A stretch of DNA of 53,860 nt from Patescibacteria group bacterium (lineage in GTDB: Bacteria > Patescibacteriota > Microgenomatia > UBA1400 > PJMF01): the NCBI GenBank assembly GCA_019454415.1, contig JACFOI010000001.1:6187-60046 (forward strand), written 5' to 3'. Below are positions 1 to 53,860 of the stretch, piece by piece. A program made the translations under genes and the position numbers. The stretch's first letter is position 1, and each line of letters starts with the position of its first letter. The notes beneath the pieces were generated by a model, which saw nothing but the letters and a program-made list of their open reading frames with translations, did not search any database and was not told the DNA's origin.

Positions 1-70
1 GCTGGCACGACACAAGCTCTCTCACCGAGAGTTCTGGTGTCCGACCTAACAGGAAGAGATATTTATCCAT
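1..70 (-). CDS. Putative TRM11-like RNA/DNA methylase, N-terminal fragment (cut by window edge)
   Basis: Only the first 23 codons are inside the window. The reading starts at an ATG at 70-68 and begins MDKYLFLLGRTPELS, continuing VRELVSCQ to the edge. A start of the form YLF-LGR-PELS-EL is, from memory, typical of the THUMP/UPF0020 (TRM11-like) SAM-dependent RNA methylases common in CPR genomes. The ATG lies 5 bases after the rplU stop, so the two genes are probably co-transcribed. The catalytic domain is not visible, so the family call rests on the N-terminus alone. Confidence 0.5.
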   Translation of the reverse strand, partial: MDKYLFLLGRTPELSVRELVSCQ

Positions 71-75
71 TTGAG

Positions 76-387
76 CTACCCAATCGAAACGACTTCGACG
101 GTCGTCTCTGGTTGCCGATGACCGTAGACACGGCGATACCGAGACTTGGCCTTGTACTTGGCAACCCGAACTTTATCAGCCCTTTGGTGAGACTTCACTT
201 TGAGGGTCACAGTGGCGCCTTTGACCAGAGGTGCACCGATGGAGACAGTGTCCCCATCAACGGTCAATAAAACATCTGAAACTTCGATGTTTTTGCCCTC
301 TTCGGCGTCTAGATGATTGACAGTAAGTTCTTGGCCAGGCTCAACACGATACTGCTTGCCGGCGATCTGAATAACGGCGTACTTCAT
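76..387 (-). CDS. rplU: 50S ribosomal protein L21
   Basis: The 103-residue product has the standard bacterial L21 length. It starts MKYAVIQIAGKQYRVEPGQ and ends in the basic segment KYKAKSRYRRVYGHRQ, the family signature near the C-terminus. L21 binds 23S rRNA in the large subunit. The ATG at 387 is preceded by an AGGAG ribosome site about 5 bases away and by an extended -10 box. The usual partner rpmA (L27) does not follow; a methylase start does instead. Confidence 0.97.
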   Translation of the reverse strand: MKYAVIQIAGKQYRVEPGQELTVNHLDAEEGKNIEVSDVLLTVDGDTVSIGAPLVKGATVTLKVKSHQRADKVRVAKYKAKSRYRRVYGHRQPETTVEVVSIG

Positions 388-413
388 ACAACTCCTCTTT
401 CTTGAGACGTTAA

Positions 414-422
414 ATTATATCA
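414..422 (-). promoter_or_regulatory. Extended -10 promoter of rplU
   Basis: Read on the minus strand this is TGATATAAT, a TG-N-TATAAT extended -10 with a perfect hexamer, 27 bases before the rplU ATG. No good -35 lies 17 bases upstream (TGGAGA at best). A TTGACA at 471-476 is too far away to pair with it. Confidence 0.6.
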
Positions 423-536
423 TGGGGACTGGCTTTTCTCCATTGAGCGGGTTGGGCTTTTTTGCTAGACTGTCAAAAAGACTAGCTGGTTGAAAGTCAT
501 TGTTTGACTAAAAATCTAAAAAAGCTTGACAGATCA

Positions 537-545
537 TGCTAAAAA
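537..545 (+). promoter_or_regulatory. Candidate extended -10 for the pilin-like gene
   Basis: The sequence TGCTAAAAA is TG-N plus a -10-like hexamer at 540-545, only 8 bases before ATG 554. Transcription would start at or next to that ATG, giving a leaderless mRNA, which fits the lack of a Shine-Dalgarno. A perfect TTGACA at 526-531 lies too close to act as its -35 box and has no good -10 at 17 bases of its own. The remainder of 388-553 shows nothing else recognisable. Confidence 0.35.
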
Positions 546-553
546 ATGATGTC

Positions 554-1632
554 ATGAAGTTGCTTGACAACGAGCCTCGTCGCGCGCGCTCGTCGCATTT
601 TGTACCCTAAAAGGATCCTCACTCTCCCGGCGTGGAGCCACTCTCATTGAATTGATCATCTCGACAGGTGTGGTTGCCTTGGTCATGACCACGGTAGTGG
701 CTGCCATGTCTGTTTCGCTCCACTCGGCAGTTATTTCACAGTCCAAAGGCCTGGCCACTAAGTACACCCAGGAAGGCATCGAGTACTTCCGGACCCAGCG
801 GAACCTAATGGGCTGGGAGAGCTTCCTGCAACAGCTTCAGGAGTCCTCGGTGTTCTGTCTGGCAGAGCTCTCCTACACCGAGACTGGAGGGCTGGAGAAC
901 CTGCCAGAAAGAGCATGTACGTCCACCGAGTTTGTGGATGAGAAAGATCGTTTCCAACGAAACGCTTACGTCACTTATTCTGAAGTTGAAGGGCAGCAGA
1001 TTATCACGGTCAACATCGAAGTTACTTGGGAGGACTCTGGGCGTCCCCTCAAGTCCAATGCAGCTATTGAGTTACGGAATAACTTCCTGGCACAGTATGA
1101 CCCGCCGGAGTTTGTGCCTTCACCACTACCCCCCTCTCCTATTCCGACACCGGTACCTACACCCATACCAACACCTTCTCCGTCGCCTTCGCCACTGCCT
1201 TCCCCAAGTCCATCCCCTATCCCGCCGCCTCTTCCATCTGGAGCCGTAGTGGCGTTTTCCGGAGGCAGCTGTCCCTCGGGTTGGGTTGAACTTACTTCTC
1301 TGCGCGGTCGGATGCTGATTGGGACCAATCCAACAGCCAGTGGTGGCATCAGTGCTAGGTCACTCGGGCAGACCGGAGGTGCAGAAACCCACACATTGAC
1401 GATCGCTGAGCTACCCTCCCACTCTCATGGGGGCGGTGCGACCTCAGATCCGGTAGGAGTAGCTGGAGTCACGTTCAATACAGCCGGTGCCATGACCGGC
1501 AGTGGCTGGGGACTGTTAACGGCTCCATCTGGACTTCGTTGGGCACCTGGCGGAATTGCGAATACAGGCGGAGGGGGAGCCCACAACAATATGATGCCGT
1601 TTATCAGTTTACTTTACTGCGTAAGGAGTTAG
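554..1632 (+). CDS. Type IV pilin-like surface protein with proline-rich stalk and phage tail-collar-like domain (frame break near the start)
   Basis: The open frame runs without a stop from 568 to 1632. At 628-654 it encodes RRGATLIEL, a complete type III signal motif (Gly at -1, Glu at +5), followed by a hydrophobic helix (IISTGVVALVM...). A pilin-like region comes next, then a proline/serine stalk (about 1108-1245) and a C-terminal domain with CPSGW, RGRMLIG, GQTGGAETHTLT, HSHGGG and AHNN motifs. This pattern is seen in phage tail-collar/tail-fibre tip proteins. Two Cys flank the domain. The only in-frame start, TTG at 652, lies inside the prepilin motif. ATG 554 is two bases out of frame, across a CG tract at 581-589; loss of one CG unit would give a 27-residue leader ending RRG. 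The likely role is a pilus-tip adhesin. Phase variation, mutation and assembly error are all possible. Confidence 0.7.
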
Positions 1633-1635
1633 GTT

Positions 1636-2187
1636 ATGTCTGCCTCACAGTATTATATTTCTTCCCCGGTTAATAAAAGTTTGGCGGTTTCTTTAGGGAT
1701 ATCGATGGCAACTTCAATCTTCCTTATATACAGACTGGCAATGGTCGGCTCTGTGCCGGAAGTACAGGCTCAGGTTGCTGAAGTCTTACCGGCGGGGACC
1801 GTGATCCCGTTTAACTTAAGTAGCTGCCCGACAGGGTGGAGCGAGTATACGGCTGCCCGAGGAAGGACGATCATTGGAACCAATCCAACGGCAGCGGGAG
1901 GAATCAGTGTCCGGACATTAGGACAAACAGGTGGCGCGGAAACCCATACCCTGACTATTGCAGAGATGCCGGCTCACTCTCACGGTGGGGGTGCGACCAC
2001 AGATCCAGCGGGTACGGCTGGAGCTACATTTAACACGACTGGTGCCATGACGGGGAGTGGGTATGGTGGCCTCACCGCTCAAACGGGAACCCGTTGGGCA
2101 CCTGGCGGGATTGCGAATACAGGCGGCGGCGGCGCACACAATAACATGTCTCCGTTTGTGGTTTTGCTGTACTGCCAGAAGAACTAA
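1636..2187 (+). CDS. Membrane-anchored tail-collar-like domain protein, paralogue of the upstream pilin
   Basis: The 183-residue product has an N-terminal hydrophobic segment (about residues 16-37, signal anchor or signal peptide; AQA near 46). A collar-like domain (about 50-183) follows that matches the C-terminal domain of the preceding gene almost motif for motif: SCPTGW, RGRTIIGTNPTA, GQTGGAETHTLTIAE, HSHGGG, WAPGGIANTGGGGAHNN and a terminal LLYC. The stalk and prepilin motif are missing. The ATG lies 3 bases after the upstream stop, with GTAAGGAG at the end of that gene as ribosome site, so the pair is translationally coupled. Likely a secreted or surface-tethered binding protein. The ligand is unknown; multimerising with the pilin tip is inference. 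Confidence 0.7.
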   Translation: MSASQYYISSPVNKSLAVSLGISMATSIFLIYRLAMVGSVPEVQAQVAEVLPAGTVIPFNLSSCPTGWSEYTAARGRTIIGTNPTAAGGISVRTLGQTGGAETHTLTIAEMPAHSHGGGATTDPAGTAGATFNTTGAMTGSGYGGLTAQTGTRWAPGGIANTGGGGAHNNMSPFVVLLYCQKN

Positions 2188-2202
2188 GTTGCCGGCAGCT
2201 CT

Positions 2203-3270
2203 CTACCGAATCACCAACTTCGCCTTGGGCACGAACTGCCTCATCAGGCTCTGGACACAGCCTAAGTGGAACGACAACGCTAGGATCGAGCTGCCGCCGT
2301 ACGATACAAACGGCAAAGTAATGCCAGTGATCGGTACCAGGCCAATATTCATCCCGATGTTAATACCGATCTGGGCCAAAAACATGACTGCCGTCACTAA
2401 AGCAAACAAGTGCGCACCAGGCGAGTCGAGCTGATTAGCAGTGGCCAGACACAGTCCTACCAACACTGCATACAAGCCAATTAGTAGCCCTCCACCGATA
2501 AAGCCGGTTTCCTCGGCAAACGACGCAAAGACAAAGTCCGTCTGTCGTTCTGGCAGAAAGCGGAGCTGGGACTGGGTCCCCTGCCCTAGCCCACGGCCAG
2601 TCGTTCCACCCGAACCCACGGCAATCACCGACTGAATGGCGTTATAACTGGCAGCGTGCGTCTGACTTTCCTGAGATAAGAAGCTGGTGATCCGCGCTTG
2701 CTGGTAGGGTTTGAGCAGAAACATCCAGCCGACCACCACTGCGGCCACTCCGAGGGTAAATGTCCAGGCCAAGTACAGCTTGGGTACCCGGCGCAGGGTG
2801 ACTGCGGGCAACAACGAAATAAAGAAAATAGCTGCTGTTCCCAAGTCAGGTTCGGCAAAGATCAAACCAGCTGGCACCACAATCAGCAGCAGTAACACCA
2901 CGTACTCCCAAAGTGATAGCTTGGCTCTCTCTTCCAGGAACTTGCCGACGGCCAGCCCAGTTACGGCGACAGCTAGTTGAGATGGCTGCATGTGAAACGG
3001 ACCGATCTCGATCCAGCTGCGGGTACCACGCGTGACAGTGGCAATCAGTTGGGTCAGGATGAGCCCACCGATCAAGCCGGCATAGAGGTACCAGCTAACG
3101 TTTTGCCATTGGCGAAACGAGACGCGGGACGTCACCCAGAAGATACCGGCTCCCAGGGCAAAAAAGAGTAGCTGCCGCTCCAGCAGTGCCGGTGCGACGC
3201 TCCGGAGAATCAAGATGCTGATCAGTGCCAGGAAAAACAACGTTCCTGGCAACAGCCACTGTTTGATCAT
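2203..3270 (-). CDS. rodA: RodA/FtsW-family SEDS peptidoglycan glycosyltransferase
   Basis: The 355-residue polytopic protein belongs to the SEDS family, which polymerises lipid II during wall elongation with a class B PBP. Visible signatures are GTRSWIEIGPFHMQPSQ, EPDLGTA, FVFASFAEETGF and the late loop PFVSYGGSS. It is called RodA because a separate FtsW sits in the division cluster at 12076-13170. The chosen start is MIKQWLLPG at 3270, which overlaps the ileS stop as ATGA. An upstream Met at 3348 would lie deep inside ileS. The 3' end converges on the collar-domain gene with a 15-base gap and no clear terminator. Confidence 0.92.
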   Translation of the reverse strand: MIKQWLLPGTLFFLALISILILRSVAPALLERQLLFFALGAGIFWVTSRVSFRQWQNVSWYLYAGLIGGLILTQLIATVTRGTRSWIEIGPFHMQPSQLAVAVTGLAVGKFLEERAKLSLWEYVVLLLLIVVPAGLIFAEPDLGTAAIFFISLLPAVTLRRVPKLYLAWTFTLGVAAVVVGWMFLLKPYQQARITSFLSQESQTHAASYNAIQSVIAVGSGGTTGRGLGQGTQSQLRFLPERQTDFVFASFAEETGFIGGGLLIGLYAVLVGLCLATANQLDSPGAHLFALVTAVMFLAQIGINIGMNIGLVPITGITLPFVSYGGSSILALSFHLGCVQSLMRQFVPKAKLVIR

Positions 3271-6149
3271 GACTCCAAGCGTACTCGGAGAGTGGGTCCT
3301 TTGACAAGCTCTTTGACCTTGGTCTTTTGTTTGATCCGGTCTTCCCACTCTGCTGGCCAGCTGGGTGCTTCAACGACCACCAGCTCCCCCACTTCCACGC
3401 CGGCTTCTTTCCGCAGCTGTTGGATCGAGCGCATCAGCTCTCTAGCCTCACCTTCGACTTGTAGTTCAGGCGTCAGTGTGGTGTCGAGCTTGACAGAAAA
3501 GACGCTGACATCATTTGGTTTCCAGACTAGCTGTTTGACGTTGATCTCCTGTTTGACCACGTCTTCGACTGCAGCACTCTTGAGCTGTTCTGCTCCCCCC
3601 ACAATGGCGGCGAGCAACGGCTGGCGGACCTTCAACCCCAGCTCTTTTCGCTGAGCATGTGCTTCGACCACCACTTGTCGGGCTAGGCTCATCTCTTGTT
3701 CGAGACTCTGATCGCGGAGGGCTGGGTCTACTTTGGGCCACTCAGCCAGGTGGACGGACTGTTTGTCCCCCAATAGTTCCTGGTAAGTCAGCTCGCTGAA
3801 GAACGGCGTCAATGGTGCAAACAGCTTGGCCAGCGTCACCAGCACATAGCCGAAAACTTGTCCGGCTTCCAGACCGGCGGCGTCGGTTTCTTTCAACCGC
3901 TCGCGACTTTGGCGGAGATACCAGGTAGACAGCTCATCGACAAACTCTATCAGGTTACGGCTGGCGCGAACTACGTCGTAGTTATCCATGTCGGTGGTGA
4001 CCCGTTCAACGAGGGCGGTCAGCTGGGATAAGATCCAGCGATCCATGACGTGACTGACCTGTGCGGGTGGTTCTCCAATAGAGACAGCTTCCTTTTCCAG
4101 CTGCGGCGCCACAAAGGTCTGATAGAAAGCAAAGACATTCCACCAGATCACAAACACTTTCTTGCGCAGCTCGCTGACCTCTTTCTCGCTGAAGTTGAGG
4201 TTGTCCCCTTTCATCACCACCGAGCTCATCAAGTACAGGCGCAAGCTATCCACGCCGTACTTATCCACTACCAGCATCGGATCGGGGTAGTTCTTTTTGG
4301 ACTTACTCATCTTGGCGCCGTCTTCGGCCAGAATAGTGCCGGTGGTCAGGGCGTTCTGAAAGGCGGGTGCATCAAACAGCCCGACCGAGATGACGTGCAT
4401 ACAGTAGAACCAGGCGCGGGTCTGGGCGATGTACTCGGAGATAAACTGAGCCGGATAGTTCTTGTCAAACCAGTTTTTGTTCTCGAACGGATAGTGAACA
4501 GCCGCAAACGGCATGCTGCCGCTCTCCACCCAGCAGTCAAAGACTTCAGGAATGCGTTTACCTTTAACCGTCTTGGCGTCGTCAACCCAGACTTCGAGAT
4601 CATCGAGGAACTCACGGTGAATGTCCGTCAGAGCATCTACCTTTTCCGGCTCAACTGCCCACTGACGCAGCTCATCGATTGAACCGATCACCCGATACTG
4701 GCTCGACAGTTGACCTTTTTTGGGTGGAGCTTGCCAGACGGGCATCGGCGTGCCCCAGTAGCGGGAGCGGGAGATATTCCAGTCCGGTGCCGTCTCCAGG
4801 CCTTTGCCAAAGCGACCGTACTTCAGGTACTCTGGGAACCAGTTGATCGCGTGGTTATGCTTGACCAGCCGCTCTTTCAACTGCTGGACGTTGATGAACC
4901 AGGCTGGGACGGCGTTGTAGTACAGCGGCGTGCCGCAGCGGTAACAGAACGGGTAGGAGTGGGTGTACTTCTCGGCCTTGTAGATCAGGTCGCGATGGGC
5001 CAGCTCATCGATCAAGATCTGTTCAGCTTTCTTGTAAAAGATACCAGCCACCGGCTCAACAAACTCAAAGAACTTGCCTTCCTCATCCAGGGTGGGGACG
5101 CATGGCAGATTACGCTCTTGAGCCAGGGCATAGTCATCCTCACCGTAGATGGCTGCGGTGTGAACGATACCGGTGCCGTCTTCGAGACTGACAAAGTTGG
5201 CCGTCATCACGTAATGGGCCTTTTTGCCATCCAACGGCATATAGCTAAAGAGCGGCTCATACTCGATTCCGTCCAGCTCGCTCCCCTTGACTGTTTTGAC
5301 GACCTCGGGATGGCTGATCTCATGCATCTTGACCAGCTCCGCCACTTTTTCTTTGGCAGCCCAGTAGCGTTCCTGGCCGACTTCAAACAACGAGTACTCG
5401 GCATCTGGTAGCACAGCCAGACCGACGTTGCCGGGCAAAGTCCATGGTGTGGTCGTCCAGGCCAGGAAGTACTCATTGGGCGTATCCTTGCGACGAAACT
5501 TGACGTAGACGGAGTTGTCATCCACGTCTTTGTAGGAGTTGTCCATGGCTATCTCAAAGTTAGACAGCGGGGTGGCACAGCGCGGACAGTAGAGGACGAC
5601 CTTGCGACCTTGGTAGATATGGTCGTGCTTGTGCAGCTGGGAGAAGCCCCACCAGACTGACTCCATGTAGTTCTTGTCCATGGTCTTGTAGGAGTTTTTG
5701 AAGTCTACCCAGCGGCCGATCCGGCGAATAATCACTTCCCAGTCCTTGTCGAAGCGCAAGATTGCGGCTCGGCAGGCTGCGTTGAAGTTATCGATGCCAT
5801 AGGCCTCAATCCCCTTTTTGCCGCCCTGGAGCTGCAGCTCACCCTCGATCATGTTTTCGATTGGCAAGCCGTGGCAGTCCCAGCCCCAGACGCGCTCGAC
5901 TCGGTAGCCTTTCATCGTCCAATAGCGAGGAATGACGTCCTTAGTAGTGGAAGCTAACAGGTGACCGTAGTGGGGCAGCCCTGTGGCAAACGGCGGACCG
6001 TCGTAGAAGACATAGGCGTGGTCAGCTGGGCGTGACTCGACCGACTTGCGGAAGGTGTTGTCAGCATCCCAGTAGCTAAGGATCTCTTCTTCAAGCTTGG
6101 GAAAGTCAGGCGTCTTGCTGAAGTCAAGGTTGCGAGCAGTTTTTGGCAT
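3267..6149 (-). CDS. ileS: Isoleucyl-tRNA synthetase, eukaryote-like (type 2) form
   Basis: The 960-residue class I synthetase charges tRNA-Ile. The HIGH-type motif is HYGH at residues 60-63 and the KMSKS loop (AKMSKSKKNYPDP) is near 610. Cys-x2-Cys pairs occur in the editing/Rossmann region (CPRCATPLSNFE, CYRCGTP). The segments WVESGSMPF and TILAEDGAKMSKS resemble the archaeal/eukaryotic-type enzymes rather than the common bacterial form, which usually has WFDSGSS and a C-terminal zinc knuckle. Type 2 enzymes are classically mupirocin-insensitive; that property is inferred here. A ribosome site AAGGA lies about 7 bases before the ATG, and the stop overlaps the rodA start. Confidence 0.97.
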   Translation of the reverse strand: MPKTARNLDFSKTPDFPKLEEEILSYWDADNTFRKSVESRPADHAYVFYDGPPFATGLPHYGHLLASTTKDVIPRYWTMKGYRVERVWGWDCHGLPIENMIEGELQLQGGKKGIEAYGIDNFNAACRAAILRFDKDWEVIIRRIGRWVDFKNSYKTMDKNYMESVWWGFSQLHKHDHIYQGRKVVLYCPRCATPLSNFEIAMDNSYKDVDDNSVYVKFRRKDTPNEYFLAWTTTPWTLPGNVGLAVLPDAEYSLFEVGQERYWAAKEKVAELVKMHEISHPEVVKTVKGSELDGIEYEPLFSYMPLDGKKAHYVMTANFVSLEDGTGIVHTAAIYGEDDYALAQERNLPCVPTLDEEGKFFEFVEPVAGIFYKKAEQILIDELAHRDLIYKAEKYTHSYPFCYRCGTPLYYNAVPAWFINVQQLKERLVKHNHAINWFPEYLKYGRFGKGLETAPDWNISRSRYWGTPMPVWQAPPKKGQLSSQYRVIGSIDELRQWAVEPEKVDALTDIHREFLDDLEVWVDDAKTVKGKRIPEVFDCWVESGSMPFAAVHYPFENKNWFDKNYPAQFISEYIAQTRAWFYCMHVISVGLFDAPAFQNALTTGTILAEDGAKMSKSKKNYPDPMLVVDKYGVDSLRLYLMSSVVMKGDNLNFSEKEVSELRKKVFVIWWNVFAFYQTFVAPQLEKEAVSIGEPPAQVSHVMDRWILSQLTALVERVTTDMDNYDVVRASRNLIEFVDELSTWYLRQSRERLKETDAAGLEAGQVFGYVLVTLAKLFAPLTPFFSELTYQELLGDKQSVHLAEWPKVDPALRDQSLEQEMSLARQVVVEAHAQRKELGLKVRQPLLAAIVGGAEQLKSAAVEDVVKQEINVKQLVWKPNDVSVFSVKLDTTLTPELQVEGEARELMRSIQQLRKEAGVEVGELVVVEAPSWPAEWEDRIKQKTKVKELVKGPTLRVRLES

Positions 6150-6169
6150 AGGGTTCTTCCTTTTTATGG

Positions 6170-6197
6170 TTGATTTTTCGATGTTTGGTTTTATACT
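6170..6197 (+). promoter_or_regulatory. Candidate plus-strand promoter in the ileS leader
   Basis: TTGATT at 6170-6175 and TATACT at 6192-6197 are separated by 16 bases. The expected start is near 6204, about 38 bases before a strong plus-strand terminator hairpin. No plus-strand protein gene follows. On the minus strand the same stretch contains TATAAA, which could be a weak -10 for ileS itself. Confidence 0.35.
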
Positions 6198-6203
6198 AAT
6201 GAT

Positions 6204-6271
6204 GGTCTCAATACGCGAAACTGTATTCCTAAAGGAATCGGAGAACCTCTTTGTGAAGAGGTTCTTTTTTT
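6204..6271 (+). ncRNA. Candidate short RNA antisense to the ileS leader
   Basis: Between a plausible plus-strand promoter and a strong intrinsic terminator lie about 65 bases with no start codon or reading frame of note. They can form a small hairpin (ATTCC, loop TAAA, GGAAT at about 6224-6237) followed by the terminator stem. The RNA would be complementary to the ileS leader 55 to 120 bases upstream of the ileS start. Existence and role are inferred from signals only. Confidence 0.3.
6242..6271 (+). terminator. Intrinsic terminator, plus strand
   Basis: A perfect 10-bp stem, AGAACCTCTT with AAGAGGTTCT, closes a TGTG loop and is followed by seven T residues. The T tract is only on the plus strand, so it stops plus-strand transcription although the nearest upstream plus-strand gene ends at 2187. 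Confidence 0.7.
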
Positions 6272-6323
6272 GCTTTTTTACGGTTTTTGTAAGGTTCTGT
6301 CAGTACACTCTTCTACGGCGGAG

Positions 6324-6414
6324 GGAGAGTATTGTGTCTTGGTTGGACATCACGTATTGAGACTACGTCGATTCCTCTCACAAGAATGCAGTTCGATTCT
6401 GCTGCTCTCCGCCA
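6324..6414 (+). tRNA. Class II tRNA-like gene with 8/4 fold, anticodon GAG (allo-tRNA-like)
   Basis: The 91 bases end in an encoded G-CCA. The best fold has an 8-bp acceptor stem (6324-6331 with 6403-6410, one G-T pair) and a two-base linker. A 5-bp D stem (6334-6338/6346-6350) closes a TTGGTTG loop. The anticodon stem is 5 bp (ACGTA/TACGT) with loop TTGAGAC, and a long variable arm has a 4-bp stem. The T stem is 4 bp (GCAG/CTGC) with loop TTCGATT. A standard 7/5 reading puts a T-T mismatch at the base of the T stem and leaves a four-base gap before the D stem. G73 and the long variable arm are serine-type features, while GAG would read Leu CUU/CUC codons. TACACT at 6304-6309 may be its -10. 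It could also be a decayed tRNA. Confidence 0.55.
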
Positions 6415-6439
6415 CCATGGCCAGCTCCTTTTCCCTACG

Positions 6440-6484
6440 AAAAAACCTCCACACGTCACCAATACTGATGAGTTGTGGAGGTTT
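6440..6484 (-). terminator. Intrinsic terminator of a minus-strand leader or ncRNA
   Basis: On the minus strand AAACCTCCACA (6484-6474) pairs with TGTGGAGGTTT (6453-6443) in an 11-bp stem over a 20-base loop, ending in six T residues at 6445-6440. It lies about 290 bases upstream of the ileS start, in the same orientation. Confidence 0.65.
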
Positions 6485-6725
6485 CTCAGGTTTCCAGAAA
6501 GGTACCAACCTCTGTGTTCTTGTTTCCGGCTGTTACGGGCGTACCCGGAGAGGTCTAGTTTCTGAGACAGGGGTGGTTCTAACCCGACGTGCCCTCGGCA
6601 CCTGCGACTCAGATTTCTGCTCTCGCCTTGTGGAGTGATAACCCCACTCAAACGGCTGTGCGATCTGTGGGTCTATTTTACTGCTTGCTGGCCCATTTGG
6701 ACAGTCCGAAGTTCTTTGACAGCAT
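6474..6725 (-). promoter_or_regulatory. Structured minus-strand leader with T-box-like antiterminator segment
   Basis: Upstream of the terminator the minus strand carries AGGTTGGTACC (6511-6501), which resembles the T-box core (TGGT would match the ACCA end of tRNA-Ile). Its GAGGTT (6512-6507) can pair with AACCTC (6483-6478), the 5' arm of the terminator, which would make the two folds exclusive. A TCCGG/CCGGA hairpin lies just before it, and GTGCC/GGCAC and GAGTG/CACTC hairpins lie further upstream. A possible ATC specifier sits in GAAATCTGAG near 6613. A canonical stem I could not be drawn with confidence, and ileS is unusually far downstream. It may instead be an unrelated ncRNA. Confidence 0.35.
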
Positions 6726-6768
6726 AGTATCAATATATATCTATCTATATTTTTATATATCAAATAGA

Positions 6769-6795
6769 TTAGCAGTTATGATGAATGACTGCTAA
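6769..6795. repeat. 27-bp dyad, copy A (upstream of the ileS leader)
   Basis: The perfect half-sites TTAGCAGT and ACTGCTAA are separated by 11 bases. The same dyad with the same 27-bp width occurs at 26751-26777 before mraZ, and the 15 bases TGACTGCTAAAATAG are identical in both. This suggests a protein operator or a shared RNA hairpin. Plus-strand TGCTAAAAT could also be an extended -10, but no plus-strand gene follows. Confidence 0.5.
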
Positions 6796-6830
6796 AATAG
6801 CTTGGAACAAAATTTACTTGATGTATAGGA

Positions 6831-7331
6831 CTAAAAACTAGCGTTCCGGCGTTTCTTCCGTTCGTCCCATATGTAGTTGCAGACCCAGGCGGTGATAAAA
6901 CTAAGGGCGATTAAGTAGAGTGCCAGACTCGAGTGAAGGACGACCCGTTCGCGAGTGAGACCAACAGTTAAGCCAGGCACGGACCTGGGTGGGCGCTCCC
7001 CATAGCTCCAGACCCCTACCGTCCCACAGGCTGGCAAGTAGAAACTCATCCGGTGAAAGTAGTATCCGGTTTCCGGCGTATGACTCTCTCTTTTGACCCC
7101 ACAGTACACCGCCGCATGGCTGGCCGTAAACCAGATTACCAGGACAAGCGGAACCATGGTCAGCAGAATCTTCAGCCACTCATTCCGCAGGTAGCGGAGC
7201 AGGGGGACTGGTGAGGGGTTGAGCGATAAGTAGAAACCGTTGAAGACAGCAAAGCAGGCGGCGATGGCAGTCACGCCGTAGAAAATGGTAATCAGGACAA
7301 ACAGTGGTCCAATGACCAGATCACTATCCAT
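6831..7331 (-). CDS. Small membrane protein of unknown function, last gene of the division cluster
   Basis: I do not recognise the family. The 166-residue product has three likely membrane helices (about 6-30, 52-72 and 131-152), a middle region with two Cys (YCGVKRE, LPACGTVG), and a short basic C-terminal tail (WDERKKRRN). It starts 24 bases after the ftsZ stop in the same orientation, so co-transcription is likely. A role in division or envelope work is suggested only by position. No terminator is visible after it. Confidence 0.7.
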   Translation of the reverse strand: MDSDLVIGPLFVLITIFYGVTAIAACFAVFNGFYLSLNPSPVPLLRYLRNEWLKILLTMVPLVLVIWFTASHAAVYCGVKRESHTPETGYYFHRMSFYLPACGTVGVWSYGERPPRSVPGLTVGLTRERVVLHSSLALYLIALSFITAWVCNYIWDERKKRRNASF

Positions 7332-7355
7332 AGAGTATCGTGCTGAGTTTGTACT

Positions 7356-8681
7356 CTACTTTTTATTTCGCAAAAAGGCCGGAATGTCAAACTCGTCTTC
7401 GAACTCATTGGCTCCCCCGACTTGAGAGACCGGTAGCTGGGAAGTACTGGCAGTGTCGTCATCTGAGGCTGCTGGTTTGGCAGGACTGGTGGGGGTGCTA
7501 CTGCCGAAACCCAACGGGAAACCGGTACTGGGTTGTGACGGAGTGCCAGCAATTTGAGTGGTGGTCTGTGGCTGGGTGAAGGAAGTGGGAGCACGATCAA
7601 TCTTGGGGGCTGCTTCTGCTGCTGGCGCTGGTTCCGCGGCTGGGCGTTCTTTAGCCAGACGGCTGGCCGACTCACGGGAGAAGGCGCCAAAGTACGGGCG
7701 GGTGCTGGAAGCATAGCCGAGCTGTTTTTCGTCAAAGCCGGTGGCGATGACGCTGATCTTGATTGAAGAGCCCATGTTCTCGTCGATGGTGGCACCAAAG
7801 ATGATGTTGGCGTCAGGAGAGGCAGCAGCGGCGATGATGGCGGAGGCATCAGAGACTTCGCTCATGGTCATATCGTTGCCACCGGTAATGTTGTAGAGAA
7901 TGCCGCGGGCGCCGTCGATCGAAACCTCTAGCAGTGGTGAAGAGATCGCCATCCGGGCAGCGGTGGCCGCGCGGTTCTCGCCGCTGGCTTGGCCGATACC
8001 CATCAGAGCCGAACCGGAGTCCATCATGATCGTTTTGACGTCGGCAAAGTCGACGTTAATTAAACCCGGAATGGTGATGAGGTCGGAGATACCTTGGACA
8101 CCTTGGCCCAGAACATTGTCAGCCAGGCGGAAGGCGTCGAGGAGGGTCATCTTTTTGTCCACTACATCCATCAGACGTTGGTTAGGAATGACAATCAGCG
8201 TATCAACGTTGTCTTTGAGTAGCTCAATACCCTCTTCGGCTGCCTGCATTCGGCGGATGCCCTCAAAGGCAAATGGCTTGGTGACCACGGCCACGGTCAG
8301 GGCGCCGGACTCTTTGGCGATCTCGGCAATGATCGGAGAAGCGCCGGTGCCGGTACCACCACCCATACCGGCGGTGATAAAGACCATGTCAGAATCGTAG
8401 AGTAAGTCTTTGAGCTTCTCGCGACTCTCTTCGGCCGCGGTGCGGCCGACTTCGGGGTCGGCTCCGGAGCCGAGGCCTTTAGTAAAGTTGGTCCCGATCT
8501 GAACTTTGGTGTCTGCTTGGGAAGAGAGAAGTGCCTGGGCGTCCGTGTTGACGGTGATGAACTCAACACCTTGAATTTGGTTGGAGCTGATCATGGAGTT
8601 GACGGCATTGCCCCCGCCGCCACCTACGCCAACGACTTTAATCTTGGCAAACGTAGTATTTGTCGGTTTGACCAATCCCAT
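7356..8681 (-). CDS. ftsZ: Cell division protein FtsZ
   Basis: The 441-residue tubulin-like GTPase forms the Z-ring. The GTP-binding loop GGGTGTG is at about 106-112 and the T7 loop NVDFADV is near 211. A long Ala/Pro/Thr-rich linker (about 320-425) precedes the conserved tail peptide [11 protein letters not shown], which normally binds FtsA. All catalytic segments are intact. The start [11 protein letters not shown] has an AAGGAG site 5 to 6 bases before it. A separate promoter sits in the 99-base gap to ftsA. Confidence 0.98.
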
Positions 8682-8708
8682 TACACTCCTTTACATCTTG
8701 TGGCCTGT

Positions 8709-8736
8709 AGTCTATCACCTCTGCTCTCTTTGGCAA
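8709..8736 (-). promoter_or_regulatory. Promoter in the ftsA-ftsZ gap
   Basis: On the minus strand TTGCCA (8736-8731), a 16-base spacer and an extended -10 TGA-TAGACT (hexamer 8714-8709) precede ftsZ by about 28 bases. This would let ftsZ be transcribed above the level of the rest of the cluster. Confidence 0.5.
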
Positions 8737-8780
8737 CACTTTGTGTCATTTGGAGAGCCAAAACAAGTAGTGGTATGCAC

Positions 8781-10091
8781 TCAAGGTAAGAATGACTTGA
8801 CCAGTTTTACCACTTGGCCACCCAGGTCCTGAAACCTGATTTTTTTGAAGTAGTCGCTCAGCGGCGTGGAAGCAACGACCGGCCGAGCGGCCGAGCGTTT
8901 TGCCGCATAAATAAGTAATCCAATACTGGTGGCATAGGAGGGTTTTTGAATGTCATCCACCAACCCGCGCAGCTCAGTCGGTTTGCCGACGCGCGCCGGT
9001 AAGTTAAGGGTACGTTTGGCGACTTCAACGATACCGACGGTCTCGGCACCACCACCAGAAAGAACTAATCCGGCTGGCACACCGGCAACCAGGTGATTTT
9101 TCTGTAGCTCAGCGAGCACTAGGCTAAACATCTCTTTCATCCGTGGCACCATGATTCCTTCCAGAATTGTGCGTTTGGACAGCGGTTCGGTCTGTTCGTA
9201 GATACCCAGCTTTTGGAGGTCCAGCTCGTCTTCCTGTTTCTGGCGTTTGCGGAACTCTTCTTTAGACTCACCTGGTCGCGGCTTCAAAGCGATCAGTGGA
9301 TCATTGGCCAGTGCAATCTTGAGCTTCTCTGCTCCGTCCAAGCTCATCCGGCAACCCAGCGCGATATCTTGAGTAATGTGTCGGGCTCCAATCGGCAAGA
9401 CACCAGAATATTGGAGAGCTCCTTCCACATACGCACAGACTGACGTCGAGCCGGCACCAATGTCGACGAGTACTACGCCGAGCTCCTTTTCGGTTTCCGA
9501 CAACATCACTTCCGCTGCTGCTAGGCCGGAAAACACAAAGCCATCAAGTTCAAGCCCGAGGTCCTGGACGATCTTAGCCAGGTTGCGCAGCGCCGGACTT
9601 TGACCGGTGATGATGTGGGCCTCTGCTTCCAAACGGACGCCGGTCATTCCCACCGGATCTTTAATGCCGGTCTGGGAGTCAACGGCAAAGTCGCGGGGAA
9701 TGACATGAATGATCTCCCGTGCCGACGGCAGCGAGATCGCCCGCGCTGCCTCCAAGACACGATCGACATCATCCGGGGTAATTTCCTGGGTGGGGGCAGC
9801 AACGGCCACGACGCCTTTGGAGTTTTGCGAAGAGATATGCGGGCCCGAGATGGAGACCGTCACAGAACGCACTTCTAGGCCGGCCATCCGCTCTGCCGCA
9901 TCGACGCTGGCAGTCATTGTTTCCAAAACGTCCTCTAAATCGACGATTTGGCTTTTACGCATGCCTTTGGAAGGAACAGCCGCGACGCCAAGTACTTGTA
10001 AGCTATTAGTCTCAGGATCCTGAGAGCCAATCAAGGTGACACATTTATCAGTGCCAAGATCGATGACGCACAGTGGGCTCGGTCGCAACAT
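8781..10091 (-). CDS. ftsA: Cell division protein FtsA
   Basis: The 436-residue actin-fold ATPase tethers FtsZ to the membrane. Signatures are VIDLGTDKCV near the N-terminus, VLVDIGAGSTSV (phosphate loop), LPIGARHITQDIA and VLSGGGAETVGI. The C-terminus FQDLGGQVVKLVKSFLP is a good amphipathic membrane-targeting helix. It lies directly before ftsZ, as in classical dcw clusters. There is no Shine-Dalgarno. TGATAGGGT ends 7 bases before the ATG and may be an extended -10 giving a leaderless mRNA, though its -35 is poor. Confidence 0.96.
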   Translation of the reverse strand: MLRPSPLCVIDLGTDKCVTLIGSQDPETNSLQVLGVAAVPSKGMRKSQIVDLEDVLETMTASVDAAERMAGLEVRSVTVSISGPHISSQNSKGVVAVAAPTQEITPDDVDRVLEAARAISLPSAREIIHVIPRDFAVDSQTGIKDPVGMTGVRLEAEAHIITGQSPALRNLAKIVQDLGLELDGFVFSGLAAAEVMLSETEKELGVVLVDIGAGSTSVCAYVEGALQYSGVLPIGARHITQDIALGCRMSLDGAEKLKIALANDPLIALKPRPGESKEEFRKRQKQEDELDLQKLGIYEQTEPLSKRTILEGIMVPRMKEMFSLVLAELQKNHLVAGVPAGLVLSGGGAETVGIVEVAKRTLNLPARVGKPTELRGLVDDIQKPSYATSIGLLIYAAKRSAARPVVASTPLSDYFKKIRFQDLGGQVVKLVKSFLP

Positions 10092-10159
10092 ACGTTATAC
10101 CCTATCATTAAGTTTCGTAGATAAGAATAGCAAACTTGGGGTGCTAGAGCAAAAGCGAT

Positions 10160-10915
10160 TCAGGGTGTGACCTCAGCGGCGGCTGAAGCAGTACTGAGAT
10201 GGTTTCGCAGAATCACTTGGCTAAACCTCAAGTCGATTTCGGCGATAGGTTCTTTGACTGTACTAAATGTAAAGTGTTTGAGCAAGTAGGATAGCTTTGC
10301 CAGCTGCGCGGGTGCTTGTGCCAGTGTAAAGTAAGCGCGTTTCCCATCAGGCAGGATCAGGTATCCGTCTTTCTGGTTGAGTAAAAAGAACTGCGACTCA
10401 TTCAGACTTTGCAATCGAAGTGTCTCCCAGACATTCAGGATCTGCTGATGAAGCGTCGGATCGATGCGTTCACGGACATCAGGATGAAACTCGACAGTGA
10501 TGCTGGCAGTCACTGCCGGATAGGTGGTTTGTGTGTCGTCGGCCAGACCGATTACGTAGCCGGCGCTGTCTACCAGCCAAGTACGGCCATCACTCTCCAC
10601 GTAGCGGTACTTTGGTTCCGCAGAAGCAAAACGATAGATAACGGTATCAGGGAACTCTTTTTGCAGCTCAAAGCTGGCTAAAAAAGGTGCCAACCGGGTG
10701 ATCTCTTCCCCGTACTGCGGAAAGTCAGTGAAAAAGAGCGACTCTCCCAGGTGAGTATTGAGTTCGGCTTGGACATAGTCAGGACAGTCGCCATGATCAG
10801 TTTGACACAAAATCTTTCGGACGCTAAAGACTTTGGCTTGGTAAACAAAAAAAGCACTCAGAAAAAGCGCAAGCACCACCAGTAAGGGAAGGATTGAGCG
10901 CAGGCCAAAACGCAT
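10160..10915 (-). CDS. ftsQ: FtsQ/DivIB-type cell division protein
   Basis: The 251-residue bitopic protein has one N-terminal membrane helix (about 8-27) and an external POTRA-like region beginning VFSVRKILC, followed by the beta-domain feature TWLVDSAGYVIG. This is the FtsQ/DivIB layout, which links FtsL and FtsI to the early divisome. Length and position between murG and ftsA fit. Sequence conservation in this family is low, so the call uses layout and context as well as motifs. Two Cys (about residues 37 and 44) just after the membrane could pair. Confidence 0.88.
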   Translation of the reverse strand: MRFGLRSILPLLVVLALFLSAFFVYQAKVFSVRKILCQTDHGDCPDYVQAELNTHLGESLFFTDFPQYGEEITRLAPFLASFELQKEFPDTVIYRFASAEPKYRYVESDGRTWLVDSAGYVIGLADDTQTTYPAVTASITVEFHPDVRERIDPTLHQQILNVWETLRLQSLNESQFFLLNQKDGYLILPDGKRAYFTLAQAPAQLAKLSYLLKHFTFSTVKEPIAEIDLRFSQVILRNHLSTASAAAEVTP

Positions 10916-10940
10916 ATCAGACAGTGTACGCTACTTTCTT

Positions 10941-12071
10941 CTACTTGTGCGCTAACTGTTGGATCAGCTGATACAGCTGAGTGGTAGGGTCCGCCGGCAG
11001 ATTGTCTTGCAGCGCTTCGGCATGACGCTGCATTGTCCGCATTTTTTTCTTAAATGTCTTGAGCGTTTCCACCAACGTCTCGACAGAAGCTTCTTTTTGC
11101 GGCAAGAGTAGGCCGGCTCCTGCTTCGACAACGGCCTCTGCATTCAGGCGCTGTTCATCATGATGGGCTTGGGGAAGCGGAATAAAGACCGCGGGCAGAG
11201 CTGCAGCAACTAACTCACTGACTGTGTTGGCACCGGAGCGCGTCAATACTCCGCCTGCATGTTGGTAAATCCAAGCTAACTCACGCTCGGTGACCCATTC
11301 CCTGATGTAGTAGTCGTCCTGCAGCGAGCGCGGCAGCTTGCTGCGGGTTTTTTCTAAAGATTTTTTATAGTTCATGAGGTTAGTGGGGCTGCCACACTGA
11401 TGGATCACCCACCAGTCTTCCAAGATCTGGGGCAAGGCTTCTTGCACTAGGATGTTGATGCACTGGGAACCCTGATTGCCGCCGGTAACATACAATAGGG
11501 GTTTAGAGGGGTGTGGGCTGGTTAACCACTCCGGCTCTGGGGTGTGTTTGATGAAAAGTGAGGTACGCAGAGGATTACCGGTCAGCTGAACTTTTTGAGA
11601 CGGAAAGTACTTTTTAGACTCCGGAAAGCTGATCGCGACCACGTCCGCAAACCGGGCGATCCACTGATTAGCGACCCCTCCCGTGCGAGTCTGCTCATGG
11701 GTCAGGACAGGAATCCCAAGAGTTTTGGCAGCGATGGCTAGCGGCAAGCCCAGAAAACCGCCAAAGCTGACAAAGATGTCAGGTTTGTATTGAGTAAGGA
11801 GCTGTCTGGCTCTGCCCACTGCTCGCATCAGGTTGATTAACGTCAGCGGCAGCCGCCATGGCGGCTGACCGTCGAGCTTGGGACTGTGGAATGCGACAAA
11901 TGGCACGTCGCGTTTACTGACTTCTTGTTTCTCCCAGCTGCGCTGTTTGAGTTTGGGTTGGGAGTACAAGCGTCCGGCAAAGACAAACTGATCTTCCGGA
12001 AAGTGTTCACGGGCGTAGTCGATCACGGCCAGTGCCGGGGTAAGGTGTCCACCAGAAATGAGTACTTTCAT
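10941..12071 (-). CDS. murG: MurG, lipid II-forming GlcNAc transferase
   Basis: The 376-residue GT28 enzyme adds GlcNAc to lipid I on the cytoplasmic membrane face. The N-terminal loop is LISGGHLTPALAV (the family norm is GGTGGH) and the donor-side region shows TRSGANTVSELVAAALP and the IPLPQAHHDEQ motif. I chose MKVLISGGH at 12071, 4 bases after the ftsW stop. The longer frame would add 14 unrelated residues that overlap ftsW. The shortened glycine loop is the main difference from textbook MurG. Confidence 0.95.
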   Translation of the reverse strand: MKVLISGGHLTPALAVIDYAREHFPEDQFVFAGRLYSQPKLKQRSWEKQEVSKRDVPFVAFHSPKLDGQPPWRLPLTLINLMRAVGRARQLLTQYKPDIFVSFGGFLGLPLAIAAKTLGIPVLTHEQTRTGGVANQWIARFADVVAISFPESKKYFPSQKVQLTGNPLRTSLFIKHTPEPEWLTSPHPSKPLLYVTGGNQGSQCINILVQEALPQILEDWWVIHQCGSPTNLMNYKKSLEKTRSKLPRSLQDDYYIREWVTERELAWIYQHAGGVLTRSGANTVSELVAAALPAVFIPLPQAHHDEQRLNAEAVVEAGAGLLLPQKEASVETLVETLKTFKKKMRTMQRHAEALQDNLPADPTTQLYQLIQQLAHK

Positions 12072-12075
12072 GCGT

Positions 12076-13170
12076 TTACGAATGTACGGTCGGGTATTTT
12101 CTGCCGATGCCAATCAAGATTCCTACTACGGATAATACCATTACCAGAGAAGTCCCCCCATACGAGAAAAACGGCAAGGGAACACCGGTGAGTGGGACCA
12201 ACGCGACCACTGCCGAGAGATTCAGAATAACCTGCATTCCTAGCCAGATCAAAATACCGTGCGCCAGGAGGTGGTCATACGTCCCGATCGGTGGCTTTCG
12301 GCTGATCTGGTGGGCAAACCGCAAGAACAGCGCAAAAAGCAAAATAATCACCACGCAACCGAGGAAGCCAATCTCTTCGGCGACGATCGAAAAGATTGAG
12401 TCGGTACTGGCCTCTGGAATGTATGAGAACTTTTGGCGGGAGTTTCCGATTCCCTGCCCGATCAAACCGCCGTTGCCCAGCGCAATTACGATCTGACGAA
12501 TGTGAAAGCTAGCTCCCAACGGATCAGACTCAGGATCCAGAAAGGTGGCGATTCGTCGGAGCCGGTACGGTGAAACCATAATCAGCAGTGCCAACAGTGC
12601 TACGCCGGCCCCACCAGTGGCCAGAAAAGTTTTCCACGGAGCGCCAGCCAGGAAGTAAAGCCCAAAGGCTATTGAGATCACAATCAATGCCGAACCCATA
12701 TCTGGCTGCAGAAATAACAGCGCTACTGGCAGTCCTGTTAAAAACAGAAACGGTGGCAGCTTTTGGTGCCGCTCCATCCAGTTCGCAAAGAAGATGATCA
12801 TCCCAAACTTGACTACTTCGACAGGTTGAAAGCTGAAGCCAGCGACTTCGATCCACCGCCGTGCGCCGTTCACTTCAAAGCCAATCCCTGGAATGAAGAC
12901 CAAAATCAGCAAGAAAACACTCAGCGCGTACATGACTGGCGAGATCTTTTTCCAGAATACAGTCGGAATCAAAGTGCCCACGCCCAGCCCTACTAGGCCG
13001 ATCACAAAGGAGATGGCTTGTTGTTTGACGAAGTAGAACTGGTTACCGAAACTGGCATAGGCTTCAGCTACTGATGCTTCAAATACAAACAGCAGCCCGA
13101 TCACGCATAAGATGCAAGTCAGGAAAAAAAGGTACCATTCAACGCTGAGGGCAGGCCGGCGAAGTTTCAT
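12076..13170 (-). CDS. ftsW: FtsW, divisome SEDS glycosyltransferase
   Basis: The 364-residue polytopic SEDS protein polymerises septal peptidoglycan with FtsI. Signatures are GARRWIEVAGFSFQP, QPDMGSALI, DSIFSIVAEEIGF and PLPFFSYGGTS. The start MKLRRPALSVEWY at 13170 overlaps the murD stop as ATGA; the longer frame would extend into murD. Its place between murD and murG is the classical FtsW position and separates it from the rodA copy at 2203-3270. Confidence 0.95.
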   Translation of the reverse strand: MKLRRPALSVEWYLFFLTCILCVIGLLFVFEASVAEAYASFGNQFYFVKQQAISFVIGLVGLGVGTLIPTVFWKKISPVMYALSVFLLILVFIPGIGFEVNGARRWIEVAGFSFQPVEVVKFGMIIFFANWMERHQKLPPFLFLTGLPVALLFLQPDMGSALIVISIAFGLYFLAGAPWKTFLATGGAGVALLALLIMVSPYRLRRIATFLDPESDPLGASFHIRQIVIALGNGGLIGQGIGNSRQKFSYIPEASTDSIFSIVAEEIGFLGCVVIILLFALFLRFAHQISRKPPIGTYDHLLAHGILIWLGMQVILNLSAVVALVPLTGVPLPFFSYGGTSLVMVLSVVGILIGIGRKYPTVHS

Positions 13171-14543
13171 AGCGAAGCTGTCGAATTGGGTTGCGGAGCA
13201 AGCTGAGTGATCCAAGTTTTAAACTGAGCGGACTTATCCTCGTAGTTTTTGAACTGACCAAAGCTTGGTGATGAGGGTGAGAGGAGAACGACGCCTCCCT
13301 CCGGTGCATGTTGATAACCAAAGCGAACTGCTTGCTCCATTGTATCGACCAACTCCATCTTTGGCCAACTCGATTCAGGATAGTCACGGCGAATCAGCTC
13401 GTACATCACTTGGCCGGAGGGCTTGAAGAACACTACGGCCGGAATCTTTTTGGCCATGACTCCTTCGACAACTTTTTGATAGGAAATCCCGCGGTCGTAG
13501 CCACCCAACATCAACACGTCCACTCGGGGCAGTGCATCCAAGGCTGCCAGCGTTGCTTCAGGAATGGTGGCCAGTGTATCGTCGATCCAAGTGATTCCTC
13601 CGTAGCCACCCACGTTTTCCAGTCGGTGAGGCAGTGGTTTGAAGGATTTAAGAGCAGTCAGTGTCTGATCGACGCTTAAGTTGAGGGATTGGGCCGCCAG
13701 CAGCGCTGGCAGGATGTTCCATTTTTTGATCGTAGCAGGCAGTTCAATCGTCTCCAGCTGCGAGATGGTCTGATGGACGAACTCAGAGTAGTGAAGCTGC
13801 TGAGTATAGGAAAAAGGAAGCAGCTGTGCCTGTGTCTGCTGGGAGATCTCGACGAGTTCGGGGACGTCCTGGTTGAAGATCAAGACATCCTCAGCAGTTT
13901 GGTACTGAGTAATCTTGGCTTTGGCATTCAGGTAGTTGCCGATACTTTGATGATAGTTGAGATGTTCCGAGAAAAAATTGAGCATGACAGCAATGTGTGG
14001 GCTGACTCTGACAGAATCAAGCTGATAGCTGGACATCTCCACCACCAGCTGAGTGTCGGGAGTGATATTGTCGACGATCTCAAAAACCGGAGTACCGATA
14101 TTGCCGGCCAGAAGGGTATGCCTCCCAGCTGCGGCATACAGTGTGGCAATCAGGCTGGAGGTCGTGCTCTTCCCTTTGGTGCCGGTGACACCGATGGTCT
14201 GGGAACGGTAGGCCTGGAGGAACTCATTGAGCTGCGAGGTGATCTTTCCGCCAGCCGCTACATACTCTCTGAGTCCAGGTTCGTGGTGCGGGATTCCCGG
14301 ACTTTTAAAGATTACTGAGAACTGTGATAGAGACTGAAGATACGGCATGATGTGTAGCGTAGAGCCATGCTCGGTTTGCCAAGCTGTCAGAGCTTCTTGA
14401 TTCTGGTCGCTGACGAAAAGCTGGGCACCGGGACAGGCAGAGCTGAGAAGCTGATAGGTGGCCTGGCCCTCTCTACCCCATCCCAGAATTAAGATTGAGT
14501 GACCATCATACTTTTGACGAAGCTGCTCAGAAAGGATACTCAT
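13167..14543 (-). CDS. murD: UDP-N-acetylmuramoyl-L-alanine--glutamate ligase (MurD, probably of the MurD2 kind)
   Basis: The 458-residue Mur ligase has a Rossmann-like N-terminal domain (ILILGWGREGQATY), the ATP loop GVTGTKGKSTTSS near 117-125, and C-terminal segments such as GGYDRGISYQ and LLSPSSPSFGQF. It starts 2 bases after murL. In Xanthomonas the partner of MurL is a MurD2 that adds L-Glu instead of D-Glu, and the adjacency suggests the same here. Substrate stereochemistry cannot be read from the sequence, so this part is inference. Confidence 0.93.
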   Translation of the reverse strand: MSILSEQLRQKYDGHSILILGWGREGQATYQLLSSACPGAQLFVSDQNQEALTAWQTEHGSTLHIMPYLQSLSQFSVIFKSPGIPHHEPGLREYVAAGGKITSQLNEFLQAYRSQTIGVTGTKGKSTTSSLIATLYAAAGRHTLLAGNIGTPVFEIVDNITPDTQLVVEMSSYQLDSVRVSPHIAVMLNFFSEHLNYHQSIGNYLNAKAKITQYQTAEDVLIFNQDVPELVEISQQTQAQLLPFSYTQQLHYSEFVHQTISQLETIELPATIKKWNILPALLAAQSLNLSVDQTLTALKSFKPLPHRLENVGGYGGITWIDDTLATIPEATLAALDALPRVDVLMLGGYDRGISYQKVVEGVMAKKIPAVVFFKPSGQVMYELIRRDYPESSWPKMELVDTMEQAVRFGYQHAPEGGVVLLSPSSPSFGQFKNYEDKSAQFKTWITQLAPQPNSTASL

Positions 14544-14545
14544 AG

Positions 14546-15970
14546 TTATCTCTTTTCGGAATCTCCACTGATCTCAACGACGGCATCCTGAAGAATCTCT
14601 TCAAACGCCTCCGGAATAAAATGTTGCGGAGCAAAGTTTCCTAACAGTTTGTGGGCGCGGGCTAAGAGGATCTCTTCCGATTTGCCCTCTTCCAGCAGTT
14701 TCTGCCAACCGTACGCGATCAGCTTAGGGGCTGGGTGCAGCTGCCGCACGGCCAGTGCGATAGCTGCTCGCGTCTCGTCACGGGTACCAACGCAATCGAG
14801 TGACTTGACCTCGGTAAAGCCGGCCAGCTGATCAAAGATATCAGTTAACTTGATGTTATTTAAGATCTCTTTATGAAAAATTCCAAACAGCTCTTTGGAA
14901 GACAAAAAGGCAGAGAGCATTACACTCACAAAGAGGCATTTAGCGCACTCGCCGCACCACTCACCTTTTCGTTGGCCTCTGTTGCAGCTCAGGAAAACCG
15001 GCCAATAGTCACGATAGCGGGTAAAAAGTTTGGCAATCTGTAGCTCGTGGAGCGGCCGCAGAAAGCTGAAGTAGTCAATCGTTGTGGAGAGATACTTGCG
15101 CAGATGTGCTCGGAACAGCTCTTCAAACTCGACTGTCTTCGAGTATTGGTGGTTAATGGTCTGTCCCAGAAAAACGGTGTTGCCTTCGTTAGCACTCCAC
15201 TCGTTGGATAGCGGAACGTATTGGTAGTCATATAGATAGGCGGTCAGGGTGCTGACAAACGCCAACATTGCAGAGAACGGTGTGTGACCGTTCAAGTAGC
15301 CCTGCTTGTTGAGTTCTACCAGTTGCGGATCAAGACGGCGCTGCACAATTAAGTGACTCCGCTCTGAAGAGTTCTTCCAGAAGACGTCGATCACTTTAGC
15401 GATGTACGGCTGGTGATAGGAGTCAACGCTGAAAGTAGTTATTGGAAGGTTGGCTTTGCGCAGCAGCTCGGCCGTCACTACTGAGTCTTTGCCCCCGCCG
15501 ATCGGAATCAGCAAGCGGGGTGTATGCGACGTTTCGTTGACTTGGGGATGGAGTTGTCTCTCTTCCGGAACCTTGACCTGAAAATGAACAAAGTTCTCTT
15601 GCCAACCATCAATCTCATGCAGGAAAAAGAACTCACTTAGCCCTTTGCGAAGGATGTTCTGCCAAAAGGGGAACTGCTCAGCTGTAATTCCGGGGACATT
15701 GATGATCCACTCCGGTGAACAGGCAGCTTTCCAGTAGGAGAGTCCTTCGATCATTCCCAAGTGCGCAGCCCAGACTTTGATCAACTCTTCATCCTTAGTA
15801 GCCAGCTTTTCCGGACTAATCCCCGGAAAACACCAACTGGTCGTGAGTTCCGGACCATTCGCAAAGTGATACTTGAGAAAGATAAGCAGGTCCCGATCTT
15901 GGTGTTCGAGCACTACCTGATCAAAGTAAAACTGGGGATGATTCTTTCGTAGTTCTTCAAGTGTTTTCAT
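14546..15970 (-). CDS. murL: UDP-MurNAc-L-Ala-L-Glu epimerase MurL
   Basis: The 474-residue protein has an ATP-pyrophosphatase-type loop IPIGGGKDSVVTAELL at 155-170 and a cysteine cluster WCGECAKCLF near 334-345. Its overall layout matches MurL, an ATP-using epimerase that converts the terminal L-Glu of UDP-MurNAc-L-Ala-L-Glu to D-Glu. MurL replaces the need for glutamate racemase MurI. Its place between mraY and murD in a wall cluster strongly supports the role. The alternative is another PP-loop enzyme of unknown substrate. Confidence 0.85.
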   Translation of the reverse strand: MKTLEELRKNHPQFYFDQVVLEHQDRDLLIFLKYHFANGPELTTSWCFPGISPEKLATKDEELIKVWAAHLGMIEGLSYWKAACSPEWIINVPGITAEQFPFWQNILRKGLSEFFFLHEIDGWQENFVHFQVKVPEERQLHPQVNETSHTPRLLIPIGGGKDSVVTAELLRKANLPITTFSVDSYHQPYIAKVIDVFWKNSSERSHLIVQRRLDPQLVELNKQGYLNGHTPFSAMLAFVSTLTAYLYDYQYVPLSNEWSANEGNTVFLGQTINHQYSKTVEFEELFRAHLRKYLSTTIDYFSFLRPLHELQIAKLFTRYRDYWPVFLSCNRGQRKGEWCGECAKCLFVSVMLSAFLSSKELFGIFHKEILNNIKLTDIFDQLAGFTEVKSLDCVGTRDETRAAIALAVRQLHPAPKLIAYGWQKLLEEGKSEEILLARAHKLLGNFAPQHFIPEAFEEILQDAVVEISGDSEKR

Positions 15971-15974
15971 TCTC

Positions 15975-17015
15975 TTATAGCATAGCTAGCCACACCCCGA
16001 ATAAGGTCAACATGATCTGGACAATCCAGGCTCGTTGGACAATCTTCGGCTCTTCCCACCCGTGATACTGTAACCAGAGGTGGAACGGCGAGACCGTGAA
16101 GACTTTCTTATGACGGAAGCGTTTAGAGAGTAGCTGAACAGTAGAAGTAAAGATTTCAAAGACGAACAGGAAGCCGATCACTCCCAAGGCAATTACCTTG
16201 CCCAGCAAGAGTCCGACTACTGCCAGGGTAGCACCAAAGGCTAAAGCGCCTACGTCACCCATGAACAGCCGCGCTGGAAAGATGTTGAAGTATAAGAACG
16301 AGACCAGCGAACCGAGCCAGAGTGCCAAGAGCATGGACAGTGGGATGTCCAGAATCTGTGAAGACAAAAACCAAAGTCCAAACAGCGAGATCATCAGGAT
16401 CCCGGCTGCTAAGCCGTCCAGACCATCGGTAATATTGACAGCATTGGTGAACGCCACGATCACAAAAGCAGCGAACGGAATGTACAGCCAGCCCATCTGG
16501 AAGGTCCCGACAAATGGAATATTCAGAAAAGAGATGCCCAGCTGGAAGTAAAGCATGCAAGCAATCACCGTAGCCAGAATAATCTGCAGTAGAAACTTGT
16601 GTTTCATCCGTAGGCCGAAAAAATGTTCTTTATTGAACTGAAAAAACTTTTTGACGTCATCGTATAAGCCAAGCATCCCGAACGACAAAAAGGTAAAAAA
16701 CAGAATATTTACTTCGGTAGTGATGTTATAGACACCAGTAACGGCAATTCCCATGTACTTGACTACCGGAAAGATAAAAGCGAACAAGACGCTGACCACC
16801 AAGATAATCAGCAGTCCCCCACCTACCGGTACGCCAGCTTTAACATTATGAAACTGGTCAAAAATCGGGGTGTGTTGACCAAAGGCATCAATTGTTTTCT
16901 GCTTGGCGCGGCGGAAACGCATCGCGTACAGAAAGTTGATAAACGGCACAATCAAAATACTGGTGACGACAAAAGAGAAGATAAGCAAGCCGAGGATAAA
17001 AACGAGTGAGTGCAT
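15975..17015 (-). CDS. mraY: Phospho-MurNAc-pentapeptide transferase MraY
   Basis: The 346-residue polytopic enzyme moves phospho-MurNAc-peptide to undecaprenyl phosphate, giving lipid I. Visible signatures are GLYDDVKKFF, NAVNITDGLDGLAAG with the catalytic Asp pair, FMGDVGALAFGA and SPFHLWLQYHGWEE with the histidine loop. The start MHSLVFILG at 17015 follows the murA stop by one base (TAA-T-ATG); the longer frame would run into murA. Confidence 0.95.
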   Translation of the reverse strand: MHSLVFILGLLIFSFVVTSILIVPFINFLYAMRFRRAKQKTIDAFGQHTPIFDQFHNVKAGVPVGGGLLIILVVSVLFAFIFPVVKYMGIAVTGVYNITTEVNILFFTFLSFGMLGLYDDVKKFFQFNKEHFFGLRMKHKFLLQIILATVIACMLYFQLGISFLNIPFVGTFQMGWLYIPFAAFVIVAFTNAVNITDGLDGLAAGILMISLFGLWFLSSQILDIPLSMLLALWLGSLVSFLYFNIFPARLFMGDVGALAFGATLAVVGLLLGKVIALGVIGFLFVFEIFTSTVQLLSKRFRHKKVFTVSPFHLWLQYHGWEEPKIVQRAWIVQIMLTLFGVWLAML

Positions 17016-17016
17016 A

Positions 17017-18336
17017 TTACTGTCTTCTAATAGTAGCACCTAGCGCCTGAAAAACCTCTTCCAAAGACTCATAGCCACGATCAATATGCTCCTGCCCATC
17101 GTGCAAAATGGTCTTGCCGTCGGCAATCAGGCCGGCAATCATCAGCGTTGCCCCGTGTCGCAGGTCTTTGACCGTAAACTCACCACCATGCAGTGGCGTG
17201 GGCCCGGTGATTCTGGCAGCATGTCGGTTGCCCGGTTTATCGACCTCCAAGTTGAAGTTGTAGAGTTCGTCAGGATGGTCCACGACTGGATTGAAAAGCT
17301 CAATCTGAGCGCCCATAGCGTTGAGCGACTCCACGTACTGAAAGCGGTTTTCGGAAACTGTTTCATGTAAGATACTGACGCCTTTGGCTTGGGTCATCAT
17401 CGTCACCCAGAGTGGCTGCCAGTCAGTTTTGAAGCCAGGATGGACTTCGGTGGTGACGTCTGTCGCTTTCAGTTCGCCTTTGTAGTAAAAACGGATGCCG
17501 TAGTGACCTACTTCGTAGCCGGCGCCGATCGCATCAAGCTTATCCAGAAATGCTTCGATATCCCGCGAGTCAGCGTTCTCCACAATCACATCACCTTTGG
17601 TTGCTAACGCCGCGCAAGCAAACGAGACTACTTGGTTATGGTCGGACATGATTTTGTGAATCGCGCCTTTCAACTGAGGTACACCGATGATCTCAATCAC
17701 GCGGTTCGGGCGACGGGTGATCCGGGCGCCCATGCTGTTGAGGAAGGCGATCAAGTCGTCAATCTCGGTTTCGAGTGCCGCGTTTTCCAACAGAGTCGTG
17801 CCTTTGGCTTTGACTGCTGCCATGATCAGCGTCTCGGTTCCGGTGTGGGTACTTTTGCGGAAGCGATAGGTTGTACCTTTGAGCTGTTTGGCCGTCACCA
17901 CGATCTTGTCGTCTTTGACTGCGACTTCAGCCCCCAAGGCTTTCAATCCATCAAAATGACGATCAAGCGGCCGCGCGCCAATCTTGTCGCCACCCGGAAA
18001 CGGTACCACCGCGCGGCCGAACTTGGCGAGCAGAGCTGGAATAAACAGGGTAGACGCTCGGGAGGCTTCACCGGAAGTCGGATCGATCTCGTCTTTGTTG
18101 AGATGAGTGGGATCGATCATGTAGGCGCGTTCGCCGACCTGCATGGCTTTAGCTCCCAATGAGTTGATCAAACTCGCCACCAGATAAACGTCGCTGATGT
18201 GGCTGAAGTTTAAGATACGAGAGGGCGTGTCAGCCAACAGGGCAGCCAACATCAATTTATAGGACGCATTTTTGGCCCCCCCGACCCGAACACTGCCGTA
18301 GAGCGGTTTACCGCCATGAATGATGAAGTTAGACAT
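17017..18336 (-). CDS. murA: UDP-GlcNAc enolpyruvyl transferase MurA with Asp at the fosfomycin site
   Basis: The 439-residue enzyme performs the first committed wall step. KNASYKL (active-site Lys22) and the flexible loop PFPGGDKIGARPLDRH are clear. The loop residue that is Cys115 in E. coli (PGGC) is Asp117 here. The same Cys-to-Asp exchange is known from mycobacteria and chlamydiae and makes the enzyme insensitive to fosfomycin. Length is slightly above the usual 420. The gene ends one base before the mraY ATG. Confidence 0.97.
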   Translation of the reverse strand: MSNFIIHGGKPLYGSVRVGGAKNASYKLMLAALLADTPSRILNFSHISDVYLVASLINSLGAKAMQVGERAYMIDPTHLNKDEIDPTSGEASRASTLFIPALLAKFGRAVVPFPGGDKIGARPLDRHFDGLKALGAEVAVKDDKIVVTAKQLKGTTYRFRKSTHTGTETLIMAAVKAKGTTLLENAALETEIDDLIAFLNSMGARITRRPNRVIEIIGVPQLKGAIHKIMSDHNQVVSFACAALATKGDVIVENADSRDIEAFLDKLDAIGAGYEVGHYGIRFYYKGELKATDVTTEVHPGFKTDWQPLWVTMMTQAKGVSILHETVSENRFQYVESLNAMGAQIELFNPVVDHPDELYNFNLEVDKPGNRHAARITGPTPLHGGEFTVKDLRHGATLMIAGLIADGKTILHDGQEHIDRGYESLEEVFQALGATIRRQ

Positions 18337-18339
18337 AAT

Positions 18340-19302
18340 TTACTCGAGGAGAAAAACCTCTTCCTGTAATTCTACTCCAAACTTTTCTTTGACACGGTCT
18401 TTGACGAGCTGCGCTAACTCGAGGACTTGGTCGCTGGTGCCGTTGCCTTTGTTAACGAAAAAGGCAGCGTGTTTAGTACTGACCTCGATGTCCCCTACTC
18501 GGGTTCCTTTGAGGCCAGCTTGGTCAATCAAAAATGCAGACGGACACTCCCGGCGCTCCGCAAACTGAGCAAAGCGTTCTTTGAGCAGTGGACTGTTCGG
18601 GGTGTTCTGGAAGTAGCAGCCGGAGCTGGGTTCGCCAAGTGGTTGGGTCTTGGCCCGATAAAGAGTGGCTTCTTTGACCAGTTCCAGTGACCGCTCTTTA
18701 TCTCCCGGCAGAAGAGCAAAGACTGCTTGCAGAATAATGTCATTGGTCTGCTGAAAGACTGAGCGATCATAGCCGAACTGACACTCTTCCTGAGACAGCC
18801 AACGTAGCTCGCCTGCTCTGGTGATGACTTCAACTTGGTGAATGTGTTTGCCAATTAGGTCCGATAAGTAGTGCGCGTTGTTATAAATAGCACCGCCAAG
18901 TCGGCCCGGAACACCCAGAAAATACTCCAGGCCGCCCAAGCCATCGTCAATGGTTTGCCGGACAAACAGTGCCGTTTTGTAACCGGCACCCACTGCAATT
19001 AACTGTTTTTCACCCAGTTTGTCCGGTAGGATGTGATACTGCTCGTTGCCGGTCCGGATGACGACACCCCTCAGGCCATGGCTGGAGACGATGACGTTAC
19101 TGGCGCCGGAGAGAACGGTCAGCTTCAGCTCATGTTTATGGCAAAAACGGACAACGTCGATGATGTCTTCACGAGTGGTCAAATCGAGAAAAACTTCTGC
19201 TGGACCACCAATCTTAAAGTAGGTCAACGGTGCTAATTGAAACTCAAACTCCGGATGGAGGTGAGCGAACTGTGCCTGGATTAAGGTTTGTGTTTGCGTC
19301 AT
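18340..19302 (-). CDS. murB: UDP-N-acetylenolpyruvoylglucosamine reductase MurB
   Basis: The 320-residue FAD flavoprotein reduces enolpyruvyl-UDP-GlcNAc with NADPH. The FAD region shows TYFKIGGPAEVF, LSGASNVIVSSHGLRGVVI, and GLEYFLGVPGRLGGAIYNNAHY. The late segment PSSGCYFQN carries the conserved Ser/Cys proton-donor area, and AFLIDQAGLKGTRVG follows. It lacks obvious insertions. It lies 3 bases from murA and 1 base from murC in a run of precursor genes ordered C-B-A by transcription. Confidence 0.96.
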   Translation of the reverse strand: MTQTQTLIQAQFAHLHPEFEFQLAPLTYFKIGGPAEVFLDLTTREDIIDVVRFCHKHELKLTVLSGASNVIVSSHGLRGVVIRTGNEQYHILPDKLGEKQLIAVGAGYKTALFVRQTIDDGLGGLEYFLGVPGRLGGAIYNNAHYLSDLIGKHIHQVEVITRAGELRWLSQEECQFGYDRSVFQQTNDIILQAVFALLPGDKERSLELVKEATLYRAKTQPLGEPSSGCYFQNTPNSPLLKERFAQFAERRECPSAFLIDQAGLKGTRVGDIEVSTKHAAFFVNKGNGTSDQVLELAQLVKDRVKEKFGVELQEEVFLLE

Positions 19303-19303
19303 G

Positions 19304-20785
19304 TTAGGCTGGAATTAGATCATACACTTGGTAGATATCTCCTGCTCCCAGAGTCAGGACCACATCTCCCGGGTGCAGCTCTGTTGTACAGAACTCTGCC
19401 AATTTTTCAAGCGTTTTGTAGTTCCGGGCAGGAATAGTTGGATACTTTTGGGTGATAGCCTGGCAGAGTTGGTCACTGGAGATGGTCGGGTCAAAAGCCT
19501 CTCTAGCGGACGGGAAGATGTCGATCATTACCACCTGACTGGCTTCGGTAAAGGCATCGACAAACTCATTGAAGAACTGCCTGGTCCGGCTAAAAGTATG
19601 TGACTGGAAAGCGACCACCAGCTTGCGATCCGGGAACCACTGGCGGTAGGCATGAATGACGTTGGCGACTTCATGTGGATGATGGCCATAGTCGTCATAG
19701 TACCGGACGCCTCGCTTCTCGCCTACGAACTGACTGCGGCGCAAGGTGGAGCGGAAGTCAGCCAGGGCGTTGATGGCTTGAGATGGATCGATTCCCAGTA
19801 GCGAACAGGCTGCCACGGCGGCGGCAGCGTTGAGGAGGTTGTACATTCCGGGGAGCTGGAGGCTCAGTCGGCCGGAAAAGTTGAGATGCGGAGCCAACAA
19901 CACGCAGCTGGTCTGGCCGTTTTCCGAAAAGAAAGTGTCGGTGTCCAGCAGAAACGTCGGGTGATCGGCTGGTGTCAGCTCGGTAGCGTCACCGCCATCG
20001 GCGGTTTGACCAAACCAGGCTATCTGTCGCTCGTTTTCAGTTTGCCAGAATCGCATCGTCTCGATTGTCTCCTGATCTGCCAGGTTAGCGACCAGAAAGC
20101 CGCCAGCTTTGATCTGATCAAAAAATCGGCCAAAATAGGTTTTGGTGTCTGCAAAGGTCGGATAGACATCCGGATGGTCATGCCGGAGATTGGTACAGAT
20201 TGTTACAAACGGCTGGAGGAAGGAGAAACGCGGGGTAATCTCCTCTCCTCGGCTGGGAGCGCTTGGGTCAATGACATACTCGTCAGCCTCGGCCACAAAG
20301 TACTTCCCATCCTGGTTCCACTGGCCGGTTTTGTTAAGGCCCGGAATGTCCCCCACGCCGATCGCAAAGTTCGGGTGAAGGCCCAGCTTCTGTAAAATCC
20401 AAGCGACCATGGCAGAGGTCGTTGACTTGCCACCCACACCACAGACGGCAATACCTTGTTGCTGATTGAACAGCTCCCCGAGTGCCTGCGCATGCGAAAG
20501 TACCGGCAGCTGACGGGCGAGTGCAGCTTGAACTTGGGGATTTTGTTGGGCCTGGTGGGCAGCAGTGTAGATCACACAGTCAGTCTCGGGGGGGATCTCG
20601 ACAGTGAAAGAAGTATCAATCACAACTCCGCGCTGATCCAGGATGCGTTGAGTCACAAACTCTTCGGCGACGTCGGAGCCTCGGACAGACTTACCGGCAT
20701 CAAGCAGGCATTGAGCCAAGGCAGTCAGGGCCACACCTTTGATGCCTACCAAGTAGAAGTGTTGATACTCCAGGAGACTAGACAT
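19304..20785 (-). CDS. murC: UDP-N-acetylmuramate--L-alanine ligase MurC
   Basis: The 493-residue Mur ligase adds L-Ala to UDP-MurNAc. The N-terminal domain reads FYLVGIKGVALTALAQCL with GSDV following. The ATP loop is GVGGKSTTSAMV near 114-125, where most MurC have GTHGKTTT; the lysine and Ser/Thr are kept. YDDYGHHPHEV is the classical MurC DDYGHHP motif. The start MSSLLEYQHF at 20785 is 4 bases past the yvcK stop; an upstream Met at 20821 would overlap yvcK. Confidence 0.96.
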   Translation of the reverse strand: MSSLLEYQHFYLVGIKGVALTALAQCLLDAGKSVRGSDVAEEFVTQRILDQRGVVIDTSFTVEIPPETDCVIYTAAHQAQQNPQVQAALARQLPVLSHAQALGELFNQQQGIAVCGVGGKSTTSAMVAWILQKLGLHPNFAIGVGDIPGLNKTGQWNQDGKYFVAEADEYVIDPSAPSRGEEITPRFSFLQPFVTICTNLRHDHPDVYPTFADTKTYFGRFFDQIKAGGFLVANLADQETIETMRFWQTENERQIAWFGQTADGGDATELTPADHPTFLLDTDTFFSENGQTSCVLLAPHLNFSGRLSLQLPGMYNLLNAAAAVAACSLLGIDPSQAINALADFRSTLRRSQFVGEKRGVRYYDDYGHHPHEVANVIHAYRQWFPDRKLVVAFQSHTFSRTRQFFNEFVDAFTEASQVVMIDIFPSAREAFDPTISSDQLCQAITQKYPTIPARNYKTLEKLAEFCTTELHPGDVVLTLGAGDIYQVYDLIPA

Positions 20786-20789
20786 GCTC

Positions 20790-21776
20790 TTACTGTAGCA
20801 GCTCGCGTAGGACTTGACCAACTTTATTCACATCATGGCGCAAGAGTGAGCGATGAGCAGTGTCGACGGTAGATTTGTGATTAACTTCCTCAGAAACCAA
20901 ATCGGCTCGAATAACTTGTGGGTCGTTGCCGAGGTCATCGTTCACAGGGAACTCGTTGGAGGCGGCGTAGACATCCAGAATATCCTGGGGAATTGAGCCA
21001 TTGCTGATAATGATGTAGTCCACCTTGCGGCCAATGACCTTCTCGATGCCCTCTACGTGTTGCCGAGCGCTCATCCCGTTGGTCTGGGTGAGCCGAGTCA
21101 TCAGATTGACCATGTAAACGATCTTGGCTGAGGTCTTGGCAAAGGCTTGGCTCATGCCTTCGGGCAGTAGCGAGGCCATCAAGCTGGCGTAGTAGTCACC
21201 CGGACCGATCACGATTAACTGAGCTTCTTCAATCGCTTTAGCTGCCTTGGGGCTAACTCGGGCTTCCGGAATTAAGCGGACACTTCGGATTGACTTGACT
21301 GGCTGAGTGTGGTCGCCTTCTTCATCGAGGAGGTGTTCGCCGACTGCGACGCTGCCGTCCGTGTAGGTGATCTCCAGTTGAACATTGTCTGAAGTGGCGG
21401 GAACAACCTCTCCTTCCAGCCGAAAGACCTTTTCCGCAATGTCCAGGGCTTGAGTAGTATCACCCGTCATGTCCTGTAAGGCCGTCAGGATCAGATTACC
21501 CAAGTTGTGACCTTTGAGGCCGTTTCCTTTTTCAAAACGGTACAGCAAGATCTTGCGGATCCACTCTTCTCCCTCGGCTTGCGCGAGCGCAGCGAGCGCT
21601 TGACGGAGGTCACCGACAGGCTGAAAACCAAACTCGTCACGGATGCGGCCGGTCGACCCGCCGGAGTCGGAAACGGCGATGATACTGGTTAAGTGAACAG
21701 GCTGTTGTTTAAGTGCTGAGATGACAGGGAATGTGCCTGTGCCACCACCAATCACAACGACAGAGCTACCTTCCAT
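20790..21776 (-). CDS. yvcK: YvcK/CofD-family protein (gluconeogenesis factor type)
   Basis: The 328-residue protein has a Rossmann-like GGGTGTFPVISALK start and SDSGGSTGRIRDEFGF, PVGDLRQALAAL and GPGDYYASL motifs, all typical of YvcK. In Bacillus YvcK binds UDP-sugars and is needed for normal wall synthesis under some carbon sources; a true enzyme reaction is not established. Its place between murE and murC, rather than beside rapZ and whiA as in Firmicutes, ties it directly to the wall cluster. Confidence 0.93.
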   Translation of the reverse strand: MEGSSVVVIGGGTGTFPVISALKQQPVHLTSIIAVSDSGGSTGRIRDEFGFQPVGDLRQALAALAQAEGEEWIRKILLYRFEKGNGLKGHNLGNLILTALQDMTGDTTQALDIAEKVFRLEGEVVPATSDNVQLEITYTDGSVAVGEHLLDEEGDHTQPVKSIRSVRLIPEARVSPKAAKAIEEAQLIVIGPGDYYASLMASLLPEGMSQAFAKTSAKIVYMVNLMTRLTQTNGMSARQHVEGIEKVIGRKVDYIIISNGSIPQDILDVYAASNEFPVNDDLGNDPQVIRADLVSEEVNHKSTVDTAHRSLLRHDVNKVGQVLRELLQ

Positions 21777-21778
21777 GA

Positions 21779-23026
21779 TTACTCCTTTTTAGGATCTAGT
21801 GCGAGCAGGGCTTCCTGGGCCGCGGTTAAGTCGCTCCAGGGATACTCAACTGTACCATAACTCATGCTTTTTTCGTGACCCTTGCCGAAAATGCCAACCA
21901 CATCACCGGACTTGGCTATTTTTTGGATTGCAAACTCGATCGCTTCCTGACGATCAGCTACGGAAGCGACCTTACTATGATACGTCCCCAGCTCCTGTTT
22001 CATCTGGCGAATAATTGACCAGACGTCTTCGGTTCGCGGATCCTCAGCCGTGAAGATTGCCAAGTCAGCCAACTCGGCTCCGATCCTGCCCATCATTGGC
22101 CGCTTCTGAATATCGCGTAGTCCGGCGCAGCCAAAGACCGCAATCAAGCGTCCTTTGGACTTGGTCTGTTTCATCTGTTTGCGAATCGAACTGAGAGCAG
22201 CAGATAGGGCATTAGGTGTATGGGCAAAGTCTACAATGACGCGAATGTTTTTTACTTTGCCTACTTCCTGCATCCGGCCAGCGATACCCGGAAAGCTTTG
22301 CAAGCCGGTGATGTAGTCTTTGTCACTGACTTCCATGAGTTTGGCAATCTTGTAAACCAGTCGGGCATTCATCTGGTTGTAGGGTTGTTCAAAGCGAGCT
22401 TGAACTGCTTTAGAGACAGCTGCCGGCAGGCGATCAGAACGAGAGTATGTCTCGATGTCCGTACTTCGCTCGGCTAACTGTCTCTTTAGTTCTTTATAGG
22501 AGTTGGCATCATCGGCGTTAATGACGACCTTGCGGGCGGCTTTGGCCAGCAAGGCTTTGGCTGCAACGTATTCCGGGTAAGTGACGTGATAATCGAGGTG
22601 TTCGTGAGTTATGTTGGTATAACCGGCAATCTCTGGATAGATGCCCCATAGGCGGTGCTGATAGAGTCCGTGAGAGGTGGCCTCAAGTACTAAGTACTCG
22701 ATGCCCAGCTCGACCATCTTGGCGAGAAAACGCTGGACGTCGCCTGCATCAGGAGTGGTAACGTGAAAGCCAGTGTCGATCTCCTCGTCACCGATATAAG
22801 CGGCGACGGTGGTCACCAGCGCTACTTTTTTACCGGCCGCTTTCAACACGTAGTAGAGCAGCGTCGAGGAGGTGGTTTTGCCATCGGTGCCGGTGATGGC
22901 AATGATCTTTAAACGTCGGGCCGGAAAGCCGTACTGCAGCTCGCCGAGAAGACCGCGGAGAAGTCCGGTCTTTACCAAGTGAAACGTCCGTTTAATCTTA
23001 TAGAAAAGAAGGTCGATCATCTGCAT
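21779..23026 (-). CDS. murE: MurE-like Mur ligase lacking the N-terminal substrate domain
   Basis: The 415-residue ligase starts almost at the ATP loop GTDGKTTSSTLL (46-57). About 80 to 90 residues of the usual N-terminal uridine-binding domain are therefore missing compared with typical MurE of about 490. Catalytic features remain: TTPDAGDVQRFL, LEATSHGLYQHR, THEHLDYH and DFAHTPNAL. The site that selects the third amino acid reads EDPRTEDVW. The DPR arginine fits the meso-diaminopimelate pattern DNPR, but the Asn is replaced. A TATAAT at 23047-23042 just upstream may be an internal -10. Confidence 0.88.
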   Translation of the reverse strand: MQMIDLLFYKIKRTFHLVKTGLLRGLLGELQYGFPARRLKIIAITGTDGKTTSSTLLYYVLKAAGKKVALVTTVAAYIGDEEIDTGFHVTTPDAGDVQRFLAKMVELGIEYLVLEATSHGLYQHRLWGIYPEIAGYTNITHEHLDYHVTYPEYVAAKALLAKAARKVVINADDANSYKELKRQLAERSTDIETYSRSDRLPAAVSKAVQARFEQPYNQMNARLVYKIAKLMEVSDKDYITGLQSFPGIAGRMQEVGKVKNIRVIVDFAHTPNALSAALSSIRKQMKQTKSKGRLIAVFGCAGLRDIQKRPMMGRIGAELADLAIFTAEDPRTEDVWSIIRQMKQELGTYHSKVASVADRQEAIEFAIQKIAKSGDVVGIFGKGHEKSMSYGTVEYPWSDLTAAQEALLALDPKKE

Positions 23027-23070
23027 GGTTTTCTGTCTGGCATTATAGCGCAGTGCTCAGACAAATATCT

Positions 23071-24906
23071 TTAGCGGTCTGCCGGAATATTGAGGAGTAA
23101 ATAGAGTTTATTGGCGATGTTGTACCAGAGCGGCGCCGCTGTCTCGGCTGCCCAGATTGAGCTTTTCGGCTCGCGCAGAATCACCAGCATCACAAACTTA
23201 GGGTCCTCCACGGGTGAAAAGCCAATAAAGCTGGCAATAGTCCGATCAGGGTCGTAGTGTCCCTCGACCGGAATCTGGGCGGTTCCGGTTTTACCGGCGA
23301 CCGAGTGGGTTTTGGAACGGATCCACTGCGCTTCGCCATGTTGAGCAGCGTACTCCATCATGGTCGCGACTGTCTGGGCAGTAGTCGGAGTGATCACTTG
23401 TCGCTCTTCAACAGCCTCGACCGGAATCTCGGTATTCTTTTGATGGTCGATGACCTTCTCGATGATCGTCGGCCGCATTAACTTGCCATCATTGGCAACA
23501 GCGCCGACGGCTTTGACCATCTGCATGCCCGTCGTGGCAATACCCTGGCCAAATGAACTCGTGGCCAAGTCAATAAACTTCCAGTCCTTCCGAAAAGGGG
23601 TGCTGGTATCTTCCTGTAGCTCGATGTGGGTAGGATCGCCAATGCCAAAGCTCTTAATGTAGTCAATGAACTTCTCTTGTCCTAGCAGCTCAGCTACAAA
23701 GATCATGGCGGTATTGTCGGACTTGGCCAGGGCATCACTCATGGTGATGTTGGGGTTGTAGACGTCATTCCAGGTTTTGATCGTGTACTCGCCGATTCGG
23801 CGGGCACTGTCACACTTGGTACATTGGGTATCAGGATTGATTACTCCAGCATCGACGCCTCCTGAGACGGTCAGCACCTTAAAGATGGAGCCCGGCTCAA
23901 AAGTATCGGCAATGATCGGATTTTTATGGGTATCACTGGGGTACTTATAAAAGTAACCCGGCTCGTAGTTGGGATAGGCTGCCATTGCCAGGATCTTGCC
24001 TGTTTTCGGCTCCATCACTACCACTGAGCCAGATACCGCTCCGTACCGTTCGATCCCGTTTTTGAGGCTCTCCTCTACCGTATGCTGGATGTCCCTGCGG
24101 ATAGTCAAGACCACGTCACGCCCATCGGTAATGGGCTGATCCTCCAGCTGGTCAAAGAACAAGTGAAAACCCAACGCGTCCTTATTAAAAGTCTGCTTGT
24201 CTGCCTGGCCGCGCAGCTCCTTATCAAGCGCGCCCTCGATGCCAAAGTAGCCTTGATCCTCGCCGGCTTGATTTTTGCCGACAAAGCCCAAGACGTGGGC
24301 AGCGGTAGACGCCTCCGGATACGCTCTGACGTAGTACTCTTCAAAACCCAGCCCCTCGATGTCAAGTGCCTCGATGTCTTTCTTCTGCTGTTCAGTAATT
24401 TTTTGTTTGAGGGCCACCCAGCGTCGGTCGGGCTGGCTGAGGCGATTAAGAATAGTGCTTTGCAGATCTTGGCGTTGCTGAGCAATCAGCGCTGGCTGAG
24501 TGGCAATTTCCGGATCCATGTCTACCAACAACGGCGCCAATAACTGGCTCAGCTCACCGGCTGGCCGTTTCAGCAAGTGGGGCTCGGCATAGAGGCGATA
24601 GACAGGGGCGTTAGTAACCAGCAGGTAGCCATCGCTGGTCAAAATCTTGCCGCGCTGGCCGATGTTGGTGATGGTGCGTTGGTACTGGCTTTCGGCCTCG
24701 GCTTGGAGGCGCGTCCGGTGCAGCACCTGCCAATAGAACAGCCGGATGATCACACCCACCATCAACAGATAAATGACTGCCAACAGAAAACGGGAGCGGA
24801 AGCTTGACTCTTTTTCAGGGTTTGGGAGCAACGGGGCCTGGTGATCCTGACGTCGGGAGCGGGCTGCTCCCCCAGGAGTAGGATGGTACTCAAAGTTGCG
24901 AGCCAT
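23071..24906 (-). CDS. ftsI: Class B penicillin-binding protein, FtsI (PBP3)-like
   Basis: The 611-residue transpeptidase crosslinks septal wall. It has a basic cytoplasmic tail, one membrane helix (about 41-59), a PBP dimerisation domain, and a transpeptidase domain with SIFK near 337, SDN near 394 and KTGT near 538. The order and spacing of these motifs are complete. It follows the FtsL-like gene by 22 bases and precedes murE by 44, the classical FtsI position. Confidence 0.95.
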   Translation of the reverse strand: MARNFEYHPTPGGAARSRRQDHQAPLLPNPEKESSFRSRFLLAVIYLLMVGVIIRLFYWQVLHRTRLQAEAESQYQRTITNIGQRGKILTSDGYLLVTNAPVYRLYAEPHLLKRPAGELSQLLAPLLVDMDPEIATQPALIAQQRQDLQSTILNRLSQPDRRWVALKQKITEQQKKDIEALDIEGLGFEEYYVRAYPEASTAAHVLGFVGKNQAGEDQGYFGIEGALDKELRGQADKQTFNKDALGFHLFFDQLEDQPITDGRDVVLTIRRDIQHTVEESLKNGIERYGAVSGSVVVMEPKTGKILAMAAYPNYEPGYFYKYPSDTHKNPIIADTFEPGSIFKVLTVSGGVDAGVINPDTQCTKCDSARRIGEYTIKTWNDVYNPNITMSDALAKSDNTAMIFVAELLGQEKFIDYIKSFGIGDPTHIELQEDTSTPFRKDWKFIDLATSSFGQGIATTGMQMVKAVGAVANDGKLMRPTIIEKVIDHQKNTEIPVEAVEERQVITPTTAQTVATMMEYAAQHGEAQWIRSKTHSVAGKTGTAQIPVEGHYDPDRTIASFIGFSPVEDPKFVMLVILREPKSSIWAAETAAPLWYNIANKLYLLLNIPADR

Positions 24907-24928
24907 AGCGTAGTAAGGTTATAGCTGC

Positions 24929-25213
24929 TTATCTTGAAGCGACGACAGTGCTCGTGTCAACACGAACAGTCGATTGAATTGGCACAAAGCCCTGGACAGT
25001 TGCATCTTGGTCGAGCTGCGACATGGCAAGTGTTTGCGCAGTCTGTTGCTCGATGCGCTTAACGCGGTCAGTCAGCTGTTGCTTCTGGTGCTCCAAAGCG
25101 GAGACGCGTTTGCCGTAGTCGATGTGGTTGCTGCCGACAAAGACCGTGTGGAGCGCTGCTCCGAAGACGAGCAGAGCGAGAATCGTGTAGTAGGTAATGT
25201 AGGTTTTGTGCAT
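24929..25213 (-). CDS. ftsL: FtsL/DivIC-like bitopic division protein
   Basis: The 94-residue protein has one membrane helix (about 7-27) followed by a coiled coil rich in Leu, Gln and Arg (about 35-65; ALEHQKQQLTDRVKRIEQQ). This is the FtsL plan, which joins FtsQ and FtsI. Sequence conservation in this family is minimal, so the call rests on size, topology and position between rsmH and ftsI. Confidence 0.75.
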   Translation of the reverse strand: MHKTYITYYTILALLVFGAALHTVFVGSNHIDYGKRVSALEHQKQQLTDRVKRIEQQTAQTLAMSQLDQDATVQGFVPIQSTVRVDTSTVVASR

Positions 25214-25228
25214 AGCTGTTGTGGTTTC

Positions 25229-26179
25229 TTACGTACTTTGGTGGTGTTCGTTCTTGATGAAGGTCCGCAGCTTGGCGCTACGGGCTCTCGGATTGTGGGT
25301 GAGCTCTTCTTCAGTCGGGATGATCGCCTTTTTATCGAGCATCTGGCCTTTGCCGTGACGCTCCCAGTCTTGGAAGCGATGTTTAGCCAGGCGGTCTTCC
25401 CCTTCATGGAAGCTGATCGTGACTACTCTTCCCCCTGCTTTGACAACCTCCAGTGCTTGCGGGAGCGCTTGTTCGATGCTGTCCAGCTCGCTGTTGACCG
25501 CGATCCGCAGAGCCTGAAAGGTCTTGGTCGCGGGGTGGAGGTGTCCGGTTCTCGGTTTGATGCGTGCAATCGAGTCTGCCAGGTGCTGTGTGGTGGTAAA
25601 CGGCACTGAGCTGCGATGATCGACGATCATCTTGGCAATCTTGCGACTCTGTTCTTCACCGCCGTAGACCCAGAGCATCTCTGCCAGCTGTTTCTCCGGC
25701 AGAACCGCCAATAAGTCTTTGGCCTGCACGCCTAGCCGCTTGTCCATCCGCATGTCGAGCGGTCCGTCGTGTTGGAAGCTGAAGCCCCGGTCAGGGTCAG
25801 CCAGTTGCGGACTGCTCACTCCAAAGTCAAACAGGATGCCGCTGATCTCGGCGTTTTGGATCTCCGATAGAGAGTTCTGTTCCAACTTACCCGTTTGCAG
25901 CGACTTCCAGGTTTCGGACAGCTTGTCAAAGTTCTGGTGGACCAGGATCAGTTGACCGGCCTCGAGCTCTTTGGCAAAGTGCGCCTGCCCGTAGCTGATT
26001 GCGTCTTGGTCAACGTCAAAGGCGATGACCTTGCCGCCTTGCTTGAGGATCTCGGCGGTGTGGCCGCCCCGACCAAAGGTGGCATCGATGTACCAGCTGC
26101 CTGGTTGCACTTGGAGTGCGGCAAGTGCTTCGGACTTCAGGACACTGACGTGCTCTTGGTTTGTCTGAGGGTTACTCAT
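25229..26179 (-). CDS. rsmH: 16S rRNA (cytosine-1402-N4)-methyltransferase RsmH
   Basis: The 316-residue SAM methyltransferase (formerly MraW) shows HVSVLKSEAL, the SAM loop DATFGRGGHT (32-41), FDVDQDAI, LFDFGVSSPQL and the late ISFHEGEDRLAKH motif. It modifies C1402 of 16S rRNA. The start MSNPQTNQEH at 26179 overlaps the last 8 bases of mraZ (ATGAGTAA). The longer frame overlaps mraZ by about 100 bases and is unrelated in sequence. Confidence 0.96.
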   Translation of the reverse strand: MSNPQTNQEHVSVLKSEALAALQVQPGSWYIDATFGRGGHTAEILKQGGKVIAFDVDQDAISYGQAHFAKELEAGQLILVHQNFDKLSETWKSLQTGKLEQNSLSEIQNAEISGILFDFGVSSPQLADPDRGFSFQHDGPLDMRMDKRLGVQAKDLLAVLPEKQLAEMLWVYGGEEQSRKIAKMIVDHRSSVPFTTTQHLADSIARIKPRTGHLHPATKTFQALRIAVNSELDSIEQALPQALEVVKAGGRVVTISFHEGEDRLAKHRFQDWERHGKGQMLDKKAIIPTEEELTHNPRARSAKLRTFIKNEHHQST

Positions 26180-26600
26180 GGCTGTTTCCAATCTGTTCGG
26201 CAATCTCTTCAGCCTTGTCAGCGATGGTGTCGAGGTAGGCATGGTACTTATCCACGTCCCAGATCTCGACTCGCTCAAAGCTACCGATGATCACCACGTT
26301 TTTTGTGAGCTGGGCAGTCGCTCGCAAATACTCAGGAATGGTGATCCGGCCTTGACTGTCAGCCTCGACAGCGTCGGCGTCATTGGTTAACAACCGGACA
26401 AAGTCACGGTGTGCTTTTTTGGTGAATCCGAGTTGGTTCAAGGCTTCGACTTGTTGTTGGAAGCTTGCCTGAGGAAACAGGAAGAGTCCGCCGTCCAAGC
26501 CTCGAGTTATCACCCACTGTTTTTCCCGTTCACGGAATGATTTCGGTAATGAAACGCGTCCTTTCTCTTCAATCGTGTGGTAATATCTTCCAATAAACAT
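26172..26600 (-). CDS. mraZ: MraZ, transcriptional regulator of the division/wall cluster
   Basis: The 142-residue protein has two tandem AbrB-like MraZ domains. The first holds EKGRVSLPKSFRE and the second SQGRITIPEYLRA. MraZ binds short direct repeats before its own operon. Such repeats (TGGTA every 10 bases) are present between the promoter and the ATG. No Shine-Dalgarno is visible. It is the first gene of the cluster and overlaps rsmH. Confidence 0.96.
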   Translation of the reverse strand: MFIGRYYHTIEEKGRVSLPKSFREREKQWVITRGLDGGLFLFPQASFQQQVEALNQLGFTKKAHRDFVRLLTNDADAVEADSQGRITIPEYLRATAQLTKNVVIIGSFERVEIWDVDKYHAYLDTIADKAEEIAEQIGNSHE

Positions 26601-26615
26601 TTTTATAAGTCATTT

Positions 26616-26640
26616 TACCATTTCTTACCACTTGCTTACT
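26616..26640 (-). promoter_or_regulatory. MraZ-type direct repeats
   Basis: On the minus strand TGGTAAG (26630-26624) and TGGTAAA (26620-26614) are spaced exactly 10 bases apart. A weaker third unit AGTAAG (26640-26635) lies one more period upstream. In E. coli MraZ binds TGGGN repeats with 5-base spacers, which is the same 10-base period. They lie in the 5' leader after the predicted start, where binding would block the operon. Confidence 0.6.
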
Positions 26641-26644
26641 GAAA

Positions 26645-26673
26645 AGTATCATATACAAAACACTTGGTGTAAA
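26645..26673 (-). promoter_or_regulatory. Main promoter of the division/wall cluster
   Basis: On the minus strand TTTACA (26673-26668), a 17-base spacer and GATACT (26650-26645) form a sigma-70 type promoter. The start is expected near 26638, giving a leader of about 38 bases that contains the MraZ repeats. Confidence 0.6.
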
Positions 26674-26750
26674 GACCAAGTAAAACCGAAACATTTGTAA
26701 GGATGATGCAAAAAGAGATGTTTGTAAGAAAATATCCACGGATATTTTAA

Positions 26751-26777
26751 TTGGCAGTCGATAGATGTGACTGCTAA
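26751..26777. repeat. 27-bp dyad, copy B (upstream of the mraZ promoter)
   Basis: Half-sites TTGGCAGT and ACTGCTAA are 11 bases apart; the dyad can be extended inward by one C-G pair. It has the same width and nearly the same sequence as the dyad at 6769-6795, and lies about 80 bases upstream of the -35 of the mraZ promoter, just after the terminator of the previous operon. Confidence 0.5.
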
Positions 26778-26814
26778 AATAGGTCGCAGTAAATAAATAC
26801 CTATAAATCAATCC

Positions 26815-26837
26815 AAAAAGCCCTCCTTGCGGAGGGC
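26815..26837 (-). terminator. Intrinsic terminator ending the glycan/recO operon
   Basis: On the minus strand GCCCTCC and GGAGGGC form a 7-bp GC-rich stem over a 4-base loop, followed by five T residues. It lies 25 bases after the stop of the last gene. Confidence 0.85.
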
Positions 26838-26861
26838 CTCTTTGTTTCTCTAGGTTCTTCT

Positions 26862-27671
26862 CTACTCTTTGATCACGACATACGCCTGGCCGAACTTGGT
26901 CTGGGCAGTCAAGGACTTGTCCTCAGCAGTGCCTTCAACCGTCGTCCAGCTGGAGCCATCCCAGACAGCGAGCTTAGCGCCGGCAGCGTCCTCGGTAGCC
27001 CGGATGGTCACGGTCACATTGCCAGTCAGGGTCCCAGAGGAGGTCAATGCATAGATATCCGAGATTGGAGTACCTGGCAGGGTTCCGGGATAGCCTGGGG
27101 AGTTGGTGATGATCAAGATGCTCTGTTTGGCCAGATCAGCACTTTCGATCTGGAACTTGGCATCTTTGGAACCGGCCGTTTTCTCTTTTTTGGTGTTCTC
27201 AATGTAGCGCCAGTCATTCTTGAGAGCGTACTCATTTGTTCCTGCGAAGCGAGTGACGAGAGTGCCTCCCTGGACGTTTTGGTGATAGGTACAGGCTCCG
27301 CCGGCACTACAGCTGCCCAGCAGGATATCGGCAGAAGCTGGCACTGTGCCAAGCTGGATTTCCCCAAAAGCACCCTGAAGCAGCTCACCGGCCTGATACT
27401 CTAACTCATACTCCACAGTTTCGGCTGGCTTCTTCAGTTCCATGATATCCAGCTTGAGGTTCCGCCCGCCGTCCGGTCGAATCAAGATATAGGGCCGTTC
27501 TGCGACTGGCGAGACGTTAAACTGACTGACCTTCTTTTTCTTCTCGGTTGTCTGTGTCTGCTCGGCAGGTTGGGCTTTTTGCTTGGTAAAGGCATAGATG
27601 CCCACCCCGGCCAGAATCAAAACCACCACGGCCACGATGGCGCCAATAATCAATGTTTTCTGTTTTTGCAT
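26862..27671 (-). CDS. Membrane-anchored extracytoplasmic protein of unknown function
   Basis: The family is not recognised. The 269-residue protein has a short basic start and one membrane helix (about 7-28). A charged linker (QTTEKKKK) and a Gly/Thr/Ala-rich outer region that looks like beta structure follow. Two Cys (GSCSAGGACTYH) could form a disulphide. The C-terminal part (SGTLTGNVTVTIRATEDAA and WDGSSWTTVEG) resembles beta-sandwich modules of bacterial surface proteins. It is the last gene before a strong terminator. Confidence 0.7.
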   Translation of the reverse strand: MQKQKTLIIGAIVAVVVLILAGVGIYAFTKQKAQPAEQTQTTEKKKKVSQFNVSPVAERPYILIRPDGGRNLKLDIMELKKPAETVEYELEYQAGELLQGAFGEIQLGTVPASADILLGSCSAGGACTYHQNVQGGTLVTRFAGTNEYALKNDWRYIENTKKEKTAGSKDAKFQIESADLAKQSILIITNSPGYPGTLPGTPISDIYALTSSGTLTGNVTVTIRATEDAAGAKLAVWDGSSWTTVEGTAEDKSLTAQTKFGQAYVVIKE

Positions 27672-27692
27672 ACCTCTCCTCTATGACACCCT

Positions 27693-28247
27693 CTATTTAA
27701 CCATACCCTTGTGTCGAACGCTTAAGAACTCGTAGCTACGGACTGGGCGCTCGGCTACGGCTGCCGCATACTCCAGAATTGAGCTGTACTGTGTCTCCCG
27801 AAGATCCTGGTAGCCCAAGTGGGTAAACAGCTGGCTGAGCATGTCCTGAACGACCCGGAAGTTCCCGGAGTCGGCATTGAGTGTCTCCAGGATTTGGCAG
27901 ACCAGTTCAAAGCCTTCCTGATCCTCAACATTCTCTACAAACAAGACATCTGCCAACTCAAGCACTTCAAACACTTGTTTGACGCGTTTGAGCTGCTGCT
28001 TTGACTGGGCAAACTGGTTTAGCAGCTGGGTTTGGCTGATGATGGGCAAAGACGAGGTACTGCGTAAGTGGGTGGTAACGTGGTTGCCAGGTTCCAGATA
28101 AGCTCGTTGAGTCGAGCTCATCTTGCGGACGCCTTTGGCAATGCAGACAAGCTTTCCCTCATCCGGTGTCAGGACAGTGATCACTCGATCTGCTTCGCCG
28201 ACGTTTACCCGCTTCAGCACAATCGCTTCAGTGGTCCAACTCTGCAT
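27693..28247 (-). CDS. recO: DNA repair protein RecO, short form
   Basis: The 184-residue protein has the RecO N-terminal OB-fold: TTEAIVLKRVNVGEADRVI, LTPDEGKLVCIAKGVRK and LEPGNHVTTHLR, then a helical part. RecO loads RecA with RecR. At 184 residues it is shorter than the usual 240, and the zinc-binding cysteines found in many RecO are absent. The ATG shares one base with the stop of the DUF4012 gene (TAATG), so the repair gene rides in a surface-glycan operon. Confidence 0.85.
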   Translation of the reverse strand: MQSWTTEAIVLKRVNVGEADRVITVLTPDEGKLVCIAKGVRKMSSTQRAYLEPGNHVTTHLRSTSSLPIISQTQLLNQFAQSKQQLKRVKQVFEVLELADVLFVENVEDQEGFELVCQILETLNADSGNFRVVQDMLSQLFTHLGYQDLRETQYSSILEYAAAVAERPVRSYEFLSVRHKGMVK

Positions 28248-30343
28248 TAAAACTCGGTGGTAAACAGGGTGTCTTTGTCGACCAAGACTTCTTCCTGACC
28301 GCCATTGACGTCAAAGGTCATCGGAATTGGCTCGACGCCACCTTGTTTCCAGATTTTGATTTTGTACTCTTTGTCGTTGGTGTATGGCACGGTGTACTCA
28401 AGCTGGAGCTTGGCCTGGCTCAATGGGTCCAGGAAGAACTCGCCTTCCACGACGGTGAACTCGCCAACGTCTTCGGTCTTGACGCTGCCTTCACGATACC
28501 CCTGGCTGTTGATCAGCTGGGCACCTTTCGGCAGGTAGACGCGGTTCCAATCACGCAGCCGTGAGTTGAGACAGAGCAAGCCGGCTTCTAAGTTACAGTT
28601 ATCACCATGGCGGGAGTTCTTGTAGGTAATCTCGACTTTTTTGGTGATGACGCCGTTTGCTGGTGCGCTGACTTCCTGGTTGACGCTGCTGGTAACGAAT
28701 AAGTTGGACTTGGCGCCGCCGAGGTTCGCGTCCACGATTGCCATAAAGTCTTCGGCATTCGGGTCGAGTGCAATACGGCCGGCCGCGCCCACTTTCTCAG
28801 CAGCAGCCTGCAGGTTCTCGTCAAAGAAGTAGAACTGGACGTCGCGACTTTGGACGTCTTTCCAAGCAGTTTCAAATAAAGTGGGCCACTGCTGGCTGGG
28901 AGCGCTGTAGGCTTTTTGAAGCAAGGCACCCATCATCGGTCCTAAGATTCCTTTTCGATCCTGACGGATGTACGGGGTCGGTCGGGTGATAATCTCCGAG
29001 AGAGCATGAATGATCTGCGGACAGTCACAGCTAGGATCATTCTCCGCGGAGAAGGTGCCATATCCCGGCACTTCAACCGGACCAAGAATCTTGACCAAGT
29101 CGGTCAACACCTTGGTGTCCACGGCGATGATGCCATCAATATCCTTGGGTTCACCCGGAACGAGCTTGTAGTTGGTCAAGAACTCGTCCATCGAGACCTT
29201 AAAGTCCGGATCGATATTCATGTCACGCAGGTTAAAGTACTTTTCGGTAGTCAGGTACTTGCCCAGGATTGGTGGAATAGGAATTCGTTTGTTGAACTTC
29301 TTATCCAGTTCATAGATGTCGTCTGACTTTTCAGGAGTGACTTTGCCGTTTTCGACAAAGATGATCGAGTAGGCAGTCAGGAAACCGCCGGTCGGACGCA
29401 GTTCATTATCGTTCTGGAACAAGACAAAGTACTTGCGACGTTGACCATCCGCGCCAGCGGCAGCAGGCAGCTGTTCAATGACTGGGCGGAACTCAGTCAA
29501 GGCAGTAGCTGCGCCGTTACTGAACTGCTGGGCTTGAATAATCCGCGGCCGAATATAGGTGCCACGGAACTGTTCGGGGTAACGATTGGGGTCGATTTGC
29601 GCGAGCTCATTCTTGACGACTTCAAGGTCAGTCCCGATGTCATCGAGGACAGGGGTAACCTTGGTCAGCGTTTGCAGAATCAACTTCAAGCGGTCTTCAG
29701 CCGTTCCACCGGTGAAGCTGCCCTCACCGCTAAACCCAAGTACATCTGCATAGGGAGTAATTGCAGCCAGCGACTTGATCCCTGCATTGACGCCTGCATC
29801 AGCCGCATTCAAGCCATGCTCTCCATCGCTGTAGTACGCACTGGCAATTGGAATGGCTTTATAGAACTTCAACTTCTCGTAGGTAGTACGAATCTCACCC
29901 ATCTTGGTCTTGACCTGTTCCAAGTTTTGTTGGGCGCCGGGTAGGTTTTGGGCTTTGAACGCATCGTAGGCAGAGCGGGCCAACGCTTCGGCTTCATTCG
30001 CCTGGACTTTCATCTCCATGGCCACGCTGTAAGTGTAGTAACCCACTGCCGCAAAGGCTGCTCCGATGACACCCAAGAAGACAAACAGAACAATCAGAAT
30101 CCTGGCCCACTTCTTGGAGATGGAAAAACGACGGCGACGGCTGGGTGTATTTGGCATATCTGGTGAGGCAGGCTCCGGAGAGCCTTGATTATAAACTGAT
30201 CGAAGTACCTGGTCTGCTTGATCTGAGTGAGCGTTGCCTGCGGCATGCTGTTGAGCGGCAATAGCTCGTCGAGAGCCGGTTAATCCTGCGCGCGCAGCAG
30301 GGTTGTTTAAGTTAAGTTTATGTGGGCGGGCGGCTTCACTCAT
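28247..30343 (-). CDS. DUF4012-family membrane protein
   Basis: The 698-residue protein has a long cytoplasmic, Ala/Pro-rich tail (1-80), one membrane helix (about 82-108), a coiled region and a large outer domain. That domain holds LFQNDNELRPTGGFLTAYS, the hallmark of DUF4012. The function is unknown in the literature I know; the family is frequent next to glycan genes in CPR and Actinobacteria. Here it follows the sugar-phosphate transferase by 46 bases, consistent with a job in handling surface polymer (inference). Confidence 0.85.
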   Translation of the reverse strand: MSEAARPHKLNLNNPAARAGLTGSRRAIAAQQHAAGNAHSDQADQVLRSVYNQGSPEPASPDMPNTPSRRRRFSISKKWARILIVLFVFLGVIGAAFAAVGYYTYSVAMEMKVQANEAEALARSAYDAFKAQNLPGAQQNLEQVKTKMGEIRTTYEKLKFYKAIPIASAYYSDGEHGLNAADAGVNAGIKSLAAITPYADVLGFSGEGSFTGGTAEDRLKLILQTLTKVTPVLDDIGTDLEVVKNELAQIDPNRYPEQFRGTYIRPRIIQAQQFSNGAATALTEFRPVIEQLPAAAGADGQRRKYFVLFQNDNELRPTGGFLTAYSIIFVENGKVTPEKSDDIYELDKKFNKRIPIPPILGKYLTTEKYFNLRDMNIDPDFKVSMDEFLTNYKLVPGEPKDIDGIIAVDTKVLTDLVKILGPVEVPGYGTFSAENDPSCDCPQIIHALSEIITRPTPYIRQDRKGILGPMMGALLQKAYSAPSQQWPTLFETAWKDVQSRDVQFYFFDENLQAAAEKVGAAGRIALDPNAEDFMAIVDANLGGAKSNLFVTSSVNQEVSAPANGVITKKVEITYKNSRHGDNCNLEAGLLCLNSRLRDWNRVYLPKGAQLINSQGYREGSVKTEDVGEFTVVEGEFFLDPLSQAKLQLEYTVPYTNDKEYKIKIWKQGGVEPIPMTFDVNGGQEEVLVDKDTLFTTEF

Positions 30344-30389
30344 AACTGGTGTCTTCTCACGATATGAAATTAAAAGATATTTGACTATT

Positions 30390-31013
30390 CTACCATTTTG
30401 AGATCATTGCTCTAGGGGTTTTAACTAAGATTGATATATCATTCCAAATTGATCTATTATCCGCATATTTGGCGTCCATCTTGGCGCGTTGAGCAAACGG
30501 CACTTCATTGCGGCCGCTGGTCTGCCAGGGCCCGGAGATGCCTGGCTTGACGCTCAAGATTTTGGCAATGTACTCCTTGGTTTCCGGATACTTTTCGGCC
30601 TGTTCTTCAAGCTCCTTCTTCACATACGCCCGCGGGCCAACCATGCTCATCTCACCATGTAGCACATTAAACAGTTGTGGAAACTCGTCAATCGTCAGCG
30701 AGCGGAGCGCTTTCCCCAGACGGGTAATCCGTGGGTCATCTTCAAGCTTCCAGTCAGACTGTTTGAACTTTTCCAAGAGCGCCTTATCCCGTTTGTGCAG
30801 GATATCGTCAGCGTCGTGGACCATGGAGCGGAATTTAAAGAGGTAAAACTCTTTACCGTTTTTGCCGACTCTGCGATGGCGGAACAAAACCGGCCAGCCT
30901 GACTCAACGTAGATCAGCAACGGCACGATAAACCAAATTGGCAAAAACAAGACCATCAAGCCGATGGCGACTACCACGTCCAGAATTCGTTTCTGTTGGT
31001 CATATCCCAGCAT
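30390..31013 (-). CDS. Polyprenyl-phosphate sugar-phosphotransferase (PglC/WbaP catalytic family)
   Basis: The 207-residue enzyme of the bacterial sugar transferase family starts a lipid-linked glycan by moving sugar-1-phosphate to undecaprenyl phosphate. It has one membrane hairpin (about 11-34), LFRHRRVGKNGKEFYLFKFRSM, and the catalytic region LTIDEFPQLFNVLHGEMSMV followed by GPRAY and KPGISGPWQ. It is the small monotopic form without the extra membrane domain of WbaP. The ATG shares one base with the stop of the guanylyltransferase gene. The sugar cannot be told from sequence. Confidence 0.92.
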   Translation of the reverse strand: MLGYDQQKRILDVVVAIGLMVLFLPIWFIVPLLIYVESGWPVLFRHRRVGKNGKEFYLFKFRSMVHDADDILHKRDKALLEKFKQSDWKLEDDPRITRLGKALRSLTIDEFPQLFNVLHGEMSMVGPRAYVKKELEEQAEKYPETKEYIAKILSVKPGISGPWQTSGRNEVPFAQRAKMDAKYADNRSIWNDISILVKTPRAMISKW

Positions 31014-32116
31014 TACAGATACTCTTTCTTTCCTTCTTCTTTCAATCGCTCCACCAGCTTCTTGACCTCCTGACTGCGTTCTTTGGGAACGATCAACAGA
31101 ATCTCCGGTGTATCGATAATGATCATGTCATTAACGCCAATCAATCCGATCAGGCGACCATCAGTATGAATCAGATTGTTCTCGGAGTTAATACAGAGTG
31201 TTTTAACAGAGTCATTATCGCTGATGGTAACGTTTCCAACTAGGTCTTTTTGGGCCAGTTCGTAAACGACTTTCCAGTCACCCACGTCATTCCAGCCAAA
31301 GTCACCGGGAATGAGCAGCAAGTTATCTGCTTTCTCCGAGATCGCGTAGTCGATTGAGATGGAGGTGGCTTTTTTGTAGATCTCAGGGAGTGCCTCATGA
31401 AACTGCGGAGTGGTCAGCTTGGGCAGCTCTTTGGTCAGCTCATACATCTCGGGCATGTACTTTTGGAAGGCGTGTTGGAGTGCTCGTGCAGACCAGACAT
31501 ACATGTTGGCATTCCAGAAGTATTTACCGGTAGAAAGAAACGCGCGGGCGGTGGTGGCGTTTGGTTTTTCGGTGAAGCTATCAACTTTGAAGACGGCCAG
31601 ACCAGACTTAGTCTTGCGGAGATGATCCCCAATCTTGATATAGCCAAACCCCGTCTCCGGTCGAGTAGGCGTAATGCCCACAGCCACCAGGTTCTGGCCG
31701 CTCTCGGCCTCTTCAACGGCTGCTTCCATCACTTTGACAAACTCTTTTTCGTCGGTAATGACGTGATCAGAGGCGCCGTTCACCACCACAGCCTCGGGAT
31801 CTTTGGACATAGCATAGAGAGCGCCGGTAAGCATAGCTAGGGCAGTGTCCCGTTTTTCAGGTTCGGCGATCACGTTCTCTGCCGGTACTTGTGGCAGTAA
31901 ATTGTGGATCTCCTGGGTGTAGTTCTTGTTGGTCACAACAATGATCTGGTTCCAGGGCATGATCTTGGTCAAACGATTGGCGGCAACCTGAACCATTGCC
32001 TCTTTACCCGTCAAGCGCAAAAACTGTTTTGGAGTGGCATTGCGAGACTTGGGCCAAAGCCGGGTTCCGCCGCCTCCCGCGAGGATGACTCCAAAAACAT
32101 GTTTCTGATTTGACAT
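31013..32116 (-). CDS. manC: Mannose-1-phosphate guanylyltransferase
   Basis: The 367-residue nucleotidyltransferase makes GDP-mannose. The N-terminal GILAGG-type signature is VILAGGGGTRLWPKSRN with TPKQFL following. Later motifs are EPEKRDTALAM, VNGASDHVI, FTEKPNATTA and the product-site area GDFGWNDVGDW. It lacks the extra C-terminal isomerase domain of two-domain ManC. GDP-mannose is also the route to GDP-fucose, whose last enzyme is encoded at 51784-52728. An AAAGGA ribosome site is present. Confidence 0.93.
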   Translation of the reverse strand: MSNQKHVFGVILAGGGGTRLWPKSRNATPKQFLRLTGKEAMVQVAANRLTKIMPWNQIIVVTNKNYTQEIHNLLPQVPAENVIAEPEKRDTALAMLTGALYAMSKDPEAVVVNGASDHVITDEKEFVKVMEAAVEEAESGQNLVAVGITPTRPETGFGYIKIGDHLRKTKSGLAVFKVDSFTEKPNATTARAFLSTGKYFWNANMYVWSARALQHAFQKYMPEMYELTKELPKLTTPQFHEALPEIYKKATSISIDYAISEKADNLLLIPGDFGWNDVGDWKVVYELAQKDLVGNVTISDNDSVKTLCINSENNLIHTDGRLIGLIGVNDMIIIDTPEILLIVPKERSQEVKKLVERLKEEGKKEYL

Positions 32117-32127
32117 AATGTCCTTTC

Positions 32128-33312
32128 TCAGGCAGTGACCAACTGTTGGTAAAAGTTAGACCACAACGTCTTGACCCGATCGCCGAACTGCTGCTCGAAT
32201 GCGGCAGTTCGATACTGAGCAACTTGAGCTTTGATGGCTGATGCCGACCATGGGCGTTGCTCTGTGATTTCGATCGCGTGCTTGACTGCGTCCAAACTTT
32301 GATCAACCAGGTGTGTACTCGACACACCATCCGGGCTTACCTCGGCCGCGCCACTTCGCGGGTGCAAAATGGCTGGCTTGCCGAACAGGTGAGTTTCCAA
32401 GGCAGCAATACCAAAGTCCTCCTCGCCCGGCGCTAAGAAAGCCCGACAGTTTTTGTAGTATGCCGTAAGTTGATTGGATTGTACAGCGTGCAGGAAGAGC
32501 GTTTTCGCCTGGGAGGATCGGAGCTGGCTACGCTGGGACAGCTGTTCCAGCCGGGTGAGTTCGGGACCGTCACCGATAATGACCAGGTTTCTGCCCAGCT
32601 CTGCACAGGCAGCAATCGCCAAATCAATCTTTTTGTAGCCGACCAGCCGCGCAACCACCAGATAGTAGTCGTTGGCAGTGATGTTGGCAGCTTTGAGCGG
32701 AGGCGGCAGTTCGTCCGTCTCTCCAGCATCGACAGGAAAGTCGACTGGCGGATAAATAACTGGCTCAGTGGGTCGCTGGTAGTACGTCTGACAGCGCTCG
32801 GCGACTAGTTGGGAGATCGGAATGTAGATGTCAGGCCTTTTGGCTGCAGCCTGATCCCACCACTTCAGGTAGCGAAAGAGTGGTCGTTGAATCAACTCCA
32901 GTACTCCTGACTGTTGATACTCGGCTTCGTGGCTCCACAGATAGCGAGTTGGCGTCAGCAGATAACAGAGATGCAGCTGATGGGGCTTAGTCAGGACACC
33001 TTTGGCTTCGGCACTGGTGACTGAGATGATCAGGTCATACTGATCAAGCTCAAACGACTCAAACGCTAACGGCATCAGGCCAACGTACTCACGGTGATGT
33101 GTTTTAGCCCTGGGAAGCTGTTGGACAAAGCTTGGGACAACCTGAAAGCTCTTGGCCCAACCCACCCTGTCCGAGTCATAGACGGACGTAAATAACGGCG
33201 CGTCGGGAAAAAGGTGATGAAGGCTTTGGAGGACATTCTCAGCTCCGCCATAAGGGGTGTTAACTCGATCATAGACCAGCGCAACTTTGGGTGAAGGAAT
33301 AGCTTTTAGCAT
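32128..33312 (-). CDS. GT4 glycosyltransferase
   Basis: The 394-residue GT-B retaining transferase starts VALVYDRVNTPYGGAENVL, the N-terminal acceptor-side pattern of mannosyl/rhamnosyl GT4 enzymes. The donor side shows LVVARLVGYKKIDLAI, VIIGDGPELTRL and the acidic EEDFGIAALE motif of the E-x7-E type. Donor and acceptor are unknown. It lies 11 bases from manC and shares one base with the next upstream gene, so a GDP-mannose-using role is a reasonable guess. Confidence 0.88.
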   Translation of the reverse strand: MLKAIPSPKVALVYDRVNTPYGGAENVLQSLHHLFPDAPLFTSVYDSDRVGWAKSFQVVPSFVQQLPRAKTHHREYVGLMPLAFESFELDQYDLIISVTSAEAKGVLTKPHQLHLCYLLTPTRYLWSHEAEYQQSGVLELIQRPLFRYLKWWDQAAAKRPDIYIPISQLVAERCQTYYQRPTEPVIYPPVDFPVDAGETDELPPPLKAANITANDYYLVVARLVGYKKIDLAIAACAELGRNLVIIGDGPELTRLEQLSQRSQLRSSQAKTLFLHAVQSNQLTAYYKNCRAFLAPGEEDFGIAALETHLFGKPAILHPRSGAAEVSPDGVSSTHLVDQSLDAVKHAIEITEQRPWSASAIKAQVAQYRTAAFEQQFGDRVKTLWSNFYQQLVTA

Positions 33313-34430
33313 TAGAGTTCAGTAAGGGCTTCTTGATAGACGGCTAGCGTTTGCTGAGCCATCGTGGACCACTGATACTGACGGGCAAACTGAACGGCCG
33401 CTTTGCCGTACTTGGCGCGGTCAAGGTTTTCGACGCGCTTGACTGCAGCCACAAATGACGGTACCTCCTGGGGAGCAAAGAACACCGCTTGGTCTCCGTA
33501 CACCTCCCGAAACACAGGAATATCGGAGGCAACTACTGGCGTGCCGGCTGCCATCGCTTCCAGCCCAGTCAGCCCAAAACCTTCGGAAAGAGAGGGCTGT
33601 ACCAGCGCGGTCGCTTGGTGAAGTGTGTGGGCGACGTCTGCATCATCTTGATATCCCAAGAACTCTACTCTCTCTTCCAAGTTGTTTTCTCTCACATAGT
33701 CACGGAGCTTATCTTGGAAGGCAGACCGGGCGCTGATAATCTTGAGAGTGTAATCAGGTAACTGTTTGAGTGCATCAATAATGACTCTGACGTTTTTGTG
33801 TGGATAAAGAGATCCTAGATAGACAAGATAAGGATGGGGTGAGGTCCCGGGGTGTGACTGGAAGAAACGCTCATCAACGCCTTCAGAGATGACTTTCAGC
33901 TTGTCCTTGGTCTCGGGATAGTAGTGCCTGACTTGGTCAGCGACAGTTTGGCTGGGCACGATCAGCTTAGCGGCGTGGGCTACTGCAGTGTTTACCGTTA
34001 AACGGTACATTAAGTACTTTGGCCAGTACTGCCACAGCGGCAAAGTGGTGACGTCGGTACCTCGATACTCATGCCAAAGGAGATCGTGGATAGTAACAAC
34101 TAGGCGGCCCTGATACAACAACGGCACATTGAAGTGCGGAACGTGCAGCAGATCAAGGTTCTCCCGCGAGAAAAGTCCCGGGAGGTGGAGCTGTTCACTC
34201 AGGGAGTAGTGGCGAACCGAGCTAAACACTAATTTGAGGTGAGGGGTCTCTTTCCATTTGCCTAAGACTTGTTCGGCCTGCTCTAGGTCACTAAAAAAGA
34301 GGACCCATTCACACTGATTCGGGAGCTGGAGTAGTTCCCGAATCAGATTCTCAACATAACGGCCAATGCCTGCGTGCCGCCTGCCTGCCAAACGGCAGTC
34401 AAGGCCGACTCGATAGACTTTCTTTGGCAT
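33312..34430 (-). CDS. GT4 glycosyltransferase
   Basis: The 372-residue GT-B enzyme has GLDCRLAGRRHAGIGRYVENL at the N-terminus (the pattern of many WbaZ/mannosyl transferases), YLGSLYPHKNVRVIIDAL in the donor domain, and SEGFGLTGLEAMAAGTPVV, a complete E-x7-E motif. It overlaps the following transferase by one base. The precise linkage formed cannot be read from sequence. Confidence 0.9.
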   Translation of the reverse strand: MPKKVYRVGLDCRLAGRRHAGIGRYVENLIRELLQLPNQCEWVLFFSDLEQAEQVLGKWKETPHLKLVFSSVRHYSLSEQLHLPGLFSRENLDLLHVPHFNVPLLYQGRLVVTIHDLLWHEYRGTDVTTLPLWQYWPKYLMYRLTVNTAVAHAAKLIVPSQTVADQVRHYYPETKDKLKVISEGVDERFFQSHPGTSPHPYLVYLGSLYPHKNVRVIIDALKQLPDYTLKIISARSAFQDKLRDYVRENNLEERVEFLGYQDDADVAHTLHQATALVQPSLSEGFGLTGLEAMAAGTPVVASDIPVFREVYGDQAVFFAPQEVPSFVAAVKRVENLDRAKYGKAAVQFARQYQWSTMAQQTLAVYQEALTEL

Positions 34431-34447
34431 GGTCTGGTGAAAGCAGC

Positions 34448-34906
34448 TTAGGCTCTCTTTGTTTTCTTGGTTTTGGCTGACTTCAGTTTTTCAGCGAGTA
34501 AGCCGACACTTTCAGCTGAGCTGCGTCCGGACCTAGTAGACATGGAGACTGGCTCGCACTCGTCACAGTCACAGACACCGTCACAGCAGTGATCGCCATG
34601 AGTGGCAATCAAGTCATCAAGTTCTTTTTCCAGTTTCTTGATCTTGCTCAGCCGACCCATGTTGGTGAAGACCACAAAGAGGAAGTAACCAACACCTACT
34701 AGGAACGCTGCCACTGGAATGTACTCCAAGAGAGGTGGAACCTCTGTCAAAGTTGTCTGGTCATAGGCGTAGCGAAGCAGTAAGTTAGGCAGAAACGCCG
34801 AAGTGAATAAGGCAAAGACGAAAACGGCAATCGACTCCACTGCATAAAGAACTTTGTCCTGCCGGAGTTGAGAGATCTTAAATCGTAGTTGATCGGCACT
34901 GTGCAT
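34448..34906 (-). CDS. Two-helix membrane protein with a Cys/His cluster
   Basis: The family is not recognised. The 152-residue product has two membrane helices (about 25-46 and 62-82), a short charged helix (KIKKLEKELDDLI), then HGDHCCDGVCDCDECE at 103-118 with five Cys and two His. A basic, Ser-rich tail with KTKKTKRA ends it. The cluster could bind zinc or an iron-sulphur centre on the cytoplasmic side. An AAGGAG ribosome site lies about 5 bases before the ATG. It sits among glycosyltransferases. Confidence 0.7.
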   Translation of the reverse strand: MHSADQLRFKISQLRQDKVLYAVESIAVFVFALFTSAFLPNLLLRYAYDQTTLTEVPPLLEYIPVAAFLVGVGYFLFVVFTNMGRLSKIKKLEKELDDLIATHGDHCCDGVCDCDECEPVSMSTRSGRSSAESVGLLAEKLKSAKTKKTKRA

Positions 34907-34992
34907 GAGGCTCCTTTTTTAATTTGTGCTTTCTATTGTACTCAATTGTAACCCGTTTTCTGTTTCATCGGTGGAACCAGAAAGCAGCGGGA

Positions 34993-35856
34993 TTAACTGC
35001 GTGTCTTCCACCACACAAACCCTTGAACAGCCCATCGGACAAAGAACGGATACCTGTCCTGATAGTGTTTGTCAAAGTATTGTAGCATCGTCTGATAAAA
35101 GTGGCTGGAAGTCTTCTTGGAGAGCTGAGTGTCTTGATGCCCTCGACCAGATTTATACTTATGATGGATCACAATCACTTCCGGGTGATAGACGACTTGA
35201 AAACCATGGTCCCGGAATCGGCGACACCAATCAAGATCCTCAGCATACATGAAGAATCGCTCGTCCAAGTATCCCACTTTTTCCATGGCTGAGGTACGAA
35301 CCATCATCGCTGCACCACTGCAAGCATCAACTAGGTGGATCTGATCAAGGTCTTTGTAGGTCTGGTGATATTGAGCAAAAAGCGGTGAGTGCGGGAAGAG
35401 TTTTTCGAGTCCACTAAAGTAAGTTAGACTTGCCCAGATTGTAGGCTCACCTCGGTGGCTGGCCGGATCCAGCTTGCCGTTGGACAACAACACTTTCGGT
35501 GAACAGACGCCGATCTCCGGCCGCGCGTCCATGTAAAACACCAGCTCATCAAGATTAGAATGTGGGCTGAACTCAACGTCAGAGTTCAACAGCATTGCAT
35601 AGCGGCTCTTGACCCTCTTGAGTGCAAGGTTGTTGCCAGCTGCGAAGCCTTTATTCTCGGCTGCCTTGATGACTGTGACCCACGGAAACTTTTGGCTGAT
35701 GAGAGCAACGGAGTTGTCGGTGCTAGCATTATCGACCACTACTACGTCGGCTTTCAACTTTGTCTGATCAAGGTACTGCTTTTTCAGACTCTGTAGCGCT
35801 TTGGCGATCCAGTCAGGAGTGTTGTAGTTCAGAAAAATGAGTGTTACGTCGGTCAT
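34993..35856 (-). CDS. GT2 glycosyltransferase (rhamnosyltransferase-like)
   Basis: The 287-residue GT-A enzyme has VTLIFLNYNTPDWI at the N-terminus, VVVDNASTDNSV (nucleotide site), a metal-site NSDVEF and the FMYAEDLDWCRR motif typical of WbbL-like rhamnosyl or galactofuranosyl transferases. It overlaps the upstream GT4 by 4 bases. The 86-base gap after its stop holds no clear signal apart from possible -10 boxes (TACAAT) for the next gene. Confidence 0.9.
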   Translation of the reverse strand: MTDVTLIFLNYNTPDWIAKALQSLKKQYLDQTKLKADVVVVDNASTDNSVALISQKFPWVTVIKAAENKGFAAGNNLALKRVKSRYAMLLNSDVEFSPHSNLDELVFYMDARPEIGVCSPKVLLSNGKLDPASHRGEPTIWASLTYFSGLEKLFPHSPLFAQYHQTYKDLDQIHLVDACSGAAMMVRTSAMEKVGYLDERFFMYAEDLDWCRRFRDHGFQVVYHPEVIVIHHKYKSGRGHQDTQLSKKTSSHFYQTMLQYFDKHYQDRYPFFVRWAVQGFVWWKTRS

Positions 35857-37079
35857 GATAGTACTGAGCTGCTGTCGCGCTGTGCCTGGGAGGCCATGTT
35901 CAAATAGATATGGTCGAGCTTCTGCGCGATGTAGTCCCAGTCATAGCGAGTCTGTACAAACTCTTTTCCGTTCTTGGCCAGTTTTTTCTGTAGCTCAGGA
36001 TCTTTGAGCAGTTGAATAGTGAGATGGGCCAGCTCCTCGGCCGAGTTGCCGATCAGGACTTGAATACCATGTTCAACCCCCAGTCCCTCGACTGCCAGTT
36101 CAGAAGCAACGATGGGTGTCCCCGCTGCCATTGCTTCCAAGATTTTGTAACGGGTACCTTTACCGCTAAAGACGGGTGCAACTAACACGTGTGCTCCGCA
36201 AAAAGCATCACGGATATCGGGAATTCCGCCGGTGATCGTAATAGAGGTGTCTTTTTTCTGATATTCAAATACTTCTGGCGTTGGCGCGTTACCAACAATC
36301 CACAGCTTCACAGACGGGATCTTTTTCTTGACAATCGGCCAGATATTTTCAACCAAAAACTTGACCGCCTCGACGTTGGGCAGCCAGTTAAAGGTGCCAA
36401 CGGAGAGAATAGTCAGGTTCTTGGGCAGCTTCCGCTCTTTTTCGGCAAACCACTTGACGTCGACGCCATTTGAGACGACCTGGATTTTGCGCGGTTCATG
36501 AATAATACTGTCAATGAAGTCTTTATCTTCTTGGCTCATGGTGATTAGCTTAGTGCAGCTACGCCAGTAGTACTCTTCCCACTTGCGGATCTTGGCGATG
36601 TCCAACTTGAGAATCTGGCGCAGCGGCCAAAAGGTCACTTTATCCGCATAGCTTTCATAACCCAAGTACTCGATCGTCTGTTCGACTAAGATAATCGGGA
36701 TCTCAGTCCGCGGAATATTGGGCATCATGTAAAACGTCTCCGCGTGAATCAAGTCATAGTGCTCGGCGCGTAGCTCTTCTTCTACTGCCCAGATAGTCTG
36801 GGGAACGTGGTTACGGATGACTAGGAATGGAAAGCTGGAAAAGGCAGTATAAAAAATGTTCCGCAGTGTAAACGGTTTTTGTGATCGCTTAAAAACGCGA
36901 ACTTTAGCACAGTACTTTTCCAGTTCTGGAATGTACTGACGCTCGCTCTCTTCCTTAATCAACGCAAAGAGGGTCACGTCGTACTTAGTGGCCAGTTTTT
37001 TGAGCAAGTTATACGTTCTGATCTGCCCACCCGAGAGCAGCGGGTACGGCAGGTACGGCGTCAGCATTAAGATTTTCAT
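35853..37079 (-). CDS. GT4 glycosyltransferase
   Basis: The 408-residue GT-B transferase starts MKILMLTPYLPYPLLSGGQI and contains VVSNGVDVKWF, LSVGTFNWLPNVEAVKFL, and the donor-site segment GKGTRYKILEAMAAGTPIV. The pattern matches GT4 enzymes of surface polysaccharide loci. It overlaps both neighbours by 4 bases, so translation is coupled. Confidence 0.9.
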   Translation of the reverse strand: MKILMLTPYLPYPLLSGGQIRTYNLLKKLATKYDVTLFALIKEESERQYIPELEKYCAKVRVFKRSQKPFTLRNIFYTAFSSFPFLVIRNHVPQTIWAVEEELRAEHYDLIHAETFYMMPNIPRTEIPIILVEQTIEYLGYESYADKVTFWPLRQILKLDIAKIRKWEEYYWRSCTKLITMSQEDKDFIDSIIHEPRKIQVVSNGVDVKWFAEKERKLPKNLTILSVGTFNWLPNVEAVKFLVENIWPIVKKKIPSVKLWIVGNAPTPEVFEYQKKDTSITITGGIPDIRDAFCGAHVLVAPVFSGKGTRYKILEAMAAGTPIVASELAVEGLGVEHGIQVLIGNSAEELAHLTIQLLKDPELQKKLAKNGKEFVQTRYDWDYIAQKLDHIYLNMASQAQRDSSSVLS

Positions 37080-38503
37080 GGTGAAAGCTTGATAATAATG
37101 TGGTTACTGTTTTTTTCAATCAGCTGGAAGCGTCGCTCAAGCTCTTTTGCCTCGTCATCGTAGGCGGTGCTGGCGTAGTAGGTCGCTCCTTGCTCGATCT
37201 TGTGGTCAATATCCCCTCCCAACGTCCAGCCAGTCCGATTGGCTTGGAAAAGCGGAGCGGTATCACTCATCGCTGGGATAATGACTTTGGCATCGGGCGG
37301 GGTCAAGCGATCAACTGCTTGACCGACCTGTTCCCAATCCGGGCGCGTTCGGTAGAATCCCCAGACAAACTGACGACTGATCAGGACCATCGTGATAAAG
37401 AGGGCAGCTGTCACACCAATGCCTGCCCACTTCCAGTCGCGGTGATGGAAGAAGTGATAGATCACCCACAACCCCTGCCCCACCGCCAACGCTACCACGG
37501 GCAGCGTAATACTTTGATAGTAGTCATGGCGAACGTTGCCGGTGGCAATCACGACTAGGTACAGCAGCACACAGCTTCCCCAGACAATGAGCAGCTCGCG
37601 CATCTTGTCTTTTTTGAGTAGGCTGGCCAGCACCACCAGGTTTCCGCCACCCAAGATCATCTTGGTATAGCGCTCCCAACCCAGCCAGCGAAACCAAGCG
37701 GGCCTGAGACGAATACCGTCCCCATTGAACAGCCAGTCTGAGGCAGGGATTCCTTCAGGAAACTGTTGAATCCACGTTCGCCACCAGATCATAGGGGCAA
37801 GGGTCAAACCATACAGATAAAGGAGTGGCTGATAAAAGACGCGCTCCCGATAGTGACGAAGTGCTAAGTAGCCCATTACTGGTGCAAAGAACAACGCGAA
37901 CGGTTTGAGCAGCAAGGCTAAAGCAAATGAGATAAACGACAACAGGTACCAACGTTTTTTGTGATCCTCAATCCAGATATCAAACGCTAAAACCGCGAAG
38001 GTGACACAGAAAGTAAAGCTGGGTTCCGGCAGAATAACTCTGGAGTAGTACACAGCGTACGGCAGACTGGCGAAGGTGAGAGCTGACAGATAGCCGACTG
38101 CTGGGTTGGCCCATCGTTTCCCCAAGTAATACAGAGCCACGGTAGTTCCGAGTGAGCAAAGAATCGAGAAGAGTCGCGAGATGACGACCAGATCCAGACT
38201 CGGAACAGTCCGCAAAATTAGAGCCAGAAAGGCGTTAATAAAAGGAAACTCCACCATCCGATAACCTTTAGGATTATCTTTACCGGACTGAATGTTTCCG
38301 AGATCCTGGTAGGTGGGGTGCAGCAGATCGATGCCATGTTTGACGTACTCTCTGGTAACGGAAGCGGTGTCCGCTTGTCGGAAGGAGTGCCAGTCTGTTA
38401 GTGAGGTGGTCAGACCAAATAGCCGCAGACCCAACGCCAGGATGACGATGAAGATCAGGAGCCAGTTAGGCTCGAGTGGTCTTTTTGGATTTGGCTTTGA
38501 CAT
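37076..38503 (-). CDS. PMT/ArnT-like (GT39-type) membrane glycosyltransferase
   Basis: The 475-residue polytopic protein has a first outer loop with DWHSFRQADTASV, the acidic motif of the GT-C superfamily, and about ten further hydrophobic segments. Such enzymes take sugars from polyprenyl phosphate and add them to lipid or protein at the outer membrane face. The start overlaps the upstream ligase-like gene by 38 bases. Acceptor unknown. Confidence 0.85.
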   Translation of the reverse strand: MSKPNPKRPLEPNWLLIFIVILALGLRLFGLTTSLTDWHSFRQADTASVTREYVKHGIDLLHPTYQDLGNIQSGKDNPKGYRMVEFPFINAFLALILRTVPSLDLVVISRLFSILCSLGTTVALYYLGKRWANPAVGYLSALTFASLPYAVYYSRVILPEPSFTFCVTFAVLAFDIWIEDHKKRWYLLSFISFALALLLKPFALFFAPVMGYLALRHYRERVFYQPLLYLYGLTLAPMIWWRTWIQQFPEGIPASDWLFNGDGIRLRPAWFRWLGWERYTKMILGGGNLVVLASLLKKDKMRELLIVWGSCVLLYLVVIATGNVRHDYYQSITLPVVALAVGQGLWVIYHFFHHRDWKWAGIGVTAALFITMVLISRQFVWGFYRTRPDWEQVGQAVDRLTPPDAKVIIPAMSDTAPLFQANRTGWTLGGDIDHKIEQGATYYASTAYDDEAKELERRFQLIEKNSNHIIIKLSP

Positions 38504-40298
38504 GTCTGGTGACCTTTTTGTTTAACTTTAAGATCGGCGGGGTGTGTGGAATGATGGTGTTGTTCGCCGTACTGACATTATGATCCCTGACGGCCAAGTA
38601 GCCAAGGAAGAGTCCGGCCAACGCCCAGTAGGTCTCGGCGACTTTCGACGCCGCAAAGACGTCAATATAGATAGCATTCAGTAGCAAGCCAATACTGCCA
38701 CCAAGTAAGCCAATACTTAAAGCACTCACTAAGTAGTCGTCGTCACGCAAGTTTCGTACTGCCATGTAGAGAACGATGCCCACACAGCCATAGAAGGTAA
38801 TGAAACCAAGCAGTCCTGTTTCCCCCAGCGTTCGCAGGAAGTTATTATCGGTACTGTCGGCTTCAGTGAACTGGTCAACACCTTCTTTGGTTAAGGTCGC
38901 ATAGCCGCTGCCGGTCAGGGGATTGGTCAGGAAGCCTTCAATTGCTCTGGGCCAGAGTGTTTCCTGACGGATACAAAGTGACAGCTCCTGTTCTAGAGCA
39001 CACTTTGAGTAAACCCGCGGTTTGGAAATGGTGGTGTAAATAACTTCCCCCTCTGCCGAGACGGAGGCTACCACTACTTCATCTGGAATGTCTTCATAGA
39101 CGCCTGCCGGAAGCTGTGGTTTGGGTGACGGCGTTGGCGAAGGCTGACTGGTGGGGCGGGCAGGAGATGGGGGTTGATCCACCTGGCTGGCGACGTCGGC
39201 AGTGGCGGCAGCAGCTGCGGCCACGTCATCGGTAGAGATTCCACCGCTAGGTGGTTCACCCTTGGGAAGCCGTTCGTGCAGTTGCTCTGGAGAAAGCGGC
39301 AACATAGCCAGCGTCTCGTCGGAAATAATGGCTTTCCGTTGATTACTCAGTGAGTCCACCACCGACTTGAGTGCAGGCTGACTGTTGATGACATGGCTAA
39401 GCCGTTCAGTGAGATCTGCTCCAAAGTAGTAGAACAGCAGCGAGCTCATCACCACAAAGACGACGGTTCGACTGATTAGAAACCAAGCTTTTTGTTTCAG
39501 CGTCGGACGGGTCAACATGGTGGCAAAGATGACGATGAGTACGCCGGCCACAAAGGCCGCAAACGGAGTTCGTGAAGCACTCAGAATCAACAGCCATGTT
39601 CCAATCCAAAAGACGATGTGCAAGAGTGTGCTCAACAACCGACGACGCACCCGATAAGCCACGGCCAACAATAACGGCAGAGCAACGACCAGATAGGCTG
39701 CCATGTCGTAGTGTCCGGCAAAGGTAGACTGTACACGTGCATATTGAGTGAGGTATAGGACAATGCCTTTGCTGAACTCACGATTCATCGTCGAGTAAAC
39801 CGGCCAGTAGAAGTACCGTTGACCGTAACCATAGACAGAGATAGCTAAGACAGTCAGCGCAAAAATCGAAACAGCCAAAACAAGCTGACTGCGCTTTTTA
39901 ATGGAGCCGTATAAGATAAAAAACAGTGAGAAGTACTCCAGATATCTGAAGTAATGCAGCAGCGTTTTGCCCACATGGAGTGGTTGCAGCGGGATAGTTT
40001 TAATGACAAAAATCGCCACCAATGTTGAGACCAGTCCGACAATCGCATATGCAACCACCATCCACAACATAGCCGAGACAAATCGAACTTTCTTGCGCAA
40101 CAGCTGGATAAACCAAACCAGAACCGCGGTACCGATGGCCAAGTCTTCAAGACGGACCCGGACAATGTACTGCTCGATCGGACTCCAGAGCGGAATCTTG
40201 GGATACAAGGGAATAAAGGCAAGTAAGAAACCCGCCAAGATAATTAGGATGTTGTCATCAATCCAGGTGGCAATACTCTTGAGACGGTTATTCATAGA
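38466..40298 (-). CDS. O-antigen polymerase/ligase-like (Wzy_C) membrane protein
   Basis: The 610-residue polytopic protein has the SASRTPFAAFVAG segment of the Wzy/WaaL family and the late motif AIEGFLTNPLTGSGYA followed by DNNFLRTLGETGLLGF. These mark enzymes that polymerise or transfer polyprenyl-linked glycans outside the cell. A large outer loop (about 325-445) holds an Ala run and a Pro/Ser-rich stretch (SPARPTSQPSPTPSPKPQLP). The chosen start is MNNRLKSIATW at 40298, 4 bases after the upstream stop; an earlier Met at 40361 lies inside that gene. Confidence 0.82.
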   Translation of the reverse strand, partial: SMNNRLKSIATWIDDNILIILAGFLLAFIPLYPKIPLWSPIEQYIVRVRLEDLAIGTAVLVWFIQLLRKKVRFVSAMLWMVVAYAIVGLVSTLVAIFVIKTIPLQPLHVGKTLLHYFRYLEYFSLFFILYGSIKKRSQLVLAVSIFALTVLAISVYGYGQRYFYWPVYSTMNREFSKGIVLYLTQYARVQSTFAGHYDMAAYLVVALPLLLAVAYRVRRRLLSTLLHIVFWIGTWLLILSASRTPFAAFVAGVLIVIFATMLTRPTLKQKAWFLISRTVVFVVMSSLLFYYFGADLTERLSHVINSQPALKSVVDSLSNQRKAIISDETLAMLPLSPEQLHERLPKGEPPSGGISTDDVAAAAAATADVASQVDQPPSPARPTSQPSPTPSPKPQLPAGVYEDIPDEVVVASVSAEGEVIYTTISKPRVYSKCALEQELSLCIRQETLWPRAIEGFLTNPLTGSGYATLTKEGVDQFTEADSTDNNFLRTLGETGLLGFITFYGCVGIVLYMAVRNLRDDDYLVSALSIGLLGGSIGLLLNAIYIDVFAASKVAETYWALAGLFLGYLAVRDHNVSTANNTIIPHTPPILKLNKKVTRHVKAKSKKTTRA

Positions 40299-40302
40299 TA
40301 GC

Positions 40303-41283
40303 TCACAGCGAACGAACCACCTGACGTGCCTCTCTATAGATGGCCGCTCGGTGGGTGTCACGGATCATTGTACCAAACAGAACGATTCGCAGCAGTACTC
40401 CCAGCTGGATCAGCCACTTGGCAACGCCCTTTTGCCAGATGGGCTTGTGCTTTGCCCAGATGTAGAGATACCCCTTCAACTCGCCAATGATCGCGTTTCT
40501 CGAGGAAGAGCTGGCACTGCCAAAGTGAGTAATCTTAGCTAACGGTAAGACGGCGACATCCCAGTGGTGAAACCTAGCCCGCATGCAGAACTCGATGTCT
40601 TCGCCATACATAAAGATGTTGTCGTCCAGGGGACCAATCTCGGCCAGGACCTCTTGACGGGTCATCATGGCTGTCCCGCCTACCCAGTCTTGCTGAAAGA
40701 TCTTGTCTGTATGTCTCCTCGAGTTGTGACCAGTGTGCTGGGTCGAGGGTAGCAACTTTCCGATCAAAGGCAGGTCGTCCAGCAGTAACATGTGGACGGC
40801 CAGTGAGAGGAGTGTCGGGAAGGAGCCACCTTGAGCTTGGGAAGTGCCATCAGGATTAAGAAGTTGTGCCGAGAGGATCCCCAGACGATCGAGCTTGTCA
40901 CTCGTCCGCTCCAGAACTGCCGTCGGAGCATCCAGAGAATGTTTCTCAAACTCCTTTATCATTCTGTCTAAGGCATCATCAAGGACAACAGTGTCAGAGT
41001 TCAGGAAAAGAAGGTACTTGCCAGTGGCTTTAGCCAGTGCTTTGTTATTAGCAGCCGAAAAGCCCAGATTATCTGAGTTTTCGATCAGATGAAGTGTGCT
41101 CTCTTTTTTTTGAAGAGTCCGAACTGCTTCCGGAGTTCCATCCGTGGAGTGATTGTCGACTACCCACACTTCTGTCTTATCTTTAAGGGGAGTGGAGTGC
41201 TGTACAGACTTTAGGACAGACTCAATCGTTTGTAGAGTGAGGGCTTTGGTGTTGTAGGAAACGATGATGACGGACAGCAACAT
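40303..41283 (-). CDS. GT2 glycosyltransferase (rhamnosyltransferase-like)
   Basis: The 326-residue GT-A enzyme shows LSVIIVSYNTKALTLQTI, VWVVDNHSTDGTPEAV, FLNSDTVVLDDAL and the FMYGEDIEFCMRARFH motif. It is similar in plan to the product of 34993-35856, with a hydrophobic C-terminal end (LIQLGVLLRIVLFG) that may lie in the membrane. It is adjacent to the polymerase-like gene, consistent with building one repeat unit. Confidence 0.88.
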   Translation of the reverse strand: MLLSVIIVSYNTKALTLQTIESVLKSVQHSTPLKDKTEVWVVDNHSTDGTPEAVRTLQKKESTLHLIENSDNLGFSAANNKALAKATGKYLLFLNSDTVVLDDALDRMIKEFEKHSLDAPTAVLERTSDKLDRLGILSAQLLNPDGTSQAQGGSFPTLLSLAVHMLLLDDLPLIGKLLPSTQHTGHNSRRHTDKIFQQDWVGGTAMMTRQEVLAEIGPLDDNIFMYGEDIEFCMRARFHHWDVAVLPLAKITHFGSASSSSRNAIIGELKGYLYIWAKHKPIWQKGVAKWLIQLGVLLRIVLFGTMIRDTHRAAIYREARQVVRSL

Positions 41284-41312
41284 ATTTTAATCAATATCTC
41301 GTACGGACTCTC

Positions 41313-41912
41313 TCACTGGAACCAGCGTGCTCTTCCCAATCGATAGTGAAACTCTGAGAGGCCGCGGTCAGCAATCTCTTTGGCTGGAACGCCACCGACA
41401 ACTTTGCCAGCTGGAACGTCTCTGGTGACAACTGCGCCGGCCCCCACCACTGCTCCCCTACCGATGGTTACGCCGGGTAAGATAATAACGTTCGGGCCGA
41501 TAAAGACATAGTCTTCGATCGTGATCTGGCCGTCGATGGCTCGAAACTGTGGATCGCGGATATCGTGCTGAGAGTTGAAGAGCATGGCGCCCGTCGCGAT
41601 ATCGACATGATCGCCAATCTTAAGTGGAGCTCGGCCATCGAGCACCACTCGCTCACCCACGATCGTATCTTCCCCTATCTCAATATGACGGGGGTCGTAG
41701 ACACGAACTCTCATATGAAGGGTAGAACCTGGTCCGATCTTCATCCCGCTTAGACGATAAAAAAATCTTCGGAAGTGATGGAGGGGAACTTCCCCCACTC
41801 CCCACCACAAAAATCCGGTCACGAACTCCAGCCAAATCGATGCCAGCCGGCCCATCCCTTTCTGCATTACCTGACTGTTGGAGAGTGTTTGTCCGTGTTT
41901 ATCTTTCAACAT
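41313..41912 (-). CDS. Left-handed beta-helix acyltransferase (WcaF/LacA-like)
   Basis: The 199-residue protein has a short N-terminal hydrophobic stretch and hexapeptide repeats (IGEDTIVGERVVLDG, IGDHVDIATGAMLF, IGPNVIILPGVTIGRGAVVGAGAVVTRDVPAG in sections), with HDI as likely catalytic His region (FNSQHDIRDP). It probably acetylates a sugar hydroxyl of the glycan. The start MLKDKHGQ at 41912 was chosen because a TATACT box ends 7 bases before it and the longer frame overlaps ruvB. MQKGMG at 41867 is another option. Confidence 0.8.
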   Translation of the reverse strand: MLKDKHGQTLSNSQVMQKGMGRLASIWLEFVTGFLWWGVGEVPLHHFRRFFYRLSGMKIGPGSTLHMRVRVYDPRHIEIGEDTIVGERVVLDGRAPLKIGDHVDIATGAMLFNSQHDIRDPQFRAIDGQITIEDYVFIGPNVIILPGVTIGRGAVVGAGAVVTRDVPAGKVVGGVPAKEIADRGLSEFHYRLGRARWFQ

Positions 41913-41919
41913 ACTTGAC

Positions 41920-41925
41920 AGTATA
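41920..41925 (-). promoter_or_regulatory. -10 box 7 bases before the acyltransferase ATG (leaderless start)
   Basis: TATACT on the minus strand, followed by 7 bases and ATG 41912, with no Shine-Dalgarno. The -35 region CTGCCT is weak. It lies within the ruvB 3' end. Confidence 0.45.
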
Positions 41926-41931
41926 GAACAT

Positions 41932-42990
41932 TTAGATAGCCGAGGCAGGTGGTGTTTTGCCGAGATGCGCATAACCGCGGGTCGAGATTACCCGCCCTTT
42001 AGGAGTACGATTGATAAAGCCAATCTGGATCAAGTATGGCTCCAACACCTCTTCAATGGTTCCGGGATCCTCGCTTAAGGTCGCGGCAATCGTTCCTAAG
42101 CCCACTGGCCCACCGCCATGTTTATCGATGATCAGTTGCAGAAAGCGGCGGTCATTCTCATCTAGGCCGAGCGGATCAACACCCAGCCGGTCGAGTGCCT
42201 GACGAACGATGGTGGGGGTAATTTGATTATTGGCTCTGATCTGACTGTAGTCGCGAACGCGTTTGAGAAGTTTCAAGGCGATACGGGGTGTCCCCCGGGC
42301 GCGTTGGCCGATTTCGAGTGCGCTCTTGTCATCAATGGAAACCTGCAACTTCTGCGCTGCCCGCTGAAGGATCGTCAACAGCTCCTCAGGTTGGTAGTAC
42401 TCCATCCGGTGAATCACCCCAAAGCGATCGCGAAACGGGCCAGTCAGCGCACCGAAACGGGTGGTCGCGCCCACCAACGTAAAGCGTGGCAGGTCGAGCC
42501 TAATAGTTCGGGCCGACGGGCCTTTCCCCAGCACAATATCCAGTGCAAAGTCTTCCATAGCAGGATAGAGTGTCTCTTCCACCGCTTTGGGCAGTCGATG
42601 GATCTCGTCCACAAACAGCACGTCGCCAGGCTGAAGATTGGTCAGAATAGCTGCCAAGTCACCAGCCTTGGCGAGCGCGGTACCGGAAGTCATCTTAATG
42701 TTGGTCCCCATCTCTTTGGCAATCAAATGAGAAAGTGTGGTCTTGCCCAATCCTGGGGGGCCGTACAATAAGATATGATCGATCACTTCCTGACGAGCTT
42801 TGGCTGCTTCAATCGCAATTTGGAGAGACTCTTTGACCGCAGTCTGTCCATAGAACTCATCCCAGTGACTTGCCCGCAGGCTGGTCAGTAAGACTTCGTC
42901 TTCAGTAACAGACTCCAGTGCCGTATGTGGATCAAAGCTCTGATCAAAAGATGAGCTGTCTGTTGGTGGTGTGGTGCGGTCGTCAATCAT
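41932..42990 (-). CDS. ruvB: Holliday junction branch-migration ATPase RuvB
   Basis: The 352-residue AAA+ motor has Walker [14 protein letters not shown] (77-89), Walker [11 protein letters not shown] near 132, sensor [18 protein letters not shown], and the winged-helix domain with RRFLQLI and [15 protein letters not shown]. With RuvA it drives branch migration. It shares its first base with the ruvA stop (TAATG). Confidence 0.98.
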
Positions 42991-43559
42991 TACGTTCGAG
43001 TTAACTGCGGCAGAGCGGCTTTAATCGCGGCTGCAGTGGTTTGGTTTTCAATATCAAGCTGCGGTAACACTTTATCAATATCCCGTTCGGCAAAGCCTAG
43101 CTGCAGGAGTGCTTCTTTGACCTCCTGATGCTGTTGTGAAAGCGGCTGGAGGTCCAGATCTTTGAGTGAACCGAGCTTACTGCGCAGTTCAATAATAATT
43201 TTTTGTGCCAACTTTTTCCCGACGCGGGGCACCTGACTGAAAAAGCCGATGTCTGCCTGTTGAACAGCCGTCACAATCTCGGACGGTGAGAAGTTCAGGA
43301 TCTGAAGCGCAGTCTTTGGGCCGACACCTGATACATCCAGTAGCAGTTCAAAGACCGACTGTTCTTCTTTATTGGCAAAACCAAACAGCTCCAGTGCATC
43401 CTCACGGACATGGGTGTGCACAAACAGCTCAATCTGGCCGTCACTGTCCACGTGTTCATAGACTCGCTCCGGAATCTGAACACCGTAGCCGACGCCATGG
43501 CAAATGACGATCAAGCCTTGAGGTTGGCGAACGGCTTGGCCTTTGAGATAAGAGATCAT
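42990..43559 (-). CDS. ruvA: Holliday junction-binding protein RuvA
   Basis: The 189-residue protein starts [10 protein letters not shown] and has the OB-fold [14 protein letters not shown], the acidic loop [14 protein letters not shown], helix-hairpin-helix segments [14 protein letters not shown] and [16 protein letters not shown], and a C-terminal RuvB-contact domain. The start at 43559 was preferred because the longer frame overlaps ruvC by 17 bases and adds residues unlike RuvA. A TATAGT box lies 6 bases before the ATG. Confidence 0.96.
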
Positions 43560-43565
43560 ACGCAG

Positions 43566-43571
43566 ACTATA
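43566..43571 (-). promoter_or_regulatory. -10 box 6 bases before the ruvA ATG
   Basis: TATAGT on the minus strand, with no Shine-Dalgarno in the 31 bases between ruvC and ruvA. No good -35 at 17 bases. Candidate leaderless start. Confidence 0.35.
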
Positions 43572-43590
43572 CACTAAAACCCGAAGCCAG

Positions 43591-44115
43591 CTAATGCAAG
43601 CCTTCAAGGTTAGGAGTGCGGATGGCCGTCATGGCTACGCCAACGGCATCAATCGTATCGTCAAGTTCGTCACTCACTTTCTGATGCAGTTGTGGAGAGA
43701 CCGGTCCTAACTGGAGCAGTACCATCTTACGCATCGCAGTCTTATCAGCCTTGCCATTGCCGGTAACAGAACTCTTGACTGTGCCAGGGTTAAACTGACG
43801 CACGGCCATGTGACGCTGCAGAAAAAGTGCCATCGCTAGCCCTCGAATCTCTGCTACCGGCAGTGCCGTCGAAACGTTCCGCGAAAAAAACAGCTGCTCC
43901 ATGGCGGCAGTCATCGGTGAGTATTTCTCTAGAATCCCGCTCAGCTCGTCCAGAATCTGCAGGTATCGTTCCAGGCGCGGCGCTTTGCGATTGGTGACGA
44001 TACAGCCGCAATCTAAAAGAAGCTGCTGGCCATTGAGCTGCGAAAAGACCGCCCAGCCGAACCGGTCGTAGCCAGGGTCGATACCGATGACGATCTCAGG
44101 GACAGGTTTTACCAT
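43591..44115 (-). CDS. ruvC: Holliday junction endonuclease RuvC
   Basis: The 174-residue resolvase has IGIDPGYDRFGWAV with the first catalytic Asp (13), MEQLFFSRN with Glu 73, the basic segment FNPGTVKSSVTGNGKADK and the final acidic SDELDDTIDAVGVA. All four acidic positions appear present. The order ruvC-ruvA-ruvB is complete and intact. The first 20 bases overlap the end of the upstream glycosyltransferase gene. Confidence 0.97.
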   Translation of the reverse strand: MVKPVPEIVIGIDPGYDRFGWAVFSQLNGQQLLLDCGCIVTNRKAPRLERYLQILDELSGILEKYSPMTAAMEQLFFSRNVSTALPVAEIRGLAMALFLQRHMAVRQFNPGTVKSSVTGNGKADKTAMRKMVLLQLGPVSPQLHQKVSDELDDTIDAVGVAMTAIRTPNLEGLH

Positions 44116-45250
44116 GGTTGGTCGCGACCTGGATCAACTGATCCAGGATGATCTGTGCGGAGTCCTTCCAACTAAACTTGTTGAGTTGCAGCCGTCCTTT
44201 TTTGAGAAGTGCCGCTCGCTCTTTTGCTTTCAATCCAAAAATTTTTCCAAATGTGGTGGCCAGCTCTTCCGTATCGGTAGGTGAGACTTGAAAACCGGCA
44301 TCGCCTACAACTTCCGGCAAGCTGGAGGTGTTAGCCACAATCGGCAGCGTCCCGGCCGCCATGGCTTCAAGTGGTGGAATACCAAAGCCCTCGTACAAGC
44401 CGATCAAGACGGCACAACAGCTTTTGCGATACAAAGCAACTTTTTGAGCATCAGTCACGTAACCGAGTAAGTGAATCCGCTCCCTAAACCGAGATCGCTC
44501 CACAGCTTTGAGCGTGTCGTTGGCTAACCAGCCAATCTTGCCAGCAATCACCAGCTGCGGCTGTTCTTTTTTCTTGTAGTGTTCGCTGAACTGCTCGAAG
44601 GCATGAATCAGCCTCACCAAGTTCTTGCGCGGTTGGAGGGTACCGACATAGAGAATGTAAGGCTGAGTAATACCAAGCTCATTCTTGATCCACGTTGCGG
44701 GAACCTTGGCTGTCTTCTCCGGAATCTCCGGCAAACTCGGATAGGCTACAAAGACATTTTCTGGTTTAAGTCTGTACTCTTTGACGACCGAGTCTTTAGT
44801 GAACTGACTAATCGTCAACACTCTGTCGGCGTGTTTGACGCTGTAGCGCGTCCATTCCTTGAGTTGCAGCAAGTCTTTTTTGCGGAACTGTTTGGGGAAA
44901 CGCAAAAAGCCTAGGTCCATCACTGATGAGATGTATGGGACAGCACTCACCCGGGGTGCGTAGTGTCCCGGTGTAAAAAAGACGTCGTAGGTTTTTTGAT
45001 GAAGGAAAAGGTACATCGGCAGGCCGAGCTGGGTCCAGAATGGTCGAGGCTTAACTACCTTGTATCGCCATCCTTTTCTCTCTGCTGGCAAGTCCGCCAG
45101 ACATGATGAAGAAAGTAAGACCGTCCAGTGATACTCTTCCTTGCCACGGGTCAGCTCTTCTAGCGCCACCAAGAGCTCGAAGGCATAGACATTACTGCCG
45201 ACCCGTTGGGTGACGTTTGCTTCATTTCCATCAATGGCAAAGTGATACAT
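44096..45250 (-). CDS. GT4 glycosyltransferase
   Basis: The 384-residue GT-B enzyme starts FAIDGNEANVTQRVGSNVYA, has YLGTLQPRKNL-type text (YVGTLQPRKNLVRLIHAFE) in the donor domain and YEGFGIPPLEAMAAGTLPIV as its E-x7-E motif. It resembles mannosyl/rhamnosyl GT4 enzymes. It overlaps ruvC by 20 bases, so a recombination trio is embedded in a glycan operon. The mRNA may start at its ATG, since a -10 box lies 6 bases upstream. Confidence 0.9.
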   Translation of the reverse strand: MYHFAIDGNEANVTQRVGSNVYAFELLVALEELTRGKEEYHWTVLLSSSCLADLPAERKGWRYKVVKPRPFWTQLGLPMYLFLHQKTYDVFFTPGHYAPRVSAVPYISSVMDLGFLRFPKQFRKKDLLQLKEWTRYSVKHADRVLTISQFTKDSVVKEYRLKPENVFVAYPSLPEIPEKTAKVPATWIKNELGITQPYILYVGTLQPRKNLVRLIHAFEQFSEHYKKKEQPQLVIAGKIGWLANDTLKAVERSRFRERIHLLGYVTDAQKVALYRKSCCAVLIGLYEGFGIPPLEAMAAGTLPIVANTSSLPEVVGDAGFQVSPTDTEELATTFGKIFGLKAKERAALLKKGRLQLNKFSWKDSAQIILDQLIQVATNHGKTCP

Positions 45251-45256
45251 AGCTTG

Positions 45257-45285
45257 ATTGTAGCGAGCGCTAATGGCCTTGCCTA
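45257..45285 (-). promoter_or_regulatory. Promoter of the 44096-45250 glycosyltransferase (leaderless)
   Basis: On the minus strand TAGGCA (45285-45280), a 17-base spacer and TACAAT (45262-45257) precede ATG 45250 by 6 bases. No Shine-Dalgarno is present. The 47-base gap holds nothing else. Confidence 0.5.
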
Positions 45286-45297
45286 CCGCGGCCTCAT

Positions 45298-46449
45298 TTA
45301 CCGCTGAGCATGCAGTTGGATGGCTTTCCGATACACTTTACACGTTTCTTCAGCTACCCGCTGCCAGTTAAAGAGCTGCAGCCGGATAATCATCTGCTGG
45401 AGGCGCCGCCTGCCTGCTTCATTGTTTTCGGTTAAGACCTTGACGATCCCTTTGCGAATGCTTTCCACTGAAGTGGGTTCGACCAGTTCAGCAGCGTTGC
45501 CGGCAATTTCGGGCATGGCAGAAGTATTTGAGGTCACCACCGGCGTGCCGAAGTGAAAAGCCTCCAGAATCGGCAAGCCAAAACCTTCATACAAACTCGG
45601 GTACAACAGGAGTTCGGCTTCCCCATACAGAACGGCCAGCTCCTCGTCAGTCACTTTTCCTAAAAAGCGTAGCTGGGTACTTTGCAGTTTTTCTTGCAGT
45701 TCTTCAGTCTGATCCCACCCGGCTGCGCCGGCCACAATCAGCTGAACGTCTTGCCGGAGTGGCCACCATGCCTCAATTGCCCGACGTAAGTTTTTGCGTG
45801 GCTCGCGGGTACCAACGCACAAAATGAATGGCTGATTCAACTGCAGTTGCTGTTTGATCTGTTCTTGCCGTTCTTCTGTTAAACGTTGACTGACTTGGAG
45901 TGATTCGAGCGGCAAGCTCTCATAGACGACATGGACATCCTGGGGTGGAAAGTGGAGTAGCTCAATCACGTCACGTCGTGTGGCTTGGCTGACAGTAATG
46001 ACCTGCGCCCGCTGTTGGCGCAGTACCTTCCAAGAGTGCTGATGCAGTTTCACTACTTTCGGTAAGGCTGTTTCGGGGTAACGAAGAATGGCCAAGTCGT
46101 GAATGGTAGAAACGAGTGGCAGATCTTTATCGGGAGGTTGGAGCCAGTCCCAGGAGTGAAAGACTTCCACATCCGGAAAGATCTTGCGGATGTGGTTTTT
46201 CCCTAAGCTGTTCCACAAGAACTCTTGAACTTTGGGCGGATACGACTGGATCCGTGCTTGATGTCTTCCGGAACGGAAACGACAAACTTCCTGGGCAAAA
46301 TCCTCCAAGCGTTGCTTCTGGCGCATGCTGGTACCGTACAGACGTAACTCCACGTCGCTACGCTGGGCCAGTGCTTGCACTAGATTACTGGTATATCGAG
46401 AGACACCGCGGTCGTAGATGATGGGAGTGATATCAATTCCGATTTTCAT
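45298..46449 (-). CDS. GT4 glycosyltransferase
   Basis: The 383-residue GT-B enzyme starts MKIGIDITPIIYDRGVSRYT and contains CVGTREPRKNLRRAIEAW and YEGFGLPILEAFHFGTPVV (E-x7-E). The start at 46449 overlaps the upstream membrane transferase by 17 bases; a Met at 46479 would add ten residues not seen in the family. It has the same domain plan as the product of 44096-45250 and may be an old duplicate. Confidence 0.9.
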   Translation of the reverse strand: MKIGIDITPIIYDRGVSRYTSNLVQALAQRSDVELRLYGTSMRQKQRLEDFAQEVCRFRSGRHQARIQSYPPKVQEFLWNSLGKNHIRKIFPDVEVFHSWDWLQPPDKDLPLVSTIHDLAILRYPETALPKVVKLHQHSWKVLRQQRAQVITVSQATRRDVIELLHFPPQDVHVVYESLPLESLQVSQRLTEERQEQIKQQLQLNQPFILCVGTREPRKNLRRAIEAWWPLRQDVQLIVAGAAGWDQTEELQEKLQSTQLRFLGKVTDEELAVLYGEAELLLYPSLYEGFGLPILEAFHFGTPVVTSNTSAMPEIAGNAAELVEPTSVESIRKGIVKVLTENNEAGRRRLQQMIIRLQLFNWQRVAEETCKVYRKAIQLHAQR

Positions 46450-48019
46450 AACAAGTAGGACAGTATTCTGAAAAACCAATGATTTGTCCAGCCCGAGCGA
46501 AGACGCGGATCATCCCCAAAGGGGCATTACCGGGGATAACGCCGACCTGCTGAAAGCCGTACCGCTCCAGGTCAGCCTCAATCTGATGCTGTGGGTCTGT
46601 CAGATCACGCAGGTAGTCAAAGACCAAAATAAACTGGTAGTCAGTCAGCTGTTTGATAATCTGTCGATCGGTCGCTAGAGGATCTTCACTGACCACAAAA
46701 ACTCCGGTAGCAGCGGTCGGAAATCTACCGTTGTTGTACCACTGCCAACTGGCAAACTGATCAGGAAAGGCAAACAAGACAATGCTGTTATTCGGGTCAT
46801 ACTTCTCTTCAATATATGCTTGGACCTCGCGCCAGTTTTCGCGTTGATACTTGGTCTGGGTATAGTAGGAGAAGCTAGAAAAAAGGTTGATGCTGAGGAT
46901 TGAACCAGCCAGTAGGAGAGCCGCTGCTTGAACAAACTTTGTTTTTTGCTGAAGAGCTTGGGTGACGAGTAGGCTTATTGCCAGATAAAAAGCAGGCAAA
47001 GCAAATAAAACGCGTTTAGGCTGCAGCACGGGTACCACAAACGAAATAACCCAGGCGCCCAGTACCGGAATAATCAGCCAACAGATAGTCAGCCCCAAAC
47101 CTTTCCGAATGACTGGATTGTTTTGCAGCGCCCACATCAGATATGCTCCGGTCGCAGCAACTTCCAGAAGTACCAAGATAAATATCGGCTGAACTGCCAA
47201 GTCAAGTACCCCGAATACGAACTTGCCGCCGGTCAGGCTAAGTGAGCGGAACTGGTCAAAGCTGACCACGTTCTCCCACCCCGTGAACTCATTTCTTAGC
47301 TGTTGTCCGGCTTGGAGTTGGTCGATAAACGAAGGAATCCACGGAGCAAAAGCCAAACAGACCAACGTAGTGGTGAGCAGAACACGTTTGAGCAGCTGAG
47401 GATCTTTTCGGAACTGAAAAAAGAGAAAAACGAGCTGACCAACCAGAGCAAAGGGATAAAGGTAGGAGCTATACAGGCCAAGAATACTCCACACACCAAA
47501 TACCCCCAGCTGCCTGGTCACGAGGCCAGCCGCAGAAGTTTCACTTTTCCGTTGAGTCAGCTCCAGCACCGCCCACCACCCCAGAACTGCGAACATGGCA
47601 GGCAGGCTGTAAGGGCGGAGCTCCTGTGAGTAGAAAATATGAAATGACGAGGTCGCCAAAAGGAGTCCGCTTAGCCAGCCTACCCTAGGTGAAAAGTATC
47701 GCCGGCCGATCTCAATCGTTGCCCAGAGCGTAATCAGTCCTGGCACTAAGGCTGCACCCAGTCTCAGCCATACTTCGCTCTTGGAGTACTGCAATAACGT
47801 AAAGACAAGTAAGTGGATCAGTGGCGGCTGAAAGTCATCTCGAATCTGGAGCTGGTGCGAAAACGGTCTGCTACTCTCCAACACTTGGGCTGCCTCATCC
47901 AGCCAAAACGAGCCATTCAACTGGGGTACCCTCATCAAAAATCCCAGTGTCAGCAGCACCATCATTACCGCAGCTGGTGAGAGGTTCTTGAGTTTTTTCA
48001 GCATCCTTTTCATTATCAT
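46433..48019 (-). CDS. PMT-like (GT39-type) membrane glycosyltransferase
   Basis: The 528-residue polytopic protein has FWLDEAAQVLESSRPF in its first outer loop, the Asp-Glu motif of GT39/ArnT enzymes, then DDFQPPLIHLLVF and HIFYSQELRPYSLP, all typical of this group. About eleven membrane helices are followed by a C-terminal soluble part (YIEEKYDPNNSIVLF). It probably transfers a polyprenyl-linked sugar outside the cell. A GAGGAAAAGGG ribosome site precedes ATG 48019; Met codons at 48013 and 48004 are alternatives. First gene of the minus-strand block. Confidence 0.85.
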   Translation of the reverse strand: MIMKRMLKKLKNLSPAAVMMVLLTLGFLMRVPQLNGSFWLDEAAQVLESSRPFSHQLQIRDDFQPPLIHLLVFTLLQYSKSEVWLRLGAALVPGLITLWATIEIGRRYFSPRVGWLSGLLLATSSFHIFYSQELRPYSLPAMFAVLGWWAVLELTQRKSETSAAGLVTRQLGVFGVWSILGLYSSYLYPFALVGQLVFLFFQFRKDPQLLKRVLLTTTLVCLAFAPWIPSFIDQLQAGQQLRNEFTGWENVVSFDQFRSLSLTGGKFVFGVLDLAVQPIFILVLLEVAATGAYLMWALQNNPVIRKGLGLTICWLIIPVLGAWVISFVVPVLQPKRVLFALPAFYLAISLLVTQALQQKTKFVQAAALLLAGSILSINLFSSFSYYTQTKYQRENWREVQAYIEEKYDPNNSIVLFAFPDQFASWQWYNNGRFPTAATGVFVVSEDPLATDRQIIKQLTDYQFILVFDYLRDLTDPQHQIEADLERYGFQQVGVIPGNAPLGMIRVFARAGQIIGFSEYCPTCYENRN

Positions 48020-48069
48020 CCCTTTTCCTCATTTGAAAAGACGCCTCCGGTACGCTATTTTCTCCCCGA

Positions 48070-48098
48070 CTGACAATAGCTCTTTCCTTCGATATACT
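48070..48098 (+). promoter_or_regulatory. Promoter of the plus-strand nucleotide-sugar operon (leaderless)
   Basis: CTGACA (48070-48075), a 17-base spacer and TATACT (48093-48098) are followed by 7 bases and ATG 48106. The geometry puts the transcription start at or next to the A of the ATG, and no Shine-Dalgarno is present. The 86-base divergent gap shows only a weak promoter in the other direction. Confidence 0.7.
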
Positions 48099-48105
48099 GC
48101 GAGCT

Positions 48106-49119
48106 ATGCGAAACTCATTCTCTCAGGAAACCACTCAGCATTTTGCGGGCAAAAAAGTACTCGTTACTGGCGGAGCCGGGTTTATCGGCTCCCATCTAGT
48201 TGAGACGTTGCTTTCATTTGGGGCTGAAGTAACCGTTGCTGATAACTTTCTGACTGGTTCCCGCCAAAATCTAGCAGGCCTTTCTTCCCAGCTCATTGAA
48301 GCAAATATTAATCAGCCAACTACAAACTACCTTCCCAGCGATTACATTCCTGATGTCATTTTTCACTTGGCTTCCCCAGCTAGTCCACCCAAGTACCAAG
48401 CTGCTCCCATAGAAACCTACCTGGCGAACAGCATTGGCACTCACTACCTCCTCCAGTTTCTGAAAGAAAAGAATCCAGCTGCTCAGTTTTTATTTGCCAG
48501 CACGTCTGAAGTCTATGGCGATCCCAAAGAGCATCCTCAGGCTGAAACCTATTGGGGGAACGTCAATCCTAACGGACTGCGATCCTGTTACGACGAGGCC
48601 AAACGGCTGGGAGAGACAGTCTGTGGTGTTCATGCCCGTGAGTTCGGGATGGATGTTCGGATTATCCGTATCTTCAATACCTATGGTCCCCGAATGGATT
48701 TGAATGACGGTCGGGTCATCCCCGACTTTATTCAGTGCGGCCTCCAAGGCCAGCCGTTTAAGATTTACGGCGACGGTAAACAGACTCGTTCCTACTGTTA
48801 TGTTGATGACTTAGTGGCAGGAGTTCTCCTGATGGTCGCTACCCCGGCTGCCAGAGCTGAAACCGTCAATCTGGGAAATCCCGGCGAACTGACCATCTTA
48901 GAAACCGCTCAAACCGTCCATAAGGTCTTTGCTGCTCTGGCTGGTCAGCCCGAGACCACACTGGAAGAGTCCAAGCTCGAGTTCAGGTCGTTGCCATCGG
49001 ACGATCCGACTCGCCGTCGCCCGGACATCTCTAAAGCAAAACAACTGTTGGGCTGGGAGCCGGTAGTTCCTTTTGAAGAGGGACTCAAGTACACAATTGC
49101 CTCTTTCCAAAAGAAGTAA
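48106..49119 (+). CDS. UDP-glucuronate decarboxylase-like SDR epimerase/dehydratase
   Basis: The 337-residue extended SDR has the NAD loop GGAGFIGSHL (22-31), the segment HLASPASPPKYQ, ASTSEVYGDP, and the catalytic YDEAK (Tyr162, Lys166). RIFNTYGPRMDLNDGRVIPDF and DGKQTRSYCYVDDLV follow. This series is diagnostic of the UDP-xylose synthase group, which converts UDP-GlcA to UDP-xylose. A dTDP-glucose 4,6-dehydratase is a less likely alternative. It opens the plus-strand operon. Confidence 0.88.
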   Translation: MRNSFSQETTQHFAGKKVLVTGGAGFIGSHLVETLLSFGAEVTVADNFLTGSRQNLAGLSSQLIEANINQPTTNYLPSDYIPDVIFHLASPASPPKYQAAPIETYLANSIGTHYLLQFLKEKNPAAQFLFASTSEVYGDPKEHPQAETYWGNVNPNGLRSCYDEAKRLGETVCGVHAREFGMDVRIIRIFNTYGPRMDLNDGRVIPDFIQCGLQGQPFKIYGDGKQTRSYCYVDDLVAGVLLMVATPAARAETVNLGNPGELTILETAQTVHKVFAALAGQPETTLEESKLEFRSLPSDDPTRRRPDISKAKQLLGWEPVVPFEEGLKYTIASFQKK

Positions 49120-49133
49120 GGACACCCCAAAGT

Positions 49134-49961
49134 ATGGTTAAGTCACGTTCTTCCCGCCAGCGCAACACCGAGCACTTTCTGAGTTTGATCGTGCCCGCCT
49201 ACAAGCAAGAACAAACGATTATCGATAACTTGCTTGAGATTCAGGCAGTACTTGATCAGATTCGTTATGACTATGAAATCATTGTGGTTGTGGACGGGAT
49301 GGTTGATCAAACCTTTCAAAAGATTGAACAAAAAAAGTTGGCCAAAACCACTTGTATTGCCTACAAACAAAACCACGGCAAGTCATACGCTATTCGACTA
49401 GGGATGAGTAAAGCCAAGGGTGACTACGTGATGTTTATTGACTCAGGCATGGAGATTGATCCGAACGGAATCTCGATGCTGATGGAACACATGGAGTGGT
49501 ACGACGCAGATATCATTGTTGGGTCAAAGCGACATCCTGCCTCAGTCATCAAGTACTCTACTTTGCGGAAGATCCTCAGTTATGGCTACTACTACTTTGT
49601 CCGGCTCTTCTTTGGGTTGAATGTCCGCGATACCCAGGCAGGCATCAAGATCTATAAAAAGAAAGTACTGGAGAAGGTACTCCCGCGCCTGGTTGAGAAA
49701 AAGTTTGCTGGCGATCTGGAAATTCTGGTTGTTTCCCGCTCGCTCGGTTTTCGGCGCATCTACGAGGCCCCAATTAAGCTCAACTATGAGTTGAGTGGGG
49801 TGACCTCTGCCGCAACGTTCAAAGCAATCACCGGCATCTTCATTGATACGCTTGCTATCTTTTATCGGAAGAATATTCTTCACTTTTATAATAGAACGCC
49901 TCGGATTATCCCTTTTACTGATACGCTGTACGTTTATCATTCAAAGGATACGGAATCATGA
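49134..49961 (+). CDS. GT2 glycosyltransferase (dolichyl-phosphate-mannose synthase-like)
   Basis: The 275-residue GT-A enzyme shows SLIVPAYKQEQTIIDNL, IIVVVDGMVDQT, the metal-site DSGMEI where DxD is more common, and QAGIKIYKKKVLEKV, a pattern of polyprenyl-phosphate mannose/glucose synthases. No long membrane segment follows the catalytic domain. It could supply the polyprenyl-linked sugar used by the PMT-like enzymes (inference). An AAGGA site lies 10 bases before the ATG; the stop overlaps galE (ATGA). Confidence 0.85.
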   Translation: MVKSRSSRQRNTEHFLSLIVPAYKQEQTIIDNLLEIQAVLDQIRYDYEIIVVVDGMVDQTFQKIEQKKLAKTTCIAYKQNHGKSYAIRLGMSKAKGDYVMFIDSGMEIDPNGISMLMEHMEWYDADIIVGSKRHPASVIKYSTLRKILSYGYYYFVRLFFGLNVRDTQAGIKIYKKKVLEKVLPRLVEKKFAGDLEILVVSRSLGFRRIYEAPIKLNYELSGVTSAATFKAITGIFIDTLAIFYRKNILHFYNRTPRIIPFTDTLYVYHSKDTES

Positions 49962-50951
49962 AAAGAGTTCTCATTACAGGTGGTGGTGGCTATATTGGCT
50001 CGCATGCCGTCAAGTACTTCCTGGAACATCAGTGTGAAGTAGTGGTGATCGATAACTTCTCGCGAGGTTTTCATCAGCCACTGGATCTCCTAAAAAACGT
50101 AGGCTCTCTCAAAGTTTATGAAGCGGACCTGACTTCTTTTGACGCACTGCTCAAGGTCTTTGAAGAGAATGAGATCGACACTGTGCTGCACTTTGCCGCG
50201 TTCCTGTCTGTCGATGAGTCAGTGAAGCATCCTGAGCTGTACTTTAAAAATAATGTGGGTGGGACCTTAAACTTATTAGAAGCCATGAGAGTTACGGGTG
50301 TGAATAAGCTGGTTTTCTCCTCAAGCTGCTCTGTGTTTGGAGAGTCTCAGTACTTGCCGATCGACGAACAACATCCTCTCCAACCGATCAATCCGTATGG
50401 CGAAAGTAAGCTGATCTGCGAGAAGATGATCCGTTGGTACGTCCAGGCGCATCACTTCCGGGCCATCTCGTTGCGCTACTTCAACGTCTGCGGAGCAAGC
50501 AGCGATGGTTTGATCGGTGATAGCAAACGACCCTCTCCCCATCTGGTTCAAAATCTGGTGCGCGGAGCCATGGGCATTACCCCGTTTCATCTGACTTGTC
50601 CGACCGTTGATACGCCCGACGGGACCCCGATCCGGGACTACATTGATATCGAAGACTTGACCGCGGCACACTACCTTGCGTTCGAGTACCTCCAGCACCA
50701 TGACGGTTTCGAGGCGTTCAATCTGGGTAATGGAAAAGGTTACTCCGTGAAGGAGATGCTTACCCAAGTTGAACAGATTTTCCAAGTGAAGATCCAGGCT
50801 GAGAAAGATAATCAGCCTCGGCAAGGTGAGTACGCCGCGGTCTATGCAGATCCGAGTAAGGCAAAGAGGATGCTAGGATGGGAAGTGCATCGGTCGCTGG
50901 CTGAGAGTATTCAAAGCCTGCAAAAATGGTACGACAAACACCCTCAAGGAT

Positions 50952-50962
<11 letters not shown>
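49958..50962 (+). CDS. galE: UDP-glucose 4-epimerase
   Basis: The 334-residue SDR enzyme has the NAD loop GGGGYIGSHAV (8-18), HFAAFLSVDESVKHP, SSSCSVFGE, and the catalytic YGESK (Tyr147, Lys151). SLRYFNVCGAS and GTPIRDYIDIEDLT follow. It interconverts UDP-glucose and UDP-galactose. It overlaps both neighbouring GT2 genes, so it likely feeds galactose into the glycan. Confidence 0.95.

Positions 50963-53860
<2,898 letters not shown>

Follow-up and report, generated by a model that had tools for sequence, protein, structure and literature searches.

A serine-type tRNA gene of 8/4 architecture and an adjoining predicted antisense RNA gene in a Patescibacteria genome

What might a bacterium do with a tRNA gene that combines a serine-type body with the leucine-type anticodon GAG? 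The question is raised by positions 6324–6414 (+) of a 53,860-nucleotide stretch of DNA from a Patescibacteria group bacterium (the whole stretch is referred to here as the window), where ARAGORN calls a tRNA-Leu(gag) and finds no second tRNA in the window. By direct reading, the acceptor stem of this tRNA is GGAGAGTA/TGCTCTCC (6324–6331/6403–6410; 8 bp including one U.G pair), the anticodon stem is ACGTA/TACGT (6352–6356/6364–6368; 5 bp), the variable arm is ATTC/GAAT (6371–6374/6384–6387; a 4-bp stem with a 9-nt loop, compared with 4–6 bp in relatives), and the T stem is GCAG/CTGC (6388–6391/6399–6402; 4 bp), which closes the T loop TTCGATT. G73 is at 6411, an encoded CCA follows at 6412–6414, and the anticodon (6359–6361) lies within the loop TTGAGAC (6357–6363); an earlier note on this DNA had listed these last features together with the long variable arm, and direct reading and ARAGORN agree with it. 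The same note gave the D stem (6334–6339/6345–6350) as 5 bp; five pairs are indeed seen, but since a terminal U.G pair can be added, leaving a 5-nt loop, the stem is better read as 6 bp.

The central claim of that note was that the gene has the 8/4 pairing of allo-tRNAs and that no other fold pairs cleanly, and direct reading supports it: a 7/5 fold is impossible without a T.T pair at 49–65. An unconstrained fold of the window tRNA forms the 8-bp acceptor, the 4-bp T stem and the anticodon stem, with the D arm and the variable arm absent. (Placing A73 at 6414, with GGCGGAG for the acceptor, gives an alternative register, which was rejected because it puts the T arm three bases off.) In 21.5 Mb of shuffled window sequence ARAGORN made only 2 poor calls, and a strict 8/4 scanner found the window tRNA alone, with no match across 10.8 Mb of shuffles. 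Among approximately 120 class II tRNAs that share the same sequence frame, drawn from public genomes and viral contigs, only the window tRNA and one relative are 8/4-only. The Rfam tRNA and tRNA-Sec models did not report the window tRNA even at E 10. The assignment rests on ARAGORN, on the scanner and its shuffles, and on covariation with five relatives that are described below. (Note that the 3′ end is encoded as CCACCA, at 6412–6417, on a tRNA that starts with GG. CCACCA on GG-starting tRNAs is a decay mark.)

The genome from which the window derives (1.08 Mb in 40 contigs, 94.8% complete) encodes five leucine isoacceptors besides the window tRNA (anticodons TAG, GAG, CAG, TAA and CAA) and five serine isoacceptors (CGA, TGA, GGA, GCT and ACT). 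Because both ordinary sets are full, the window tRNA is extra, or redundant. The second, normal tRNA-Leu(GAG) that the earlier note had suggested looking for is therefore present, as are the five tRNA-Ser; it starts with GCCGAGG and has A73. The window tRNA, with its GGA start, G73 and long variable arm, is like the five tRNA-Ser of its own genome and unlike the five tRNA-Leu, so that the serine-type body proposed from the sequence alone stands; with GGAGAG and G73 in place of the GCCGA and A73 of its own tRNA-Leu, it does not meet the criterion for a leucine-type tRNA. Judged by its sequence, the window tRNA has the structure by which 8/4 allo-tRNAs are defined, with charging by serine and use in translation being inferred. 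(A tRNA-Ser with anticodon ACU, which has A34 in a two-codon box, occurs besides the GCU isoacceptor on contig C40 of the same genome, locus L021, as well as at loci L078 and L426, and recurs in relatives.)

These findings bear on several plainer readings, in which the gene would encode a tRNA-Leu(GAG) of the usual kind, a tRNA-Ser that has decayed or a selenocysteine tRNA whose anticodon has changed, or in which the fold would be due to chance. The ARAGORN label points to tRNA-Leu, and the long D stem and 8-bp acceptor are like those of tRNA-Sec. However, the genome has its normal tRNA-Leu(GAG), with A73, the stems are intact and covary, SelA (PF03841) was not matched in the genome at its 94.8% completeness, and the strict scanner found nothing in the shuffles. 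We regard this group of readings as largely refuted and scarcely credible. (The tRNA-Sec model RF01852 was set aside as uninformative, since it matches class II tRNAs everywhere, and PF03841 gave one sub-threshold, 16-bit match in G594, the genome of a relative described below.)

An additional serine-type tRNA with an anticodon for CUU and CUC could simply reflect a changed code. CTT and CTC account for 269 of the 8644 codons (3.1%) in 20 window genes. In IleRS, the columns that these two codons occupy hold leucine in 76% and 51% of cases and serine in 1% and 3%, similar to the columns of other Leu codons. As the CUU/CUC columns in IleRS are mostly leucine, the CUY code is not reassigned, and reassignment of CUY codons to serine was rejected on the ground that these columns are conserved leucine.

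The earlier note had named compensatory changes in relatives that favour a 7/5 fold, or loss of pairing, as outcomes that would refute it. A nucleotide search of 51 relatives with the window tRNA gave short chance matches only, and a single-sequence model of the window tRNA (R1) found no homologue in the order (88 genomes) or the class (374 genomes). In a phylum sample (380 genomes), R1 found, among ordinary tRNA-Ser and tRNA-Phe, an 8/4 tRNA that ARAGORN had missed (L109, in genome G594 from another family of the phylum). L109 folds freely into a cloverleaf with an 8-bp acceptor, a 6-bp D stem, a 4-nt D loop and a 4-bp T stem, and it differs from the window tRNA on both sides of 11 pairs. In the class of G594, model R2 found ordinary tRNAs only. 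A structure-weighted model (R3), made from the window tRNA and nine synthetic rows with randomised paired changes, scored the unseen L109 at 48.6 bits, narrowly above the best ordinary tRNA tested (46.1), and, applied to the class of G680 (384 genomes), it detected four further loci (L421, L422, L423 and L424; 58 to 45 bits). All four are 8/4, with a 6-bp D stem, G73, the anticodon GAU and no encoded CCA; ARAGORN calls L422 alone, as tRNA-Ile. The covariance searches thus yielded five 8/4 serine-type relatives in the same phylum, one with anticodon AAC and four with GAU. (Note that because R3 was run on one class only, the frequency of these tRNAs is underestimated.)

Across the six 8/4 tRNAs, all of which have G73, 95% of cells pair and 19 of 27 pairs show changes on both sides; in the acceptor and D stem every cell is paired. 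The alignment was fitted to the model and the pair counts therefore lean towards it, but the eighth acceptor pair (A-U in four of the six, G-C in the other two) and the missing 49–65 pair can be read from the sequences directly, independently of that alignment. Distant relatives thus keep the 8/4 architecture with a covarying eighth pair and provide neither support for a 7/5 fold nor any loss of pairing. A strict scan of the 3.4 Mb of collected sequence found the six 8/4 tRNAs and nothing else. At the sensitivity used, pattern searches of IMG/VR gave ordinary tRNAs or unrelated DNA, and the viral contigs yielded no 8/4 module; two viral candidates (L294 and L340) passed a loose scanner, failed the strict one and were rejected. 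The six tRNAs are an allo-tRNA family and, going by the review PMC7609411, the first for this phylum. (In most of the five relatives the anticodon-stem pair next to the loop is mismatched, as C.A or C.C, which may widen the loop to 9 nt; the window tRNA has A-U at this place.)

Although the allo-tRNA reading is upheld, the earlier note missed that the tRNA gene is one half of a module that includes an antisense RNA gene. Upstream of the window tRNA and on the same strand, a scan found a promoter-like site, TTGATT-16-TATACT (6170–6197, +), with a similar site in relatives. It precedes a predicted antisense small RNA of approximately 70 nt (6204–6273, +), the start of which is inferred from the −10 box and for which there are no transcript data. 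A repeat search located the seed of this RNA at 6205–6218 (+), where 13 of 14 positions (11 of them exact and contiguous, at 6205–6215) are complementary to tRNA positions 6350–6363, so that the whole anticodon loop is covered; an intrinsic terminator with a 12-bp stem and a T run is at 6240–6272 (+). A match of 13/14 was reached by 2 of 2000 shuffles of the upstream region.

The same arrangement recurs. Five of the six 8/4 loci, the window included, have a same-strand upstream small RNA gene made up of promoter, seed, hairpin and terminator. Loci L421–L424, which were found by tRNA structure alone after the complement in the window had been noticed, carry upstream, same-strand, exact complements of their anticodon arms of 10, 11, 13 and 14 nt. 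In each of the five module loci the seed starts 4–8 nt past the −10 box, with a small hairpin and then the terminator behind it; the predicted RNAs are 70–84 nt long and have the seed at the 5′ end. The small RNA promoters of the relatives, in the same place, are TTGACA-16-TATAAT or close variants, of which the window matches 9/12. Each seed matches its own tRNA exactly over 10–14 nt (−18.6 to −27.2 kcal/mol) and the arms of other loci over at most 8 nt. Of 1370 ordinary tRNAs in the collected loci that served as a control, 7 had a 10-nt upstream match and 0 a match of at least 11 nt, and none was preceded by a promoter better than 8/12. L109 has no matching small RNA gene alongside, and the gap between it and the next reading frame is just 64 bp. 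We are highly confident that a two-RNA module of allo-tRNA gene and antisense RNA gene exists; its expression is inferred. A co-varying antisense RNA against a tRNA anticodon was not found in the literature searched, which comprised open-access papers only. (In L422, an insertion-like inverted-repeat stretch of approximately 120 bp, CTCTGAAAAAC...GTTTTTCAGAG, lies between the small RNA and the tRNA.)

The tRNA half of the module has control parts of its own. The window tRNA gene has a possible weak −10 box, TACACT (6304–6309, +), recognised by direct reading and unscored by the promoter scan. In L421–L424 a TATAAT or TAGAAT box stands 17–20 nt ahead of the tRNA, the TATAAT boxes of L422–L424 being stronger than the box in the window; window promoters are weaker than those of the relatives. 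The pre-tRNA leader, GGCGGAG (6317–6323, +), is complementary to 6407–6413, the 3′ end of its own tRNA, and a GCGGAG-like leader with such complementarity over 6–10 nt is found in all five module loci, compared with complementarity of at least 6 nt in 46 of 1370 ordinary tRNAs.

The window tRNA gene is flanked by ileS (−, start at 6149) on one side and, on the other, by the terminator that belongs to a T-box-like ileS leader (a GGTTGGTACC element plus terminator, about 6690–6441, −). In G001, a genome of the same genus, the ileS start and the T-box-like leader are kept and approximately 270 bp with the tRNA and the upstream part are missing; R1 has no match in the whole of G001. The neighbours differ between loci, being ileS; rpoC and a TrmB-type regulator; a TPR protein and a lectin-fold protein; secF; or rpe and a transketolase. 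The differing neighbours and the absence from G001 fit a mobile or dispensable cassette. (The ileS leader is possibly a short T-box type of this group. Many family members have a canonical GGTGGTACC; tested against the Rfam T-box, the leader of one relative matched below threshold, with 27.8 bits against 93, and that of the window was unmatched. Near ileS in one family member, L047, a DUF3800-V RNA motif is found at 303–397, +; RF02964, 62.8 bits. Elsewhere in the window, 652–2187, +, encodes two adjoining proteins with a common repeated C-terminal domain, the second of which weakly matches the phage baseplate Gp10 C-terminal domain, and 14546–15970, −, encodes a 474-aa protein without a Pfam match in a cell-wall gene cluster.)

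Given this setting, the upstream RNA could be a T-box-like attenuator that senses the tRNA and controls its gene by terminator read-through. The order of seed, hairpin, terminator and tRNA is leader-like, and a T-box-like leader does control ileS nearby on the other strand. However, the tRNA genes of the relatives have their own TATAAT boxes past the terminator, the complementarity of 10–14 nt exceeds a 3-nt specifier, a 120-bp inverted repeat parts the two genes in L422, and RF00230 has no match on the tRNA strand. We consider an attenuator very unlikely.

The sequences themselves establish how the tRNA is built, that this architecture covaries in relatives, that the tRNA is redundant, and that a gene for a predicted antisense RNA is conserved and co-varies with it. 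The function that we prefer goes further. Seryl-tRNA synthetase would charge the window allo-tRNA, and free charged allo-tRNA(GAG) would put serine at CUU/CUC leucine codons; since these codons are still leucine and account for 3.1% of the total, harm is to be expected from free Ser-tRNA(GAG). The antisense RNA would normally cover the anticodon and silence the allo-tRNA, which would be set free once the short RNA is lost or decays, so that the pair would act like an RNA-RNA toxin-antitoxin or addiction module. Having an adjacent predicted small RNA that is complementary to the would-be toxin tRNA, the locus meets the sequence criterion for such a module, a toxicity of one part that the other relieves being inferred. 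The lack of a small RNA at L109, the weaker window promoters and the absence of expression, charging or toxicity data count against it. Expression, charging, toxicity and silencing all being inferred, we hold the toxin-antitoxin-like function, in which a dedicated antisense RNA would keep a mis-decoding serine tRNA silent, with no more than moderate confidence, and it could equally well prove wrong.

The intact structure and the preserved control parts could also be read as regulated mistranslation, in which the tRNA deliberately and beneficially inserts serine at certain Leu (or Ile, Val) codons and has its own level adjusted by the antisense RNA, and allo-tRNAs do function in E. coli translation (PMC7609411). 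That CUY codons sit at conserved leucine sites and that the distribution is rare and scattered argue otherwise, and we think this unlikely. A role outside translation would make the tRNA a decoy, guide or amino-acid donor, with small RNA pairing as the output (for example, a sponge). Pairing at the anticodon loop and the poor last anticodon-stem pair of several members are in keeping with such a role, but the acceptor end, G73 and T loop, which are needed for charging and EF-Tu, are kept, and a FemAB-type cell-wall use was rejected, as no such transferase gene is among the window ORFs scanned; it seems improbable to us. The toxin-antitoxin-like reading remains the one that we prefer. Its extension, a new RNA-only toxin-antitoxin or defence class in which a Ser-accepting tRNA would mis-decode Leu, Ile or Val codons, a short RNA would mask the anticodon, and the module would have spread as an intergenic cassette across at least one bacterial phylum, is offered tentatively, and we lean slightly against it.

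How does the module compare with known systems? As in T-box riboswitches, a tRNA anticodon is the partner of an RNA that carries a terminator; unlike in those, the RNA is short and terminated, and 10–14 nt at its 5′ end take part in the pairing. (RF00230 had no match in 6150–6850 at E 10; note that ileS leaders of this family also score low.) Allo-tRNAs of the 8/4 type were reportedly described by Mukai et al. in 2017. Like known allo-tRNAs, the window family splits a 12-bp acceptor branch 8/4, has a long variable arm and combines serine identity features with non-serine anticodons. Such tRNAs have been reported in Clostridia, Proteobacteria and Acidobacteria (PMC7609411), whereas the phylum of the window family is outside this review's list. 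Those of Silvibacterium, of which the CUC-reading one is 8/4 or 9/3, put serine at CUC and UUA codons in E. coli, and the natural role of allo-tRNAs is called speculative (PMC7609411). An anticodon-directed, co-varying antisense RNA gives a concrete lead on that role: in carriers, the tRNA appears to be kept locked. The co-varying antisense RNA gene and the 3′-end-complementary leader set the window module apart, neither being mentioned in the literature consulted, and novelty rests on the two-RNA module, not on the tRNA taken alone. With tRNA-Sec the family has in common an 8-bp acceptor, a D stem that is long and closes a short loop, a long variable arm and G73. It departs from tRNA-Sec in the 4-bp T stem and the anticodons GAG, GAU and AAC, and SelA had no match in the genome of the window. 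Some tRNA-Sec carry sense anticodons (PMC7609411). The window tRNA, with GAG, does not meet the UCA criterion of tRNA-Sec, which is not decisive alone. Toxin-antitoxin systems can rely on an antisense RNA (type I) or consist of two RNAs (type VIII). With these the module has in common an adjoining small RNA complementary to the product that it would silence, a patchy distribution and no conserved neighbours; it differs in that the would-be toxin, of inferred toxicity, is a tRNA, the target is its anticodon loop, and the genes do not overlap. If our reading is true, it would be a toxin-antitoxin type with a tRNA as the poison and the reading of the genetic code as the target.
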